Below, in pieces: positions 1 through 64,000 of a stretch of DNA of 64,000 bases (within the stretch, counting starts at the first letter, position 1; each line of letters opens with the position of its first letter). The notes under the pieces are model-generated. The model had not been told where the DNA came from. It saw only the letters and a list, made by a program, of their open reading frames with translations, and did not search any database. Made by a program: the position numbers and the translations under genes. The DNA comes from Afipia birgiae 34632 (GTDB taxonomy: Bacteria > Pseudomonadota > Alphaproteobacteria > Rhizobiales > Xanthobacteraceae), in contig NZ_HG326653.1 of the NCBI RefSeq assembly GCF_000308295.2, forward strand, positions 637,648 to 701,647, read 5' to 3'.

Positions 1-5
1 TGGGT

Positions 6-87
6 CCCCCTCCCGGCGCCATAGCGCGTCGAAGACGCGCGTAAACGCGCTTATGGCGCCGACCTCCCCCGCAAGCGGGAGAGGTGA
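6..87. repeat. REP-like double-hairpin element, family A (first copy)
   Basis: The segment opens with a CCCCTC tract, then an arm ending GGCGCCATAGCGCG with its mirror CGCGCTTATGGCGCC, then CCTCCCCC-GCAAGC-GGGAGAGG. The same two-hairpin architecture recurs at 4697-4746 and 35006-35055, and in reverse at 34606-34660. The variable hairpin is longest in this copy. Anything to its left lies outside the window, so a partner copy or cassette cannot be excluded. It precedes the fasciclin gene and shows no coding potential. Confidence 0.6.
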
Positions 88-285
88 AGAGCCCATCATC
101 GCTCCTGCACGAATCCCATCTCCAAAAGTTTCAAACTCCCGAAAATTTATTTCCTGAAACGCACCGCGAGGGCTGCCGTAGTTCAGCCAACGACGGCGCA
201 ATGATCTGCAATCCCTGACGATCAGCTCTGTCGTTCGTTCCGCCGGATGACCGGCGAAACTTTCCAATTCATCGGGAGACGACAC

Positions 286-882
286 ATGCTCAAGATCAAC
301 TCAACCCGCATCGCCCTGTTGTCCGCCGCCGCAATCGGCGCACTGGCCCTGACGGCCGTCGTGACTGCGCCAGTCCAGGCGCAGGACAAGATGATGAAAA
401 GCGAAATGTCCGGCGAGAAGACCGTGATGGTCGGCGGCGCCGCGATGTTCCCCTCCAAGAACATCGTTCAGAACGCGGTCAACTCGAAGGATCACACCAC
501 GCTGGTCGCCGCAGTGAAGGCCGCGGGTCTGGTCGATACGCTGTCGAGCAAGGGCCCGTTCACCGTGTTCGCACCAACCAACGCCGCATTCGGCAAGCTG
601 CCGGCGGGCACCGTCGATACGCTGGTGAAGCCTGAGAACAAGGCGACGCTGACCAAGATCCTCACCTACCACGTGGTGCCCGGCAAGCTGAACGCCGCCG
701 ACCTGACCGACGGCAAGAAGCTGACCACGGTGGAAGGCGAAACCCTCGCCGTGAAACTCGACGGCAAGAAGGTCTGGATCGTCGATGCCAAGGGCGGCAC
801 GTCTGCCGTCACCATCGCCGACGTCAATCAGTCGAACGGCGTGATCCATGTCGTCGATACGGTGCTGATGCCGAAGTCGTAA
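286..882 (+). CDS. Secreted fasciclin (FAS1) domain protein
   Basis: This 198-residue protein has a cleavable signal peptide (hydrophobic stretch at about residues 8-30, ending PVQAQ) followed by one FAS1 domain. The two conserved FAS1 segments are visible: H1 as GPFTVFAPTNAAF and H2 as GVIHVVDTVLMP, with the linking YHVVPG. FAS1 domains are extracellular adhesion or surface modules; the specific role here is unknown. The start at 286 is chosen over an in-frame ATG at 247 because it has GGGAG eight bases upstream and gives a proper signal peptide. The residues after the signal are rich in Met and Lys. It stands alone, with REP-like hairpins on either side. Confidence 0.88.
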   Translation: MLKINSTRIALLSAAAIGALALTAVVTAPVQAQDKMMKSEMSGEKTVMVGGAAMFPSKNIVQNAVNSKDHTTLVAAVKAAGLVDTLSSKGPFTVFAPTNAAFGKLPAGTVDTLVKPENKATLTKILTYHVVPGKLNAADLTDGKKLTTVEGETLAVKLDGKKVWIVDAKGGTSAVTIADVNQSNGVIHVVDTVLMPKS

Positions 883-897
883 GTGCGGCGCGGCCTT

Positions 898-921
898 CCT
901 CTCCCCGCAAGCGGGGAGAGG
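898..921. repeat. REP-like single hairpin, family A core
   Basis: Perfect 9-bp stem CCTCTCCCC / GGGGAGAGG around a GCAAGC loop, 16 bases after the fasciclin stop. It is the conserved half of the double-hairpin family. It could serve as a transcript-end stem, but no T-run follows. Confidence 0.7.
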
Positions 922-1105
922 GAGCGCATCGCAGCAAGCTCCGCGCTGCAGCGTAGTCCTTTCGAGCTATGGAACAGGCGCGATCGGCATCGCGTTGATT
1001 CCCTGGCCACATCCACCGGGCGCAGACGCTGGGCGCGACCGGTCTGACGGCAGTCAGGCGACGAACCAGAATCCTGCGCGGATTTCGGCGAGAACGAAGC
1101 CGCAC

Positions 1106-1363
1106 ATGAGCGAACAGCTGGAGGTTCTTGGAAAGATCCTCGCGCGATTGATCCGGGAGAAGGAACAATTCGAGAAGCTGCTTGAGAATCCGGTTGATGC
1201 TCACTCGGACGAGTGCGTCCGTCGGGCGATCGCCGGAACGGAGCTGTTGATCGCAGACGTGCATGTGAAAATTTATAAACTATCGGCAGATGACGCCGAA
1301 GCTGCGGCCGACAGCGGACAGGACAGCCGGCCACTGGCCAGTTGGTTCCGCATCATCGAATAG
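1106..1363 (+). CDS. Small conserved-looking hypothetical protein
   Basis: An 85-residue soluble protein starting MSEQLEVLGKI. It is acidic to neutral and mostly helical by composition: charged residues alternate with Leu/Ile in the first 50 residues (LARLIREKEQFEKLL), which could form a short coiled coil. There is no signal peptide or membrane segment. An in-frame ATG at 995 would add 37 low-complexity residues that do not look like the rest of the protein, so the internal ATG is preferred. I do not recognise the family. It sits alone between the fasciclin gene and the cytochrome b gene. Confidence 0.5.
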   Translation: MSEQLEVLGKILARLIREKEQFEKLLENPVDAHSDECVRRAIAGTELLIADVHVKIYKLSADDAEAAADSGQDSRPLASWFRIIE

Positions 1364-1506
1364 CACTGTCGGTGTTGTCGGGCCGTACGGGCTCCGCCTC
1401 GCGGTTTTGTGAACCTGTCCTGGTATTCACCACTGTTCTGAATAGGGAATTTTACGACGCGGGGCGTAACACGGACTAGAATGTCCCGTATGGTGTTTGT
1501 GACATC

Positions 1507-2163
1507 ATGAAACCGGAAACGCTCATGTCCAGCATCGCAGCCGATCATTCGCAGGCAGCAGCACAGGCCGCCGGCGCGGCCAAGGTCATTCAGCCCGCCT
1601 GGGTCCGGATCGTGCACTGGATCAACGCGCTGGCGATGATCCTCATGATTATGTCCGGCTGGCAGATCTACAACGCCTCGCCGCTGTTCAATTTCACCTT
1701 CTCGCGTTCGATCACGCTGGGCGGCTGGCTCGGCGGTGCGCTGCAATGGCACTTCGCAGCGATGTGGCTGCTGATGGTCAACGGTCTTGTTTATCTGACG
1801 CTGGGTCTGATCACCGGACGCTTTCGCAGAAAGCTGCTGCCGATCACCGTCGATGGCGTGGTCGGCGACACCAGGGCCGCGCTGACCGGCAAGCTCTCGC
1901 ATGCCGACCTCTCCACCTACAACTATGTGCAGAAGCTGCTGTATGCCGGCATCATCGCCGTCGGCATCGTCATCGTGCTGTCGGGTCTCGCGATCTGGAA
2001 GCCGGTGCAACTGCAATGGCTGACCGCGTTGTTCGGCGGCTATGACGTGGCGCGTTACGTGCATTTCTTCTGTATGGCCGCGATTGTCGGATTCCTGGTG
2101 ATCCATGTCGCGCTGGCGCTCTTGGTGCCGAAAAGCCTGCGCGCCATGATTATCGGACGCTAG
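1507..2163 (+). CDS. Cytochrome b561/b6-type membrane subunit
   Basis: A 218-residue integral membrane protein with about four transmembrane helices (roughly residues 38-58, 80-105, 150-172 and 185-208). Candidate haem ligands include the His in RIVHWINAL, at the start of helix 1, and the His residues of YVHFF and IHVAL. These fit a di-haem cytochrome b that passes electrons between the quinone pool and a periplasmic partner. The partner is almost certainly the molybdoenzyme encoded nine bases downstream. A second in-frame ATG at 1525 has GGAAA upstream and is an equally plausible start. The electron-flow direction and substrate are unknown. Confidence 0.8.
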   Translation: MKPETLMSSIAADHSQAAAQAAGAAKVIQPAWVRIVHWINALAMILMIMSGWQIYNASPLFNFTFSRSITLGGWLGGALQWHFAAMWLLMVNGLVYLTLGLITGRFRRKLLPITVDGVVGDTRAALTGKLSHADLSTYNYVQKLLYAGIIAVGIVIVLSGLAIWKPVQLQWLTALFGGYDVARYVHFFCMAAIVGFLVIHVALALLVPKSLRAMIIGR

Positions 2164-2172
2164 GAGCAAGTT

Positions 2173-2958
2173 ATGGGACGCATGCGCAAACTTCTGATTC
2201 CCGGCGTCGACAAGCAGTTGCTGGTCAGGGACGCCTTGAAGGTGATGCCGGACCTGTCGCGCCGACGTTTCATCGCCGGCGGCGCAAGCCTCGGCGCCCT
2301 GACGCTGCTGACCGGCTGCGACGTCATCGACAGCTTCTCGGCCGAATCGATGCTGACGCAAATCTCCAAGTTCAACGACGCGGTGCAGGCCAAGCTGTTC
2401 AATCCGAACACACTGGCGCCGACGTTCCCGGAAAGCGCGATCACGCGGCCGTTTCCATTCAATGCCTACTACGCGCTCGACGATGCGCCTGATATCGACG
2501 GCAAGGCGTGGAAGCTCGAGGTGCGCGGTCTGGTCGAGAACAGGAAATCGTGGACGCTCGATGAGCTTTATAAATTGCCGCAGGAAAACCAGATCACGCG
2601 GCACATCTGCGTCGAGGGCTGGAGCGCGATCGGAAGCTGGACCGGCGTGCGGCTCAGTCACTTTCTGCAACTGATCGGCGCCGACACCAAGGCGAAATAC
2701 GTCTGGTTCAACTGCGCCGACGTGGACGGCTACAACTCGCCGCTGGATATGCCGAGCGCGCTGCATCCGCAGACCCAGATGACGTTCAGGTTCGACAACG
2801 AAATCCTGCCGCGCGCCTACGGCTATCCGATGAAAATCCGGGTGCCGACCAAGCTCGGGTTCAAGAACCCGAAATATGTGGTCTCGATGGAAGTCACCAA
2901 CGACTACAAGGGCGGCTACTGGGAAGACCAGGGCTACAACTCGTTCAGCGGCAGCTAG
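2173..2958 (+). CDS. Tat-exported molybdopterin-dependent oxidoreductase (sulfite oxidase/MsrP fold)
   Basis: This 261-residue protein carries a twin-arginine export signal (SRRRFIAGG) followed by a hydrophobic stretch that ends in a lipobox-like LTGC, so it may be a Tat-exported lipoprotein. The mature part is a single sulfite-oxidase-fold molybdopterin domain. The expected Mo-ligating cysteine is C146 in RHICVEGWSAIG, a hallmark of the YedY/MsrP/sulfite oxidase superfamily. It overlaps no neighbour and lies nine bases after the cytochrome b gene, so the two probably form one periplasmic redox complex. The b subunit differs from the six-helix MsrQ, so methionine-sulfoxide reduction should not be assumed. 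The substrate is unknown. Confidence 0.88.
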   Translation: MGRMRKLLIPGVDKQLLVRDALKVMPDLSRRRFIAGGASLGALTLLTGCDVIDSFSAESMLTQISKFNDAVQAKLFNPNTLAPTFPESAITRPFPFNAYYALDDAPDIDGKAWKLEVRGLVENRKSWTLDELYKLPQENQITRHICVEGWSAIGSWTGVRLSHFLQLIGADTKAKYVWFNCADVDGYNSPLDMPSALHPQTQMTFRFDNEILPRAYGYPMKIRVPTKLGFKNPKYVVSMEVTNDYKGGYWEDQGYNSFSGS

Positions 2959-2975
2959 CGCGGGATGTTCCCTCA

Positions 2976-2999
2976 CCTCTCCCCGTTCACGGGGAGAGG
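2976..2999. repeat. REP-like single hairpin, family A core
   Basis: Stem CCTCTCCCC / GGGGAGAGG with a GTTCAC loop, 18 bases after the molybdoenzyme stop codon. It matches the hairpin at 898-921 apart from the loop. Confidence 0.7.
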
Positions 3000-3170
3000 G
3001 AGCAAAACGCAGCCCCGCGCCCGGCAAAGGTGCCACTGCGCCGCTACAGCCTCCTATGCATGTTCGCCTTCCATCCCGACCCATGCGCAGAACGCGGGCG
3101 TGATTCGCCGCTGCCGTCAAAATAGGCAATTGCCATACCTGCATACTTTTGCCTCAAAAGCAGTCGGGGT

Positions 3171-3197
3171 CTCACAATTTGCTGACGCAATTGTGAG
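3171..3197. promoter_or_regulatory. Operator-like inverted repeat upstream of the RND operon
   Basis: CTCACAATT and AATTGTGAG form a perfect 9-bp inverted repeat with a 9-bp spacer, 200 bases upstream of the adaptor gene. Dyad size and AT-rich context suit a dimeric repressor such as those controlling many RND pumps. The regulator is inferred, and no regulator gene lies beside the pump. Confidence 0.5.
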
Positions 3198-3397
3198 CAA
3201 TCTTAATGTGCATTAACTTTAGTAAAAACAGTCACTTAGTGTTGGCGCGACATCCGGTCGCCCTGTGGTGTTGTTGCAATGCACACCGGCACGATTCATG
3301 CTGAGACCTATCAGCAAGGTCGTGAATTCAGGTCGCGCGAGGGGTTTTATCCCGATCGCTCTGGTTCCCGGCCATGCGAAAATAAGAAGGATACGAA

Positions 3398-4612
3398 ATG
3401 CTAGCGCGTTCCCACGCGATTCCGTCACTGGCCCTGCTTTTTGGGGCTGCAGTCCTGCTTTCCGGCTGCAACGACCAGAGCGTCGCGTCGGCCCAGCCTC
3501 CTGAGCCGCCCGAAGTCAGCATCGTCACCGTCAAGGCCGCACCGCAGGCCATCTTCCGGGAGCTTCCCGGACGCATCGCGCCGCTGCGGGTCGCTGACGT
3601 TCGTCCGCGGGTGTCCGGTATCATCGTCGCGCGCCTGTTCGAGCAGGGCAAAGAGGTGAAGGCCGGCGATCCGCTGTACCAGATCGATCCGAAGCCGTTC
3701 GAAGTTGAATTGCAGGCGGCGGAAGCCGCGCTCGCCAAGGCAGAAGCTGCCATGCAGCAGGCGTCGCAGCATGCCGTGCGCATCGAGACGCTGACCAAGA
3801 GCCAGGCGGCCTCGCCGGCCTCCAACGAAGTCGCGATCGCGACCCTGGCGCAGGCCAAGGCGGAAGTCGCCGCGCGCACCGCCGACGTGTCGCGTGCGCG
3901 CCTCAACCTCGGCTACGCCACGATCCGCGCGCCGATCGACGGCATCATCGGTGCAGCGTTGCTGAGCGAAGGGGTGCTCGTCGTGCAGAACGAAGCTCAT
4001 GCGCTGGCGACGATCCAGCAGCTGAATTCCGTCTATGCCGACTTCACCCAGTCGGTGAACGACCTCAACCGGCTGCGCCGCGATTTCGAGCGCGGCGATC
4101 TGGACCGCATCTCGGAAGACGCGGCCAAGGTTCGTCTCGTGCTCGACGACGGCGCATCCTATCCGCTGGCCGGCAAGCTGCTGTTCTCCGATGCCAAGGT
4201 CGATGCCGGCACGGGACAGGTCACGTTGCGCGGCGAGTTCAAGAATCCGAGCCGCGAATTGCTGCCCGGCATGTTTGTCCGTGTTCAGATCGAACAGGGC
4301 CGCGACCCCGACGCCATCGTGGTGCCGCCGCAGGCGATCCAGCGCAATTCGTCCGGCGCTAGCGAAGTCTTTCTGGTGAAGGACGACAACCGCATCGTGG
4401 CGCAGCCGGTTCGCACCGGCGGCCTCGTCGACGGCCAGTGGCTGATCACCGAAGGTCTCAAGCCCGGCCAACGCGTGGTGGTCGAGGGTTTCCAGAAGTT
4501 CGTCGCCGGCGATGCCGTCAAGACGAGCAACTGGCGGGTGTCCGGAGAGACAGGCCATCCGCTCGACAAGTCGGCGGCCGCAACTGGTCCTGCAAAATCG
4601 CAAGTGCAGTGA
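3398..4612 (+). CDS. RND efflux periplasmic adaptor (AcrA/MexA family)
   Basis: A 404-residue membrane fusion protein that links an inner-membrane RND pump to an outer-membrane channel. It starts with a lipoprotein signal (hydrophobic core, then LLSGC with C24 as the lipidated residue). The usual order follows: barrel-sandwich half (GRIAPLRVADVRPRVSG), an alpha-helical hairpin rich in Ala/Glu/Lys at about residues 95-165, the second lipoyl half (LGYATIRAPIDGIIG), and the beta-barrel and membrane-proximal domains. AAGAAGG sits at good spacing before ATG. The cognate pump gene lies 207 bases downstream, and no TolC-like channel gene is in the window. Substrates cannot be predicted. Confidence 0.92.
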   Translation: MLARSHAIPSLALLFGAAVLLSGCNDQSVASAQPPEPPEVSIVTVKAAPQAIFRELPGRIAPLRVADVRPRVSGIIVARLFEQGKEVKAGDPLYQIDPKPFEVELQAAEAALAKAEAAMQQASQHAVRIETLTKSQAASPASNEVAIATLAQAKAEVAARTADVSRARLNLGYATIRAPIDGIIGAALLSEGVLVVQNEAHALATIQQLNSVYADFTQSVNDLNRLRRDFERGDLDRISEDAAKVRLVLDDGASYPLAGKLLFSDAKVDAGTGQVTLRGEFKNPSRELLPGMFVRVQIEQGRDPDAIVVPPQAIQRNSSGASEVFLVKDDNRIVAQPVRTGGLVDGQWLITEGLKPGQRVVVEGFQKFVAGDAVKTSNWRVSGETGHPLDKSAAATGPAKSQVQ

Positions 4613-4631
4613 ACGCGACCTGAGAAATACG

Positions 4632-4746
4632 CCCTCTCCTTGCCGGGAGAGGGTTGGGGTGAGGGGCGTGTGAAATGCCCGGATTGAAAGTCGGATCCCC
4701 CTCACCGCGAGCTGTGCTCGCTGCCTTCTCCCATTTGGAGAGGTGA
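4632..4746. repeat. Inverted pair of family A REP-like elements between adaptor and pump genes
   Basis: The first unit (4632-4670) is CCCTCTCC-TTGCC-GGGAGAGGG followed by a GTGAGGGG tract. The second (4697-4746) is its reverse-oriented relative: a CCCCTCAC tract, a GCGAGC/GCTCGC hairpin, then a CTCTCC-like hairpin ending GAGGTGA. Only 26 bases separate them. The facing arrangement is the same as that bounding the DUF559 gene at 34606-35055, but with no gene between. It could moderate adaptor-to-pump transcript ratio. Confidence 0.7.
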
Positions 4747-4819
4747 AGACAACAAACACTGATGTGTCTGCGCCGGTCCGAAGCAGAATCTCAGAACCAG
4801 ATTCGAGAAAGCGACGTCC

Positions 4820-7800
4820 ATGCCCGCCTTTTTTATCGACCGCCCGATTTTCGCTTGGGTGGTTGCACTCTTCATTTGTCTGATCGGACTGATCTCGATT
4901 CCGTTCCTGGGGATTGCGCAGTATCCGATCATCGCGCCGCCCTCGATCTCGATCTCGACCAGCTATCCCGGCTCGTCGCCAGAAGAGCTGTACAACTCGA
5001 CCACGCGGCTGATCGAGGAAGAACTGAACGGCGCGTCCGGCATTCTCAATTTCGAATCCACCAGCGACTCGCTCGGCCAGGTCGAAATCATCGCCAACTT
5101 CGTTCCGGGCACCGATTCCAATCTCGCCTCCGTCGAAGTGCAGAACCGCATCAAGCGCGTCGAGGCGCGCCTACCGCGCGCCGTGATCCAGCAGGGCATC
5201 CTGGTGGAAGAAGCCTCCAGCGCGGTGCTGCAGATCATCACGCTGCAATCGACCGACGGCAGCCTCGACGAGGTCGGCCTCGGCGACTTCATGATCCGCA
5301 ACGTGCTCGGCGAAGTCCGCCGTATTCCCGGCGTCGGCCGCGCCACGCTGTATTCGACCGAGCGCTCGCTGCGCATCTGGGTCGATCCGGTCAAGCTGGT
5401 CGGCTACAACCTCACCGCCGACGACGTCACCAAGGCGATTCAGGCGCAGAACGCGCAGGTCGCCTCCGGCAGTGTCGGCTCGGAACCGAGCCGCAAGGAC
5501 CAGTCGATTTCCGCGCTGATCCTGGTCAAGGGACAGCTCGGCTCGGCCGACGAGTTCGGCGCCATCGTGCTGCGCGCCAATCCCGACGGCTCGACGGTGC
5601 GCCTGCGCGACGTCGCGCGCATCGAGATCGGCGGCATGGGCTATCAGTTCACCACGCGCCTGAACGGCAAGCCGAGCGCCGGCCTGTCGGTTCTGCTGTC
5701 GCCGACCGGCAACGCGCTGGCGACCGCGAGCGCGGTCGAAGCCAAGATGAAGGAACTGTCGAAGTACTTCCCGGCCAATATCACCTACGACATTCCCTAC
5801 AACATCACGCCGGTGGTCGAGGCGTCGATCTCCAAGGTGGTGACGACGCTGATCGAAGCGGTCGTCCTCGTCTTCATCGTGATGTTCCTGTTCCTGCAGA
5901 ATTTCCGCTACACGCTGATCCCGACCATCGTGGTGCCGATCGCGCTGCTCGGCACCTGCGCGACGCTCTATCTGTTCGGCTACTCGATCAACATGCTGAC
6001 CATGTTCGGCATGGTGCTGGCGATCGGCATTCTGGTCGACGACGCCATCGTCGTGGTCGAGAACGTCGAACGCATCATGTCGGAGGAGGGACTCTCTCCG
6101 AAGGAGGCCACCCGCAAGGCGATGACGCAGATCACCAGCGCCATCATCGGCATCACGCTGGTGCTGATCGCGGTGTTCGTGCCGATGGCGTTCTTCCCGG
6201 GTTCGGTCGGCATCATCTACCGCCAGTTCTCGGTGACCATCGTCGCCGCGATTTCCTTCTCGGCGCTGATGGCGCTGTCGCTGACGCCGGCGCTGTGCGC
6301 GACGCTGCTCAAGCCGGTGAAGGCGGGGCATGCCCATGCCAAGACCGGCGTGTTCGGCTGGTTCAACACACGGCTCGACCGGGCGAAGGACGGCTACGGC
6401 CGCGTCGTCGGCTGGTCGATCCAGCGCACCGGACGGCTGCTGATTCTGTACGCGGTGCTGCTGGGCGGCCTTGTGTTCGGCTTCTCGCGGCTGCCCGGCG
6501 GCTTCCTGCCGGTCGACGATCAGGGCTTCATCACGGTGGACGTGCAGACGCCCCCGGAATCGTCGTTCAATCGTACGCAGGCCGCAGTCGAGAAGGTCGA
6601 GCAGTTCCTGAAGAACCGCTCGGGCATCGATGAGGTGACCTTCCTCACCGGCTTCAGCTTCTTAGGGCAAGGCCAGAACACGGCGCAGGCCTTCGTGACG
6701 CTCAAGGACTGGTCCGAGCGCGGACCGAACGATTCTGCCGCAGCTATTGTCGCGGACATCAACAATTCGCTGAAGTCGATCAAGGATGCCAAGATTTCCG
6801 CGTTGCAGCCGCCGCCGATCGACAACCTCGGCAACTCGTCGGGCTTCTCGTTCCGTCTTCAGGATCGCGGCCAGAAGGGCTACGCCGCATTGATGAAGGC
6901 GAAGGACGACCTGCTCGCAGAGGCCAGGCAGAGCCGCGTGCTGCAGAATGTCTACGCCGAAGGCTTGCCCGAAGCGCCGCAGGTGCAGCTCATCATCGAC
7001 CGCGAACAGGCGGCCGCGCAGGGCGTCACCTTCGCCGACATCAACAGCACGATCTCGACCAATCTCGGCTCGGCCTATGTCAACGACTTCCCGAACCGGG
7101 GCCGCATGCAGCGCGTGATCGTGCAGGCCGACAGCATCGGCCGCATGAACGCGCAGGACATCCTGTCGTACAACGTTAAGAACAGCCGCGGCAATCTGGT
7201 GCCGCTGTCGTCGTTCGCGGCGATCAAGTGGACCGTCGGCCCGACGCAGATCGTCGGCTTCAACTACTATCCGTCGGTGCGTATCTCGGGCGAGGCAAAG
7301 CCCGGCTTCACCTCCGGCGACGCGATTGCGGAGATGGAGCGTTTGACCGCGAAACTGCCGCGGGGCTTCGGCTTCGAGTGGACCGGACAATCGCTGCAGG
7401 AAAAGCTGTCGGGCTCGCAGGCGCCGTTCCTGCTCGCGCTCTCGGCCCTGATCGTGTTCCTGTGTCTGGCCGCGCTCTATGAAAGCTGGACGATTCCGAT
7501 CGCCGTGCTGATGACGGTGCCGCTCGGCATTCTCGGCGCGGTCATTGCGGCGATGTCGCGCAGCCTGTCGAACGACGTCTATTTCACGGTGGCGCTGATC
7601 ACGATCATCGGTCTGGCGGCGAAGGACGCCATTCTGATCATCGAGTTCGCCAAGGACCTGCGGGCCAAGGGCACGCCGCTGATGCAGGCGACGATGGAAG
7701 CGTGCCATCTGCGCTTCCGGCCGATCCTGATGACGGGTCTGGCATTCGTCTGCGGCGTGTTGCCGATGGTGATCGCCAGCGGTGCCGGCGCGAAGAGCCA

Positions 7801-8008
7801 GCACGCGCTCGGCACCACGGTGATGGGCGGCATGATCGCGGTCGTGGTTCTGGCGCTGCTGTTCGTACCGGTGTTCTTCGTCGCGGTGACGAAGTTCTTC
7901 TCGAGAAACCAGCGCGACGGCGAGATCACGCCGGCATCGGGATCGAAGTGGGAGCGGCTGACCGGCATGTTCCGGCGTCGACGTCCGGCGCAGACCCCGG
8001 CGTCGTAA
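4820..8008 (+). CDS. RND multidrug efflux pump permease (AcrB/MexB, HAE1 family)
   Basis: A 1062-residue inner-membrane proton-driven pump of normal length for the family. It begins with the typical MPAFFIDRPIFAWVVALF, has one N-terminal helix, a large periplasmic loop, a bundle of helices around residues 335-560, a second large loop, and the final helices near residues 870-1030. The proton-relay aspartates are visible in transmembrane helix 4 (GILVDDAIVVVEN) and the relay lysine in AAKDAILIIEFA. With the adaptor gene it forms a two-gene operon interrupted by a REP pair. The C-terminal tail is short and Arg/Pro-rich. The exported compounds are unknown. Confidence 0.95.
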   Translation: MPAFFIDRPIFAWVVALFICLIGLISIPFLGIAQYPIIAPPSISISTSYPGSSPEELYNSTTRLIEEELNGASGILNFESTSDSLGQVEIIANFVPGTDSNLASVEVQNRIKRVEARLPRAVIQQGILVEEASSAVLQIITLQSTDGSLDEVGLGDFMIRNVLGEVRRIPGVGRATLYSTERSLRIWVDPVKLVGYNLTADDVTKAIQAQNAQVASGSVGSEPSRKDQSISALILVKGQLGSADEFGAIVLRANPDGSTVRLRDVARIEIGGMGYQFTTRLNGKPSAGLSVLLSPTGNALATASAVEAKMKELSKYFPANITYDIPYNITPVVEASISKVVTTLIEAVVLVFIVMFLFLQNFRYTLIPTIVVPIALLGTCATLYLFGYSINMLTMFGMVLAIGILVDDAIVVVENVERIMSEEGLSPKEATRKAMTQITSAIIGITLVLIAVFVPMAFFPGSVGIIYRQFSVTIVAAISFSALMALSLTPALCATLLKPVKAGHAHAKTGVFGWFNTRLDRAKDGYGRVVGWSIQRTGRLLILYAVLLGGLVFGFSRLPGGFLPVDDQGFITVDVQTPPESSFNRTQAAVEKVEQFLKNRSGIDEVTFLTGFSFLGQGQNTAQAFVTLKDWSERGPNDSAAAIVADINNSLKSIKDAKISALQPPPIDNLGNSSGFSFRLQDRGQKGYAALMKAKDDLLAEARQSRVLQNVYAEGLPEAPQVQLIIDREQAAAQGVTFADINSTISTNLGSAYVNDFPNRGRMQRVIVQADSIGRMNAQDILSYNVKNSRGNLVPLSSFAAIKWTVGPTQIVGFNYYPSVRISGEAKPGFTSGDAIAEMERLTAKLPRGFGFEWTGQSLQEKLSGSQAPFLLALSALIVFLCLAALYESWTIPIAVLMTVPLGILGAVIAAMSRSLSNDVYFTVALITIIGLAAKDAILIIEFAKDLRAKGTPLMQATMEACHLRFRPILMTGLAFVCGVLPMVIASGAGAKSQHALGTTVMGGMIAVVVLALLFVPVFFVAVTKFFSRNQRDGEITPASGSKWERLTGMFRRRRPAQTPAS

Positions 8009-8024
8009 AGTTTACGCATTTCTT

Positions 8025-8096
8025 CGTCATTGCGAGCGTAGCGAAGCAATCCAGAAAAAACTGGATTGCTTCGTCGCTTCGCTCCTCGCAATGACG
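8025..8096. repeat. REP palindrome, family B (GTCATTGCGAG type)
   Basis: Near-perfect inverted repeat: CGTCATTGCGAGCG at the left, CTCGCAATGACG at the right, with GAAGCAATCCAG / CTGGATTGCTTC arms nested inside. It fills the space between the convergent pump and MFS genes, where it may end both transcripts. Elements with this GTCATTGC...GCAATGAC design are common in alphaproteobacterial genomes. Confidence 0.8.
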
Positions 8097-8100
8097 GGCA

Positions 8101-9282
8101 TTACGCCTTCAGCGGCCGCTGAAACGCGCACAGCACCGCGCCCAGCGCCAGCGCGGCGGTGGAAACCCGAAGCGCATACGACAGCCCCATCACGTCGGTG
8201 ATCGCGCCGGTGACGAACGGGCCCAGCGTCTGGCCAAGACCGAAAGTGATGGTCATGACGCCGATCACTTTCGCCCATGCCTCCGGCGGATAGTTCAACC
8301 GCGTGAACACGGTGGTGGCAGCCACCACCGGAAAGAACGACAGGCCGAACACGAAGGCCGACGCCACCAGCAGCATCGGCGATGTGCCGAGCAGCGCGAT
8401 GAATGTGCCAAGACAGGTGACCGCGATCATGATCGCGATGGTCGTGCCGCTGTTGCCGCGCGCCATCAGCCCGCGCCACAGCCACGAGCCTGCGAACGAC
8501 ATCAATCCGATCAGGCACCAGAACGCGCTCTGGGCTCCAGCGCCGCCGCCGCCGTCGCGGACATAGGCGATCATGAAGGTCATGTAGGCGATGTAGCCCG
8601 CGCCGAACAGAAAATAGCCGGCGAGATAGAACGCGATCGGGCGCAATGCGACCGGAGTTGTGCTGACCGACGTTTCGTTTGCGGCAACGTCGATTGGATT
8701 CAGCATCAGCGGAATCATCATCAGCGCCGAGATGATCGTCAGCGCCACCCACACGATCCACCACGAGCCGGGACCGAAATATTGCAGCAGAAACGGAGCG
8801 GCGAGGCCCGAGACGATCAGGCCGGTGCCGGGGCCGGTGTAGAACAGGTTGAGCAGCAGCGCGGATTTCATCGGCCGCGATTGTGCGATGGTCGCGGCCA
8901 GCGTCCCGCCGCCGACGAAGGTGGTCGCTGCGCCGAGGCCCGACAGCAGTCTTCCGAAACCGAAGATGATGGCGTTGCCTGACAGTGCGCAGATCGCCAG
9001 CGACACGACGCAGGCCAGCGCGCCGATCCAGACCGAGCGGAACACGCCGACGCGGCGGATGAAGGCGGCCGCGCCCAGCGCGCCAGCCAGATAGCCGATG
9101 GCGTTGACCGTGTTCATGAAGCCCGCGGTCGAATACGACCAGCCGAGCGAGTCGCGCATGTCCGGCAACACCAGCGTGTAGCCGAAGCGGCCGATGCCGA
9201 GCCCGATGGCAGGCGCGAGCGCGAGGATCAGGATCATGCGCATCGGGTGCGCGAACGGGGCGGCAGATTCGGGGGATGTCAC
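8101..9282 (-). CDS. MFS transporter, YbfB/YjiJ-like
   Basis: A 393-residue protein with about twelve transmembrane helices. The N-terminal helix [14 protein letters not shown] and the following [20 protein letters not shown] match the YbfB/YjiJ-type major facilitator family, whose substrates are mostly undefined. I place the start at a GTG (9280-9282) because GGAG lies seven bases upstream. A longer in-frame ATG at 9363 would add a Cys/Arg-rich stretch unlike a membrane protein and would crowd the divergent leuB promoter. It is convergent with the efflux operon and divergent from leuB. Confidence 0.82.
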
Positions 9283-9440
9283 GGGACGGCTCCGGCAGCT
9301 GCGGCACATTGGCAGTTTCGGTGAGGCTTGGCCAATCACGAGAGGGCAATGGTGTCTTGCCAATTCTGCAAGGGCGTTTTAGCAAGTCCGCGCGAATTGC
9401 AGACATTCTGCATACAATCAACAATTCAAGGCATTCGATC

Positions 9441-10553
9441 ATGGCATCGCACAAGCTCCTCCTTCTCCCCGGCGACGGCATTGGCACCGAAGTGATGGCG
9501 GAGGTGAAGCGCGTCATCGATTGGCTCGGCAAGCGCGGCATCGCCAAGTTCGAGACTGAAACCGGTCTGGTTGGCGGTTCGAGCTACGATGCGGACAAGG
9601 TCGCGATCACCGACGCCACCATGGCGCTGGCGCAGGCCGCGGATGCCGTGATCTTCGGTGCGGTGGGCGGACCGAAGTGGGCGGATGTTCCATACGACGC
9701 GCGCCCCGAAGCGGGCCTGCTGCGTCTGCGCAAGGACATGGCGCTGTTCGCCAACCTGCGTCCGGCGATCTGCTATCCGGCGCTGGCAGACTCATCGAGC
9801 CTCAAGAAGGATGTCGTCGAGGGCCTCGACATCATGATCGTGCGAGAACTGACCGGCGGCGTGTACTTCGGCGAGCCGAAGACCATCACCGATCTCGGCA
9901 ACGGTCAGAAGCGCGCGGTCGATACACAAGTCTATGACACCTACGAGATCGAGCGCATCACGCGCGTCGCCTTCGAGCTGGCGCGCAAGCGCCGCAACAA
10001 GATGACGTCGATGGAAAAGCACAACGTCATGAAGAGTGGCGTGCTCTGGAAGGAAGTCGTGACGCAGGTGCATGCGCGCGAATACAAGGATGTCGAGCTT
10101 GAGCACCAGCTCGCGGATTCCGGCGCGATGCAGCTCGTGCGCTGGCCGAAGCAGTTCGATGTGATCGTCACCGACAATCTGTTCGGTGACATTCTCTCCG
10201 ACATCGCGGCGATGCTGACCGGTTCGCTCGGCATGCTGCCGTCGGCATCGTTGGGTGAAGTCGATCCGAAGACCAAGAAGCGCAAGGCGCTGTACGAGCC
10301 GGTGCACGGTTCGGCGCCGGACATCGCCGGCAAGGGCATGGCCAATCCGGTTGCGATGCTGACCTCATTCGGCATGGCGCTGCGTTATTCGTTCGACCTG
10401 CAGAAGGAAGCCGACCTGATCGATCAGGCCATCGCGGCAACCCTGGCGAAGGGCCTGCGCACCGGCGACATCAAGTCGGAAGGCTCGACAGTGGTCAGCA
10501 CCTCGCAGATGGGCGAGGCGATTGTCGCGGAACTGGATGCTCTCAGCGCGTGA
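9441..10553 (+). CDS. leuB: 3-isopropylmalate dehydrogenase
   Basis: A 370-residue cytosolic enzyme catalysing the NAD-dependent oxidative decarboxylation of 3-isopropylmalate, the third step of leucine biosynthesis. It starts [18 protein letters not shown], shows the isopropylmalate signature FGAVGGPKW, the substrate-binding region [15 protein letters not shown], the metal site [16 protein letters not shown] and the NAD-binding [14 protein letters not shown]. Length is normal. The upstream in-frame extension from 9276 overlaps the divergent MFS gene and is rejected. leuD and leuC lie 6-10 kb away on the other strand, so the pathway genes are dispersed. A strong hairpin terminator follows. 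Confidence 0.97.
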
Positions 10554-10559
10554 CACGAT

Positions 10560-10577
10560 TTCGCCCTTTCGGGCGAA
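10560..10577 (+). terminator. Short hairpin just after leuB
   Basis: Perfect 7-bp stem TTCGCCC-TTTC-GGGCGAA beginning seven bases after the leuB stop, without a T-run. It may act with the stronger hairpin at 10613-10640. Confidence 0.4.
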
Positions 10578-10612
10578 GTTCGTCACCGGTTTGCCTTATG
10601 CAAATCCGCATA

Positions 10613-10640
10613 AAAATGCCCGGCTTCGGCCGGGCATTTT
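10613..10640. terminator. Bidirectional intrinsic terminator between leuB and the next gene
   Basis: Stem AAAATGCCCGGC / GCCGGGCATTTT closed by a TTCG-type loop. The A-run and T-run on the two sides allow it to stop both leuB (plus) and the convergent minus-strand gene ending at 10664. Confidence 0.88.
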
Positions 10641-10663
10641 CAATTTCAGACGTTCGCTGAAAA

Positions 10664-11041
10664 TCAGTAGAGCGGGAACGGGAACGGCATGCCGGTATCC
10701 CATTGATCGCCGAGCGGACGGCGGCTGGTGTACAGGCGGTCAATCTGCTGGCCGTAGGAATAGCCCGGCGGGAAGGCGTAGTCGGTGAACTTGCGCTCGC
10801 CGGGAACGACCTCGGTGCCAGCGTCGAGCCACGAGCGGCGCGTTACGTAAACGCGGGTCCGGCCGCGCTGGTAGGACGAGTTGACCGCCTTGCGCGGCGG
10901 ACCATCATAGGTCGGATCGTCCTGAACGACGCGCTTCCGGGTCTGGGCATCGGCGGCGGTAACGCCGAATCCGGCGGTCACAATCGCGGCCGTCGCCAGC
11001 AAGATCGCCAGTGTTTTCGCGCCCGGGTACTTCAAAGCCAT
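10664..11041 (-). CDS. Small secreted protein of unknown function
   Basis: A 125-residue exported protein. The N-terminus MALKYPGAKTLAIL leads into a hydrophobic core ending GVTAADAQ, a good Sec cleavage site. The mature part is rich in Arg, Tyr and Pro (YQRGRTRVYVTRRSW, FPPGYSYGQQIDRLY), ending MPFPFPLY. The ATG at 11039-11041 has GAGGA eight bases upstream and is preferred over an in-frame extension to 11416. I do not recognise a named domain. It is a single-gene unit sharing a terminator with leuB. Confidence 0.72.
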   Translation of the reverse strand: MALKYPGAKTLAILLATAAIVTAGFGVTAADAQTRKRVVQDDPTYDGPPRKAVNSSYQRGRTRVYVTRRSWLDAGTEVVPGERKFTDYAFPPGYSYGQQIDRLYTSRRPLGDQWDTGMPFPFPLY

Positions 11042-11361
11042 TGAATCCTCGTCACATTCCCAATTGCGTCGCACCATACCCGTTTCCGGCAGTCTCCCAC
11101 AAGGACCAATGGGCCACACTTGTTCGGCATATTCGGCGGGGTTGTCCCAAGGGGGCGGGCGCGGCGGCCGGGTGTCGGTGATTTGCGACAGGCTCCGCAC
11201 CTGCAACGCGCCGACCGCGTCATTCGTTCCTCGAAGAATGCCTGCGCGGCGGCCGTGGACAGTCCGCCCTTCACGCTGATGCGGACGATCATGCTGTCGG
11301 TGACAGTCGCGTGAGTTCAGAGGAGCGACCTGAAAAGACGCTTCGGTGCTCACGCTCGATC
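11042..11361. other. 320-bp intergenic region with no supported gene
   Basis: Reading frames here are Cys/Arg-rich, lack ribosome sites and resemble no protein family. The segment upstream of 11041 presumably holds the promoter of the secreted protein gene. I see no strong hairpin or repeat. Confidence 0.45.
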
Positions 11362-12180
11362 TCAATCTTGCGTGAATGCGCCGCGCAACTGCGGCGCCTC
11401 GTTCGATGCGATCCATGTGGTCGGCGCAATTGTTGCCGTGTTGCAGGTGTCGCGCTTGAGTTCGGCGCGCGCGAACAACTCGGCCATTTTCGGGTCATTG
11501 CCGGCCGACAGCAGGATCAGCCGGTTCAGGGTGCAGCCGACGAAGGCCCGCTGGCTGGCCATCGTATCGGCCTGGCAGGCCCATCCGCTGATCCGGACGC
11601 TGGGGACGGTGAAAGTCTTGGCAAAGCCCAGACAGGTTTCCTTGCCGGACTGAGCGGCTCCGCTGAAGCGGATCAGGGGGACGCGGCCGAATTTGGTGTC
11701 GATGAAGCCCGCCGGCTCGGTACCCTCCGTCACCCGCCCGGCCATCCGGGATGCAACGTCGGCGTCGATGGCGGTAAATGCATCCAGCTCGCCGCCCGGG
11801 CGGTAAATCTCGACTTCCGCGGTCGGGGCTTCATCCCTGGTCGCGGCCCAGCGCAAAATATCCTTGCGGCCCCCTTCGGGGTGCCGGAGGATCTCGTAAG
11901 CGTCTGTTCTGTCGGACAAATCTAGTTTGCTGATAGCAAAGGCCGGATGCGGGCGGCTGGCAGGCGTCCAGCCCGGAGCGGTTGGAAGCCCAGCGTTGGT
12001 GTTGGCAGCGACCGGCACGGCCGAGACCAGATCCACCGCAATAACGGCGAGCACCGCGAGGCCGCAGATATAAGCCAGAATCCGGACCGCGACGGCGCTG
12101 CATTCGTCAGCAAAGCTGCGCAACGCCGGGTGGATTCCGGAAGCATCCTGGAGGGGCTGATCGAGCAGGGTCGGGTTCAT
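11362..12180 (-). CDS. Membrane-anchored hypothetical protein
   Basis: A 272-residue protein with a cytoplasmic N-terminus of about 30 residues, one transmembrane helix at about residues 32-58 (ILAYICGLAVLAVIAVDLV), and a large periplasmic domain. The domain has four cysteines (CLGF, ACQA, GCTL and DTCNT), which could form disulfides after export. No catalytic motif is evident and the family is not one I recognise. It reads as an ordinary host gene in base composition. It is divergent from asd, with about 200 bases between start codons. Confidence 0.65.
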   Translation of the reverse strand: MNPTLLDQPLQDASGIHPALRSFADECSAVAVRILAYICGLAVLAVIAVDLVSAVPVAANTNAGLPTAPGWTPASRPHPAFAISKLDLSDRTDAYEILRHPEGGRKDILRWAATRDEAPTAEVEIYRPGGELDAFTAIDADVASRMAGRVTEGTEPAGFIDTKFGRVPLIRFSGAAQSGKETCLGFAKTFTVPSVRISGWACQADTMASQRAFVGCTLNRLILLSAGNDPKMAELFARAELKRDTCNTATIAPTTWIASNEAPQLRGAFTQD

Positions 12181-12388
12181 ATATGACTCGTGGCGGACGT
12201 TCTGTTCCGGTCATAAAACGGGAACGACCTTCCGCCGTGGCCACGGCAATGAAGCCTCCTGCCACCTGACGTCCGACCCGCCCCGCAGTTGCTTCTGCGT
12301 TGTATTTGGGCGGTTTTTCGCATAGAAGCGCTCCCTCTTCCCTTCCGCAGGCGGCGGTGGCGAAGCATTTTTCTTCGGAGAGTCAACG

Positions 12389-13423
12389 ATGGGTTACAAG
12401 GTTGCGCTAGTTGGAGCGACCGGCAACGTGGGCCGGGAAATGCTCAACATTCTGGACGAACGCAGTTTTCCGGCTGACGAGGTGGTCGCATTGGCCTCCC
12501 GCCGCAGCATGGGCGTCGAAGTGTCCTATGGCGACCGCACCCTGAAATGCAAAGCGCTCGAACATTACGATTTCAGCGACGTCGATATCTGCCTGATGTC
12601 GGCCGGCGGAGCCGTGTCCAAGGAATGGTCGCCGAAGATCGCGGCAGCCGGCGCGGTGGTGATCGACAATTCGTCGACGTGGCGGATGGATCCGGATGTG
12701 CCGCTGATCGTGCCTGAAGTGAACGCGGACGCTGTTGCCGGCTTCACCAAGAAGGGCATCATCGCCAATCCGAACTGCTCGACTGCGCAACTCGTGGTGG
12801 CGCTGAAGCCGCTGCACGACAAGGCAGTGATCAAGCGCGTCGTGGTCTCGACCTATCAGTCGGTGTCCGGCGCGGGCAAGGATGCGATGGACGAGCTGTT
12901 CTCGCAGACCAAGGCCGTCTACACCAACAGCGAACTGATCAATAACAAATTCCCGAAGCGTATCGCCTTCAACGTCATCCCGCAGATCGACGTCTTCATG
13001 GAGGATGGCTACACCAAGGAAGAGTGGAAGATGATGATGGAGACCAAGAAGATTCTTGATCCCAAAATCAAAATGTCCGCGACCTGCGTGCGCGTACCGG
13101 TGTTCGTCGGGCATTCCGAAGCCGTCAACATCGAGTTCGAAAATCCGATCTCGGAGGATGAAGCCCGCAACATCCTGCGCACCGCACCGGGCTGTCTGGT
13201 GATCGACAAGCGCGAGCCCGGCGGTTACGTCACGCCATACGAAGCCGCCGGCGAGGACGCCACCTACATCAGCCGCATCCGCGAGGACGCGACGGTGGAG
13301 AACGGCCTCGTGCTGTGGTGCGTGTCGGACAATCTGCGCAAGGGCGCCGCGCTGAACGCGATCCAGATCGCGGAATGCCTGGTCAACCGCAAATTGCTGC
13401 AGCCGAAAAAGAAGGCAGCCTGA
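12389..13423 (+). CDS. asd: Aspartate-semialdehyde dehydrogenase
   Basis: A 344-residue cytosolic enzyme that reduces L-4-aspartyl phosphate to the semialdehyde, the branch point toward lysine/diaminopimelate, threonine and methionine. It starts with the Rossmann fingerprint YKVALVGATGNVGREML. The catalytic cysteine lies in IANPNCSTAQL, and the acid/base His region is HSEAVNIEF. CGGAGAG precedes ATG at good spacing. It stands alone, followed by two long inverted repeats. dapF, which serves the diaminopimelate branch, is 15 kb away. Confidence 0.96.
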   Translation: MGYKVALVGATGNVGREMLNILDERSFPADEVVALASRRSMGVEVSYGDRTLKCKALEHYDFSDVDICLMSAGGAVSKEWSPKIAAAGAVVIDNSSTWRMDPDVPLIVPEVNADAVAGFTKKGIIANPNCSTAQLVVALKPLHDKAVIKRVVVSTYQSVSGAGKDAMDELFSQTKAVYTNSELINNKFPKRIAFNVIPQIDVFMEDGYTKEEWKMMMETKKILDPKIKMSATCVRVPVFVGHSEAVNIEFENPISEDEARNILRTAPGCLVIDKREPGGYVTPYEAAGEDATYISRIREDATVENGLVLWCVSDNLRKGAALNAIQIAECLVNRKLLQPKKKAA

Positions 13424-13428
13424 GCGGG

Positions 13429-13494
13429 CCGGTGTGGTGGTTCGCAGGTCCGCAACATTTCTCGGCACGGACTGGCGAACCAAAACCACACCGG
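13429..13494. repeat. Long imperfect stem-loop after asd
   Basis: CCGGTGTGGT at 13429-13438 pairs with ACCACACCGG at 13485-13494. Inside, GGTTCGC pairs with GCGAACC and GGTCCG with CGGACT-like sequence. It begins five bases after the asd stop. No T-run follows, so it is either a stabilising 3' stem or part of a mobile palindrome rather than a classic intrinsic terminator. Confidence 0.65.
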
Positions 13495-13509
13495 AGTTAT
13501 AGATTTCTA

Positions 13510-13579
13510 GTGTCCTTTTGAATCTGAAGTTCGCTATAGGATGCGCTGCAAAATGATGCGAACTTCGGATTCAGGACAC
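13510..13579. repeat. Inverted repeat upstream of the UPF0114 gene
   Basis: GTGTCCT..GAATCTGAAGTTCGC (13510-13534) is mirrored by GCGAACTTCGGATTCAGGACAC (13558-13579), differing by a TTT insertion and one base. The 23-base spacer is AT-richer. The right arm ends 17 bases before the start codon at 13597, so in RNA the stem would lie just upstream of the ribosome site. Confidence 0.72.
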
Positions 13580-13596
13580 GAGCGCCGGGGACCAGG

Positions 13597-14181
13597 ATGA
13601 CAAGCGAGCCATCTGAGCACCGGCCTGCCACGGCAGCGTATCAGCCGAACCCCGCGCTGAAGCGCGGTGAGAAGGCGTTCGAAACGGTGCTGTTCAACAG
13701 CCGCTGGCTGATGGCGCCGTTCTATCTCGGGCTCGTCGTCAGCCTCGTCGTGCTGCTGTTCAAGTTCGTCCTGTTGTTGATCGAGTTTGTGCTGCACGCG
13801 CCGGGGGCGAAGGAATCCGACATCATTCTCGGCGTGCTGTCGCTGATCGACGTGTCGCTCACCGGCAATCTGATCCTGATCGTGGTGTTCTCGGGTTACG
13901 AGAATTTCGTCTCACGGATCGATCCGCGCGGCCATCCCGACTGGCCGGAGTGGATGACCAAGGTCGATTTCGCGGGACTGAAGCAGAAGCTGCTGGCGTC
14001 GATCGTGGCGATCTCGGCGATTCAGGTGCTGAAAGCCTTCATGAACATCGATGCGACGTTCGATGCGCAGAAGCTCGGCTGGCTTGCCGGCATCCATCTC
14101 GTGTTTGTCGTCTCGACGCTGCTGATCGTGTGGTCGGACCGGCTCGGCGGTCACGGCGCCGCGGACAAGGCCGTGCACTAG
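13597..14181 (+). CDS. UPF0114 (YqhA/TIGR00645 family) membrane protein
   Basis: A 194-residue inner-membrane protein with about four helices. The characteristic first block is LFNSRWLMAPFYLGLVVSL, followed by the family's SLTGNLILIVVFSGYENFVS and a C-terminal pair of helices near residues 130-180. The N-terminal 20 residues are a Pro-rich extension. GGGGACCAGG precedes ATG. The function of the family is not established. Its immediate 5' flank is the 70-base inverted repeat, which may influence its translation. Confidence 0.85.
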   Translation: MTSEPSEHRPATAAYQPNPALKRGEKAFETVLFNSRWLMAPFYLGLVVSLVVLLFKFVLLLIEFVLHAPGAKESDIILGVLSLIDVSLTGNLILIVVFSGYENFVSRIDPRGHPDWPEWMTKVDFAGLKQKLLASIVAISAIQVLKAFMNIDATFDAQKLGWLAGIHLVFVVSTLLIVWSDRLGGHGAADKAVH

Positions 14182-14232
14182 CGCGTACTCCGCCAGGCGG
14201 GCTCGGTCTTGCTGCCAGAATGCGCGCCAGTT

Positions 14233-14892
14233 CTAGGCCTGAGACGCCAATATACTTTGATAGACGCGGCTGAACTCGTTCGTGTTCTGGTCGACGATGG
14301 ACAGCGACCCTTCGGCCACGCCGAAATAGGCGCCGTGGAGTTGCAGTTCGCCGCTTTCGACGCGCTTCTTCACGAACGGAAACGTCATCAGGTTCTCCAG
14401 GCTGCGCAGAACGGCCGCCTTTTCAATCCGCGTCACGAACTGCTGCATCGTTTCGTGATCGCGTTGCGCGACCGTCTCGCCCGGCTTGACGAACATCGAC
14501 ATCCATTTGCCGATGAAGTCGCCGGGAGACAGCGGCGCGCTGTCGTCGACGAAGGCGCGAATGCCGCCGCATTGCGCGTGCCCCAGCACGACGATGTGCT
14601 TCACCTTCAGGACCTGAATCGCATACTCGAGCGCGGCCGAGACACCGTGCGCGTTGCCGTCGGGCTGGAAGACGGGCACCAGATTGGCGACGTTGCGGAC
14701 GACGAACAGTTCACCCGGTCCGGCGTCGAAAATCACTTCCGGCGACACGCGGGAATCGCAACATCCAATCACCATGACTTCCGGGGACTGGCCGATTTGC
14801 GACAGTTCGCGGTAGCGGGACTGCTCGGTGGGCAGGCGCTGGGTGACAAAGGTCTGGTAGCCGGCGAGCAGGTGTTCGGGAAAGGGTGACAT
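14233..14892 (-). CDS. Beta-class carbonic anhydrase
   Basis: A 219-residue zinc enzyme interconverting CO2 and bicarbonate. The zinc-binding CDSRV motif is in VIGCCDSRVSPEVI, and the second zinc block is VVLGHAQCGGIRAF, giving the Cys-Asp-His-Cys ligand set. LFVVRNVANLVP is the usual active-site strand. Length is normal for bacterial beta-CAs. It is monocistronic, convergent with the UPF0114 gene and divergent from the CitE-like gene, with about 110 bases in between. Confidence 0.95.
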   Translation of the reverse strand: MSPFPEHLLAGYQTFVTQRLPTEQSRYRELSQIGQSPEVMVIGCCDSRVSPEVIFDAGPGELFVVRNVANLVPVFQPDGNAHGVSAALEYAIQVLKVKHIVVLGHAQCGGIRAFVDDSAPLSPGDFIGKWMSMFVKPGETVAQRDHETMQQFVTRIEKAAVLRSLENLMTFPFVKKRVESGELQLHGAYFGVAEGSLSIVDQNTNEFSRVYQSILASQA

Positions 14893-15005
14893 GAGAGGCC
14901 TCGCAAATTTGTCCCGGTTGGCTAACCTAGGAGAGCAATCGGAACAAGCCTTTCGGCAGCGGTGGCGAAGTGCTACTCAAGCGCTTCCCCAATGGAAACC
15001 CGATC

Positions 15006-15887
15006 ATGATCCGTCCGCGCCGCAGCGTCTTGTTCATGCCAGGCTCGAATGCACGAGCGCTCGACAAGGCGCGGAACCTTCCTTCCGACGGTGTCATTCT
15101 GGATCTTGAGGATTCCGTGGCGCCGGATGCCAAGCCGATGGCGCGCGACCAGATCGCGGAAGCCGTCGCAGCCAAGGGGTTCGGCAAGCGGGAAATCATC
15201 ATCCGCATCAACAATCTGGATTCGCCGTGGTGGGAGCACGACCTGACGATGGCCGCCAGGGCGAAGCCCGACGGGATTCTGGTGCCGAAGATCTCACGCC
15301 CTGCCGACATCAAAACGCTCGAAGAGCGCCTTCGGGCGCTTAAGGCCGATCCCGGCATCGTGCTCTGGGCGATGATTGAATCGCCGCTCGGAGTGCTCTC
15401 GGCACAGGACATCGCTGCGACCGCGCGCGAAGGCGACAGGCGGCTGGCAGGTTTTGTCATGGGCCCCAACGATATTGCGCGCGAGACGCGAATGAGGATG
15501 CTGCCGGGACGCGCCGCGATGCTGCCGCTGTTCGCGCATTGCATCCTGGCCGCGCGGGCGGCCGGCATCGAGATTCTCGATGGCCCCTATAACGACATCA
15601 ACGACGTTGCAGGCTTCGCGAAGGAGTGCGCACAGGGCCGCGACATGGGTTTCGACGGCAAGACGCTGATTCACCCGGGGCAGATCGATGCGGCCAACGC
15701 GGCCTATACACCGCCTGCCGAGGAGATCGCCCGCGCGCGCAAGATCATGGGCGTGTTCGATCTGCCGGAGAACGCGAACAAGGGCGTGGTCCAACTCGAC
15801 GGCCAGATGGTCGAGCGGCTGCATGTCGAGATGGCGAAGCGGACCATCGGAATCGCCGATGCGATCGCAGCGTTGAAGGTGATGTAG
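15006..15887 (+). CDS. CitE-like CoA-ester lyase (HpcH/HpaI aldolase family)
   Basis: A 293-residue TIM-barrel lyase of the citrate lyase beta / malyl-CoA lyase family. Visible features are the N-terminal RSVLFMPGSNARALDKA, the metal-binding aspartate/glutamate in VILDLEDSVAP, the substrate strand WAMIESPLGV and FDGKTLIHPGQI near the C-terminus. There are no citD or citF genes nearby, so it is not a citrate lyase subunit in the classic sense; a stand-alone acyl-CoA lyase or thioesterase role is more likely. The ATG at 15006 is chosen because the family starts just before RPRRSVLF. The exact CoA ester is unknown. Confidence 0.85.
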   Translation: MIRPRRSVLFMPGSNARALDKARNLPSDGVILDLEDSVAPDAKPMARDQIAEAVAAKGFGKREIIIRINNLDSPWWEHDLTMAARAKPDGILVPKISRPADIKTLEERLRALKADPGIVLWAMIESPLGVLSAQDIAATAREGDRRLAGFVMGPNDIARETRMRMLPGRAAMLPLFAHCILAARAAGIEILDGPYNDINDVAGFAKECAQGRDMGFDGKTLIHPGQIDAANAAYTPPAEEIARARKIMGVFDLPENANKGVVQLDGQMVERLHVEMAKRTIGIADAIAALKVM

Positions 15888-15924
15888 CTGGGGATGAGTA
15901 CGCAGCCGTGCTGACATCCTCGGT

Positions 15925-16015
15925 GTCATTGCCGGACTTGATCCGGCAATCCATCTTTTCGCAAAAAATGCATTTTGAAGACTGATGGATACGCGGGTCA
16001 AGCCCGCGTATGACG
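15925..16015. repeat. REP element, family B/C palindrome
   Basis: GTCATTGCCGGACTTGATCC starts the unit; GCCGGACTTGATCCGGCAA forms one hairpin and ACGCGGGTCAAGCCCGCGT the other, ending ATGACG. It lies between the convergent CitE-like and leuD genes. Confidence 0.75.
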
Positions 16016-16051
16016 CGTCATTGGTCGGCTGGATCGCGGTCTAGTGTCGAC

Positions 16052-16657
16052 CTACAGCCACGGACGCTCGGCTTTTTCCTTGGCCTCGAACACGTCGATC
16101 GACTTGCCCTTCTCCATGGTGAGGCCGATGTCGTCGAGACCATTCAGCATGCAGTGCTTGCGGAACGGATCGATCTCGAACTTGATCGAGCCGCCGTCGG
16201 GACCGCGGATTTCCTGTTTCTCAAGATCGATGGTCATGGTGGCGTTGGCGCCGCGATCCGCATCGTCGAACAGCTTGTCGAGTTCGTCCTGCGAGACGCG
16301 GATCGGCAGGATGCCGTTCTTGAAACAGTTGTTGTAGAAAATGTCGCCGAACGAGGTGGAGATGATGCAGCGGATGCCGAAGTCGCCGAGCGCCCATGGA
16401 GCATGCTCGCGGCTCGAGCCGCAGCCGAAATTGTCGCCGGCCACGAGAATCTTGGCCTTGCGATACGACGGCTTGTTGAGGACGAAGTCCGGGTTCTCGC
16501 TGCCGTCGTCCTTGTAGCGCTGCTCGGAAAACAGTCCCTTGCCGAGGCCGGTGCGCTTGATGGTCTTGAGATACTGCTTCGGGATGATCATGTCGGTATC
16601 GACATTGATAATCTTCAGCGGCGCGGCAACGCCTTCGAGGGTCGTAAACTTGTCCAT
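16052..16657 (-). CDS. leuD: 3-isopropylmalate dehydratase small subunit
   Basis: A 201-residue swivel-domain subunit that pairs with LeuC to isomerise 2- to 3-isopropylmalate, the second step of leucine biosynthesis. The start [14 protein letters not shown], the block [14 protein letters not shown], and the signature [14 protein letters not shown] are typical. Length is normal. The minus strand also carries leuC, 2.8 kb upstream in transcription order, but several small genes on both strands lie between, so the two are not in one operon here. Confidence 0.96.
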
Positions 16658-16777
16658 CAGAGGTTCCGGATGAGAGTGGGCCGGTCACGGGTCTGAACCC
16701 GGATTAGAGAGGTTCTTATCGCGATTAGAGGGGGCCGCAAAGGGCCAAATTGGCGCAAAATCCGGCCCTGCTTTGCC

Positions 16778-17176
16778 TCAGGCGACGCTCGCCTCGATCG
16801 TTTCCATGTCGTCGTCCGACAATCCGAAATGGTGCCCGATCTCGTGCACCAGAACATGCGTGACGATGTGGCCCAGTGTCTCGTCGTTCTCGGCCCAGTA
16901 ATCGAGGATCGGACGCCGGTAGAGCCAGACCATGTTCGGCATGGGGGCGACGTCGCCGCTCGAGCGGAACGGCAGGCCGACGCCCTGAAACAGCCCGAGC
17001 AGATCAAATTCGCTCTGGGCCTTCATTTCCTCGAGAACTTCCTCCGAGGGGAAATCGTCGATCTGGATGATGACGCCCTCGCACAGGGCGCGGAAGTGGT
17101 CCGGCAGCCGCGCGAACGCGTCATGCGCGATGACTTCCATTTCGGCAAGGGTGGGAGATTTCGCGGTCGGCCACAT
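16778..17176 (-). CDS. Zincin-like metallopeptidase family protein
   Basis: A 132-residue protein with a complete HExxH zinc motif near the C-terminus (HVLVHEIGHHFGLSDDDM), where the third His follows closely as in the small zincin-1 family. A conserved block MPNMVWLYRRPILDYW precedes it. The protein is acidic, has no signal peptide and is the normal length for the family. Substrate and function are not established. It is encoded upstream of leuD on the same strand with 120 bases between, and probably has its own promoter. Confidence 0.86.
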   Translation of the reverse strand: MWPTAKSPTLAEMEVIAHDAFARLPDHFRALCEGVIIQIDDFPSEEVLEEMKAQSEFDLLGLFQGVGLPFRSSGDVAPMPNMVWLYRRPILDYWAENDETLGHIVTHVLVHEIGHHFGLSDDDMETIEASVA

Positions 17177-17339
17177 TGGCCCCTTTTAGAGGGCTTGGCT
17201 GCCAGCGCCAAGGGGCGATGAAGGCTGATCAGCGGCGAGGGAGACGCCGCCGGGCGGCCGAAGACACGCCTGTTGACGCGCGCGCCCTGATCGGAGACTT
17301 TGCCGCCCGTCGATTGGAAAGAATACGGGACGGCGCTTC

Positions 17340-17654
17340 ATGACGCGGGCAGTCACTTCAGCCATTCTCATGGGCCTCTTCGCAGGTCTGGTCATTCTGG
17401 CTCTTCCAGAAAGTGCGCAGGCGCAATCGACGGATTCCCACATCAAGACAACTGGTCATGGGCTCGCCGCGGAGGAGTTTTCTGCGCAAAGCCGCGAGGT
17501 CGTTCGGCGCACACCGCGCCGCGTTCGGATTTATCGCGGTTCGAATTATCCTGGCCCGAACTCCAAGCGGGTCTGCAACGCCCACTACGAACAGGAATAC
17601 CGTCCGAGCGGGACCGTGATCGTGCCGCGCGTGAACTGCTACTGGAGCGGCTGA
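17340..17654 (+). CDS. Small secreted cysteine-pair protein, unknown function
   Basis: A 104-residue exported protein with a clear Sec signal (hydrophobic from about residue 8 to 22, cleavage after SAQA). The mature region is basic, with TPRRVRIYRGSNYPGP and two cysteines (RVCNAHY and VNCYWSG) that could pair in the periplasm. The end CYWSG is reminiscent of other small rhizobial secreted proteins, but I cannot name a family. It is the first of a group of small envelope genes at 17.3-19.3 kb. Confidence 0.6.
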   Translation: MTRAVTSAILMGLFAGLVILALPESAQAQSTDSHIKTTGHGLAAEEFSAQSREVVRRTPRRVRIYRGSNYPGPNSKRVCNAHYEQEYRPSGTVIVPRVNCYWSG

Positions 17655-17676
17655 CGCGCCAATATTCTGCATCATT

Positions 17677-17877
17677 TCATTTGAGCACGCCGATCAGACC
17701 TGCGGCGATGATCGCTGCGGACGCGCCGTAGACAATGATTGCCATGGCCGTCTGCGTGAATGCGCCTGCGGTCCCGGGCGCTATTCCGGGGCCTTGTGAC
17801 GCATCAGCGCTTTGGGCGAGAAGCAATCCTGCGGGGGCACCTGCGAGCAACAATCCCGCGCGAGATAGTCGAGACAT
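17677..17877 (-). CDS. 66-residue membrane peptide
   Basis: A short protein with an N-terminal signal-like hydrophobic stretch (residues 6-22, ending SADAS) and a second hydrophobic segment at residues 42-64 (AIIVYGASAAIIAAGLIGVL). It could be a secreted single-pass or two-pass membrane peptide. The coding call rests on a perfect AGGAGG at ideal spacing from ATG and a clean membrane-protein composition. No family is recognised. It is convergent with the gene ending at 17654, with 22 bases between. Confidence 0.6.
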   Translation of the reverse strand: MSRLSRAGLLLAGAPAGLLLAQSADASQGPGIAPGTAGAFTQTAMAIIVYGASAAIIAAGLIGVLK

Positions 17878-18269
17878 CAGATCCTCCTAATTCTAGTGGA
17901 GCGCTCGAATTACGTTCTTGCTGGATTCCGGTTTCAACCGTTTTGGATGAGACGGATCGCGTTCATCATTGCGGCGGCAATATTCAGTTTGCGTTCACGT
18001 CATTCTCCCTAACATCCGACCATCGCCGCTCGAACCGATGCGCAAGCATATGGACGAGTCTGCGCGGGCATCATGGTTGGCGCCGTCACCATAGCTGGCA
18101 TCATCGTCGCTACAGATAGATCGGTCACGATTCTGTGTTTATCAACATCGAGACAGACTTGCTCATACGGGAGTCATCGTTGATGGCGTCGCCGCGTCGC
18201 CTTGTCGCGGGAAATGGCGGGTGGGATATGCGTTATGATTGAGTATGTAAAACCATCAAAGGATCAATC
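17878..18269. other. 392-bp intergenic region
   Basis: No frame here has both a ribosome site and protein-like composition. The left edge holds the ribosome site and presumed promoter of the 66-residue peptide; the right edge presumably holds the promoter of the His-rich gene, with AAAGGATCAATC just before its ATG. No repeat or strong hairpin seen. Confidence 0.45.
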
Positions 18270-18647
18270 ATGAAGACTTGGATTGGCGCAGCTATGGTGG
18301 CTGCAACAGTTTCATTCGGCGGCGATGTTGCCATCGGCTCGGCCGTTGCCGCGCCGCAATCTTCGCAGAGGGTAACTCCGCAGAAGACGCCGGAGGCCAC
18401 CGACATCAGCGCGCGCCGGCGCCACCATCATCATCATCACCGGCATCACATGCATCGGCGCTATGTCGCGCAGCCTTATTACCGGACCTACCGTGAGCCG
18501 TACTACTACGGCAGTTCCTTTGGTTATCTCCCCTACGGATTCGGGGGCGGCGGCCACCACGGTTTTGGACACCACGGTTTGGGGTACCATGGAGGGCATC
18601 ACGGTTTTGGACACCATGGGGGACACCACGGCGGGGGTCATCATTGA
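18270..18647 (+). CDS. Secreted His/Gly-rich low-complexity protein
   Basis: A 125-residue exported protein. It has a Sec signal (MKTWIGAAMVAATVSFGG, cleavage near AVAAP), a short spacer ending TDISARRR, then a run HHHHHHRHHMHRR, a Tyr-rich middle, and a C-terminal tail of GHHGFGHHG-type repeats. About a quarter of the residues are His. Such tails can bind Ni, Zn or Cu, but a metal role is inference. The signal and the TDISARRR junction resemble the next gene (TDVSAHRR), so the two are probably paralogs with diverged tails. AAAGGA precedes ATG; a strong terminator follows. Confidence 0.75.
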   Translation: MKTWIGAAMVAATVSFGGDVAIGSAVAAPQSSQRVTPQKTPEATDISARRRHHHHHHRHHMHRRYVAQPYYRTYREPYYYGSSFGYLPYGFGGGGHHGFGHHGLGYHGGHHGFGHHGGHHGGGHH

Positions 18648-18675
18648 CCCGAAATCACGCCGGAATGAGACACAG

Positions 18676-18703
18676 ACAGGCGCCTCGCGGCGCCTGTTTT
18701 CGT
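18676..18703 (+). terminator. Intrinsic terminator of the His-rich gene
   Basis: Perfect stem ACAGGCGCC-TCGC-GGCGCCTGT followed by TTTCGTTT, 28 bases after the stop codon. Confidence 0.88.
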
Positions 18704-18926
18704 TTGTATGATACTCCGACATGCCGCCACCGCATTCATGTGACGTTCAGATCGGCGTCCCTAACTTTCAGTGAAGCGCGATAACGTTGACGCGACGCGA
18801 TCTGCGCAGAGACATGATCGCGCCTGGTTCGCAGGGTCAACGGTTGCCGTCAGGCGATTTCAGCGAAACGGAAATCGATGATGTGCGTTATCTTCATCGT
18901 GCTGAGCAAGACCGAGGAGAACTGCT

Positions 18927-19331
18927 ATGAGAAAATTTGTAGGAGCTGCGGTTGTCGCGGCTACCCTTTCGTTCACAGGCTGGATTTCACTTGCCCCGGC
19001 GAGCGCCGCGCCGGCTTCAACAGTACCATCGGGCCATGATGCGCGACTGGCGGACGAAGCCAGGCCGACGGATGTCAGCGCACACCGCCGCTACTACCGG
19101 CGTTACGGCTACTACGGTCCACGTTATTACCGGCCGTACTACCGCCCTTACTATCGTCCCTACTACAGGCCGTATTACGGCTACGGCTATGGTTACCGGC
19201 CATACTACCGTCCCTACTATCGACCGGCCTATTACCGGCCTTATGGCTACGGCTTCGGCTATCCGTATGGCGGCTATGGCTATCGCCCCTACGGCTTTGG
19301 TCCGCGGTTCGGTTTCGGATTTGGCTGGTAA
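18927..19331 (+). CDS. Secreted Tyr/Arg/Pro-rich repeat protein
   Basis: A 134-residue exported protein. The signal peptide (MRKFVGAAVVAATLSF, cleavage near SAAPA) resembles that of the preceding gene. After TDVSAHRRYYRRYGYYG comes a tract of YYRP units with interspersed GYGYG, ending in a Gly/Phe-rich tail. The nucleotide copies of the YYRP unit use different synonymous codons, so selection is acting on the protein pattern and recent slippage is not the cause. GAGGAGA precedes ATG. A structural or envelope role is possible, but nothing in the sequence proves it. Confidence 0.75.
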   Translation: MRKFVGAAVVAATLSFTGWISLAPASAAPASTVPSGHDARLADEARPTDVSAHRRYYRRYGYYGPRYYRPYYRPYYRPYYRPYYGYGYGYRPYYRPYYRPAYYRPYGYGFGYPYGGYGYRPYGFGPRFGFGFGW

Positions 19332-19355
19332 GGGTTCAGCGAACCGAGAAAACAA

Positions 19356-19388
19356 AACAGGCGCTCTTGCGAGCGCCTGTTTCTTTTG
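19356..19388. terminator. Terminator between the Tyr-rich gene and leuC
   Basis: Stem AACAGGCGCTC-TTGC-GAGCGCCTGTT followed by TCTTTT. It ends the plus-strand gene, and the A-run on the other side could also serve leuC, which ends at 19409 on the minus strand. Confidence 0.87.
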
Positions 19389-19408
19389 ATGTTGTCGATG
19401 CGAATGGC

Positions 19409-20821
19409 TCAGGTCGCGTGCCACTCGCGGATGTCGACGAAATGTCCGGCGATGGCTGCGGCTGCCGCCATTGCAGGCGACACCAGATGGGTGCGGCCCT
19501 TGAAGCCCTGACGGCCTTCGAAGTTGCGGTTCGATGTCGAAGCGCAGCGTTCTTCCGGCGCCAGCTTGTCGGGGTTCATCGCAAGGCACATCGAGCAACC
19601 CGGCTCGCGCCATTCGAATCCGGCCTTGATGAAAATCTTGTCGAGCCCTTCGGCTTCGGCCTGCTCCTTCACAAGGCCTGAGCCCGGCACGATCATCGCA
19701 TTGAGGTTGCCGTTGACGGTGTGGCCGGCGACGACTTTGGCGGCCGCGCGCAAATCCTCGATGCGCCCGTTGGTGCAGGAGCCGATGAAGATGCGGTCGA
19801 GCTTGATGTCGGTGATCTTCGTGCCGGCCTTGAGCCCCATGTAGTCGAGCGCGCGCTGCTTCGACAACCGCTTGGCTTCGTCCTCGATCTTCGCAGGATC
19901 CGGCACGAAGCCCGAGATCGATACCACGTCCTCAGGCGAGGTGCCCCAGGTCACGATCGGCGGCAGCTTCGCGGCATCCAGACGGATCTCGTGATCGAAG
20001 TGAGCGCCTTCGTCGGTCCGCAACGTGTTCCAATAGCGCACGCCGGCATCCCAAGCGGCACCTGTCGGCGCCATCGGCCGGCCCTTCAGGAATTCGTAGG
20101 CCTTCTCGTCGGGCGCGATCAGTCCGGCGCGTGCGCCGCCTTCGATCGACATGTTGCAGACTGTCATGCGGCCTTCCATCGACAGCGCGCGGATCGCCTC
20201 GCCGGCGTATTCGAGCACATAGCCGGTGCCGCCGGCAGTGCCGATCTCGCCGATGATCGCGAGGATGATATCCTTCGCAGTGACGCCGTCGGGCAATGTG
20301 CCGTCGACGGTGGCGCGCATATTCTTGGCCTTCTTCTGAATCAGCGTCTGGGTGGCGAGCACATGTTCGACCTCCGACGTGCCGATGCCATGCGCCAGTG
20401 CGCCGAATGCGCCGTGCGTCGAGGTATGGCTGTCGCCGCAGACAATCGTGCTGCCGGGCAGCGTGAAGCCTTGCTCCGGACCGATGACGTGGACGATGCC
20501 CTGACGCTTGTCGTGCTCGTTGAAATACTCGACGCCGAATTCACGCGCGTTTTCGGCCAGCGTCGCGATCTGCTCGGCGCTTTCCGGATCGGGATTGGGC
20601 TTGGAGCGATCCGTGGTGGGAACGTTGTGGTCCACAACGGCGAGCGTCTTCTTCGGCGCGCGAACCTTGCGGCCGCTGGTTCGCAATCCTTCGAAGGCCT
20701 GCGGCGAGGTGACCTCATGGACAAGATGGCGGTCAATGTAGAGCAGGCAGGTGCCGTCGGGCTGCTCATCAACCAGATGGTCGTTCCAGATCTTGTCGTA
20801 GAGCGTGGTCGCTTTGGCCAT
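19409..20821 (-). CDS. leuC: 3-isopropylmalate dehydratase large subunit
   Basis: A 470-residue aconitase-family subunit carrying the 4Fe-4S cluster. The cluster cysteines are in [13 protein letters not shown] and in the CSMCLAMN pair near residue 410. The N-terminal [12 protein letters not shown] and the block [17 protein letters not shown] are diagnostic. It works with LeuD, encoded about 2.8 kb downstream on the same strand. Length is normal. Upstream, the VOC-protein gene is divergent with about 120 bases between, which must hold both promoters. Confidence 0.97.
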
Positions 20822-20945
20822 TTTAGTCGTCCGGATTGGTGTTCGCGGCCCCTGAGGCCGCCGATAGCAGAGGCAGCCTTTTTACTCGCTTAACGCGGAC
20901 GGGGAAAGTATCCTGACCACATAGTTGCTTACGCAGGATCGCACA

Positions 20946-21359
20946 ATGTCCGCACGCCCGCCGGTTGCACCGTATCTCACCGTTTCGCCAGCCGCCGGCG
21001 CGATTGCCTTCTACACCGCCGCCTTCGATGCCAAACAGAAGGCGCTGATGCCGGCGATGGACGGCTTGCGCATCCTGCACTGCGAACTCGAGATCAATGG
21101 CGGCGCGCTGTTTCTGTCCGACGCGTTTCCCGAATTCGGCACCGCGCGCACGCCGTTGCCAGGGGAACCGGTAACCATGTCGATCAGCCTCGAATTTAGC
21201 GCCGGCGAAAAGGTCGATGAGGTGTTCGAGCGCGCCACAAAATTGGGCGCAAAAGGCGAAGTGACGCCGACCTATTCGTTCTGGGGCACGCGGACCGCGA
21301 TCGTGCGCGATCCCTTCGGTCATCGCTGGATCATGAACGGGCCGCTCAAGCAGAAATAG
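20946..21359 (+). CDS. VOC-superfamily (PhnB/glyoxalase-like) protein
   Basis: A 137-residue protein of the vicinal-oxygen-chelate fold. It opens VAPYLTVSPAAGAIAFYTAAF, carries the paired beta-alpha-beta modules, and ends TAIVRDPFGHRWIMNG, the usual C-terminal strand with a conserved DPFGHRW. It resembles PhnB-type members, which often lack proven enzymatic activity. The ATG at 20946 follows AGGATC and is preferred to an in-frame ATG 21 bases earlier. It sits on the opposite strand between leuC and rplS, outside both operons, and ends in its own terminator. Confidence 0.83.
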   Translation: MSARPPVAPYLTVSPAAGAIAFYTAAFDAKQKALMPAMDGLRILHCELEINGGALFLSDAFPEFGTARTPLPGEPVTMSISLEFSAGEKVDEVFERATKLGAKGEVTPTYSFWGTRTAIVRDPFGHRWIMNGPLKQK

Positions 21360-21387
21360 GCGCTGCCGAAATCGATTTCGCAAAATA

Positions 21388-21416
21388 AAAAAGCGCGGCG
21401 ATGCGCCGCGCTTTTT
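21388..21416. terminator. Bidirectional terminator between the VOC gene and rplS
   Basis: Perfect stem AAAAAGCGCGGCG-ATG-CGCCGCGCTTTTT with A- and T-runs, placed to end both the plus-strand VOC gene and the minus-strand ribosomal operon. Confidence 0.93.
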
Positions 21417-21441
21417 ACGTAGATCATCAAGCGCTGCGCGA

Positions 21442-21843
21442 TTACTCGCCCGAAGCGGCCTTGAGCGTTTCTTTTTCGCGGTTGTCCTGCTTCTCGACGA
21501 TGCGCGCCGATTTGCCGCGCAGACCGCGCAGGTAATACAGCTTGGCGCGACGCACCTTGCCGCGGCGGACAAGCTTGATCGAGTCGATCATCGGCGAGTA
21601 GATCGGGAACACGCGCTCCACGCCTTCGCCGTAGGAAATCTTGCGGACGGTGAAGCTCTCGTGGATGCCGCCGCCGTTGCGGCCGATGCAAACGCCTTCA
21701 TAGGCCTGCACGCGCGAACGCTCGCCTTCGACAACCTTGACGTTGACGATGACAGTGTCGCCCGGTCCGAAATCGGGAATCGTCTTTCCGGCGGAAAGCT
21801 TTTCCAGCTGCTCTTTGTCGAGCTCTTGAATGATGTTCATCAC
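21442..21843 (-). CDS. rplS: 50S ribosomal protein L19
   Basis: A 133-residue ribosomal protein at the 30S-50S interface. The N-terminus [15 protein letters not shown], the core [20 protein letters not shown] and [15 protein letters not shown] identify L19. A C-terminal extension (about 15 residues, rich in Lys/Glu) is longer than the E. coli protein and common in alphaproteobacteria. It is the last gene of the ffh-rpsP-rimM-trmD-rplS cluster and is followed by the terminator at 21388-21416. Confidence 0.97.
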
Positions 21844-21942
21844 AAAACTCCATCGGCGGCGCGCCCGGAAGGGGCTGCGCGGAAATTCGTATCCAGCGTC
21901 TGCACGGATTGGCCGGTCGTATACGCCATAGCCGCCCCGTTG

Positions 21943-22671
21943 TCACCCTTTCGTCGTGTCTTTTCGTGACCTTGGAGCGACGTTCTGGGCGATTTTGGCC
22001 GCCCAGAGGTCAGGCCGCCGGGCCTTGGTCAGGGCTTCGGCCTCGGTCCGCCGCCAGGCGTCGATTCGGGCATGGTCGCCTGACACCAGAACATCCGGGA
22101 TGGTCCGGCCCTCGAAATCCTGCGGGCGGGTATATTGGGGGTATTCAAGTAGTCCATCCGAAAAACTCTCGTCGGTTCCGGAGCTTAGCTTGCCCATGAC
22201 GCCTGGCAGAAGCCGCACACAGGCGTCCAGAAGGGCCAGCGCCGCGATTTCTCCGCCTGAGAGCACGTAGTCCCCGAGGGAGATTTCCTCCAGCCCACGG
22301 GCCTCGATGACCCGCTGATCGATGCCCTCAAAGCGGCCGCAGACGATCAGCGGGCCGGGGCCGACCGCAAGTTCCATCACCCTTTTTTGGGTCAGGGGAG
22401 TACCCCGCGGGCTCATCAGCAGGCGCGGGCGGTCCGGAGCAATGTCGGCGGCATCGATGGCGGCTGCCAGCACGTCGGCACGCAGCACCATGCCGGGTCC
22501 GCCGCCGGCCGGGGTGTCATCGACGCTGCGGTGCTTGTCGGTGGCGGCGTCGCGGATGTCGCGCGTCTCAAGCGCCCACAGGTTCGATGCCAGAGCCTTG
22601 CCCGCGAGGCTGATGCCGAGCGGGCCTGGAAACATCTCCGGAAACAGCGTGAGCACGGTGGCGCGCCACAT
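21943..22671 (-). CDS. trmD: tRNA (guanine-N1)-methyltransferase
   Basis: A 242-residue SPOUT-family enzyme that methylates G37 next to the anticodon of tRNAs and prevents frameshifting. It begins with [18 protein letters not shown], has [17 protein letters not shown], and the knotted SAM-binding site [16 protein letters not shown]. Length is normal. It lies 17 bases after rimM and 100 bases before rplS in the same direction, the conserved order of this operon. Confidence 0.97.
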
Positions 22672-22688
22672 GATTCGGGTATCCCGGT

Positions 22689-23222
22689 TCAGATATCCGC
22701 GTCGTGCGGAGAATCGCCTTCGATCTCTTGCGGCATCACGATCACCACTTGGCCCTCGGCGAGATCGACCGTTGGCACCACAGCGTCGGTAAACGGCAGC
22801 AGCAAGGTCGGGCCCTGCGGCGGCGCGATTTCGATGATGTCGCCCGCGCCGAAATTATGGATCGCAAACACCCTGCCGATCGCGCCGCCAGCCGGATCAA
22901 CGGCCCGCAGTCCGATCAGATCGGCGTGGTAATACTCGCCCTCTTCCGTCTCGGGAAGTTTGTCGCGATCAATGTAAAGCTCAAGGCCGTTGATGCGCTC
23001 GGCATCCTCGCGGGTCGTGATGCCCTTGAGCACCGCGACCAGATGATCCTTGGCGATGCGGGCGCGCACCACTTCAAACTGCCGCGCACCGTCCTTGGTC
23101 GAGAGCGTTCCGTAATCGATCACCGCCATCGGGTCTTCGGTGAACGGCCACAATCGCACCTCGCCGCGCACACCGTGCGCGGCGCCGATTCTTGCAACGC
23201 AGATGCCCGGATCGCGCGTCAC
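22689..23222 (-). CDS. rimM: 16S rRNA processing/30S maturation factor RimM
   Basis: A 177-residue two-domain protein that helps assemble the 30S head around S19. The N-terminal beta-barrel ([20 protein letters not shown]) is followed by the PRC-barrel domain ([17 protein letters not shown], ending [10 protein letters not shown]). Length is normal. It is encoded 12 bases after rpsP. Confidence 0.95.
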
Positions 23223-23234
23223 CGCTGAATGCGA

Positions 23235-23564
23235 TTACTTGGCGGCGGCTTCGGCGGCAGCCTTGCGCTCCTTGCGCGGCACGGCCTTCTCGGGATTCTT
23301 GCGCGGCTCACGCTTCTTGACGCCCGCGGCGTCGAGGAAGCGCATCACGCGGTCCGACGGCTGCGCACCCTTGGCGAGCCAGGCCTTGACCTTGTCCATG
23401 TCGAGCTTGAGACGCGTCTCGTTGTCCTTCGGCAGCAGCGGGTTGAAGTGACCGAGACGCTCGATGAAGCGGCCATCGCGCGGGAAGCGCGAGTCGGCGA
23501 CGACGACGTGATAGACCGGACGCTTCTTGGTGCCTGCGCGGGCGAGGCGGATAACGACTGACAT
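23235..23564 (-). CDS. rpsP: 30S ribosomal protein S16
   Basis: A 109-residue ribosomal protein. [20 protein letters not shown] and [16 protein letters not shown] are diagnostic. It has the alphaproteobacterial C-terminal extension, here a Lys/Ala/Glu-rich tail of about 30 residues. It lies 45 bases downstream of ffh in the same operon. Confidence 0.97.
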
Positions 23565-23609
23565 TCTATTCTCCGTTGGTGTGTTTGAATTTCGTGAAAA
23601 CTGTTTCGG

Positions 23610-25124
23610 CTATTTCTTCTTGCCGATCCCCGGAAATCCGCCGAGGCCCGGCAGTGTTGGTTTTCCCAGCCCTGGAAGGCCCGGGAAATCTTTCGGCAGC
23701 GACGGCGCGCCTTGCGGAATTCCGCCGGGCATCTTCGCAGCCAGTTCTTTCATCGCGTCAGCCGACGGCATGCCGTTGCCGCCAAAGCCCATCGCTTGCG
23801 CCATGCCCGCAAGCGGGCCGCGTTTGCCCTGACCCATGGCCTTCATCATGTCGGCCATGTTCCGGTGCATCTTGAGCAGCTTGTTGACTTCCTCGACCTT
23901 CAGGCCCGCGCCGGCGGCAATGCGCTTTTTGCGGCTGGCCTTGAGGATGTCGGGATTCTTGCGCTCCTCGCGCGTCATGGAATCGATCACCGCCATCTGA
24001 CGCTTCACGACCTTGTCGTCGAGGTTGGCGGCAGCGATCTGGTTTTTCATCTTGGCGACGCCGGGCATCATGCCCATCAGGCCGCCGAGACCGCCCATGG
24101 TCTGCATTTGCTGCAACTGATCGCGCAGGTCGGCAAGGTCGAACTTGCCCTTGCGCATCTTCTCGGCGACGCGCGCGGCTTTCTCGGCATCGATGTGCGC
24201 CGCGGCCTTTTCGACGAGGGAGACGACGTCGCCCATGCCGAGGATGCGGCCCGCAATACGCGAGGGATGGAAGTCTTCCAGCGCATCGGTCTTTTCGCCG
24301 GTGCCGATCAGCTTGATCGGCTTGCCGGTAACCGCCCGCATCGAGAGCGCAGCGCCGCCGCGTCCGTCGCCGTCGACTCGCGTCAGCACGATGCCGGTGA
24401 GGCCGACACGCTGGTCGAATGCGCGCGCGAGATTGACGGCATCCTGACCGGTCAGCGAATCGGCGACCAGCAGCACTTCATGCGGCTTCGCGGCGGTTTT
24501 CACCTCCGCGGCTTCCGTCATCATCTCTTCGTCGAGTGTCGTGCGGCCCGCGGTATCGAGCAGCACGATGTCGTAGCCGCCGAGCTTGCCGGCCTGCAGC
24601 GCGCGCTGCGCGATCTGTACCGGCTTCTGTCCCGCCACAATCGGCAGCGTCTCGATGGACAGATCGCGGCCGAGGACGGCGAGCTGTTCCTGCGCGGCCG
24701 GGCGATAGACGTCGAGCGACGCCATCAGAACCTTTTTCTTGTCGCGCTGGGTGAGGCGGCGCGCCAGCTTCGCGGTGGTGGTGGTTTTACCGGAACCCTG
24801 CAGACCCACCATCATGATCGCGACCGGGGCGGGCGCGTTGAGATCGATTTGCTGACCGTCGGAGCCAAGGGTTGCGACCAGTTCGTCGTGGACGATCTTG
24901 ACGACCATCTGGCCCGGCGTCACCGACTTAACGACGGTGGCGCCGATCGCCTGTTCGCGGACCTTGTCGATGAACGAGCGCACCACGTCGAGGGCGACGT
25001 CGGCCTCGAGCAGCGCGCGGCGCACTTCGCGCATGGCGGCATCGACATCGGCTTCCGACAGCGCACCGCGCCGCGTCAGCCGATCGAGAATGCCTCCAAG
25101 CTTTTCCGACAGATTGTCGAACAT
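23610..25124 (-). CDS. ffh: Signal recognition particle protein Ffh (SRP54)
   Basis: A 504-residue GTPase that binds signal sequences and 4.5S RNA and delivers ribosomes to FtsY. Domains in order: N (residues 1-90), G with the P-loop GLQGSGKTTTTAKLA and DTAGRTTLDEEMM, and the Met-rich M domain from about residue 325 (QQMQTMGGLGGLMGMMPG). The C-terminal 60 residues are a Gly/Pro/Leu-rich tail ending GKKK. It heads the ribosomal cluster. Neither an ftsY gene nor a recognisable 4.5S RNA is in this window. Confidence 0.97.
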   Translation of the reverse strand: MFDNLSEKLGGILDRLTRRGALSEADVDAAMREVRRALLEADVALDVVRSFIDKVREQAIGATVVKSVTPGQMVVKIVHDELVATLGSDGQQIDLNAPAPVAIMMVGLQGSGKTTTTAKLARRLTQRDKKKVLMASLDVYRPAAQEQLAVLGRDLSIETLPIVAGQKPVQIAQRALQAGKLGGYDIVLLDTAGRTTLDEEMMTEAAEVKTAAKPHEVLLVADSLTGQDAVNLARAFDQRVGLTGIVLTRVDGDGRGGAALSMRAVTGKPIKLIGTGEKTDALEDFHPSRIAGRILGMGDVVSLVEKAAAHIDAEKAARVAEKMRKGKFDLADLRDQLQQMQTMGGLGGLMGMMPGVAKMKNQIAAANLDDKVVKRQMAVIDSMTREERKNPDILKASRKKRIAAGAGLKVEEVNKLLKMHRNMADMMKAMGQGKRGPLAGMAQAMGFGGNGMPSADAMKELAAKMPGGIPQGAPSLPKDFPGLPGLGKPTLPGLGGFPGIGKKK

Positions 25125-25368
25125 GGCCGCGCTACATCCCGTTGCTCATGTCCCGGTTGGGACGTGAAATTCCAAACACTTTTACGCCCGAGGGCGCACA
25201 GCGCTGTCGGGCGTTGGCCTCCGGCATCCAGTGCCGGGCGGCGGGTCGAAAAGAACGTCTTTCCGAGAAGTGCGGGGGTTAAACCGCCCGTAGCCCGAAA
25301 AGTCAAGAAAAGACCGAAAAATGCTGATTCTGGGCCGGGTTGCGATGTACCATTGGGGAACCTAACTG

Positions 25369-26463
25369 TTGGCCCGGATGGGCCGTTTCGGCCCTTTTGG
25401 ACCCATGCAAGTCAGCCGCCGCCGTGTTTTTGGTCTGCTCGCCGGCGCCGCGGTTACCGTGGGCGTGCCATCTGTCTGGATTTCCCGCATGAAAACCTAT
25501 GCCGGCCCGCCCTCCGATCATTTCGACGGCACCTGTTTTTTTGACCCCGACGGTTCGCCGCCAAAGAAGCTCTGGGAAGTGCTGCGCTGGCAGCTCACCA
25601 AGCAGGCCGCCAAGTGGCCCGAGCGCGCGCCGAGCCCCTATGCCGATACGCCGCCGCCGCGGGTCACCGGCGGCAAGGTACGGTTTTCCTATGTCGGTCA
25701 CGCAAGCTGGCTGATCCAGACCGCGGGCCTCAATATCCTGGTCGATCCGGTGTGGTCGGAACGGGCGTCGCCGATAAGCTTTGCCGGGCCGAAGCGCGTC
25801 AACGATCCCGGTATCGCTTTCGAGGCGTTGCCGCCGATCGACGTGGTGCTGGTGTCGCATGGACACTACGACCATCTCGACGCCAGGACTCTTTCAAGGC
25901 TCGCTGCGAAATTCTCGCCGCGCGTGATCACACCGCTCGGCAACGATGTGACGATGGCGTCAAACGACGCGGCGATCCGCGCCGAGGCGTTTGACTGGAA
26001 CGAGCGGGTCGAGATCGGCAATGGCGTAGCCGTTACACTGGTGGCGACGCGCCACTGGACCGCGCGCGGGCTGTTCGATCGCAACAAGGCATTGTGGGCG
26101 AGCTTCGTGCTGGAGACCCCGGCTGGAAAACTCTACCTCGTCGCCGATTCCGGCTACGGCACCGGCGCGCATTTCCGGCGCGTCCGCGAAACGCACGGCC
26201 CGCTGCGCGCGGCGATCCTGCCCATCGGTGCCTATGAGCCCCGCTGGTTCATGCGCGAAATGCACATGAACCCCGAAGATGCCGTGAAGGCGCTGGCGGA
26301 CTGCGGAGCCGAGATGGCACTGGCACATCATCACGGCACGTTTCAGCTGACCGACGAGGCCATTGATGCGCCGGTCAACGATCTGGCGACGGCGCTCGAT
26401 GCCGCGGGCGTGGCGCACGAAAAATTCGTCGCGCTGAAGCCGGGTCAGGTGTTCGAGATTTGA
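25369..26463 (+). CDS. Tat-exported MBL-fold metallo-hydrolase (NAPE-PLD/UlaG-like)
   Basis: A protein of about 364 residues with a twin-arginine signal (SRRRVFGLLAGAAVTVG) and a metallo-beta-lactamase domain. The metal motif HxHxDH is present as SHGHYDHLD; further ligands are in RHWTARG and ADSGYG, and AHHHGTF lies near the end. The protein resembles the NAPE-PLD/UlaG-like branch, whose members cleave phosphodiester or lactone bonds; the substrate here is unknown. The start is uncertain: the TTG at 25369 has GGGGAA at ideal spacing, while ATGs at 25378 and 25405 lack a good site. All keep the Tat signal. Confidence 0.85.
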   Translation: MARMGRFGPFGPMQVSRRRVFGLLAGAAVTVGVPSVWISRMKTYAGPPSDHFDGTCFFDPDGSPPKKLWEVLRWQLTKQAAKWPERAPSPYADTPPPRVTGGKVRFSYVGHASWLIQTAGLNILVDPVWSERASPISFAGPKRVNDPGIAFEALPPIDVVLVSHGHYDHLDARTLSRLAAKFSPRVITPLGNDVTMASNDAAIRAEAFDWNERVEIGNGVAVTLVATRHWTARGLFDRNKALWASFVLETPAGKLYLVADSGYGTGAHFRRVRETHGPLRAAILPIGAYEPRWFMREMHMNPEDAVKALADCGAEMALAHHHGTFQLTDEAIDAPVNDLATALDAAGVAHEKFVALKPGQVFEI

Positions 26464-26509
26464 TGAAGGCCGGAGCGTGATGAGTTGTGCTTGGCTCGGC
26501 CCGGTTCGC

Positions 26510-26602
26510 CGTCATTCCGGACAACGCGCTTGGCGCGTTGATCCGGAATCTTGATGGGTTCTGCGAGATTCCGGGTTCGCGCTTCGCGCGCCCCGGAATG
26601 AC
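26510..26602. repeat. REP element, family B/C palindrome
   Basis: CGTCATTCCGGACAACGCG at the left and CCCCGGAATGAC at the right bound the unit. Internal pairs GCGCTTGGCGCG and TTCGCGCTTCGCGCG form additional hairpins. It lies between the convergent MBL and SIMPL genes. Confidence 0.78.
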
Positions 26603-26641
26603 CTTGGGAGCTGTCGCAAGTGCTCCTCGCAACGGCGGCTG

Positions 26642-27343
26642 CTACTGCGCCTTCGGCCTGATCTCGTAGGACACGCTAACCGAGACGCGCAGCGTTTCCT
26701 GACCCTGCGCCACCGGCGCGGATGCGGCCATGTCCGCCGCCATCTTGCGATAGGGCATCGGGCCCGGCGCCGTTTCTTCCGAGATGCTGATCGGCGCGCC
26801 GAGCGAGATGTTAGCGGCTTTCGCGTAGATTTCAGCCTTGCGCCGCGCATCCGCGATGGCTTCCGCGCGCGCGTCGTCCAGCAGCTTCGAGGCCTTCGAC
26901 ACCATGAAACTCATGCCGCTGATCTCGTTGGCGCCGGCGCCCACCAGCACGTCGATGGTGTCGGCGACCTTGGTGATGTCGCGAATGGTGACGGTGACGC
27001 GGTTGCTCGCGCGGTAGCCGACGATCAGGAACGGGGCGTTGGCGTTGCGGTTCGGTGCGCTCTGCGGCGACAGCGACAGGCGTGAGGTCTGGATATCCTT
27101 CTCGGCAAGGCCCGCGTTCTTGAGCGCCTGCAAGACACCGCCCATCGCCTTGTTGTTGGCCTCGGAGGCTTCGCGTGCGGTCTTTGCCTCGGTGGTGACG
27201 CCGCTGTCGATCTGCGCCAGGTCCGGCGGCACGGAGATCGAAGCTTCGCCGGTGACCGAAACCGTTGGTGGCAGTGTCTGTCCCCATGCAGACGTGGCCA
27301 TGGCGGCAAGGGCTATCGCGGCGATGACAGTGCGGGCGCGCAT
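26642..27343 (-). CDS. SIMPL-domain (DUF541) periplasmic protein
   Basis: A 233-residue exported protein with a clear Sec signal (MRARTVIAAIALAAMATSAWG, then Q). The mature part is one SIMPL domain: PTVSVTGEASISVPPDLAQI at the start, the central YRASNRVTVTIRD, and the C-terminal VSVSYEIRP. SIMPL proteins form periplasmic oligomers; their role in bacteria is poorly defined. It is followed in the opposite orientation by a REP element and preceded, 51 bases upstream, by the GyrI-like gene on the same strand, so the two may be cotranscribed. Confidence 0.9.
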   Translation of the reverse strand: MRARTVIAAIALAAMATSAWGQTLPPTVSVTGEASISVPPDLAQIDSGVTTEAKTAREASEANNKAMGGVLQALKNAGLAEKDIQTSRLSLSPQSAPNRNANAPFLIVGYRASNRVTVTIRDITKVADTIDVLVGAGANEISGMSFMVSKASKLLDDARAEAIADARRKAEIYAKAANISLGAPISISEETAPGPMPYRKMAADMAASAPVAQGQETLRVSVSVSYEIRPKAQ

Positions 27344-27394
27344 TTTTAAACTCCAGATTCCATTTTGAGCGGCAGGTTTACTTGAGCGGCAATT

Positions 27395-28201
27395 CTACTT
27401 GAGCGGAACGAACACGTTGATGACGAGCTTGTCTTCTGTCGTCGTCAGCGGGTCGGTGACGTATTCCTCAATGAACGTATCCTTGGCTTCCTGTTTCTTG
27501 TCGTCGAGGTGGTTGGTGATCGCTTCATAGGTATTGTCCATGTTGTCGTACGAGCCACGATGGACGAATTTCAGCGTCGGGCCTTCGGGCGACGTGCCGA
27601 CACTCATGCCTCTGGCGAGGTTCTTCGGCTCCTGATCGACCGGAATTTCGGCCTGATAGGTGAAGCCTGCATCGTCGGTCGAGGTGTAGACGATCAGGGG
27701 CGACCCCGCAGGCTTGATGCCCTGCTTGTCGAGAAACCCCGACAGCGTTTTCAGCGACCCTACCAGCGTCTCGAAAGCGTTATCCCAGTTCGCGCTGCCT
27801 TTCAGGATCACGACCTTCCTGGCGGTCAGGGTCTGCTGCTCGCCGAACGGGTCAGCGGTCTGCGCGTTCGGTGCGGACGATGGCGCCTCTGCCGCCGGGG
27901 CGGTCGGGTTAGCAGGTGTTTGCGCGGTTGCCGGCGGCGCAGGCGCCGGAGCTTCGGCTGCGGGCGCTGACGGAGCCGCCGGTGTTGCCGTTGAAGCTGA
28001 CGGGGTAGGTGCGGCCGGAGCGGGTGTCTCAGGTGCTGCTGCCGGTGCAACCGAAGGCGCCGGTGGGACTGCCGTGGCTGTGGTGTTGGACGATGGCGAC
28101 TGGACCGGCCCTGTAACCGATCCCATGGGCAGCTTGAACCAGACCGCTGCCGCAACGACCAGCGCCATGGCGACCAAAACGGCAACGCGGGTATTCGTCA
28201 T
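27395..28201 (-). CDS. Membrane-tethered GyrI-like effector-binding domain protein
   Basis: A 268-residue protein in three parts: an N-terminal membrane anchor or signal (residues 6-24), a Pro/Ala/Thr/Ser linker of about 90 residues, and a C-terminal GyrI-like / AraC effector-binding domain from about residue 120. The domain call rests on [18 protein letters not shown], the [10 protein letters not shown] block and the closing VFVPLK. The domain normally binds small hydrophobic molecules and sits in cytoplasmic regulators; here it is placed outside the inner membrane. Function is unknown. It is cotranscribed or adjacent with the SIMPL gene and divergent from dapF. Confidence 0.82.
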
Positions 28202-28364
28202 TCATGGTCTCCGAAGCGTCTGCGGGGGTAAATCTTGTCCGGCGGCGAAGCGGACACAGATTACCACGAACCGCTCGGAACTGGCATGCGTTCCAAACTG
28301 GGCAATCGCGAGGCAGGCAACCACTCTGGCCAAGTCGCTCCGCATTCGCCATATAGCTGGGATC

Positions 28365-29237
28365 ATGAGCACGCTCGCCAACCATAGCTTCGCCAAGATG
28401 AACGGGATCGGCAACGAGATCGTCGTTCTCGACTTGCGTGATTCGGCAGGGACCGTCACGCCTGGCGAGGCGCGCGCAATTGCCTCACCCGGAGGCGTAC
28501 CTTATGACCAGCTGATGGTGCTGCATCCGCCGCGCGTTCAAGGCACCAGCGCCTTCATCCGCATTTACAACAATGACGGCTCGGAGGCCGCAGCCTGCGG
28601 CAATGGCATGCGCTGCGTCGCGCGGCAGGTGTTCGAGGAAACCGGCAAGACTGCGCTGACGTTCGAGACCCGTGCAGGTCTTCTTAATTGCTGGCAGGGA
28701 CCGGCGCCCGATCTTTACACCGTCGACATGGGTATGCCGAAGTTCGGCTGGCAGGATATTCCGCTGGCGGAGGAATTCCGCGACACACGCTATATCGAAT
28801 TGCAGATCGGGCCGATCGATGCGCCGATCCTGCATTCGCCGTCGGTCGTCAGCATGGGCAATCCGCACGCGATCTTCTGGGTCGATGACATCGAAGCCTA
28901 CGATCTCGAACGCTTCGGGCCATTGCTTGAGAACCACCCGATTTTCCCGGAGCGCGCCAATATCACGCTCGCGCATGTCGTGGACCGCGAGCACATCGTC
29001 ATGCGTACATGGGAACGCGGCGCGGGCCTGACCAAGGCCTGCGGTTCTGCGGCCTGCGCGACTGCGGTCGCCGCGGCCCGGCTGAAGCGGACCGAGCGCA
29101 TCGTGCACATGACGCTGCCTGGCGGCGAACTCACCATCGAATGGCGTGCGCAGGACGATCACGTATTGATGACCGGGCCTGCGGCATTCGAGTTCGAAGG
29201 CCGTTTCGATCCGGCGCTGTTCGCCGACGTTGCCTGA
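28365..29237 (+). CDS. dapF: Diaminopimelate epimerase
   Basis: A 290-residue enzyme converting LL- to meso-diaminopimelate for peptidoglycan and lysine. The two catalytic cysteines are visible in [12 protein letters not shown] and [12 protein letters not shown], and the start [17 protein letters not shown] is typical. The true start is ATG at 28365; the open frame continues far upstream antisense to the GyrI-like gene, but that part is low-complexity Ala/Gly with no family resemblance. The stop codon is one base before the mtaB start, so the two form an operon. Confidence 0.96.
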
Positions 29238-29238
29238 G

Positions 29239-30489
29239 ATGGGCGTTGACGTCGTCACCTTCGGCTGCCGGCTCAACGCATTCGAGTCGGATGTGATCCA
29301 GCGCGAAGCGGAAAGCGCGGGCCTTCAGGACACCATCGTCGTCAACACCTGCGCGGTGACCAACGAGGCCGTCGCCCAGGCCCGCCAGACCATCCGCAAG
29401 CTCCGGCGCGACAGACCGGATGCGCGCATCGTGGTGACGGGATGTGCGGCGCAGACCCAGACGCAGATGTTCGCGCAGATGAGCGAAGTCGATCGCGTCC
29501 TGGGCAACGACGACAAGATGCGCAGCGCCGCATGGCGCGACACCCGCGCCGCATTCGAGGTCTCGGGTGAAAAGATCGCGGTCTCCGACATCATGGCGGT
29601 CACCGAGATGGCGCCGCATCTCGCTGCCGGATTCCAGCGCGGCCTGCCGCGGGTCTTCGTGCAAGTGCAGAACGGCTGCGACCATCGCTGTACCTTCTGC
29701 ATCATCCCCTATGGCCGCGGCAATTCGCGCTCGGTGGCCATGGGGGCGGTGGTTGATCAGGTGCGGGCGCTGACCGAGGCAGGCCATGCGGAGATCGTGC
29801 TGACCGGCGTCGATCTCACCAGTTACGGCGCGGATCTGCCGGGCGCGCCGAAACTCGGGATGCTGACGAAGCAGATCCTCAAACACGTTCCGGACCTTAA
29901 GCGGCTGCGGATCTCGTCGATCGATTCCATCGAGGCTGACGGTGACCTGCTCGACGTGATCGCAACGGAACAGCGGCTGATGCCGCATCTGCATCTGTCG
30001 TTGCAGGCCGGCGACGATCTGATCCTCAAGCGGATGAAGCGGCGGCATTCGCGTGCCGACGCCATTGATTTCTGCCGGCAGGTGCGCCGGCTGCGACCGG
30101 ACATCGCGTTCGGTGCTGACATCATCGCGGGCTTTCCGACCGAAACCGAAGAGATGTTTGAACGTTCGCAAGCGCTGGTGGACGAATGCGATCTGACATT
30201 CCTCCATGTGTTTCCCTATTCACCCCGGCCCGGCACGCCGGCGGCGCGGATGCCTCAGGTCGATGGCCGCGTGATCAAGGATCGCGCGCGGCGGCTGCGC
30301 GCAAACGGCGAGGCCGCGCTGCGACGGCGACTTGCATCGGAAGTCGAAACCGTGCGCGACGTCCTGATCGAAAGCGCGACTCAGGGACGCACGGAGCATT
30401 TTATTCCGGTCGCGGTGACGGGTGGTGTGCAAGGCGCCGTGCATGCGCTCAGGATCGCGGGCCACGACGGCGCGCGTCTGATTGCGTAA
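29239..30489 (+). CDS. mtaB: tRNA t6A37 methylthiotransferase MtaB
   Basis: A 416-residue radical-SAM enzyme that adds a methylthio group to t6A37 of tRNAs. The N-terminal cluster domain has FGCRLN, NTCAVTNEA and VTGCAAQ, each contributing a cysteine. The radical-SAM CxxxCxxC is in CDHRCTFCIIPYGRGNSRS. A TRAM-like C-terminal segment is shortened. It starts one base after the dapF stop; a TTG nine bases earlier is possible but would overlap dapF. The pairing dapF-mtaB is common in Rhizobiales. Confidence 0.95.
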   Translation: MGVDVVTFGCRLNAFESDVIQREAESAGLQDTIVVNTCAVTNEAVAQARQTIRKLRRDRPDARIVVTGCAAQTQTQMFAQMSEVDRVLGNDDKMRSAAWRDTRAAFEVSGEKIAVSDIMAVTEMAPHLAAGFQRGLPRVFVQVQNGCDHRCTFCIIPYGRGNSRSVAMGAVVDQVRALTEAGHAEIVLTGVDLTSYGADLPGAPKLGMLTKQILKHVPDLKRLRISSIDSIEADGDLLDVIATEQRLMPHLHLSLQAGDDLILKRMKRRHSRADAIDFCRQVRRLRPDIAFGADIIAGFPTETEEMFERSQALVDECDLTFLHVFPYSPRPGTPAARMPQVDGRVIKDRARRLRANGEAALRRRLASEVETVRDVLIESATQGRTEHFIPVAVTGGVQGAVHALRIAGHDGARLIA

Positions 30490-30653
30490 GAATCAGGCGA
30501 GTTGCAGCCGCCTTGTTATCTTCAAATTGCGTTGCAATTGATGTATTGAGTTTACCATGCATCAAGGCTGCACCCGCAAAAGCGCGGGATAACTTTTCAG
30601 AGCAACGATCTTCATGGCCGTTGCAAAGTATCTGATGCTTGAGGAGAAAATCC

Positions 30654-31634
30654 ATGTCGCTCGATTCCGATGTGATCGTTGATCGCCGCCGCATTCGCCG
30701 CAAGCTGACGTTCTGGCGCGTGGTGGCCGCGCTGGGCGTCATTGCCGCAGTGGTTGCGATCGCAGCATTCGCATCGCCGTCGGCGCGCACCGCAGTCACG
30801 GGATCGAACGCGATCGCGCGTGTGAAGATCGACGGCTTGATCCGAAGCGATCAAACACGTGTCGAAGCGCTGGAGCGGCTGGAGAATTCATCCGCGGCGG
30901 CGGTGATCGTCCATATCAACTCGCCGGGCGGCACGACGGCCGGTTCGGAGCAGCTCTTTGACGCACTGACCCGCCTCAAGGCGAAGAAGCCGATGGTCGT
31001 CGTGGTGGAAGGCCTCGCCGCGTCGGGCGGATACATCGCGGCGTTGGCATCGGACCAGATCATCGCTCAGCAAACCTCGCTGGTCGGTTCGATCGGTGTG
31101 CTGTTTCAGATTCCAAATGTGTCGGATCTGCTCAAGACCGTCGGCGTCAAGGTCGAGGAGGTGAAGTCGTCGCCTCTCAAGGCGGCGCCCAACGGTTATG
31201 AACCCACCAGCCCGGAAGCCCGCGCCGCGCTCGATGCGCTGGTGAAGGATTCCTATGCCTGGTTTCGCGGTCTTGTGAAGGATCGCCGCGGCATGGATGA
31301 CGCAACATTGCAGACGGTGGCGGATGGCCGCGTGTTCACCGGCCGTCAGGCGGTGGGCCTCAAGCTGGTCGATCAGCTCGGAGACGAGAAAACCGCTGTT
31401 GCATGGCTGGTTGCGCAAAAGAAAGTCGGCGCAGGCGTCCCGGTGAGGGATTTCAAGCTCTCTCCGCGCTTCGGCGACATGACTTTTTTGCGGGCAACCG
31501 CGTCGGTTGCTCTCGATGCGATGGGGCTCGCGGCGCTTTCGCGCCAGTTTGAGCAGTCCGGCGTCAGTCAGGCGGTCGACCGGTTTGGCCTCGATGGCAT
31601 GCTCGCGCTTTGGCATCCATCATCTGCAAACTGA
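30654..31634 (+). CDS. sppA: Signal peptide peptidase SppA, short S49 type
   Basis: A 326-residue inner-membrane serine protease that degrades leftover signal peptides. It has one N-terminal transmembrane helix (about residues 23-45) and a single S49 domain, as in the short bacterial form. The nucleophile Ser is in VEGLAASGGYIAA, and the general-base Lys is in EEVKSSPLKAAPNG. IDGLIRSDQ and INSPGGT are family strands. GAGGAG precedes the ATG at 30654. The roughly 160 bases upstream are AT-rich and contain AATTGC-GTT-GCAATT, a small dyad possibly at the promoter. Confidence 0.93.
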   Translation: MSLDSDVIVDRRRIRRKLTFWRVVAALGVIAAVVAIAAFASPSARTAVTGSNAIARVKIDGLIRSDQTRVEALERLENSSAAAVIVHINSPGGTTAGSEQLFDALTRLKAKKPMVVVVEGLAASGGYIAALASDQIIAQQTSLVGSIGVLFQIPNVSDLLKTVGVKVEEVKSSPLKAAPNGYEPTSPEARAALDALVKDSYAWFRGLVKDRRGMDDATLQTVADGRVFTGRQAVGLKLVDQLGDEKTAVAWLVAQKKVGAGVPVRDFKLSPRFGDMTFLRATASVALDAMGLAALSRQFEQSGVSQAVDRFGLDGMLALWHPSSAN

Positions 31635-31805
31635 GTGTGATGAATCCGGTTTCAGTCGTTCTTCACCGCATTGCGGTGACGGGACCAACAACGAATTCCG
31701 GCATTTGTCACGCGATTTAGCCTTGTCACACTTTGAATTAGCGACTTGACAGTTCAACGCTTTTTCAAGGAAATGTCTAACCGCACGTCACGGGCCCAAC
31801 ACTCA

Positions 31806-32114
31806 ATGATCAAATCCGAACTCGTTCAGCGCATCGCCGAGCATAACCCGCACCTCTATCAGCGGGATGTCGAGAACATCGTGAACGCAATTCTCGACGA
31901 AATCGTTGCAGCGCTCGCACGTGGCGATCGCGTAGAACTGCGTGGTTTTGGGGCCTTTTCGGTGAAACACCGCCCCGCGCGCGCAGGCCGCAATCCGCGC
32001 ACCGGCGCGCATGTTCCTGTCGAACAGAAGAGCGTGCCGTTCTTCAAGACCGGCAAGGAAATGCGCGAGCGGCTGAACCGCGACGAGGCGGCGGACCCGG
32101 CCGTAGCGACCTGA
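31806..32114 (+). CDS. ihfB: Integration host factor beta subunit
   Basis: A 102-residue nucleoid protein that pairs with IHF alpha to bend DNA. It starts [20 protein letters not shown] and contains the DNA-binding arm [20 protein letters not shown]. The C-terminal end is slightly longer than in E. coli. An in-frame ATG at 31773 has AAGGA just before it but would add eleven residues not seen in the family, so I keep the internal start with moderate certainty. The lapA-like gene follows 84 bases later. Confidence 0.94.
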
Positions 32115-32198
32115 TCCGACCGGCCGTATAATAATTCCAGAGCGCGGCCGCCCGAATTTTGCGAACCGCGCTTTCAGGCTTTGTCGCGAGGACGCACC

Positions 32199-32603
32199 AT
32201 GCTCCGGAAAATTTTCAACGTCCTGGTGATCCTGCCGCTCGCGATCCTGTTCGTCGTTTTCGCGGTTGCGAACCGCCACGTCGTCACGCTGTCGTTCGAT
32301 CCTTTCAACTCCAGCGACCCGGCCCTCGGCGTCTCGCTGCCGTTGTTTGTCGTTATCATCGTCGTCGCCGTGTTCGGGGTCATTGCGGGGGGCATCGCGA
32401 CCTGGTTCGGCCAGCGCCATTGGCGCCGTGCCGCCCGGCTGCATGAGGCGGATGCGCGTCATGCCCGCGCCGAACTGGTGGCCCAGCGCGAGCGCGAGCG
32501 GGCGCTGGCGGCGGCGCCCGGAGGGCAGGTTCCGGCGCTGAGCCCCGGTCTGGCTCCGCAATATCTGGCCGTCGGGCGAGACAAGCACGGCGCGGCGTTG
32601 TAG
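32199..32603 (+). CDS. LapA-domain (DUF1049) inner-membrane protein
   Basis: A 134-residue protein with two transmembrane helices (about residues 6-24 and 46-68), the second leading into a charged, likely coiled-coil tail (ARHARAELVAQRERERAL). The block FAVANRHVVTLSFDPF is typical of the LapA/YciS family, whose members assist lipopolysaccharide assembly in enterobacteria. The role here is unproven. GAGGA precedes ATG. It lies between ihfB and trpF, an arrangement frequent in Rhizobiales. Confidence 0.85.
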   Translation: MLRKIFNVLVILPLAILFVVFAVANRHVVTLSFDPFNSSDPALGVSLPLFVVIIVVAVFGVIAGGIATWFGQRHWRRAARLHEADARHARAELVAQRERERALAAAPGGQVPALSPGLAPQYLAVGRDKHGAAL

Positions 32604-32677
32604 AACCCGCCGATCACCCCAAAGCCTACGGCCTGACGCTCTGAACACCGGCCTATGGCGGAATGTGCCCTGAGACC

Positions 32678-33358
32678 ATGTCACTTGCGGTAAAGATTTG
32701 CGGCCTGTCCACGCGCGAGACCCTCGAGGTCGCGCTGGATGCTGGTGCCGACATGGTGGGCTTCGTGTTCTTCGAGGCCTCGCCCCGCCATGTCACATTG
32801 GGCACCGCGCGCGAACTCGGCAGACTGGTCAAAAGCCGCGCCGTCAAGGCCGCGCTGACGGTCGATGCCGACGACGCCACGCTTGAAAACTGCATCGACG
32901 CCCTGCAGCCGGGATTGCTGCAGCTTCACGGGTCGGAGAGCGTCGCGCGGGTGCGCGACATCAAGCAGAAATTCGGACTGCCGGTGATGAAGGTGCTGTC
33001 GGTTGCGACGGCGGCTGATCTTGCAGGCCTTCCGGGCTATGCGGCGGTGTCCGACCGCATCCTGTTCGATGCGCGCGCGCCGAAGGATGCCACCCGTCCC
33101 GGCGGTCTCGGCGTGCCGTTCGACTGGCGCCTGCTTGAAAACATCACGCTGACGATCCCGTTCATGGTGGGCGGCGGGCTCAATGTCGGCAACGTTGCCG
33201 AGGCGATCCGCGTGACCCATGCCGGCGGTGTCGATGTGTCGTCAGGCGTGGAAAGCGCGCCCGGCGTGAAAGACCCCGATATGATCCGTGCCTTCATTCG
33301 CGCCGCGCGCGAAGCGGAGCGTGCGACGGCCCCTTCGAAGATTGCGAGCAGCGTATGA
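32678..33358 (+). CDS. trpF: Phosphoribosylanthranilate isomerase
   Basis: A 226-residue TIM-barrel enzyme of tryptophan biosynthesis (third step after anthranilate). The start [21 protein letters not shown] contains the catalytic Cys, and LQLHG plus the phosphate-binding GGGLNVGNV follow. The chosen start at 32678 matches the family better than an in-frame ATG 15 bases upstream. Its last four bases overlap the trpB start (ATGA), indicating translational coupling. Confidence 0.96.
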
Positions 33359-34572
33359 ACTTGCCTCTCCCCAATTCCTTCCGCTCCGGTCCCGACGAGC
33401 GCGGGCACTTCGGCATTTTCGGCGGCCGCTATGTCGCCGAAACGCTGATGCCGCTGATCCTCGATCTGGAAAAGGCCTACGCGGACGCCAAGGCCGATCC
33501 GTCGTTTCAGAAGGAAATGAACGGCTACCTGAAGGATTACGTCGGCCGGCCGTCGCCGCTGTATTTTGCCGAGCGCCTGACCGAGCATCTCGGCGGCGCG
33601 AAGATCTATTTCAAACGCGAAGAGCTGAACCACACCGGTTCGCACAAGGTCAACAACGTGCTCGGCCAGATCATGGTCGCGCGGCGCATGGGCAAGAAGC
33701 GCATCATCGCGGAGACCGGCGCGGGCCAGCACGGCGTCGCCACCGCAACGCTGTGCGCGCGCTTCGGACTCGAATGCATCGTCTACATGGGTGCGGTCGA
33801 CGTCGAGCGGCAGCAGCCGAACGTGATCCGCATGGAAATGCTGGGCGCGAAGGTCGTGCCGGTGCAGGTCGGCGCGCGCACGCTGAAGGATGCGATGAAC
33901 GAAGCGATGCGCGACTGGGTGACCAATGTCGCCGACACGTTTTATTGCATCGGTACGGTAGCTGGTCCGCATCCGTATCCGATGATGGTGCGCGATTTTC
34001 AGTCGATCATCGGCACCGAGACCCGCACGCAGATGCAGGAGGCCGAAGGCCGCCTGCCGGATTCACTGGTCGCCTGCATCGGCGGCGGCTCTAATGCGAT
34101 GGGATTGTTTCATCCGTTCCTCGACGACCCAGGTGTCGAGATTTTCGGCGTCGAGGCGGCGGGGCACGGCCTCACCAATCTGCACGCGGCGTCGATCGCG
34201 GGCGGGCGTCCCGGCGTGCTTCACGGCAACCGCACCTATCTTCTGATGGATGACGACGGCCAGATCCAGGAAGGTCACTCGATCTCCGCAGGCCTCGACT
34301 ATCCGGGCATCGGCCCCGAGCATTCATGGCTGCACGAAACCGGCCGCGTCACCTATCTGTCGGCCACTGATGAGGAAGCGCTCGCTGCTTTCCAGTTGTT
34401 GTCGCGTCTCGAAGGCATCATTCCGGCGCTGGAGCCCGCGCATGCCATTGCGAAAGTAATGGACCTCGCGCCGAAGCGGCCGAAGGATCATCTGATGGTG
34501 GTCAATCTGTCGGGCCGCGGCGACAAAGACGTGCCGCAGGTCGGCGATATTCTCAAAGGTAAAAAGAAGTGA
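33355..34572 (+). CDS. trpB: Tryptophan synthase beta subunit
   Basis: A 405-residue PLP enzyme condensing indole with serine. The PLP lysine is in [15 protein letters not shown], the phosphate-binding GGGSNAMG loop follows, and [12 protein letters not shown] is the beta signature. Length is normal. In most relatives trpA follows immediately; here 505 bases containing a reversed DUF559 gene and two repeats separate them. The subunits still should form the usual alpha2beta2 complex if trpA is expressed. Confidence 0.97.
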
Positions 34573-34605
34573 CCACGCGTATGGTCACGGGTGGGTCGCC
34601 CTTTC

Positions 34606-34660
34606 TTCACCTCTCCCCGGCGGGGAGAGGTCGGCTGCGTGGCAGCCGGGTGAGGGGCGC
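34606..34660. repeat. Family A REP-like element, left boundary of the DUF559 cassette
   Basis: Starts TTCACCTCTCCCC, forms the hairpin CCTCTCCCC-GGC-GGGGAGAGG, then GGCTGC/GCAGCC and a GTGAGGGGCGC tract. Its last base is directly adjacent to the DUF559 stop codon (34661-34663). Read in reverse complement it closely matches the element at 35006-35055, so the two are inverted copies. Confidence 0.82.
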
Positions 34661-35005
34661 TCAATCGTTGTTCAACGTAACTTCAATCATATCCAACACG
34701 CCAGTTATGTTGTCGTATATGTCCTGGTTCGATACGCGTACGACGTGGAAGCCGCAGGAATTCAGGACCTGTGTGCGCTCCTGGTCGGCCAGGACTTCCG
34801 ACGGCTCGCTGTGGGTCACGCCGTCAACTTCGACGATGAGTTTTCCATCGAGCGTTACAAAATCCACAATGTATCGCTCGATAGGATGCTGGCGGCGAAA
34901 TTTCCAGCGGGCCAGCCGTCGAGCTCGTAATGCCTGCCATAGCTTGCCTTCGGCGCTCGTTTGCGAAGCGCGTAGGCTTCGTGCTCTTACTTTAAACTTC
35001 TCCAT
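34661..35005 (-). CDS. DUF559 (Vsr/PD-(D/E)XK-like) nuclease-domain protein
   Basis: A 114-residue protein with a DUF559 domain, a relative of very-short-patch endonucleases. The Arg-rich start KVRARSLRASQTSAEGKLW, then RRQHPIERYIVDFVTLDGKLIVEVDG gives the putative active-site Asp and Glu of IVDF and IVEVDG, followed by THSEP and a helical end. It is encoded opposite to the trp operon, between trpB and trpA. An upstream in-frame GTG (V-R-G-M start) reaches into the flanking repeat. No biochemical role is established for the family. The position strongly suggests an inserted cassette. Confidence 0.88.
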   Translation of the reverse strand: MEKFKVRARSLRASQTSAEGKLWQALRARRLARWKFRRQHPIERYIVDFVTLDGKLIVEVDGVTHSEPSEVLADQERTQVLNSCGFHVVRVSNQDIYDNITGVLDMIEVTLNND

Positions 35006-35055
35006 CCCCCTCACCCGGCCACTTCGTGGCCGACCTCTCCCCGGCGGGGAGAGGT
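35006..35055. repeat. Family A REP-like element, right boundary of the DUF559 cassette
   Basis: Begins with CCCCCTCACC immediately beside the DUF559 start codon, forms the GGCCAC-TTC-GTGGCC hairpin, then CCTCTCCCC-GGC-GGGGAGAGG. It is the inverted counterpart of 34606-34660 and ends 22 bases before trpA. Confidence 0.83.
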
Positions 35056-35077
35056 ATAGCACGGCTCGTATCGTATC

Positions 35078-35914
35078 ATGACCACGCGCATCGACACACG
35101 TTTCGCCGAACTGAAGAAAGAAGGCCGCGCTGCCTTCGTCACCTTCGTGATGTGCGGCGACCCGGATCTGGCGACTTCGCTCGAAATCATCAAGGCGCTG
35201 CCGAAGGCCGGCGCTGACATTATCGAACTCGGCATGCCGTTCACCGATCCGATGGCCGATGGCCCCGCGATCCAGGCCGCGGGCCTGCGCGCACTGAAGG
35301 CCGGCACCACGCTGAAGAAAACGCTCGGTGTGGTGCGCGACTTCCGCAAGGACGATGCAACGACGCCGATCGTGCTGATGGGCTACTACAACCCGATCTA
35401 CATTTACGGCGTCGATAAATTTCTCTCTGACGCGAAATCCGCCGGCGTCGACGGCCTCATCATCGTCGATCTTCCGCCGGAGGAAGATACCGAGCTCTGC
35501 ATCCCTGCGATGAAGGCCGGGCTGAACTTCATCCGCCTCGCGACGCCGACCACCGACGACAAACGGCTGCCTGCCGTGCTCGCGAACACGTCGGGTTTTG
35601 TCTATTACGTCTCGATTACGGGCATCACCGGCTCCGCCAGCGCGGATACGGCGCAGGTGTCGGCGGCGGTCGCACGCATCAAGCGCCACACCCAGTTGCC
35701 GGTGTGCGTCGGCTTCGGCATCCGGACACCGGAGGCGGCAGCCGGAATCGCGCAGGCGGCGAACGGCGCCGTGGTCGGCTCGGCGCTGATCGACGCCCTG
35801 CGCGCGACGCTGGATTCGGAGGGCCGCGCCACGGCGAAAACGGTTCCTGCGGTCGCCGATCTCGCGGCAGCGCTGGCACAGGGCGTGCGCGGCGCAAAAC
35901 AGGCGGCGGAATAG
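35078..35914 (+). CDS. trpA: Tryptophan synthase alpha subunit
   Basis: A 278-residue TIM-barrel enzyme that splits indole-3-glycerol phosphate. The catalytic Glu is in [18 protein letters not shown] and the catalytic Asp in [23 protein letters not shown] and GFGIRTPE are phosphate-site motifs. Length is normal. The cassette between trpB and this gene leaves only about 22 bases of its own leader after the repeat, so expression probably depends on readthrough or a weak local promoter. accD follows 91 bases later. Confidence 0.97.
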
Positions 35915-36005
35915 CGCGCCTGCCAAGAGCTATATTTGGGCAAAGCCGGGTTGCCGGTCTTCGCCCAGACGTCCATATATCCACTTCACCGAGGCGGAGC
36001 CCGTC

Positions 36006-36917
36006 ATGAACTGGTTGACCAATGTTGTCCGGCCGAAGATTCGCAGCATCCTCAAGCGCGAAACGCCGGAGAATCTCTGGATCAAGTGCCCGGATTCCGG
36101 GCAGCTCGTATTCTACAAGGATGTCGAACAGAACCAGTTCGTCATTCCCGGCTCGAATTACCACATGCGCATGGGCGCGGCTGCGCGGCTGAAGTCGATC
36201 TTCGACAACGAGACCTGGTACGACGTGGCGCTTCCCGAAGTCACGCCGGACCCGCTGAAGTTTCGCGACGAGCGCAAGTATGCCGACCGCATCAAGGATG
36301 CGCGCACCAAGACCGGCATGAACGACGCCGTGAAGGTCGGCTACGGCAAGCTTGAGGGCAACGCCGTGGTTGTCGCTGTGCAGGATTTCGATTTTATGGG
36401 CGGTTCGCTCGGCATGGCGGCGGGCGAAGCCGTCGTGAAAGGTCTTGAGCTTGCAGTGGAGAAGAAGTCGCCCTTCATCATCTTCGCGGCCTCGGGTGGC
36501 GCGCGGATGCAGGAAGGTATTCTCTCGCTGATGCAGATGCCGCGCACCACGGTCGCGATCCAGATGCTGCGTGAAATTGGTCAGCCCTACATCGTGGTGC
36601 TGACGAATCCGACCACGGGCGGCGTCACCGCTTCCTACGCGATGCTGGGCGATGTGCAGATCGCAGAGCCGGGCGCGCTGATCGGCTTTGCCGGTGCGCG
36701 CGTGATCGAACAGACCATCCGTGAAAAATTGCCCGAAGGTTTCCAGCGCGCCGAGTACCTGAAGGAGCACGGCATGGTGGACATGGTGGTCCATCGCCAC
36801 GACCTGCGTGCGACATTGGGGCGTCTCTGCCGCCTGCTGACCAAGGCGCCGGCCGCCGAGGGCTTCACCGTCGCCGCGTTGCCGCCTGACGTGCCTGCGG
36901 TCGCGTCCCCGGCGTGA
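36006..36917 (+). CDS. accD: Acetyl-CoA carboxylase carboxyltransferase beta subunit
   Basis: A 303-residue subunit that, with AccA, transfers carboxyl groups from biotin to acetyl-CoA for fatty acid synthesis. The crotonase-like core is normal ([44 protein letters not shown]). The N-terminal zinc ribbon is degenerate: where E. coli AccD has four cysteines, here only C28 remains, and the other positions are S31, I47 and S50 (KCPDSGQ and VIPGSNYHM). Such loss is, from memory, known in some Rhizobiales AccDs. The stop overlaps the folC start by four bases, so accD-folC are coupled. Confidence 0.96.
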
Positions 36918-38260
36918 CCTCGCCTGCGGCCAAAAATCCGTCGCCGTCCTACGACGACATTCTTGCGCGCCTCGCATCGCTGCATCCCAAGCGCATCGAT
37001 CTCACGCTCGACCGGATGTGGCGGATTCTCGAGCGCCTCGATCATCCCGAGCGCCGCATTCCGCCTGTCATTCATGTGGCTGGGACCAACGGCAAGGGCT
37101 CGACGGTAGCGTTCCTGCGCGCCATTCTCGAGGCGGCCGGCCTGCGCGTGCATGTTTACACCTCGCCGCATCTGGTGCGTTTCAACGAACGCTTTCGTCT
37201 GGGCCAAGTGGGCGGCGGCGTCCTTGTCAGTGACGATCAGTTGCGCGGGGCGCTCGATCATTGTGAGCGCGTCAATGGCGGCGAGACGATCACGATTTTT
37301 GAGATCGAAACCGCCGCGGCGTTTCATCTGTTTGCCGAACATCCGGCGGATGTGGTGCTGCTGGAGGTCGGTCTCGGCGGCCGGCTGGATGCGACCAATG
37401 TCATCGACGCGCCGCTGGCCAGCGTCATCACGCCGATCGGCATGGATCACATCGAATTTCTCGGCGAGACGCTGACCAGGATTGCGACTGAAAAGGCCGG
37501 GATCATCAAAAAGGGCGTGCCGGTGGTCTATGCCGAACAGCAGCCGGAGGCGACTGCGGTGATCGAGCAGATCGCGAAGCGTGCCCGTGCGCCGCTGCAT
37601 GCGGCGACGGAAGGCTGGCATGTCAATGTCGAGCGTGGACGGCTGGTCTATTCCGACGAGCGCGGCCTGCTGGATCTGTCCGCGCCGCGGCTGTTTGGGC
37701 GACATCAGTTCGACAATGCCGGGCTTGCGATCGCAACGTTGCGCGCCATCGATTCCTTGAAGATCGAGCCGTCCGCGTTCGAGCAAGGCATCGCGCGCGC
37801 CGAATGGCCGGCGCGGATGCAGCGGCTGACGTCGGGAACGCTGGTCGCCGCCGCTCCGCACGATTGCGAAATCTGGCTCGACGGCGGGCATAATCCTGAC
37901 GGCGGCCGCGTGGTTGCGGCGGCGCTCGGCGATCTCGAGGAGCGGGTGTCGCGCCCGCTGGTCGTGATCGCGGGCATGATGGGGAACAAGGACGCCAGCG
38001 GCTTTCTTGCCAATTTTTCCGGACTGACCCGGCATATCATCGCGGTGAAAATCCCCGATCAGGACAATGCGATGGCGCCTGATGTGCTGGCCGATGCCGC
38101 GCGGCAGCTCGGCATGCGGGTCGAGACGGCTTCGAGCGTCGAAGCGGCGCTCAGATCGGTTGCAAAGCTTGCCTATGAGGTGCCGCCGCGCATTCTCATC
38201 ACCGGCTCGCTGTACCTGGCGGGACATGTGCTGACCGAGAACGGCACGCTGCCGGCCTGA
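36914..38260 (+). CDS. folC: Bifunctional folylpolyglutamate/dihydrofolate synthase
   Basis: A 448-residue Mur-ligase-family enzyme that adds glutamate to folates and converts dihydropteroate to dihydrofolate. The ATP P-loop is [18 protein letters not shown], and the block [11 protein letters not shown] with ITPIGMDH is diagnostic. The GTG start at 36914 overlaps the accD stop (GTGA). A strong promoter-like sequence begins 48 bases after its stop. Confidence 0.95.
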
Positions 38261-38307
38261 CCTTCGGCGTTGCGCGGGGACGACGTGTTGAGATTTCCGA
38301 TCTCTCC

Positions 38308-38336
38308 TTGACATTTCCCGATATTGTGATTATATT
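38308..38336 (+). promoter_or_regulatory. Near-consensus sigma-70 promoter downstream of folC
   Basis: TTGACA at 38308-38313 and TATATT at 38331-38336 with an exact 17-base spacer, in an AT-rich patch. The expected start is near 38343. No protein-coding gene follows on this strand for over 17 kb, so it probably drives the structured RNA segment after it. Confidence 0.72.
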
Positions 38337-38342
38337 CCTATA

Positions 38343-38745
38343 GTCCCGTTCGTGAGGGGCGCTTCTCGAGGGCGCTTTTGAAGCGGAGCAGGATGTGGCG
38401 CCCGCGCGCGTGTCTCGCACACACGTCGTCCGGGAGGCTGGGGTCAGCGTCCGGGCCAACTACGTGGCTCTGCCTTCAGTGGCTGGACGCGGACAGGATG
38501 AAGGCCGGCGAAAGCCAGCCGGATCGAGGCGCGTGTCGCGCCTGTCCTGTCCCGGAAGCACGCTCCCCTCGCCCAAAATCGCCGCGAATGGAGCGCCGTA
38601 AGGCGACGCGCTTCCCTTCGCACGGGAAGCGAAACAACACATTTGCGCCTCGCGGCGCTCCATGCCCCTCACCTGTTGGGGGGCAAGACCAAAGCTCACC
38701 TCGCGCGATGCGCGAGAGCGAATGCGCGTGCGTGAATGAACGGGC
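38343..38745 (+). ncRNA. Candidate structured noncoding RNA or multicopy noncoding element
   Basis: The segment between folC and trxA has no convincing gene: frames in both directions are Arg/Pro/Ser-rich, without ribosome sites. It has RNA-like structure. GGACAGG (38491-38497) pairs with CCTGTCC (38546-38552), enclosing two stems, one with a GAAA tetraloop near 38504-38520 and one GGCGCG-TGT-CGCGCC at 38528-38542, so it makes a three-way junction. Further hairpins include TTCCC/GGGAA near 38612-38630. The strong promoter at 38308 points into it. It does not match tmRNA, RNase P RNA, 6S or SRP RNA as I know them. The 3' end is uncertain. From memory, similar sequence recurs in related genomes. 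Confidence 0.5.
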
Positions 38746-38800
38746 TGTTTGAAAATCGAATCTGGAATGATGAGGTGATGCACACCAGCGCAACACCGCA

Positions 38801-38921
38801 GTCGTCGTCCCCGCGAAAGCGGGGACCCATAACCCCCGGGTCATGACACCGCGAAAGATCGCTCCAACATCAAGAATCGATAATGCGGGAGTATGGATCC
38901 CCGCTTTCGCGGGGATGACCG
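38801..38921. repeat. REP pair, family D (CGTCCCCGCGAAAGCGGGG type)
   Basis: Left unit TCCCCGCGAAAGCGGGGA with a following ACCCAT, right unit ATGGATCCCCGCTTTCGCGGGGAT. The two are inverted copies about 65 bases apart, forming a BIME-like pair between the candidate RNA and trxA. Confidence 0.85.
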
Positions 38922-38964
38922 GGTGAGAAATCGGGCAAGACCTCAGCAAGACCGCCAACCAAAC

Positions 38965-38996
38965 AAAAACGGCCAGCTTGCGCCGGCCGTTTTTTC
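38965..38996. terminator. Terminator at the 3' end of trxA
   Basis: AAAAACGGCC and GGCCGTTTTT pair around a 10-base loop, 24 bases beyond the trxA stop. A/T-runs on both sides allow bidirectional termination. Confidence 0.88.
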
Positions 38997-39019
38997 TAAG
39001 ACTCTTTCCGAAAGTGCGA

Positions 39020-39340
39020 TCAGACTGCAGCGGTGATCCACTGCTGCAGCTTGGCCTTCGGAGCCGCGCCGACCTGGCGCGAGGCCATCTCGCCGCCCTT
39101 GAAAATCATCAGGGTGGGAATCGACATCACGCCATACTTCGAGGCCGTCTTCGGGCTCTCATCGACGTTGAGCTTCACGATCTTGACCTTGTCGCCCATG
39201 GCGCCGGCGATCTCGTCGAGCGCTGGCGCGATCATGCGGCACGGGCCGCACCATTCCGCCCAGAAATCGACCACGACCGGGCCGTTTGCGTTCAGCACTT
39301 CCTTGTCGAAATCGGCGTCCGAAACCTTACCCACACTCAT
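39020..39340 (-). CDS. trxA: Thioredoxin 1
   Basis: A 106-residue cytosolic disulfide reductase with the active site [12 protein letters not shown], the cis-Pro loop [12 protein letters not shown] and normal length. It supplies electrons to ribonucleotide reductase, PAPS reductase and others. It is transcribed after addA in the same direction, with about 210 bases between, and so may have its own promoter there. Confidence 0.97.
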
Positions 39341-39549
39341 GTTGTTTTGCCTCGTTGGATGAAGGCGCGGGGTCTTCCCGAGAGAATCGCGCGCCGGAAA
39401 CGTGGAATGAACCTATGAATGCCCCCCGGCCCGGTCAAGGCTTGTCACCGGGACGTGTTCCATCACAGAGCCCCTTGCTCCCGCCAGGAATCGGCTCGGA
39501 TTCAAAGGGTTAGCCGAGGCCGGTACTCGCTGTGGACGGCGGGCAGGTC

Positions 39550-42500
39550 TCAGGAAACCAGCGATTGCAGCTCTGCGTCCAGCGCGGAGGCGGGAATTTC
39601 CACCATGGCGGCGGTCTCTGTCCACAGCAATGCACAGCGTACCTGCCGGCCAGGGTAAAGCCGTTGCAGCACGTCGCGATAAAGCGCGAGCTGCCGCACA
39701 TAGGCCTGCGGGGCCTCGGCCGCCGAGCGCGGCGGCGCGTGATTGGTCTTGTAGTCGACGATCAGGACATCGCTCGTTGTCACCACCAGCCGGTCGATCT
39801 GGCCGGACACCAACGCGGGCGGTCGTCCGCGACGCGCCACGCGCCCTGCGATCGAGACTTCGGCGCGGCTGCCTTCGGCAAACAGCGGCGCGAAGGCGGG
39901 CGTGTCGATCAGCGCGATCACTTGCTGCGCGAGTGCTGCGCGTTCGTCCTCGGTGAATAGCTGATGCGCATTGCGCTGCAGGAAGTCGAGCGCGGCTTTC
40001 TCGCGCCGCGCGACTGCAATGTCGGGGAGAGACTGCAGCAGACGATGGATCAGTGTCCCGCGCCTCAACGCGCGTTCGCGCGCGGCGCGGGATTCGTCGG
40101 TGATGGTCGCGCGGCCTTCTGCATCGTCTTGCGATGAATCCGAAGGGCGCAGCAGAATATCGGCGGGCACTTCTCTAGCTGCGGGCTCCTTCAGCCAGGC
40201 CGGGAACTGCTCCAGCGCGAGCATCTCCTGAACCGGTATAGCGGTCTCCGCCTGCGATTGGGTATCCTCAAGGCGCGCATAGCGTTTCACCGGGCCGAAG
40301 CCGGTCGCGATGGTCTCGCATTGCAGGCCAGAGTCAGGGTCTGCAAGTCCCTTCTGGATGAGATCGTACCAGGACAGCTGGCGCACGGATCTCATGTTGC
40401 CGGGGAGCACGCCGCCGACGATCAGGCGATCCGCGGCGCGTGTCATCGCGACGTACAGCAGCCGCCGGTACTCGTCTTCGGTGTCGTCCTTCATCGCACT
40501 GCGCGCAGCCGCGACTACCGGAAGGTCATACGCTTTCTTGCCGGCCCAGAGCACGACCGCCGGTGCGTTCGGCGCGGCATTGCCTTGCGGCATGCGAATG
40601 AGATTCATCCGCTGGGTATCCGCCGGCGAGGTGGTGGTATCGACAAGGAACACCACCGGCGCTTCAAGACCCTTCGCGCCGTGTACGGTCATGACGCGAA
40701 CCTCATCGCGCGCGATTTCCATGTCGCGTTTGACTTCGGTGTCGGCGGCGCGCAGCCACGCCATGAAGCCCTGCAACGAGGCAGGCGCTTTCCGCTCATA
40801 GGTCAGCGCCAGTTCGAGAAACTCATCGATGGCGTCGTCGGCCTCGGGTCCCAGCCGCTTGAGCATGCGTGCGCGACCGCGGTCGCCGCCGAGCAGCCAG
40901 GCGTAGAACGAAAACGGAGTTTCCTGCGCAAACCGCTGTTCGTAACGCTCCAGCCGGTTCAGCGCCGCCGCGATCTTGCTGTTGCTTGCGGTGTGCTCAG
41001 TGAGCGCGTCGCGTAGCGTGCCCTTGCGATGCGGGGCAAGAATTTGAAGATCATCGTCGTCGAGACCGAGCAGCGGGCTTTTCAGCGCCACCGCCAGCGC
41101 CAGATCGTCACGCGGCAGCAACAGCGCGTCGGCGAGATTCATCAGGTCGATGACCGCGATGTGCTCGGTCAGCTTGAGCCGGTCGGCGCCGGCGACAGGA
41201 ATGCCGGCGTGCTTGAGCGCCTGAATGATGGCGTCGAAGGCGCGGCCGCGCCGCCGCACCAGCACCAGCATGTCGCCGTAGCGCAGCGGGCGGCGCTTAT
41301 CGCGCGGGCCGGTCATGGTGCGCGCGGCGACCAGCGATTTGATTTCGTTCTGGACCCGCCGCGCCAGCCGCACCTCTGGACTGGTCTCGGCGATGGCGTC
41401 GAACGCCGCGCGCCATCCTTCGATGTCGTCGCGCGCATCGGGAGCCTCGATCTCCCACAGATCGGCCAGTGCCGGGGCTGCGTCCTGCAGCGCCATGTGC
41501 GGCGGCATTCCGTCAAGGTCGGTGGTGATGCTCTTGTAGATCTCCGATGTCTTGAAGGTGCTCGCGACCGCCTGCAGCACGCCTTCGCCGGAGCGGAACG
41601 AATAGGTGAACGACACCGGATCGAAGCGAAGCCCGGCGGCTTCGAACCGCTCTTTCATCTCGCGGCGGCGATGATCGAATTCGCGCGGTGCGGCGCCCTG
41701 GAACGAAAAGATCGATTGTTTCTCGTCTCCGACCGCAAAAATCGTGCGCTTGACGCCGTCGCGCGCGCCTGCACCCGAGGTGAATTCTGAAGTGAGGCGC
41801 TCGATGATGTCCCACTGCCGCGGGCTGGTGTCCTGCGCCTCGTCGATCAGGACGTGATCGATGCCGCGGTCGAGCTTGAAATGCACCCAGCCGGACGACA
41901 CGTTGGTCAGCATGTCGTAGGTCTTGTCGATCAGGTCGTCGTAATCGAGCAGGCCTCGCTCCTGCTTCTCGCGCCGATAGTTTACAGCCGCTGCAGTGGC
42001 GATGACAAAGAGAGCCAGGGCACGGTCTCGCTGCATGACCGCGCGCCGTTTCTCATCCAGTTGAAGGACCCGCGCCTGCTCTGCATCCATCCGCGCGGCC
42101 AGCGAGGAATGCACCTTCGCAAGCGCCTTGGTCATCAGGGTCTTGCGAGGCCCCGTGACGCCTTTCACTTCCGTCAGAAAGATATCGAGATAGGCTTCGA
42201 CCTGAGTGCGGTTGGTGAGACCGTCAGCAATCCGAAAGCGCTCGGCCTGCGTGGCATCGGCGGCGCTGCCGCCATCGAGCGCCGCCGCTATTGCCTGCCA
42301 CTCGCGCACAGGCAGGTTCGGTCCGTCGACAATCTCCCGCTCGACGTCCTCGATGCGTACATCAGCGCCGACTCCCAGCGCCTGCGTAACTTGCGCCAGC
42401 GCAGCCTCGAAGCTGCCAGCGCTGTCGGACCACTTGATGAAATGATCTCGGCTGAGGCAGGCCTCGCGCACCACGTCCTTGAAGGTCACGTCGGCGGCGG

Positions 42501-43068
42501 CGGACATCGCGATGTTGAGCGCCCGGCCTGCGGCACTATCGGGCGCGCGGGCGGCTTCCAGCAGCACCGCGAGATTGGCGCGCTCCATCATCTCGTTCTG
42601 GTCGCGGTCATCGAGCACCGCGAAGCGTGCGGGTACGTTGGCTTCGAACGGAAACTGCTGAAGCAGCCGGGTGCAGAGCGCGTGAATGGTCTGCACCTTC
42701 AAGCCACCGGGGGTTTCCAGCGCGCCGGCAAACAGCTTGCGCGCCCGCAGGCGGGCCTGAGGGGGGGCCGCAGGCGCGCCGATCGCGCGGATCGCCTCAT
42801 CGAGTTCGCGGTCGGGCAGCGTGACCCAGCGCCCCAGCGTCTCGAACACGCGCTGCGCCATGTTTGCGGCCGCTGCCTTGGTAAAGGTGATGCAGAGAAT
42901 TTTCTCCGGCGGCACGCCGGTGAGCAGCAACCGTATGACCCGGTTGACCAGCACATGGGTCTTGCCCGATCCGGCATTGGCCGCGACAAAGGCCGATGCA
43001 TCGGGATTCGACGCGCGTGCCTGCGCATCGCGCACGGCATCGGGGATGTCTTTGCGGGGAGAACTCAT
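39550..43068 (-). CDS. addA: Double-strand break repair helicase-nuclease AddA
   Basis: An 1172-residue UvrD-family helicase and nuclease of the AddAB complex, which resects double-strand breaks for RecA loading. Walker A is AANAGSGKTHVLVNRV, motif II is HVLIDEAQDTSPRQW, and the C-terminal RecB-type nuclease has DVLIVDYKTNH. The start at 43066-43068 gives MSSPRKDIPDAV and overlaps the addB stop by four bases. An in-frame extension to 43149 lies inside addB and is rejected. A short Gly-rich linker precedes the nuclease domain. Confidence 0.96.
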   Translation of the reverse strand: MSSPRKDIPDAVRDAQARASNPDASAFVAANAGSGKTHVLVNRVIRLLLTGVPPEKILCITFTKAAAANMAQRVFETLGRWVTLPDRELDEAIRAIGAPAAPPQARLRARKLFAGALETPGGLKVQTIHALCTRLLQQFPFEANVPARFAVLDDRDQNEMMERANLAVLLEAARAPDSAAGRALNIAMSAAADVTFKDVVREACLSRDHFIKWSDSAGSFEAALAQVTQALGVGADVRIEDVEREIVDGPNLPVREWQAIAAALDGGSAADATQAERFRIADGLTNRTQVEAYLDIFLTEVKGVTGPRKTLMTKALAKVHSSLAARMDAEQARVLQLDEKRRAVMQRDRALALFVIATAAAVNYRREKQERGLLDYDDLIDKTYDMLTNVSSGWVHFKLDRGIDHVLIDEAQDTSPRQWDIIERLTSEFTSGAGARDGVKRTIFAVGDEKQSIFSFQGAAPREFDHRRREMKERFEAAGLRFDPVSFTYSFRSGEGVLQAVASTFKTSEIYKSITTDLDGMPPHMALQDAAPALADLWEIEAPDARDDIEGWRAAFDAIAETSPEVRLARRVQNEIKSLVAARTMTGPRDKRRPLRYGDMLVLVRRRGRAFDAIIQALKHAGIPVAGADRLKLTEHIAVIDLMNLADALLLPRDDLALAVALKSPLLGLDDDDLQILAPHRKGTLRDALTEHTASNSKIAAALNRLERYEQRFAQETPFSFYAWLLGGDRGRARMLKRLGPEADDAIDEFLELALTYERKAPASLQGFMAWLRAADTEVKRDMEIARDEVRVMTVHGAKGLEAPVVFLVDTTTSPADTQRMNLIRMPQGNAAPNAPAVVLWAGKKAYDLPVVAAARSAMKDDTEDEYRRLLYVAMTRAADRLIVGGVLPGNMRSVRQLSWYDLIQKGLADPDSGLQCETIATGFGPVKRYARLEDTQSQAETAIPVQEMLALEQFPAWLKEPAAREVPADILLRPSDSSQDDAEGRATITDESRAARERALRRGTLIHRLLQSLPDIAVARREKAALDFLQRNAHQLFTEDERAALAQQVIALIDTPAFAPLFAEGSRAEVSIAGRVARRGRPPALVSGQIDRLVVTTSDVLIVDYKTNHAPPRSAAEAPQAYVRQLALYRDVLQRLYPGRQVRCALLWTETAAMVEIPASALDAELQSLVS

Positions 43069-46000
43069 TCCTCGTCCTCCCCCATGCCGCCGGCAGACCA
43101 TTCCTTGATGCGCGCGAGGTTGTCGTAGTTGCCGTAACGGTTTTCCCACATCGGCAGGATCACGGAGCGATAGGGCGTGTCCTGATTCTCGAATTGGCGG
43201 ATCAGGCCTTCGAGCTTTTGCAGGGCTTCGTCGGCCGCGTCATCGGGCGGCTGCGGCGGGTCGCTCTTGTTGACCTTCAGTTCCAGCACCGTCGCCTTGC
43301 CCGGCGGATTGTTGCCGCTGAGCCGAACGTAAACGAGTTCGCCGACCGACGCGCTCGCAGGGATGTTGTCGAATCCGCCGCGGCGCAGGATTGCCGCTTC
43401 CAGTGTGAGCTGGGGCGACAGGCCAAGACGCACCTGCTTCGCGCTCGGCGGCTGGCCGGTCTTATAGTCGAGAATCGCGTAGGTATTTCCGGTGCGATGC
43501 TCGATGCGGTCGACGCGCGCCGAGAGTTTGAACGTGCGGCCGTTGCCCAGACGAATTGGAATCTCGCCGCGGATTTCGGCATCGACGCGGATGACGTTCG
43601 TCCGCCGCCGGGCTTCCCAGCCGGCGAACCAGTCGGCAATGCGCAGGAAACGCGGCCACCACAATGCGCGCGCCTCGGGGCGCTCCATCAGTGGCGCAAA
43701 GTGCGCGCTGCCGATCTCGCGCAAGGCTCTGGCAATGTCATCCGGAAGCTCGGTCGCGAACCGGGCCGTAAATTCTCCCAGCGCCTCGTGGATGGCGGAT
43801 CCGCGATCTGCCGCGGTTAGCGGCATGTCCACCGCATCGAGCGGAGTCAGTTTGAGAATGCGCTTGGCGTAGATCGTGTAGGGATCGCGCAGCCAGTCCT
43901 CGATTTCGGTGACCGACATGTTGAGCGGGCGGAGCGCGACATCCGGCCTCGGCTCCGGACGCAGCATTGGTGTCACACTATCCGGCCGGTCGAGTTCGTT
44001 GGCGTAGCGAACATAGGTGTCGCCCTTGTCCTTGACTCGTGCCCAACGATCTTTCCCCGCCACGGCTTCCATCCGGTGCAGGAAACGCGAGGCTACCGCA
44101 GGCGCGCCTCCGACTTTCGCCGCGCGCGACAGAACGATATCGCTCGTGCCGAGCAACTGTGCGAAGTCATGCGCTGACAAACCGATGCGCCGCTCGGGCA
44201 GATCGAGCCCGAGCTGATGCCGCATCGGGCGGCTCAGCCACGGATCGACACGCGGTGCCGGCGGCCACACGCCCTCGACAAGGCCGCCGAGAATCACACG
44301 GTCGCATTCGGTGAGGCGCGCTTCGAGCGGGCCATAGATGCGAAGCGACGCCACCGATTGTGGCCGGCGCACGATACGGTCGCCGAACGCAGTCTGAAAC
44401 ACATCCGGGTAGTCGCGGGGAGCAAGCGTCAGGCCGCTTGGCGCCGGCGTGTCGTCGGCGGATACGCCGCAGGCTTGAAACAGATCATCGAAAGCCTTCG
44501 ACAGCGCGCTGCCATCGGAATCCTCGAAGGCAGCGATGCCTCTATCGTCCGCCGACAAGCGTTTGAGCACATCGTAGTGACGCGCCGCATAGTCGATGAG
44601 GTCGTGCGGCTTGCCCGGCCGCAGATCTTCAAGCGGCCTGAAGGCCGCGGCAAGATCGGCGATCAGCGCCTGCACGGCATCGAGCGATACCTCATCCAGT
44701 TGCGCGCGGGGCTCGGAGCGGTGAATAGCGGACGGCTCCTTGCGTCTGAGTTTTGCCAGTTCAGTGCGGAAGCGCGCGAAATCCCGCGCCAGTCCCTCGC
44801 TGCCGGCGGCCGGCCGCGTGCCGCGCAGCAGCGCCAGTTCGAGATCGCCGATGGCGTTCGCAAAAGTGCCTTGCGCCTGACCGAGCCGGAACAGCGGATG
44901 TTTTAGCAGCGCCAGCAAGAATGGCGGTGCGAGTTCCTCCGCAACGGTTTGCGCCGCGAGTCGCGCGAAGATTCCGGCCGAGGTATCCATCAGGGAATCG
45001 CCGCCGGAATCGTCGAAGGCGAGATTCCAGCGACCGAGCGAGGCCATCACGCGGCGCGCCAGCGCGCGGTCCGGTGTGACGAGCGCGGCAGTGAGATTCT
45101 GTTCGCGCGCCTCGCGCATTGCCACGGCGATGGCCAGCGCCTCCATCTCCGGATTGGCGGCTTCGATCAGAGCCAGGCCATCGGTGCCAGACGCGATACG
45201 CTGCGCGATCGCCTTGTCGGCCAGTTGCGTGTGCCATTTCTCGCTTGATGTCGCGGGACGCATCGCCTCGGACGCCAGTATTTCACGGCCATGGGCCATC
45301 GGCATCGCGAGCGGCTCGACGTCCCTGCGCTTGATGCCAAAGCGCGCGAGCAGTCCGTGCAATGCGAATTGCGGATGGCTCCATGCTGCCGGCGTTGCAA
45401 TAATGCCCCCAGCGTTCACCACGCCGCCGATCGACTCCCACGCAGCGTCATCGAGGTCGGTGTCGAGTCCCGGCAGCACCACGGCGCCTTGCGGCAGTTG
45501 CGCGATGGCTTGCAGGAATTTCGCGGTGGCCGGCATCGATCCGGTGGAGCCTGCAGCAATCACAGGGCCCTTTTGGCTCGCCGCGAGCCGCTTTGCTTCT
45601 GCGGCGATCAGCATGTCGCGCCGCGCCGCAGGTTCGATACGTTCGATCTGCGCGAGATATGCGGGCCAGGCTTCCTTCGCAATTTTCAGGAACTTCAGCG
45701 TGTGCTGCCAGTAGATGTCGAGTTCGTCCGGCACGATGCCGTCCAGCGCGTCCCAGCCCACACCACGCGTCACCATGTCGTCCATCAGCCGCGCCAGATC
45801 GCTTGCCAGCGAGAGCGTCGATGCGGGGCTGCTGACGACAAGCGATGCCGGTTGCAGTTTGGCCCAAGCAGCGACAAGCCGCGCCAGAGTCAGCCTGCGC
45901 TCGAGGTCGTCCAGCTTCGGCGGCAGAACGGATACTTCAGGGCCGCCAAGTTGTCCGTCGTCGGAGAACTCCAGTTCATCCTCATCGACGCTACCGAGGG

Positions 46001-46220
46001 CGACGATGCGCGGCAGCACGACGGCGTCGGTTTGCAGCACATCGAGAAACACCTCGCGCGCCATGCGCCCGGCGCGCCGTGTCGGCAGGTAGAGCGTGGC
46101 GTCCGCCAGCCGTTCGGGATTCGCGCGCGCGTCAAATCCCGCGACGAGCCGGCCATCGACAAGGGCCGAGATCACCGTGTGAAGAAACGGCGCAGACGGG
46201 GGGACGTTGAAAACGCGCAT
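43065..46220 (-). CDS. addB: Double-strand break repair protein AddB
   Basis: A 1051-residue subunit of the alphaproteobacterial AddAB type. It has an inactive helicase-like N-terminal part starting VFNVPPSAPFLHTVISAL and a C-terminal nuclease with NTYAILDYKTGQPPSAKQ. The Firmicute AddB iron-sulfur cysteines are not evident, as expected for this clade. It is translated just before addA with a 4-base overlap, and preceded by murU with about 85 bases between. Confidence 0.94.
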   Translation of the reverse strand: MRVFNVPPSAPFLHTVISALVDGRLVAGFDARANPERLADATLYLPTRRAGRMAREVFLDVLQTDAVVLPRIVALGSVDEDELEFSDDGQLGGPEVSVLPPKLDDLERRLTLARLVAAWAKLQPASLVVSSPASTLSLASDLARLMDDMVTRGVGWDALDGIVPDELDIYWQHTLKFLKIAKEAWPAYLAQIERIEPAARRDMLIAAEAKRLAASQKGPVIAAGSTGSMPATAKFLQAIAQLPQGAVVLPGLDTDLDDAAWESIGGVVNAGGIIATPAAWSHPQFALHGLLARFGIKRRDVEPLAMPMAHGREILASEAMRPATSSEKWHTQLADKAIAQRIASGTDGLALIEAANPEMEALAIAVAMREAREQNLTAALVTPDRALARRVMASLGRWNLAFDDSGGDSLMDTSAGIFARLAAQTVAEELAPPFLLALLKHPLFRLGQAQGTFANAIGDLELALLRGTRPAAGSEGLARDFARFRTELAKLRRKEPSAIHRSEPRAQLDEVSLDAVQALIADLAAAFRPLEDLRPGKPHDLIDYAARHYDVLKRLSADDRGIAAFEDSDGSALSKAFDDLFQACGVSADDTPAPSGLTLAPRDYPDVFQTAFGDRIVRRPQSVASLRIYGPLEARLTECDRVILGGLVEGVWPPAPRVDPWLSRPMRHQLGLDLPERRIGLSAHDFAQLLGTSDIVLSRAAKVGGAPAVASRFLHRMEAVAGKDRWARVKDKGDTYVRYANELDRPDSVTPMLRPEPRPDVALRPLNMSVTEIEDWLRDPYTIYAKRILKLTPLDAVDMPLTAADRGSAIHEALGEFTARFATELPDDIARALREIGSAHFAPLMERPEARALWWPRFLRIADWFAGWEARRRTNVIRVDAEIRGEIPIRLGNGRTFKLSARVDRIEHRTGNTYAILDYKTGQPPSAKQVRLGLSPQLTLEAAILRRGGFDNIPASASVGELVYVRLSGNNPPGKATVLELKVNKSDPPQPPDDAADEALQKLEGLIRQFENQDTPYRSVILPMWENRYGNYDNLARIKEWSAGGMGEDEE

Positions 46221-46304
46221 GAAAATTCCGATTCGGGGATCGGCATCATGGCATGTGAGGGGTAGGCGAGGGGAGTCTCGCGCGGGGTCGATTTCGGGAC
46301 CCGT

Positions 46305-47027
46305 TTAAGCCACGCTGGCGAGCAGGGCTTCTTCCGCAGCCTGGACGGCGTCTGGCGTGCCGACATGCATCCAGAGGCCATCGAGTCGCAATCCGAACAA
46401 CCGTTCCTGTTCGTTGGCGGCGTCGAATATCTTTGTCAGGGAGAACTCCCCCGCGGGCGCATTCCTGAAAATCGCGGGCGACATAATGGCGGCGCCGGCG
46501 TAGACGAACGGCACCACCTGATGCTCCTTGCGCTTGCGCAGCGCGCCATCGGTCAGCATCGCGTAGTCGCCTGAACCGGCATAGCCGATGCTGTTCGCCG
46601 TTGGCGCCATCAGCAGCAGAATATCCATCCGCGCTGGATCGAACGCATCGGCAAGACGAAGCAGATTGGGGTGCACGCCGTCGATCCACATCGTATCCGC
46701 GTTCAGATGATAGAACGGAGCATCCCCGAGCAGCGGCAGCGCCTTCACCACGCCGCCCCCGGTGCCGAGCACCTCATCGCGTTCGTCGGAGATCACAACA
46801 CGCGGCATTTGCCGTGTTTTGACATGCCGCACGATCTGATCGGGAAGGTAATGCACATTGACCACGGCAGTGGTCACGCTGGCTTCGGCGAGCCGGTCGA
46901 GCACATGATCGAGCAACGGCTTGCCGGCAACCGGCACCAGCGGTTTCGGCATCTTGTCCGTCAGCGGCTGCATCCGGGTGCCGAGACCGGCTGCGAGAAC
47001 CATGGCTGAAACGGGTTTGGTGGGCAT
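46305..47027 (-). CDS. murU: MurNAc-1-phosphate uridylyltransferase-like nucleotidyltransferase
   Basis: A 240-residue NTP-transferase-fold enzyme. The signature AMVLAAGLGTRMQPLTDKMPKPLVPVAGKP binds the nucleotide, and FYHLNADTMWIDG carries the metal-binding Asp. With the AmgK-type kinase encoded 630 bases upstream (47658-49181), it fits the AmgK-MurU route that converts MurNAc to UDP-MurNAc and recycles peptidoglycan. The ATG at 47025-47027 starts right before this domain; the longer frame adds non-homologous residues. Other sugar-1-phosphate substrates are possible. Confidence 0.85.
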   Translation of the reverse strand: MPTKPVSAMVLAAGLGTRMQPLTDKMPKPLVPVAGKPLLDHVLDRLAEASVTTAVVNVHYLPDQIVRHVKTRQMPRVVISDERDEVLGTGGGVVKALPLLGDAPFYHLNADTMWIDGVHPNLLRLADAFDPARMDILLLMAPTANSIGYAGSGDYAMLTDGALRKRKEHQVVPFVYAGAAIMSPAIFRNAPAGEFSLTKIFDAANEQERLFGLRLDGLWMHVGTPDAVQAAEEALLASVA

Positions 47028-47198
47028 TTGATGCGTATCTCGATTGATCCGCGAGCCCCTTGGAGCTGCTCGCGGAAACTGACGAATGCCAAGCATAGCA
47101 TCCGAATCGGCACCGCGCGCTGGCGCTTCAGGCTGTAATCGCACTTTGTGACAGCGGTGCGACCGAGGGGCCCGAGAGAATTTTCGCCAGCCTCAGCG

Positions 47199-47522
47199 TC
47201 AGACTTCCACAACCTGTGAGCCAGCGGGGCGGCGGGCAGGTTTCTTCTTGGTGTCAGGTTTCAGAAATCCAGCACCGATCTGCTCGCCATTGACCCAGGC
47301 CAGTTCGCAGCGGCGGTAGGCCAGACCCGTTGAGGACAGCAGCAGGAAAAATTCCTTGAGGTTCAGTCCTTCGACGGAGCCTTCGACGGTCAGCTTCGCG
47401 CCGGTCTCGGAAATATCCTCAACCAGACAATTGCGCCGCCAAGTACCATCAATGCCCATCAGGTGAGCTGCAAAACCGCGCTCGAAAACCACGCGGTCGC
47501 CCACACGTCGTTCCGCTGCCAT
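47199..47522 (-). CDS. PilZ-domain protein
   Basis: A 107-residue protein consisting of a PilZ domain (residues 1-90) and a basic tail (TKKKPARRPAG). The start AAERRVGDRVVFERG and the block LVEDISETGAKLTVEG correspond to the RxxxR and D/NxSxxG c-di-GMP binding motifs of the family, although the first motif is only loosely kept (ERRVGDR). It lies between murU and the tsaE-amgK gene on the same strand. A signalling input to envelope metabolism is conceivable but unproven. Confidence 0.82.
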   Translation of the reverse strand: MAAERRVGDRVVFERGFAAHLMGIDGTWRRNCLVEDISETGAKLTVEGSVEGLNLKEFFLLLSSTGLAYRRCELAWVNGEQIGAGFLKPDTKKKPARRPAGSQVVEV

Positions 47523-47657
47523 GAAATGTCACTCCACTCGCTAATTATCGATCGTCCGAGTTGCATCGCCGGGGCTGCGCTGCACAGTCGTCGGAACCCA
47601 AATTACGGGTTGGCTGGCTAACAACCGGTAAAGGCAATGCCTTCAAAGTGGCGGCTT

Positions 47658-49181
47658 TCAGGCCATCGGCGGCGGGACGTGGGCCGCACACCATTCGCGG
47701 AATATCTCCAGCGACGGATGGGCGAGGGCGCGGTTGAGGTATGTCCACACCCGCGGCTGATGCCGCAGATACTGCGGCTTGCCGTCACGCCGGTTAAGGC
47801 GAGAAAAGGTGCCGAGCAGCCGCGTATTTCGCTGCGCGGACATGATCGCGTATTGCTGGACGAAGGTTGCGGGATCGAAAGCGGGATCTGCGGTTCGCCG
47901 TTCCTTGGCGTAGCGGGTTAGCATCGCGATCTCGATGCTTTCGGGCACATCGATCCGGGCATCCTGCAATAGCGAGACCAGATCGTAGGCAGGGGGACCC
48001 ATCACCGCGTCCTGAAAATCGAGCAGGCCGACGCGCCCGATGTCCCTGCGATGCTCGAGCCAGATCAGATTGGGTGAATGAAAGTCGCGCAGCATCCAGG
48101 TCTTGGGCGTGTCTGCGAGCTTCGCAAACAGATCGTTCCAGATCAGCAGGAAATCCGCCTGCATGTTGCTGGTCAGAGTCACGCCCTTGTCGGGAAGATA
48201 CCATTCCGGCATCAGCCCGACTTCGGTCATCATTGCGGAGTCGTCAAACGGCGGCACGGTATATTCGAGATGCGGCGCCAGCGGCAGCACGTCTGGCAGT
48301 TGTTCCTGATGGAAGGCCGCCAGCATATCCACTGCGGTCTGGTAGCGCTCGGCGATGGGCTTCGGTGGATCGCCCTCGATGAAGAGATCGCCGCCGAAAT
48401 CCTCCGTGAGGAGAAAGCCTTCGTCCAGATCGGCATGATGAATCGCGGGCGCGGAATAGCCGCGCTCGCGCAGTCCGTTGGCGATCGCGACGAACGGTCT
48501 GACATCTTCGGCGAGATGGACGGCCTCGCTATAGGATTTTCCGTCGTACAGCGCCGGTCCGTCCGGGCGACGCGGAGAATTCATCAGGATGGCCGATTGA
48601 TCGCCTTTGAAGAGCCGCGCGTAGGATCGCGTCGAGGCATCACCGGGCATGCGCTGGCGTTTGGCCTCCAGGCTGCCTGCAAGTTCGAGAAAGCGCCGCA
48701 GCGCTGCCAGCCGCTCGACCTTCGCGGCCAGCTTGCCGTATCCCGTGATCTCGGCAGCACGCGCGCCGGTGCCGAGTGACGGGCGGTGGCTGAACGCGAT
48801 GTCGATCCGGTCCGGCGGCAGCATCTGAGGCGCGCGCTCGGGCCATTCGATCAGCGCCACAGTGCCGTCCGGCAGCGGCGATAATCCGATTTCTTCCAGT
48901 TCGTCCGGATCGTTGACGCGGTAGAGATCGGCATGCAGCAGCGGGAAGGACGGCAGATCGTAAGTTTGAGCCAGCGTGAAGGTGGGGCTCGGCACTTCCA
49001 GATCGTCGTCTTGCGCGAGATAGCGGATCAGCGCGCGGGCGGCGGCAGTTTTGCCGGCGCCGAGGTCGCCCGACAGGGTGATGACGTCGCCCGCGCTCAG
49101 CAGCAGCGCGAGATCGGCCATGAGCTGGCCGGTGGCGACTTCATTGGCCAGCGCAGCGTGAAATGTCGAGGAATCGCTCAT
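47658..49181 (-). CDS. Fusion of TsaE ATPase and AmgK-like aminoglycoside-phosphotransferase-fold kinase
   Basis: A 507-residue two-domain protein. Residues 1-160 are TsaE, the ATPase that recycles the complex making t6A37 in tRNA (Walker A GDLGAGKTAAARALI, then SPTFTLAQ and LLHADLYRV). Residues 170-507 are an APH-fold sugar kinase (LRDFHSPNLIWLEH catalytic loop, GLLDFQDAVMGP metal site) resembling AmgK, the anomeric MurNAc/GlcNAc kinase. The two activities are unrelated, and the fusion is common in Rhizobiales, from memory. It overlaps divL by four bases and is followed by PilZ and murU. Confidence 0.88.
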   Translation of the reverse strand: MSDSSTFHAALANEVATGQLMADLALLLSAGDVITLSGDLGAGKTAAARALIRYLAQDDDLEVPSPTFTLAQTYDLPSFPLLHADLYRVNDPDELEEIGLSPLPDGTVALIEWPERAPQMLPPDRIDIAFSHRPSLGTGARAAEITGYGKLAAKVERLAALRRFLELAGSLEAKRQRMPGDASTRSYARLFKGDQSAILMNSPRRPDGPALYDGKSYSEAVHLAEDVRPFVAIANGLRERGYSAPAIHHADLDEGFLLTEDFGGDLFIEGDPPKPIAERYQTAVDMLAAFHQEQLPDVLPLAPHLEYTVPPFDDSAMMTEVGLMPEWYLPDKGVTLTSNMQADFLLIWNDLFAKLADTPKTWMLRDFHSPNLIWLEHRRDIGRVGLLDFQDAVMGPPAYDLVSLLQDARIDVPESIEIAMLTRYAKERRTADPAFDPATFVQQYAIMSAQRNTRLLGTFSRLNRRDGKPQYLRHQPRVWTYLNRALAHPSLEIFREWCAAHVPPPMA

Positions 49182-51694
49182 TCAGCAGCATTGCGGAAGG
49201 TCTGGTCGACGGGAAATTCGCAGGTCACCGTCGTGCCCCTGCCGACCACTGAGTCGACATGGACCTTGCCGCCGTGCAGTTCGACAAAGGACCGCACCAG
49301 CGACAGGCCAAGGCCTGCGCCGCGATGGCGCGATCCGTTGGCATGGCTCTCGAACCAGTCGAACACCTTGTCCTTGACCTCTTCTGGAATGCCGGGTCCG
49401 GAATCGGACACGGAAAACACCACGCTCGAATGGCTGCGCCGTGCGCGCAAAGTCACTGCACTGTTCGGTGGCGAGAAGCCGACTGCGTTGGCCAGCAGGT
49501 TATAGAGCACCTGGACGATGCGGCGCTCATCAGCGACAAAATCGTCAATGGCAGGATCGATATGAACATCGAGCCGGATATTTTCGCGGGCGAGACGGTC
49601 CTGGATGCCAGCTGTCGCCTCGTCGACGGTCTTGCGCAAATCCACCGGCCCGAGATTGAGCTTCATCGCGCCGGCATCGATGGTGGCGAGATCGAGAATG
49701 TTGTTGCTGATGGCGAGCAGCGCATCGGTCGAGGTGGTGATGTAGCCCAGATATTCGCTCTGCTTCTGCGTCATCGGCCCGGTCGACGGATCGCCGAGGA
49801 AATGCGCGAAACCGATGATCGATGTCAACGGCGCGCGCAGCTCGTAGGACATGTGATGAACAAAGTCGATCTTCATCTGGTCGGCGGCTTCGAGCGCCTC
49901 GTTGCGCTCGCGCAATGCGCGCTCGACGTTCACGGTGTCGGTGACGTCCTGGAAGGTCAGCATGGTCGCGCCGTCGGGCAGCGGCATAGTGGTGCAGTCC
50001 AGGACACTGCCGTCCTTGCGCTCAAGCTTGAGCGGAACCGAAATGCGATCGTCGATGCCGGTGATAGCGGCGCGCAGGTTCTGCCAGGTTGCGTCGTCGT
50101 CGAACAGCGGCCGGCACCACTGCTCGACGGCTTCGATGTGCGGCTGCTGCGCCAGCGCTTCCGGGGACAGCTTCCACATCCGCGCGAAAGGCGGATTGAA
50201 TAGTTGCGCGCGGCCGTTGCTGCCGAACACGGCGACGGCTTCCGCCAGATTGTCCAGCGTTTCGCGCTGGACGCGGATCAGGCCGTCGTTCTGTCGCGCC
50301 AGCTTCAGGCTTTCGGTGACGTCGTCGAACAGGTAGGTGACGCCGCCTTCGGGGTTGGGCGCGGTGACGACGCTGAGCGCGCGACCGTCGGGCAGATACC
50401 ATGTGTCCTTGGCGGGTTCGATGGCGCGATAGGCTTCGAACAGCTTGTTCTTCCATGCACGGAAATCCGGTTGCTCCGGAATCTTCCGGGCGACACGGAG
50501 CTTGTCGAGCACGCTGGAATCGTCCGGGTTGTCATCGAGGAATGCGCGGTCGAAATCCCAGAGCCGGCGATAAGAATCGTTGTAGAACGTCAGCCGCCCC
50601 GACGCGTCGAATACCGCGACGCCAGACGATAGCTGATCGAGCATGCGGCGATGTGCTTCCGCCATTCGCTCCAGTGCTGCGCGCAGACTGGCGGCCTCGG
50701 TCGCATCGATGGCGATCCCGGCGCTGCCACCCGCCACGTTGAGTGCGTGAATGTCGAAGATCCGGCGCTGACCGCCGGTCACAATCGGAACCCGTGCTTC
50801 GAAGGCATTCTTGTCCGCAAGCGCCCGCGCCATGTTGGCACGATCCTCATGATCCAGCAGTTCGAGATTGCGTTCGATGGCGTCGGAGACCGATGCCGCA
50901 TCGGTTGCCTGCGCGTAGGCGGCATTGGCGAAGCTGAGCGCGCCGTTGCTGCGCTTGGCCCAAACCGGAAGCGGAACGGCCTCCGCGAATGCGCGCAGTG
51001 CGCCGGTTTCTTCCAGCAAATGATTGTGCCGGATGTTCAGTTCGGCGAGTTCCATCCGCACCCCAGAGAGTTCGCGGATACGAACGATGGCTTGCCCGCC
51101 AATGGCGCGGCCCATCGCCTCGATGGTGCGCCCGGCAGCCGTCGACAGATTGAGCTGGAAGCCTTCGCCGGCCTCGCGCAGGTTGTCGATAGCATGATCC
51201 ATCGCAAGCGCCGGTTCCGGAAGCAGCCAGCTTCCGAAGGCGAGGATGCGCTGCGGGCTGAACGGGTCAGCGCCTTGCGGCATCAGCATCGCCACGTCGC
51301 CGGTGATGTCGGGGCGGTTTTCGCCCGCCGCCCATGAGATCAGTACCTGCGGTTCGGCGAACAGCAGCGCGCGAAAACGATCCGCCTCGAGCTGCAGCGC
51401 CTGATTGTCCGAGAGGAGACGCGATTCGATGTGCGCGGCGCGCAGCCGTGTGCGCATCAGCAGAATGGCCGCGACCACTGAGAATCCGAGGACCGCAGCC
51501 GCGACGCTCAGCGCGGCAATTTCCTGCCGGTCGATGTTTGCAAGGAGCGACAGCGCGTTCTGGAAGACATCGTCGCGCGCGAAAGCGGGCGCGATGCCGA
51601 GCAGGGCCGCCGCACCAAGGCCAACCGCGCCTCCGCGCACAATCGAAGTGCACGACAGCAAGGTCCGCCGCATCCCCTCGATCACGCCTGACAT
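49178..51694 (-). CDS. divL: DivL-type PAS histidine pseudo-kinase with tyrosine at the phospho-site
   Basis: An 838-residue membrane protein with one or two N-terminal hydrophobic segments (residues 15-40 and 58-80), several PAS domains from about residues 230 to 590, a HisKA-like dimerisation helix, and a HATPase domain. The phosphoacceptor region reads HHMSYELRAPLTS: residue 617 is Tyr (codon TAC at 49844-49846) where histidine kinases have His in SHELRTPL. The ATP domain looks intact (LLANAVGF, SDSGPGIP, GAGLGLSLV). In Caulobacter, DivL has the same swap and controls CckA and CtrA in the cell cycle. The start at 51694 gives a plausible N-terminus. It heads the tsaE-amgK run. Confidence 0.86.
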   Translation of the reverse strand: MSGVIEGMRRTLLSCTSIVRGGAVGLGAAALLGIAPAFARDDVFQNALSLLANIDRQEIAALSVAAAVLGFSVVAAILLMRTRLRAAHIESRLLSDNQALQLEADRFRALLFAEPQVLISWAAGENRPDITGDVAMLMPQGADPFSPQRILAFGSWLLPEPALAMDHAIDNLREAGEGFQLNLSTAAGRTIEAMGRAIGGQAIVRIRELSGVRMELAELNIRHNHLLEETGALRAFAEAVPLPVWAKRSNGALSFANAAYAQATDAASVSDAIERNLELLDHEDRANMARALADKNAFEARVPIVTGGQRRIFDIHALNVAGGSAGIAIDATEAASLRAALERMAEAHRRMLDQLSSGVAVFDASGRLTFYNDSYRRLWDFDRAFLDDNPDDSSVLDKLRVARKIPEQPDFRAWKNKLFEAYRAIEPAKDTWYLPDGRALSVVTAPNPEGGVTYLFDDVTESLKLARQNDGLIRVQRETLDNLAEAVAVFGSNGRAQLFNPPFARMWKLSPEALAQQPHIEAVEQWCRPLFDDDATWQNLRAAITGIDDRISVPLKLERKDGSVLDCTTMPLPDGATMLTFQDVTDTVNVERALRERNEALEAADQMKIDFVHHMSYELRAPLTSIIGFAHFLGDPSTGPMTQKQSEYLGYITTSTDALLAISNNILDLATIDAGAMKLNLGPVDLRKTVDEATAGIQDRLARENIRLDVHIDPAIDDFVADERRIVQVLYNLLANAVGFSPPNSAVTLRARRSHSSVVFSVSDSGPGIPEEVKDKVFDWFESHANGSRHRGAGLGLSLVRSFVELHGGKVHVDSVVGRGTTVTCEFPVDQTFRNAAE

Positions 51695-51846
51695 GATCTA
51701 TCCCAACTGCCGCACACGAATCGAACGACAATATCCTCAAGAGGAGTCGCCCGGTAAGAGTCCAGACCGTGAACGTGAATCGCACTGCAAAATAATGGCT
51801 GCGTGAGCGATTGTGCGGTGCGATTCGACCCTCCGCGAGGATCGAT

Positions 51847-52305
51847 CTACCGCCCGGTGGAACCAAATCCGCCGCTGCCCCGATCGGTGGGCGACAGCGA
51901 TGCAACTGCCACCAGATTTGCCTGCGACACTGCCGCGATGACAAGCTGGGCGATGCGCTCCCCGCGCCGGATCGTGAATGGCTCGTCGCCATGATTGATC
52001 AAAAGCACTGAAACTTCGCCGCGATAGTCGGCGTCGACGGTTCCCGGCGAATTGAGAACGGTCACGCCGTGCTTGAATGCGAGACCTGAGCGCGGCCGCA
52101 CCTGCGCCTCTTGGCCTGGCGGCACCGCGATCATCAGCCCGGTTGGCACCAGCGCGCGTTGTCCCGGCTGCATCGTCAGCGGCCTGTCTTCGGGAACCGC
52201 CGCCAGGAGATCGAGGCCCGCGGCATGCGCGGTCTGATAGGCCGGCAGCGCCAGGCCTTCGGCGTGAGGCAGGCGCTGGATCTCGACGGTTTTGCTCGAA
52301 GTCAT
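51847..52305 (-). CDS. dut: Deoxyuridine 5'-triphosphate nucleotidohydrolase
   Basis: A 152-residue trimeric dUTPase that removes dUTP and makes dUMP for thymidylate. Motifs 1-5 are seen as [39 protein letters not shown] and [10 protein letters not shown]. It lies five bases downstream of coaBC on the same strand, so the two are one operon. The coaBC-dut pair is widespread. Confidence 0.97.
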
Positions 52306-52310
52306 GTGGG

Positions 52311-53726
52311 TTATTCTTCCATAGTCTCGGCGATCTTCGCCACCAGCGCGCCGGCGACTTCCTCTTTCGTCATCACCGGCCAGGAATCAACCGCGATATC
52401 GGCTTTATCCCGTGTAAGAATGTGGACGGTGTTGCGGTCCCCGCCCATCACGCCAGATGCAGGCGACACATCATTGGCGACGATCCAGTCGCAGCCCTTG
52501 CGCTTCAGCTTCGATGTTGCGTTATCGATCAGATTCTGGGTTTCGGCGGCGAAGCCGATCACGAGTTGTGGCCGGTTTTGCTGGCGTTTCGACACCGTCG
52601 CCAGAATGTCAGGATTTTCGACCAGTTGCAGCGGCGGCATGCCGCTCGCGGTCTTCTTGATCTTCTGCTCGCCGGCGCTGGCGACGCGCCAGTCGGCCAC
52701 GGCCGCGGCAAAGATCGCGATATCCACCGGCAATGCGGCTTCCACTTGCGCAAGCATGTCGCGGGCGGATTCCACGCGGATGACGCGGACGCCGGCAGGA
52801 TCGTCGAGATCGACGGGGCCTGAAATCAGCGTGACATCCGCACCTGCGTCGGCGGCGGATGCCGCGATCGCGTAACCCTGCTTGCCGGAGGAGCGGTTGG
52901 CGATATAGCGCACCGGATCGATCGGCTCGTGGGTCGGGCCTGCGGTGATGAGAATCTTCTTTCCTGCAAGTGGACCCGTGTGCAGCGGGCGCAACATGGC
53001 CTCTGCCGCGATGGCAATTTCGGTCGGCTCCGACATGCGGCCGACGCCTGCCTCGTTGGCTTCGGCCATCTCACCGGAGTTCGGGCCGATGAAGCTGACG
53101 CCGTCGCGCGCGAGCTGCGCGACGTTGCGCTTGGTGGCGGCATTGGCCCACATCAGCGGGTTCATCGCGGGCGCAACCAGAACCGGGCGATTGGTCGCGA
53201 GCAGGATCGCGGTGGCGAGATCGTCGGCGTGGCCCTGCGCCATCTTGGCCATCAGATCGGCGGTGGCAGGGGCGACGATAATCAGGTCGGTATCGCGGGC
53301 GAGGCGGATATGTCCGGCGTCGAACTCGCTCTGTGCGTCGAACAGGTCCGTGTAGCAGCGTTCATCCGCTAGCGCCCCGGCGGTGAGCGGGGTCACGAAT
53401 TGCTGCGCGGCGCGCGTCATCACGCTGCGGACATGGATGCCGCGCTCCTTCAGGCGGCGGATCAGGTCGAGCGCTTTGTAGGCGGCGATGCCGCCGCCGA
53501 TGATCAGCGTCACCCGGGGAAGATCCGTGGCGGACGGCGTGCGGGGCCGGTGTGGCTGGGCCGGAGTGCTTCGCGCGGGGCTCGACTGGGTCTTGGCCGG
53601 TGCTTCCGCGGCCTCCCGCAGGATCATCCGCACCTCGTCCTCGACCGAGCGGCCGGCCTTGGCGGCGCGCAGCCGGAGACTTGCTTTGAGAGCTTCATCG
53701 AGTTTACGGACGGTCAGACTGGCCAT
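52311..53726 (-). CDS. coaBC: CoaBC with N-terminal FitA/Arc-like ribbon-helix-helix domain
   Basis: A 471-residue protein. Residues 1-42 ([16 protein letters not shown], then [17 protein letters not shown]) match a FitA/Arc-type ribbon-helix-helix DNA-binding domain. A Pro/Ser/Thr linker spans about residues 43-68. CoaC, the flavin decarboxylase, follows to about residue 240 ([16 protein letters not shown] and PAMNPLMW); the usual ACG catalytic Cys motif is not evident where GVGRM is found. CoaB, the ligase, completes it ([32 protein letters not shown]). It catalyses two CoA-synthesis steps. AGGAG lies six bases before ATG, and its promoter overlaps a perfect palindrome. The RHH part may make it self-regulating. 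Confidence 0.93.
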
Positions 53727-53748
53727 GACATACTCCTAACGAGCGTCA

Positions 53749-53777
53749 TTTATAGCGAATGATAGCATTGCAATCAA
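53749..53777 (-). promoter_or_regulatory. Predicted sigma-70 promoter of coaBC
   Basis: On the minus strand, TTGATT (53777-53772) and TATAAA (53754-53749) are separated by exactly 17 bases. The transcript would start near 53742 with a leader of about 15 bases containing AGGAG. The -35 box and spacer lie inside the adjacent palindrome. Confidence 0.65.
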
Positions 53778-53797
53778 ATCATGATTGCAATGCTATC
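53761..53797. promoter_or_regulatory. Perfect 16-bp inverted repeat, putative CoaBC autoregulatory operator
   Basis: GATAGCATTGCAATCA and TGATTGCAATGCTATC are exact mirrors separated by AATCA. It is AT-rich, lies 35 bases upstream of the coaBC start and covers the -35 region of its predicted promoter. TGATAGCA / TGCTATC-like half-sites recall the FitA operator as I remember it. A terminator for ubiB is less likely, since no T-run follows on the minus strand. Confidence 0.7.
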
Positions 53798-53800
53798 GCA

Positions 53801-55369
53801 TCAGCGAATGGACCAGAGAATCCCAATAAACGTCAATGCAATCATCCAGAGCGCGGCGGTCTGCCAGCGGGTGCGCTTCGCCTCGGCTTTGCCGATGGCG
53901 GCGACGGTTTCGGGCGAAAGCACCAAGCCGTCACGGGTCATCTGGTCGAATTGGTTCAGCACGGCGACCGAGCGTGCGGCGATCGCAGGCAGCCCGGACA
54001 ATACCTTGCCGAGGTCGCCCGCGCCGTGCACCACGCCTTCGATCTGGCCGAGCGGGCCGAGATTGCGCGCGATCCATTCACGCACCACGGGATCGGCGGT
54101 GGTCCAGATATCGAGCTTGGGATCGAAGCCGCGTGCCACGCCCTCGACCACCACCATGGTCTTTTGCAGCATGATCAGTTCGGGCCGTGTGCGCATGTCG
54201 AACAGGCCGGTGACTTCGAGCAGCAGCGACAGCAATTTCGCCATCGAGATCTCATCGGCGGCGCGGTTGTGGATCGGTTCGCCGATGGCGCGGATGGCTT
54301 GCGCGAAATTCTCCACCGAGTGATGCGCTGGTACATAGCCCGCCTCGAAATGAACTTCGGCGACGCGGCGATAGTCGCGGGTGATAAAGCCCAGCAGAAT
54401 CTCGGCAAGGAAGCGGCGCTCCTTCAGGCCGAGCCGTCCCATGATGCCGAAATCGACTGCGACCAGTCGTCCGGTGTCGTCGACGAACAGGTTGCCGGGA
54501 TGCATGTCAGCGTGGAAAAAACCGTCGCGCAGCGCATGCCGCAGGAAGTTCTGGATCACCTTGCGGCCGAGATCCGGCAGGTCGATTTGCGCGGCCTCGA
54601 GCTTGGCGCGATCATTGAGCGCGATCCCGTCGATCCACTCCATCGTCAGCACATGATGGCTGGTGCGATCCCAATCCACCGATGGCACGCGGAAATCGTG
54701 ATCGTCGCGGGTGTTCTCCGCCATCTCGGAGAGCGCGGCCGCCTCCAGCCGCAGATCCATTTCCATTGCGACCGACCGCGACAGGGTGTCGACGATTTCC
54801 ACCGGCCGCAGACGTCGCGCCTCTGCGGAAATCGCTTCGATCTTGCGTGCGGCAAACATGAAAGAGCTCAGATCATGTCGGAAACGGCCGCCGACATTTG
54901 GCCGCAGCACCTTGACGGCAACCGTCTTGCGGACGCCGTCTTTTTCCACTTCGGCGCGATGGACCTGTGCGATGGAGGCGGCAGCCACCGACTCGCCGAA
55001 ACTCGCAAACACCTCAGGCACAGGCCTGTCGAACGCAGTAACCACCACGGCTTCCGCCTGCGCCTGCGGAAACGGCGGCAGGCGATCCTGCAGATTCTCC
55101 AGGTCGCGGGCCATCGTGATGCCGACGACGTCAGGCCGGGTGGCGAGAAACTGGCCGAGCTTCACATATGTCGGACCAAGGCGCGTCAATGCGCGGGACA
55201 ACCGTCCGCTGGTCGCCGCGCCGGGCCGTTCGATCAGCCGCGCCATGCGGACCGCGAACTGCGCCTGCGGCGGCATGGTGGATGGATCGGCGAAGCCGAA
55301 CACGCCTTCGCGCGCGAACACGTAACCCGCGCGCGCCAGTCTCAGGGTATGAGTGATGGCAGAAATCAC
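53801..55369 (-). CDS. ubiB: Ubiquinone biosynthesis atypical kinase UbiB
   Basis: A 522-residue ABC1/ADCK-family protein needed for coenzyme Q synthesis. The family KxGQ motif appears as [19 protein letters not shown]-binding lysine is in [10 protein letters not shown]; the catalytic-like loop is [15 protein letters not shown]. One or two C-terminal transmembrane helices end the protein (near residues 498-520). It overlaps ubiE by four bases, so ubiE-ubiB are coupled, and coaBC with dut follow after the palindrome. Confidence 0.95.
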
Positions 55370-56127
55370 AAACGCCAGCCTGAATGGAGCGCGACGATGC
55401 CGCCGGACATGATGTCGTACTTGACGCGCGAAAAGCCTGCGGCGCCGATCATCTCGGCGAAGGCATTGGGTTTCGGAAACTGGCGGATCGATTCAACGAG
55501 ATAGCGATAGGATTCGGCGTCGCCGGTGACCGCGCGGCCGAGCTGCGGGATCACATTGAACGAAAACAGATCGTAGATCCGATCGAGACCGGGCACATCA
55601 ACCGATGAGAATTCCAGACAGAGAAACCGCGAGCCGGGTTTCAGCACGCGGTAGGCCTCGCTGAGCGCCAGCGGAATCCGCGGCACGTTGCGGATGCCGA
55701 AGGCGATGGTGTAGGCATCGAAGTTGTTGTCGGGAAAGGCGAGGGCTTCTGCATTGCCTTCGACAAACGACACCTGATGATCGAGGTGCTGCGCGACTGC
55801 GCGCTCGCGACCGACAGCGAGCATCTCGGTGTTGATGTCGCAGACAGTGGCCTGAAATCCGTGGCCTGCGGCCTTGGCTGCGCGGAAGGAGATATCTCCG
55901 GTGCCGCCGGCGACATCGAGGAGCGCAAACGGCGCGTCGGAGCGCGGCGGGTTGAGCGCGGTAATCATCGCCTCTTTCCAGAGCCGGTGCATGCCGCCGG
56001 ACATCAGGTCGTTCATCAGGTCGTAGCGTTTGGCCACGCTGTGAAATACCTCGTTCACGAGCGTCTGCTTCTCGCCAAGCTCCACGTCCCGGAAGCCAAA
56101 ATGCGTCGTTCCGTCAGGCCGTTCCAT
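55366..56127 (-). CDS. ubiE: Demethylmenaquinone/2-polyprenyl-benzoquinol C-methyltransferase
   Basis: A 253-residue SAM-dependent methyltransferase in ubiquinone synthesis. The start [15 protein letters not shown] and [25 protein letters not shown] are family markers; the SAM site is [13 protein letters not shown] and the second motif [13 protein letters not shown] place the start at ATG 56125-56127; a longer frame to 56214 is Arg-rich and unlike the family. It is first in the ubiE-ubiB-coaBC-dut direction. Confidence 0.95.
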
Positions 56128-56246
56128 ACTCTGTCTATCCAAGCGGCTTTTTGCGGCGGGACCATAGCGTGTCGCGCCGCAGCGCGCTACATACCGTGTC
56201 GGAAAGCGCGTCAAGGTTAATGCGCAAATCGCCTGCGGGGTCGCCC

Positions 56247-56627
56247 ATGCCCATCGAGTTCAGCCGAGTTATTCCAATTCTGCGGATGTTCGATATTGCC
56301 AAGGCGCGCGAGTTTTATTTCGATTATCTCGGGTTCAAGGTCGATTTCGAGCATCGCTTTGAGCCGTCATTGCCCCTGTTCATGGGGATTTCGCGCGGCG
56401 GGATCCAGCTTTATCTCAGTGAACATCATGGGGACGGTTCGCCGGGCGTCCACATTACGGTCGATACCGTTGGCGTTGCCGAGTACCACGCCGAACTCAC
56501 GGCGAAGGGTTATAACTACATGCGCCCGGGTCTCGAAAAGCAGCCGTGGGGCGCCACCACTTTGACCGTGTACGATCCATTCTCCAATCATATCACCTTC
56601 AGCGAAGCCGATAAGGCCTCGGCATGA
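56247..56627 (+). CDS. VOC-superfamily protein (bleomycin-resistance-like)
   Basis: A 126-residue single VOC-fold protein. It opens [24 protein letters not shown], a typical first module with the IL..D..KA pattern, has a central [19 protein letters not shown] and ends [15 protein letters not shown]. Members bind bleomycin-type drugs or catalyse lyase-type reactions; the function here is unknown. The start at 56247 is supported by GGGG six bases before it, with an alternative ATG at 56220. mutM starts ten bases after its stop, suggesting cotranscription. Confidence 0.84.
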
Positions 56628-56636
56628 GAGCAGCCG

Positions 56637-57518
56637 ATGCCTGAATTACCCGAGGTCGAAACCGTTCGGCGCGGCTTGCAGCCGGTGATGGAGGGGCAGC
56701 GGATCGCGCGTGTCGAGACCCGCCGCGATGGCTTGCGATTTCCGTTTCAAAAGGATTTCGTCGCACGTCTTGAGGGCAAGGTGGTCAGTGGCCTCGGCCG
56801 GCGCGCGAAATACCTGATGGCCGATATGGAAAGCGGCGACGTGCTGCTGATGCATCTCGGCATGTCGGGATCGTTTCGCGTGACCCTTCCCGAAGGCGAG
56901 CGCACGCCGGGCGATTTCCACTATCCGCGCAGCGAAAACCGAACCCACGATCACGTGGTGTTCCACATGGCATCCGGCGTCATGATCTCGTTCAACGATC
57001 CGCGCCGCTTTGGTTACATGAAAATCGTGCCGCGTGCAGATATGGAAGGGGAGCCACTGCTGCGCGGTCTCGGGCCTGAACCGCTCGGCAACGAATTCGA
57101 TGCAGCGATGTTGGCGCACTCCTGTGCAGGCAAGAAAACGTCGCTGAAGGCGGCGCTGCTCGATCAGCGCGTGGTGGCAGGGCTCGGCAACATCTATGTC
57201 TGCGAAGCACTGTTCCGTTCACACCTGTCGCCAAAGCGGCAGGCCTCGACGCTGGCGTCACGCAGCGGTGCGCCGACCGATCACGCCAAGCGTCTGGTCG
57301 GTTCAATTCACACTGTCCTGAATGCGGCAATCAGGGCTGGCGGATCGTCATTGCGCGATCATCGCCAAACCGACGGTGAGCTTGGCTATTTCCAGCATTC
57401 GTTCCTGGTCTATGATCGCGAAGGCGAGCCCTGCAAGACGCCAAAGTGCAAAAGCACAGTGAAGCGATTCACGCAGAACGGGCGGTCCACGTTCTGGTGC
57501 TCGACCTGCCAGAAATAA
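56637..57518 (+). CDS. mutM: Formamidopyrimidine-DNA glycosylase
   Basis: A 293-residue bifunctional glycosylase/AP-lyase that removes 8-oxoguanine and FaPy lesions. The catalytic N-terminal [13 protein letters not shown] is perfect, [10 protein letters not shown] is the active-site strand, [19 protein letters not shown] the H2TH segment, and the C-terminal zinc finger uses CKTPKCKS and FWCSTCQ. It lies ten bases after the VOC gene. Confidence 0.97.
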
Positions 57519-57700
57519 CAATGTCCGGGGCGCATTTGCGAGCCCAGCGCTGGCTAAAATTCCCGCGCGAACGAAATGTCAAAAGGGTGACGGACTCCGG
57601 CGCATAAGGCGGCACGGTGACGAAACGGTGCATGCTACTTCTTCCCGCTGGGCGCGCGGTGATTGCAACGCAATCACACGCTCTCTGCCGCCGCGACGGA

Positions 57701-59089
57701 TTACTTCCGTACGCACACCAGCCGCAGCACCGAGGCCTTTGCATCGGATGCGCCTGAGGCGGGCGTCACGCCCTTCGCCTTCAGGAACTCGCGGACGGAA
57801 TCGGCGGGCACAAGCAACGCCTGTGACGGCAGCGGCGTGCCTGCCGGCCCCGCGACGACTGCGGGCTTCAGCCGCGCAACGCCTGCGAATTTGCCGTCAG
57901 TATCGAGCGCTGCTGCGCCGGAGAAACCAACGGCAGGTTCGGGCGACAGCGCCGTGTCGGTGCCCGCGGGTGTCGCGGTCGCTACGATAACTGTCACGGC
58001 GTTGCGGCCGCCCTGATTTTGCGGATCGGCAATGCCGGTCAGGTTGATATCCGGTTTGGCCGCACCGTTGCCGGACATTGCCAGCGGTTTTAGTCCGTTT
58101 GCACCGTAGATGCGCAGCAGCGCCAGTTCGCGCGCCTCATCGTCGGCCACGCGAGTCGCGTTGCCGTAACCGGGCACAGCGATGGTCATGCAGCCATCGG
58201 TGGCCTGGCGGTCTGCGACGATCGCACCGTCGGCGCTGGCGATGATGCCGGTGGAGTACTCGACCTTCTTGCGCGGCGGCGGGCTGATCTGCGCGACGCC
58301 GTTGCCGGGGAACGGGTTGTATGCGCTCGACATCGCCACCGTGACCGGGATCATGGTGCCTTCGGTGGCCTGATCGTAGAGAATGGTGAGAACGCGGACT
58401 TCGTCGTTGCGGGTCTGGCCGCGGATGTAGAATTTCTTCAGGCCCTGCGATCCGGACAACACAAAGAAATCAGGTTTCACCACGCTGTAGTCGGCCTTGC
58501 GCGCATTCAGTTTCTTCTCGCTGGCAGCGACTGTCGCCGTGGTCGCGCCGGCTTCCTTGCGGCGGGCGTATTCGATCTGGATGGTGCCGGTGGCGGAGGA
58601 CCATTTGGTGCCGCTGACGTCGCTGACAATCAGCGGCACCAGTTTCGACGGCAGGCCAATGCGCGCGCCGCTGGTGGCGTCGCTGACGATTTTCCAGCCG
58701 ACGTTGTCCTGGTGCTTTCTGGCATCCGCGCTCAGCACGCCGCGTTCCTGCGCGTTCAGTACACCGGTTTCCTTGGCGCCGTGGTCCTTCTGGAAAGCCT
58801 TGATGGCGGCCACCATCCGGTCGCTGGCTTCGCCATTGATAACGCCGTTGTACAGGCTGACCCATGCCAGATCCGACTGGATCGCAAGACGCTCAGCCTG
58901 CTCCATCGCCTTGGCGGTATCGACCGGGGTCTGCACCGCCGGGCGGATCGGCACCGTTGCGACCGGCTTGGGCTTAATCTGCGCCGGCGCCTGCTTGGGC
59001 TGCGGCGCTTGTTTGGCGGCCGGGGTCTGCGCCGAGGCGGGGCCGAGCGTGGCAGCCATCATCAGCGCGAGGGCGAACGGCAGTTTCAT
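57701..59089 (-). CDS. Secreted trypsin-fold-like protein with a degenerate catalytic triad
   Basis: A 462-residue exported protein with a Sec signal (MKLPFALALMMAATLGPASAQ), a Pro/Lys/Gln linker, a helical peptidoglycan-binding-like segment near residues 65-130, and a C-terminal HtrA/trypsin-like fold. In the fold, STGIIASADGAIVADRQATDGC replaces the usual TNAHVV...GC block, so Gln occupies the His position; RELALLRIYG has Glu for the catalytic Asp; GFSGAA keeps a Ser. It is therefore probably catalytically inactive. The family is known as uncharacterised in related bacteria, from memory. Starts at 59101 or 59167 are alternatives. Confidence 0.7.
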   Translation of the reverse strand: MKLPFALALMMAATLGPASAQTPAAKQAPQPKQAPAQIKPKPVATVPIRPAVQTPVDTAKAMEQAERLAIQSDLAWVSLYNGVINGEASDRMVAAIKAFQKDHGAKETGVLNAQERGVLSADARKHQDNVGWKIVSDATSGARIGLPSKLVPLIVSDVSGTKWSSATGTIQIEYARRKEAGATTATVAASEKKLNARKADYSVVKPDFFVLSGSQGLKKFYIRGQTRNDEVRVLTILYDQATEGTMIPVTVAMSSAYNPFPGNGVAQISPPPRKKVEYSTGIIASADGAIVADRQATDGCMTIAVPGYGNATRVADDEARELALLRIYGANGLKPLAMSGNGAAKPDINLTGIADPQNQGGRNAVTVIVATATPAGTDTALSPEPAVGFSGAAALDTDGKFAGVARLKPAVVAGPAGTPLPSQALLVPADSVREFLKAKGVTPASGASDAKASVLRLVCVRK

Positions 59090-59130
59090 GAACGGTCTCA
59101 TTGCTGGTAATAAGCGCACCTGAGCATAGA

Positions 59131-59168
59131 GCATGATCCCGAAAGACCGGTACCGGTTTTCGGGCATC
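59131..59168. repeat. Rhizobial-type palindrome (family E)
   Basis: CCCGAAA and TTTCGGG pair around the self-complementary ACCGGTACCGGT with one bulged G, and GCATGATC and GCATCAG flank it. The design matches a dispersed palindromic family seen widely in rhizobial genomes, from memory. It lies between the divergent protease-like and moeB-like genes. Confidence 0.68.
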
Positions 59169-59258
59169 AGGCTGGAGTAGCGATCGTTTGTCCACGACAG
59201 CGGCGCAGCGGTTCGACCGATGCGGAAAAATAGCTGACGCGAGAGTGATGAAACCGGA

Positions 59259-60059
59259 ATGCTGACATCTGAAGAGCTGGAGCGCTATGCGCGTCATATC
59301 GTGTTGCGCGAGGTGGGAGGCCCCGGTCAGGCCGCACTGAAGGCGTCGCGCGTGCTGGTGATAGGGGCTGGCGGCCTCGGCGCGCCGGCCCTGATGTATC
59401 TGGCCGCAGCGGGCATCGGGACCCTTGGGGTAGTCGATGACGATACAGTGTCGCTGTCCAATCTGCAGCGGCAGATCATTCACGCCACGCCGGATATCGG
59501 CCGTCCGAAAGTGGACAGCGCAGGCGACAGAATTCTCGCGCTCAACCCGCACGTCACACTGCGCACCCATGCCGTGCGGCTGAATGCGGCGAACGCGCTG
59601 GATCTGATCGGCGCCTACGATGTGGTCGTCGATGGCTCCGATAATTTCGCTACGCGTTATCTGGTCTCCGACGCCTGCTATCTGGCGAAGAAAACACTGG
59701 TTGCCGGTGCGCTCGGCGTGTTCGACGCGTCGCTGACCACGATCCGTGCACACGGCACCGATACGAATGGCAACATGAACCCCACCTATCGCTGCCTGTT
59801 TCCGGAAGCGCCGCCGCCGGGCACCACGCCGACCTGCGAGGAAGCAGGCGTGCTCGGTGCGCTGGCCGGTGTGCTTGGTTCGATGATGGCGCTTGAGGCG
59901 ATTCGCGAGATCGTCGGCTTCGGTGAAAGCCTTGTGGGGCGTCTGGTGATGATCGACGCCCGCGCCATGCGCTTCGAGACGCTGCGCTACGCGCGCGACC
60001 CGTCAAATCCGCTCAACGGTGACAAGCCGACGATCACGGACCTGTCGGCGCATAAATAG
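59259..60059 (+). CDS. MoeB/ThiF-family adenylyltransferase with degenerate zinc site
   Basis: A 266-residue E1-like enzyme that would adenylate the C-terminal glycine of a ubiquitin-fold sulfur carrier (MoaD or ThiS). The ATP site VLVIGAGGLGAPALMYLA and the arginine-finger-type SLSNLQRQIIH are intact, as is VDGSDNFATRYLVSDA. The structural zinc site is degenerate: of the four MoeB cysteines, C179 remains (PTYRC, with T176 in place of the first), and the C-terminal CPxCG pair reads N250-P-L-N253-G. C193 of TCEEAG is conserved. No moaD, moaE or thiS gene is adjacent. Confidence 0.86.
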   Translation: MLTSEELERYARHIVLREVGGPGQAALKASRVLVIGAGGLGAPALMYLAAAGIGTLGVVDDDTVSLSNLQRQIIHATPDIGRPKVDSAGDRILALNPHVTLRTHAVRLNAANALDLIGAYDVVVDGSDNFATRYLVSDACYLAKKTLVAGALGVFDASLTTIRAHGTDTNGNMNPTYRCLFPEAPPPGTTPTCEEAGVLGALAGVLGSMMALEAIREIVGFGESLVGRLVMIDARAMRFETLRYARDPSNPLNGDKPTITDLSAHK

Positions 60060-60087
60060 GCTGAGTTTGTGCTCGCCGTGCCGCGGC

Positions 60088-61092
60088 CTAAGCAATGCCA
60101 GGCAGCACGCGGTCGGGCGGCTTGTGGCCGTCGAGGAAGGTGCGGATGTTGATCATCACCTTCTCGCCCATTTCGACGCGGCCTTCGAGTGTCGCCGAGC
60201 CCATGTGCGGAAGCAGCACGACCTTGCCCGCTTTCGCGAGACGCACCAGTTTCGGATTGACCGCAGGCTCGTTCTCGAACACGTCGAGCGCGGCACCGGC
60301 GATCTCGCCGTCCTCGATCAGCTTGGTCAGCGTCGCTTCGTCGATCACTTCACCGCGCGCGGTGTTGATAACGTAGGCGTCCTTGCGGATCAGCTTCAGC
60401 CGCCGCGCTGACAGCAGGTGGAACGTCGCGGGTGTATGCGGGCAGTTCACCGAGATGAAGTCCATGCGCGCCAGCATCTGGTCGAGGCTGTCCCAATAGG
60501 TTGCGCCCAATTCTTCCTCGATCTGCGGCGCGACCGGGCGGCGGTTGTGATAGTGGATCTGCAGCCCGAAGGCATGGGCGCGGCGCGCCAGCGCCTGACC
60601 GATGCGGCCCATCCCGATGATGCCGAGGCGTTTGCCGCCGATGCGGTGGCCCAGCATCCAGGTCGGCGACCAGCCCGGCCAGTCCTTGCCTTCGGTGAGA
60701 ATCGATGCGCCTTCGATCAGCCGGCGCGGCACGGCCAGGAGCAGCGCCATGGTCATGTCGGCGGTATCTTCGGTCAGAACCTTGGGCGTGTTGGTGACCA
60801 TGATGCCGCGCGCAATCGCGGCCGCCACATCGATATTGTCGACGCCGTTGCCGAAATTCGCAATCAGCTTGAGGCGGATGTCTGGCTGGCTGAGAAGTTC
60901 GGCGGTGATCTCGTCGGACACGGTCGGCACCAGAATATCTGCGGTGCGAACAGCTTCGGCGAGCTGTGCCGGGGTCATCGGTGTGTCATCGAGATTGAGC
61001 CGGGTATCGAAAAGCTCGCGCATGCGCGTTTCGGTGCTGTCAGGCAGCTTGCGCGTGACCACCACCAGAGGCTTTTTCTTACCCGAAACCAT
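60088..61092 (-). CDS. D-2-hydroxyacid dehydrogenase (glyoxylate/hydroxypyruvate reductase-like)
   Basis: A 334-residue NAD(P)-dependent dehydrogenase. The nucleotide fold carries GMGRIGQALARRAHAFG, with the catalytic Arg in NCPHTPATFHLLS-adjacent strands, NTARGEVIDEATL, and the catalytic His in LLPHMGSATLEGR. The relatives reduce glyoxylate or hydroxypyruvate, a C1/glycolate role; the exact substrate is inferred. It is convergent with the moeB-like gene (28 bases apart). Confidence 0.9.
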   Translation of the reverse strand: MVSGKKKPLVVVTRKLPDSTETRMRELFDTRLNLDDTPMTPAQLAEAVRTADILVPTVSDEITAELLSQPDIRLKLIANFGNGVDNIDVAAAIARGIMVTNTPKVLTEDTADMTMALLLAVPRRLIEGASILTEGKDWPGWSPTWMLGHRIGGKRLGIIGMGRIGQALARRAHAFGLQIHYHNRRPVAPQIEEELGATYWDSLDQMLARMDFISVNCPHTPATFHLLSARRLKLIRKDAYVINTARGEVIDEATLTKLIEDGEIAGAALDVFENEPAVNPKLVRLAKAGKVVLLPHMGSATLEGRVEMGEKVMINIRTFLDGHKPPDRVLPGIA

Positions 61093-61396
61093 TCTCCAGA
61101 GGCCCTTCGATGTTGAGCGGATACACTGTTTTCGGACGCATTGGCCCGGCCGTTCAGTTCACATTAACCGGCCTGTTCGAAGGTAGGAATTCGTTGCCGG
61201 TCCGGTGAGCTTTTCGCAGCTTTTTAGGCGCTTGACCCTCGGTCCCTCTCTAGCAGAAGACCGCGCCAAGACAAGAACCCCGGGGGCCCAAGGCCCTCTA
61301 AAGGTTCCTGAAAGTGCGGTCAGCGGTGGCCAGGATGCGAGAGGGCATCACGGATGGCAGGGAGCGGCATTGGGGACCGCACGAAGGAACGTTGTC
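61093..61396. other. 304-bp intergenic region
   Basis: Shared upstream space of two divergent genes. I see no credible gene: an in-frame extension of the SH3 gene to 61205 is Arg/Gly-rich and has no ribosome site. CGAAGGAACG just before 61397 is the SH3 gene's ribosome site. No clear operator or repeat. Confidence 0.45.
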
Positions 61397-61930
61397 ATGG
61401 GATTTGCTCGAAATTTCGCGTCGCTTGCTGTGGGATGTGCGCTCTGGGTCGCATCATGCGCGACGGGTCTTGCCGCCAAGGACAAGGATGCGGTGGCGAC
61501 GGCGAGCGGCCTGCCGGTGCCGCGGTACGTCAGCCTGAAGTCCGACCACGTCAACGTCCGCGCCGGTCCCACCAAGGATCAGGATGTCACCTGGATCTAC
61601 ACGCGCTCCGGCCTGCCAGTGGAAATCACCGCCGAGTTCGAGAACTGGCGGCGCGTGCGCGATTCAGAAGGGGCTGAAGGCTGGGTCTATCACTCGCTGC
61701 TGTCGGGCAGACGTACGGCGGTCGTCACGATGAAGAACAAGGACGATCTGGCGCCGATCTATGACAGTGCGGATGCAAACAGTGCCGTCGCGGCCAAGCT
61801 TCAGGCCGGTGTGGTCGTGACCGTCAAGCGTTGCAACAACGGCTGGTGCCGCGTCGCCGGCAACGGTTTCGATGGCTGGATCGAACAGCAGCGGCTCTGG
61901 GGCGTCTATGCGGACGAGAAGGTGAATTGA
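61397..61930 (+). CDS. Secreted bacterial SH3-domain protein
   Basis: A 177-residue exported protein. A Sec signal (FARNFASLAVGCALWVASC, cleavage near GLAAK) is followed by two SH3b-type modules: residues about 45-100 (VNVRAGPTKDQDVTWIYTR to EGWVYHSLL) and 108-170 (ending GFDGWIEQQRLWGVY). SH3b modules bind peptidoglycan or other wall components. AAGGAA precedes ATG. The gene lies between the dehydrogenase and irr without operon partners. Confidence 0.87.
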   Translation: MGFARNFASLAVGCALWVASCATGLAAKDKDAVATASGLPVPRYVSLKSDHVNVRAGPTKDQDVTWIYTRSGLPVEITAEFENWRRVRDSEGAEGWVYHSLLSGRRTAVVTMKNKDDLAPIYDSADANSAVAAKLQAGVVVTVKRCNNGWCRVAGNGFDGWIEQQRLWGVYADEKVN

Positions 61931-62027
61931 GAGATACGCCGCTCAAGCATGACCGGCCGCGCACTCAAAAATGACAATGGCCGGGACAAGCCCGGCGATT
62001 GCATTCTCAAGACAATGAAGATTGGGC

Positions 62028-62525
62028 TCAGCGCTTCTTGCGCAGGCGCACGACCATGTCGATACGGCTGATCTCGTAACCTTCCGGCACGTCCGGCATC
62101 TTCTGCAGCACGAGGTTGGGGTCGGGAATATCGACCAGCTCGTGGTTGCCTTCCATGTAGAAATGGTGATGCGCGCTGGTGTTGGTGTCGAAATAGGTCT
62201 TGGTGCCGTCGACGCTCACCTGACGCAGCAGGCCGGCTTCGGTGAGCTGGTTGAGCGTGTTGTAAACGGTGGCAAGCGAGACCGGCACCTTGGCGTGGGT
62301 CGCTTCCTCGTAGAGCATTTCGGCGGTCAGATGACGCCCGCCCTTGCCGAACAGCAGCCAGCCCAGCGCCATGCGCTGACGGGTCGGACGCAGGCCGACC
62401 GATTGCAACATTTCGTTGACGTCATGCCACGGACATCCGGTGAGCGCCGGGGTGTGACCATGGTGGCCATGCGGCTCGTCGTGCTTGCTCTCGGTGGTTA
62501 CCACGTCATCCATCAGTTCACTCAT
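62028..62525 (-). CDS. irr: Iron response regulator Irr (Fur family)
   Basis: A 165-residue Fur-family regulator that in Bradyrhizobium represses haem synthesis and controls iron genes when iron is low. The N-terminus carries His-rich HDEPHGHHGH and the heme regulatory motif GCPWHD (C31-P32), through which haem triggers Irr decay. The winged helix is PTRQRMALGWLLF to VPVSLATVYNTLNQL, followed by the SAHHHFYMEGNHELVD metal/haem block. A second ATG at 62513 is possible. It is divergent from fabA with about 220 bases between, where both promoters must lie. Confidence 0.95.
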   Translation of the reverse strand: MSELMDDVVTTESKHDEPHGHHGHTPALTGCPWHDVNEMLQSVGLRPTRQRMALGWLLFGKGGRHLTAEMLYEEATHAKVPVSLATVYNTLNQLTEAGLLRQVSVDGTKTYFDTNTSAHHHFYMEGNHELVDIPDPNLVLQKMPDVPEGYEISRIDMVVRLRKKR

Positions 62526-62745
62526 ACGCGTAGGGGCGGCACACATCCGCCCGCTGGAAGGGACTGTTGGCAGGAATATAGGAAAGGATGCAGTTACATG
62601 CAAGTTTTTCGCAACTGGCGAGCAGCTGTTTGAGGTGAAAATGGCCCTGAATCGGGCGGTTACGGCCACTTTGACCCTCGGTGTGCCTATGTTAGAGGTC
62701 CGGCAAGGTTGCCGCAGGACCGGCATGCCAAAATAAGGGATCCAG

Positions 62746-63276
62746 ATGAAAGACCGCCAGAACAGCTATTCCTACGAAGATCTCTTGGCCTGTGGCCGGG
62801 GCGAGCTGTTCGGAGCGGGCAATGCCCAGTTGCCCCTGCCGCCGATGCTGATGTTCGACCGGATCACGGAGATCAACGATACCGGCGGCGAGTACGGCAA
62901 GGGCTTGATCCGGGCGGAGCTCGATGTGAAGCCCGATCTCTGGTTTTTCGGCTGCCATTTCAAGGGCGACCCTGTGATGCCGGGCTGTCTCGGATTGGAT
63001 GCGCTGTGGCAGATGGTCGGTTTTTTTCTCGGCTGGTCCGGCGGGCCCGGCCGCGGTCGTGCATTGGGCTTGAGCGAGCTCAAGTTCGCAGGGCAGGTTC
63101 TGCCGAATGTCACCAAGGTCGTGTACACTATCGACGTCAAGCGCGTGATGCGCTCGAAGCTCTGGCTCGGCATTGCCGACGGTACGCTTTCGGCTGATGG
63201 CGAGCTTTTCTATCGCGCCAAGGATTTGAAAGTTGGCTTGCTCCCGCGAGATGCCGCATTGCAGCCGGGAACGTGA
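62746..63276 (+). CDS. fabA: 3-hydroxydecanoyl-ACP dehydratase/isomerase
   Basis: A 176-residue hot-dog-fold enzyme that dehydrates 3-hydroxydecanoyl-ACP and isomerises the product, starting unsaturated fatty acid synthesis. The active His and Asp are in [23 protein letters not shown], split here as FGCHFKGDP and GCLGLDALW. It starts [18 protein letters not shown], with AAGGGA before ATG. fabB follows 113 bases later, the usual alphaproteobacterial pair. Confidence 0.97.
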
Positions 63277-63389
63277 TGCAGGATGTTGAGCCCGCAGAAA
63301 TCGGGCTTCAGATGTGCCGGCACTCAAGACCGGCATTGGGGCAATCAAAGGCGCGGACATCAGAGCGCAGCAACTAAAGGCGAGGGATC

Positions 63390-64000
63390 ATGAGGCGAGT
63401 TGTGGTCACGGGGATGGGCATTGTCTCTTCCATCGGAAACAACACTCAGGAAGTGCTTGCGAGTCTCTACGAGGCGAAGTCCGGCATCACGCGCGCTGAA
63501 GAGTATGCGAAACTTGGCTTCCGTTCGCAGGTTCAGGGCGCGCCGACGCTCAATCCTGTCGATGTGATCGACCGACGTGCCATGCGGTTTCTGGGTGAAG
63601 GCGCGGCGTGGAATCACATCGCGATGGAGCAGGCGATCCAGGATTCGGGCCTCGAGGCCTCGGACGTTTCGAATGAACGCACCGGTATCATCATGGGCTC
63701 CGGCGGTCCGTCCGCCCGCACGATCGTCGAAGCTGCCGATATCACCCGCAGCAAGGGGCCGAAGCGTGTCGGCCCGTTCGCCGTGCCCAAGGCGATGTCG
63801 TCGACCGCATCCGCGACGCTGGCGACCTGGTTCAAGATCAAGGGCGTGAACTATTCGATCTCGTCGGCCTGCGCCACGTCGAACCACTGCATCGGCAATG
63901 CCTACGAGACCATCCAGATCGGCAAGCAGGACGTCATCTTCGCCGGCGGCTGCGAGGAACTCGACTGGTCGCTCTCGGTGCTGTTCGACGCGATGGGCGC
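63390..64000 (+). CDS. fabB: Beta-ketoacyl-ACP synthase I (partial, runs off the window)
   Basis: The first 203 residues of a KAS I enzyme that elongates unsaturated fatty acids. RRVVVTGMGIVSSIGNNTQEV is the start, and the catalytic Cys is in ISSACATSNHCIGNAY. The chosen ATG follows GAGGGATC at short spacing. The gene continues past 64000, so the His-His part of the triad is not visible. Together with fabA it forms the unsaturated-fatty-acid operon. Confidence 0.95.
   Translation, partial: MRRVVVTGMGIVSSIGNNTQEVLASLYEAKSGITRAEEYAKLGFRSQVQGAPTLNPVDVIDRRAMRFLGEGAAWNHIAMEQAIQDSGLEASDVSNERTGIIMGSGGPSARTIVEAADITRSKGPKRVGPFAVPKAMSSTASATLATWFKIKGVNYSISSACATSNHCIGNAYETIQIGKQDVIFAGGCEELDWSLSVLFDAMG

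Follow-up and report, generated by a model that had tools for sequence, protein, structure and literature searches.

The locus raises the question of why CoaBC, an enzyme of coenzyme A (CoA) synthesis, carries a ribbon-helix-helix (RHH) DNA-binding domain at its N-terminus, and whether this domain acts on the gene that encodes it. CoA synthesis is essential. From the comparison of sequences and models described below, the RHH-CoaBC protein is likely to be both a working CoaBC and a repressor of its own promoter, its head being an antitoxin domain that would have been captured together with its operator. The window (the whole stretch of DNA analysed, 64,000 nucleotides) contains the following features at and around coaBC.

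51847 to 52305, minus strand: dut (dUTPase), 5 bp past coaBC (ORF and Pfam)
52311 to 53726, minus strand: coaBC ORF with N-terminal RHH, 471 aa, ATG start (ORF list, Pfam and TIGR00521)
52416 to 52970, minus strand: CoaB, the DFP domain, residues 253-437 (Pfam)
53034 to 53516, minus strand: CoaC, the Flavoprotein domain, residues 71-231 (Pfam)
53520 to 53597, minus strand: Pro/Ser/Thr-rich linker, residues 44-69 (pLDDT < 50 for 44-64; varies among relatives)
53607 to 53723, minus strand: FitA-like RHH domain, residues 2-40, with strand SLTVR including Arg7 and helices 11-24 and 28-41 (PF22513, models)
53733 to 53737, minus strand: Shine-Dalgarno-like AGGAG, 6 nt ahead of the ATG (read in the sequence)
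53749 to 53754, minus strand: candidate -10-like TATAAA, separated by 17 bp from the -35-like hexamer (read in the sequence)
53760 to 53776, no strand assigned: putative operator unit 1, TGATAGCA-T-TGCAATCA, which shares bases with the -35-like hexamer (repeat and conserved grammar)
53772 to 53777, minus strand: candidate -35-like TTGATT (read in the sequence)
53782 to 53798, no strand assigned: putative operator unit 2, TGATTGCA-A-TGCTATC(G), with G instead of A as the last base (sequence, repeat)
53801 to 55369, minus strand: ubiB, the upstream neighbour of coaBC (ORF and Pfam)

The single 471-aa ORF was matched by PF22513, Flavoprotein, DFP and TIGR00521, in line with the fusion of CoaBC to an RHH domain proposed in the first-pass annotation. 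PF22513 was placed on residues 2-40 (55.5 bits, cut-off 27, E 5.5e-15), and this profile search bore out the earlier assignment of residues 1-42 to a FitA-type RHH. The isolated 43-aa N-terminal piece matched PF22513 at E 3.5e-17 and had zero matches in NCBIfam. TIGR00521 (coaBC_dfp) was matched over residues 71-465 with 400.2 bits (cut-off 219.7), as expected of a full-length equivalog. The FitA chains 2bsq and 2h1o were found by the N-terminus in a sequence search (E about 4e-5). AlphaFold2 gave high confidence for helices 11-24 and 28-41 and pLDDT below 50 for residues 44-64, most of the 26-residue Pro/Ser/Thr linker that had been described ahead of a full CoaC-CoaB. The best Foldseek matches of the RHH model were FitA structures on DNA (2bsq first; probability 1.00, TMq 0.86-0.88, E 0.017), with RHH structures of Escherichia coli PutA also among the matches; because the domain is short, no match reached E 0.001. 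The beta strand and two helices of the RHH fold were found, the strand being unassigned in the monomer model, presumably because the RHH sheet is intermolecular. Genome-wide, RHH-CoaBC was the sole match to PF22513 and also the sole CoaBC, with complete CoaC and CoaB domains. The genome holds no PIN domain at E ≤ 0.001, which extends the earlier remark that no fitB/PIN toxin lies nearby and leaves the protein without the adjacent toxin of a FitA/VapB antitoxin.

The RHH codons were found to be under purifying selection, with dN/dS of 0.095 in Afipia, 0.217 in Bradyrhizobium and 0.134 in the Pseudolabrys group (0.061-0.175 over the first 150 CoaC codons; both sets computed without an alignment step). 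Because of this selection the RHH part is very likely translated, as had been claimed from the reading frame and from the AGGAG ribosome site ahead of its start, which was likewise located. Arg7 in the strand, Ser27, Glu29 and Arg33 were invariant across the 40 rows of alignment A2, which comprises 36 fused proteins and four antitoxins of toxin-antitoxin (TA) pairs, the L058 antitoxin described below standing outside it. The linker differed between relatives in both length and sequence. An annotation error as the source of the fusion was ruled out by its conservation and the dN/dS values.

The fusion is widespread among relatives. PF22513 was carried by 118 of 120 homologues among the matches listed, which answers the question of conservation that the first-pass annotation had posed; the other two (P0054 and P0062) are incomplete records that begin in the linker or in CoaC and lack an N-terminal Met. 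In the family sample, CoaBC was present in 60 of 61 genomes and an in-frame RHH in 33 of these 60 (including L069, whose CoaC-CoaB reading is broken). Three further genomes (G009, G049 and G044) had an RHH gene ahead of coaBC, and in G055 the RHH piece and the CoaBC core lay on two contig ends. Alignment from residue 1 or 2 was seen, among the matches listed, in 8 of the 9 genomes that belong to the window's family and in four genomes of another family, f24, in the order sample (249 genomes, 242 with a match); in the class sample (190 genomes, 144 with a match) residue-1 alignment was seen only in the window's genome, again among the matches listed, and low-scoring fusions could be missed in both samples. 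The N-terminal extensions of G451 and G319, the two examined in the class sample, showed no RHH before CoaC. The Microvirga locus L171 was rejected as a fusion: its tblastn match ran from residue 8, yet it has no RHH.

Eighty named loci were also fetched, 57 of which (L092-L148) matched from residue 1; these came from Afipia, Bradyrhizobium, Pseudolabrys, other Xanthobacteraceae and more broadly labelled MAGs. All but two (L103, with a broken frame, and L110, read individually) were classed as in-frame fusions (55 loci), and the other 23 of the 80, mostly Microvirga, were RHH-free by the same classifier. In L103, an Afipia MAG, the RHH-CoaC frame is broken at 2501-2719, by a sequencing error or a real split. 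Duplicates (L001 and L071 of L002, L031 of L058, L034 of L143) and the contig-end pieces L060 and L070 were dropped before the counts given below.

The gap between ubiB and coaBC is 74 bp long and contains two 17-bp units of the form TGATNGCA-N-TGCNATCA, 22 bp apart centre to centre. The upstream palindrome mentioned in the first-pass annotation sits past the ubiB stop and ahead of the coaBC start; its two 16-nt arms (53761-53776 and 53782-53797) are perfect inverted copies of each other, 5 nt apart. The spaced pattern TGATNGCAN{0,30}TGCNATCA occurred once in the 5.33-Mb genome. For comparison between loci, the octamers TGATNGCA/TGCNATCA, TGATATCA, TGCTAGCA or TGCATGCA were scored; these variants were picked after the fused loci had been viewed, and unfused loci, coding DNA and whole genomes served as controls. 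Octamers were found within 300 bp upstream of the start in 97/97 fused and 2/53 unfused coaBC loci (L110, whose DNA holds masked bases, was added to these counts), a distribution in keeping with the earlier suggestion that the enzyme may be tied to its own transcription; the 97 fused loci are related to each other and hence not independent. Within 110 bp the counts were 94/96 and 1/52, L028 being absent here and from the spacing, density and inverted-repeat figures. The general 17-mer TG-N4-CA-N-TG-N4-CA was present in 93 of the 97 fused loci and in none of the 53 unfused; its absence from the other four fused loci counts against an autorepressor. Perfectly symmetric 17-mers were found in 40/97 fused versus 0/53 unfused loci; seven different half-sites occur among them, a variety compatible with a site for a two-fold symmetric protein. 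The distance from the last octamer to the start also varied (median 32 bp, range 1-260), and because half-sites and distance both vary, the octamers are not the plain carry-over of one sequence.

Octamer density was 9.06/kb upstream of fused genes versus 0.08/kb in flanking coding DNA (96 loci), and octamers were most often spaced 9 bp apart (89 cases), followed by 13, 22, 23 and 14 bp. A plain inverted-repeat score, a weaker measure than the octamers, beat 59 or more of 60 shuffles in 55/96 fused versus 1/52 unfused loci. A search of 61 whole genomes for the exact 17-mer TGATNGCANTGCNATCA gave 18 sites, and coaBC or its RHH gene follows closely on 16 of these; of the remaining two, one lies inside an ORF and one before an ORF that is nitrilase-like by eye. 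The latter (L173, G060:C1:810106-810122) stands directly ahead of that ORF, and the coaBC of its genome carries no fusion. Extra, REP-like DNA sets the octamers of L016 and L022 off from the fused coaBC; they are nonetheless retained, 156-291 bp upstream, and at this distance repression of the nearest promoter would be less obvious.

Unit 1 appears to overlie a candidate coaBC promoter, formed by the -35-like and -10-like hexamers listed above. A stricter promoter scan of the locus listed no promoter, and the overlap is not independent evidence because TTGATT belongs to the octamer sequence itself. A transcript from this region would probably include dut with coaBC.

Several other readings were weighed against autorepression by RHH-CoaBC. 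The perfect inverted repeat might act as RNA, in an attenuator or terminator hairpin, and not as an operator; many relatives, however, carry tandem or shifted octamers and not one long hairpin, and a repeat upstream of the -10-like hexamer would be absent from the RNA of that promoter. We hold such a role to be very unlikely, and the terminator or hairpin reading was set aside on the scan of the locus, which gave no terminator-like site. An in-frame GTG codon at Val72 could allow most cellular CoaBC to start internally at CoaC, so that the RHH would seldom be made; by eye no purine-rich ribosome site precedes this GTG, AGGAG does precede the ATG of the RHH, and the selection on the RHH codons makes an internal start quite improbable. 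RHH domains dimerise. This general property, and the 53 unfused coaBC loci of relatives that do without an RHH, would suit a passenger domain that aids oligomerisation or localisation of CoaBC while another regulator uses the upstream sites. Such a passenger is improbable: the octamers track the fusion and not coaBC itself, they also accompany it in a second lineage (L072-L075), their grammar is common to some antitoxin-type genes, and strand Arg7 is invariant among the aligned fused rows. That RHH-CoaBC is still the antitoxin of a PIN toxin is exceedingly unlikely, for all its probable descent from FitA/VapB, since a variable linker follows the RHH and the genome has no PIN domain at E ≤ 0.001; on the latter ground an antitoxin function was ruled out for the window's genome.

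Ligand gating is an extension of autorepression and not an alternative to it. CoA thioesters, CTP, phosphopantothenate or FMN, bound at the CoaB or CoaC site, might switch the repressor and make RHH-CoaBC a trigger enzyme, an idea close to the sensing of FMN, CTP or pantetheine intermediates that the first-pass annotation had raised as a possibility. Mycobacterial CoaB is inhibited by CoA and acyl-CoAs, with IC50 values of 38-148 µM (from an excerpt of PMC7794376), and PutA provides a precedent, being switched by proline and by the redox state of its flavin (as excerpted from PMC5293562). Against this, the low-confidence linker is probably disordered and offers no visible coupling path in the model, and the same excerpt reports that the DNA affinity of PutA fell only 2-fold on flavin reduction (PMC5293562). 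Gating is put forward as a tentative addition to autorepression, somewhat doubtful as it stands.

The origin of the domain is suggested by what occupies the ubiB-coaBC junction in other genomes. An RHH gene followed by a PIN gene lies between ubiB and coaBC in L057 (G044, of the window's family) and in L175 (G305, of family f24), and in L076 (G128, f24) an RHH gene and then an RHH-PIN pair stand directly ahead of coaBC (1605-2475). Pfam confirmed the RHH in L057, L175, L058 and the second L076 gene, and all three PIN genes. L058 (G009) contains an antitoxin and an apparent PIN gene minus its middle (a remnant read by eye), and L050 (G049) an antitoxin, perhaps with a very short PIN remnant (by eye), and octamers, with no fusion. 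As RHH-PIN pairs and apparent remnants occupy this junction, the RHH of CoaBC is probably a captured antitoxin head that was fused after loss of the toxin, a probable origin in an inserted TA module that the first-pass annotation did not note. In the L058 antitoxin (ORF 2373-2654, oriented) His replaces Arg at position 7, and no octamers lie upstream. Beside the toxin remnant, the antitoxin protein and its site look as if they had decayed together.

The antitoxin-type genes of L065, L067, L076 and L175 are preceded by three to four TG-N4-CA octamers at a 9-bp pitch (four in L065 and three in L067, exactly at that pitch, with downstream ORFs that are PIN-like by eye), a feature that links the sites at coaBC with the operators of TA modules. 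A 9-bp octamer pitch may thus be the site grammar of some FitA-like antitoxins; this tandem grammar was present in 5 of the 13 antitoxin-type loci read, and the general 17-mer was absent from the other 8, including the junction loci L057 and L058.

In genus g108 (family f24) the RHH of L073-L075 is of a single type (34-41 of 41 residues identical), and that of L072 is of a different type that most resembles the L076 antitoxins (27 and 24 of 41). The L072 linker showed a weak relation to the C-terminus of the second L076 antitoxin (score reached by 20/2000 shuffles) and no relation to that of the first (1187/2000). A tree of 154 CoaC-CoaB cores, built by a quick method that does not separate gains from losses (L103 left out, L069 and L070 being too short), required at least four changes of the fused label on strongly supported branches. 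The f24 rows formed a supported cluster of their own, apart from the main fused group, and on our reading the fusion would have arisen in at least two lineages. L050 falls inside a fused group; a single history of insertion and then fusion therefore does not fit everything, and a renewed insertion, or repeated fusion from a TA module that stayed in place, has to be weighed.

The preferred reading, autorepression by RHH-CoaBC, draws on the RHH fold and the Arg7 kept in 40 aligned rows, on octamers that accompany the fusion and are rare in coding DNA and genomes, and on the presence of only one PF22513 protein in the genome. A fitAB-like operon would formerly have stood between ubiB and coaBC; its toxin would have been lost, the DNA-binding head of the FitA/VapB-type antitoxin joined in frame to CoaBC, and the antitoxin operator retained within the coaBC promoter. 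RHH dimers would form between protomers of the CoaBC oligomer, on flexible linkers, and sit on the tandem TG-N4-CA octamers (pitch 9 bp; the window has two units, with 22 bp from one to the other). Occupancy over the -35 region would block RNA polymerase, so that the promoter would be open when CoaBC is scarce and closed when it is plentiful, dut probably being repressed as well. FitA half-sites are TGCTATCA/TGATAGCA, and Arg7 of FitA is needed. FitA binds DNA through its RHH; by making the FitA-FitB heterotetramer more stable, FitB favours this binding (excerpts of PMC3920265 and PMC5086665); the CoaBC oligomer, a dodecamer in Mycobacterium (excerpt of PMC7794376), may replace FitB as the scaffold that keeps RHH dimers side by side. 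A broader scheme, repeated capture of antitoxin heads by coaBC from fitAB/vapBC modules that enter its junction with ubiB, with toxin loss, the oligomer as scaffold and a repressor gated by CoA thioesters or CTP, is possible and no firmer than the gating itself.

Among known systems, FitAB/VapBC antitoxins share the PF22513 family, the first Foldseek match and, in some antitoxin-type genes of related genomes, the tandem octamer grammar; RHH-CoaBC differs in having no PIN partner, in the linker and CoaBC that follow the RHH, and in a target gene that would be a biosynthetic enzyme. Ordinary CoaBC (TIGR00521; M. smegmatis 6TGV) has the same complete CoaC and CoaB domains, to which RHH-CoaBC adds the N-terminal RHH, the linker and the upstream octamers. 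MetJ, a repressor that controls biosynthesis, also places RHH dimers on tandem 8-bp boxes, but it is a stand-alone protein with SAM as corepressor, unlike RHH-CoaBC. The closest parallel in function would be PutA, a bifunctional flavoenzyme that carries an N-terminal RHH and represses its own genes; attachment of an RHH to a bifunctional PutA yielded a DNA-binding chimaera (both from the excerpt of PMC5293562). PutA and RHH-CoaBC are both metabolic enzymes fused to an RHH, and PutA was the sole RHH-bearing enzyme in the literature examined. The enzyme and pathway differ, however: RHH-CoaBC has CoaC and CoaB and no proline dehydrogenase or P5C dehydrogenase, its RHH is of the PF22513 family with a probable antitoxin origin, and its genome holds no second spaced-pattern site. 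RHH-CoaBC is no PutA, although its mode of action may be similar, and autorepression, if true, would join a PutA-like mode of action to another origin and pathway.

The RHH and CoaBC architecture is already visible as Pfam domains in the protein database. No description of the fusion or of its autorepression was found in the open-access PMC literature and, as far as the searches go, the operator, the origin and the circuit are undescribed there. The data suggest for Bradyrhizobium and Afipia a simple circuit in which the amount of an enzyme would be read out at the promoter of its own gene. A TA pair before the gene, an antitoxin with an apparent toxin remnant and an in-frame fusion form a natural series, which could show how a selfish module became part of a housekeeping enzyme and which comes with a concrete candidate operator. 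Elsewhere in the window, a 507-aa ORF (47658-49181, minus strand) resembles, from its translation alone, TsaE with a phosphotransferase-like domain behind it.
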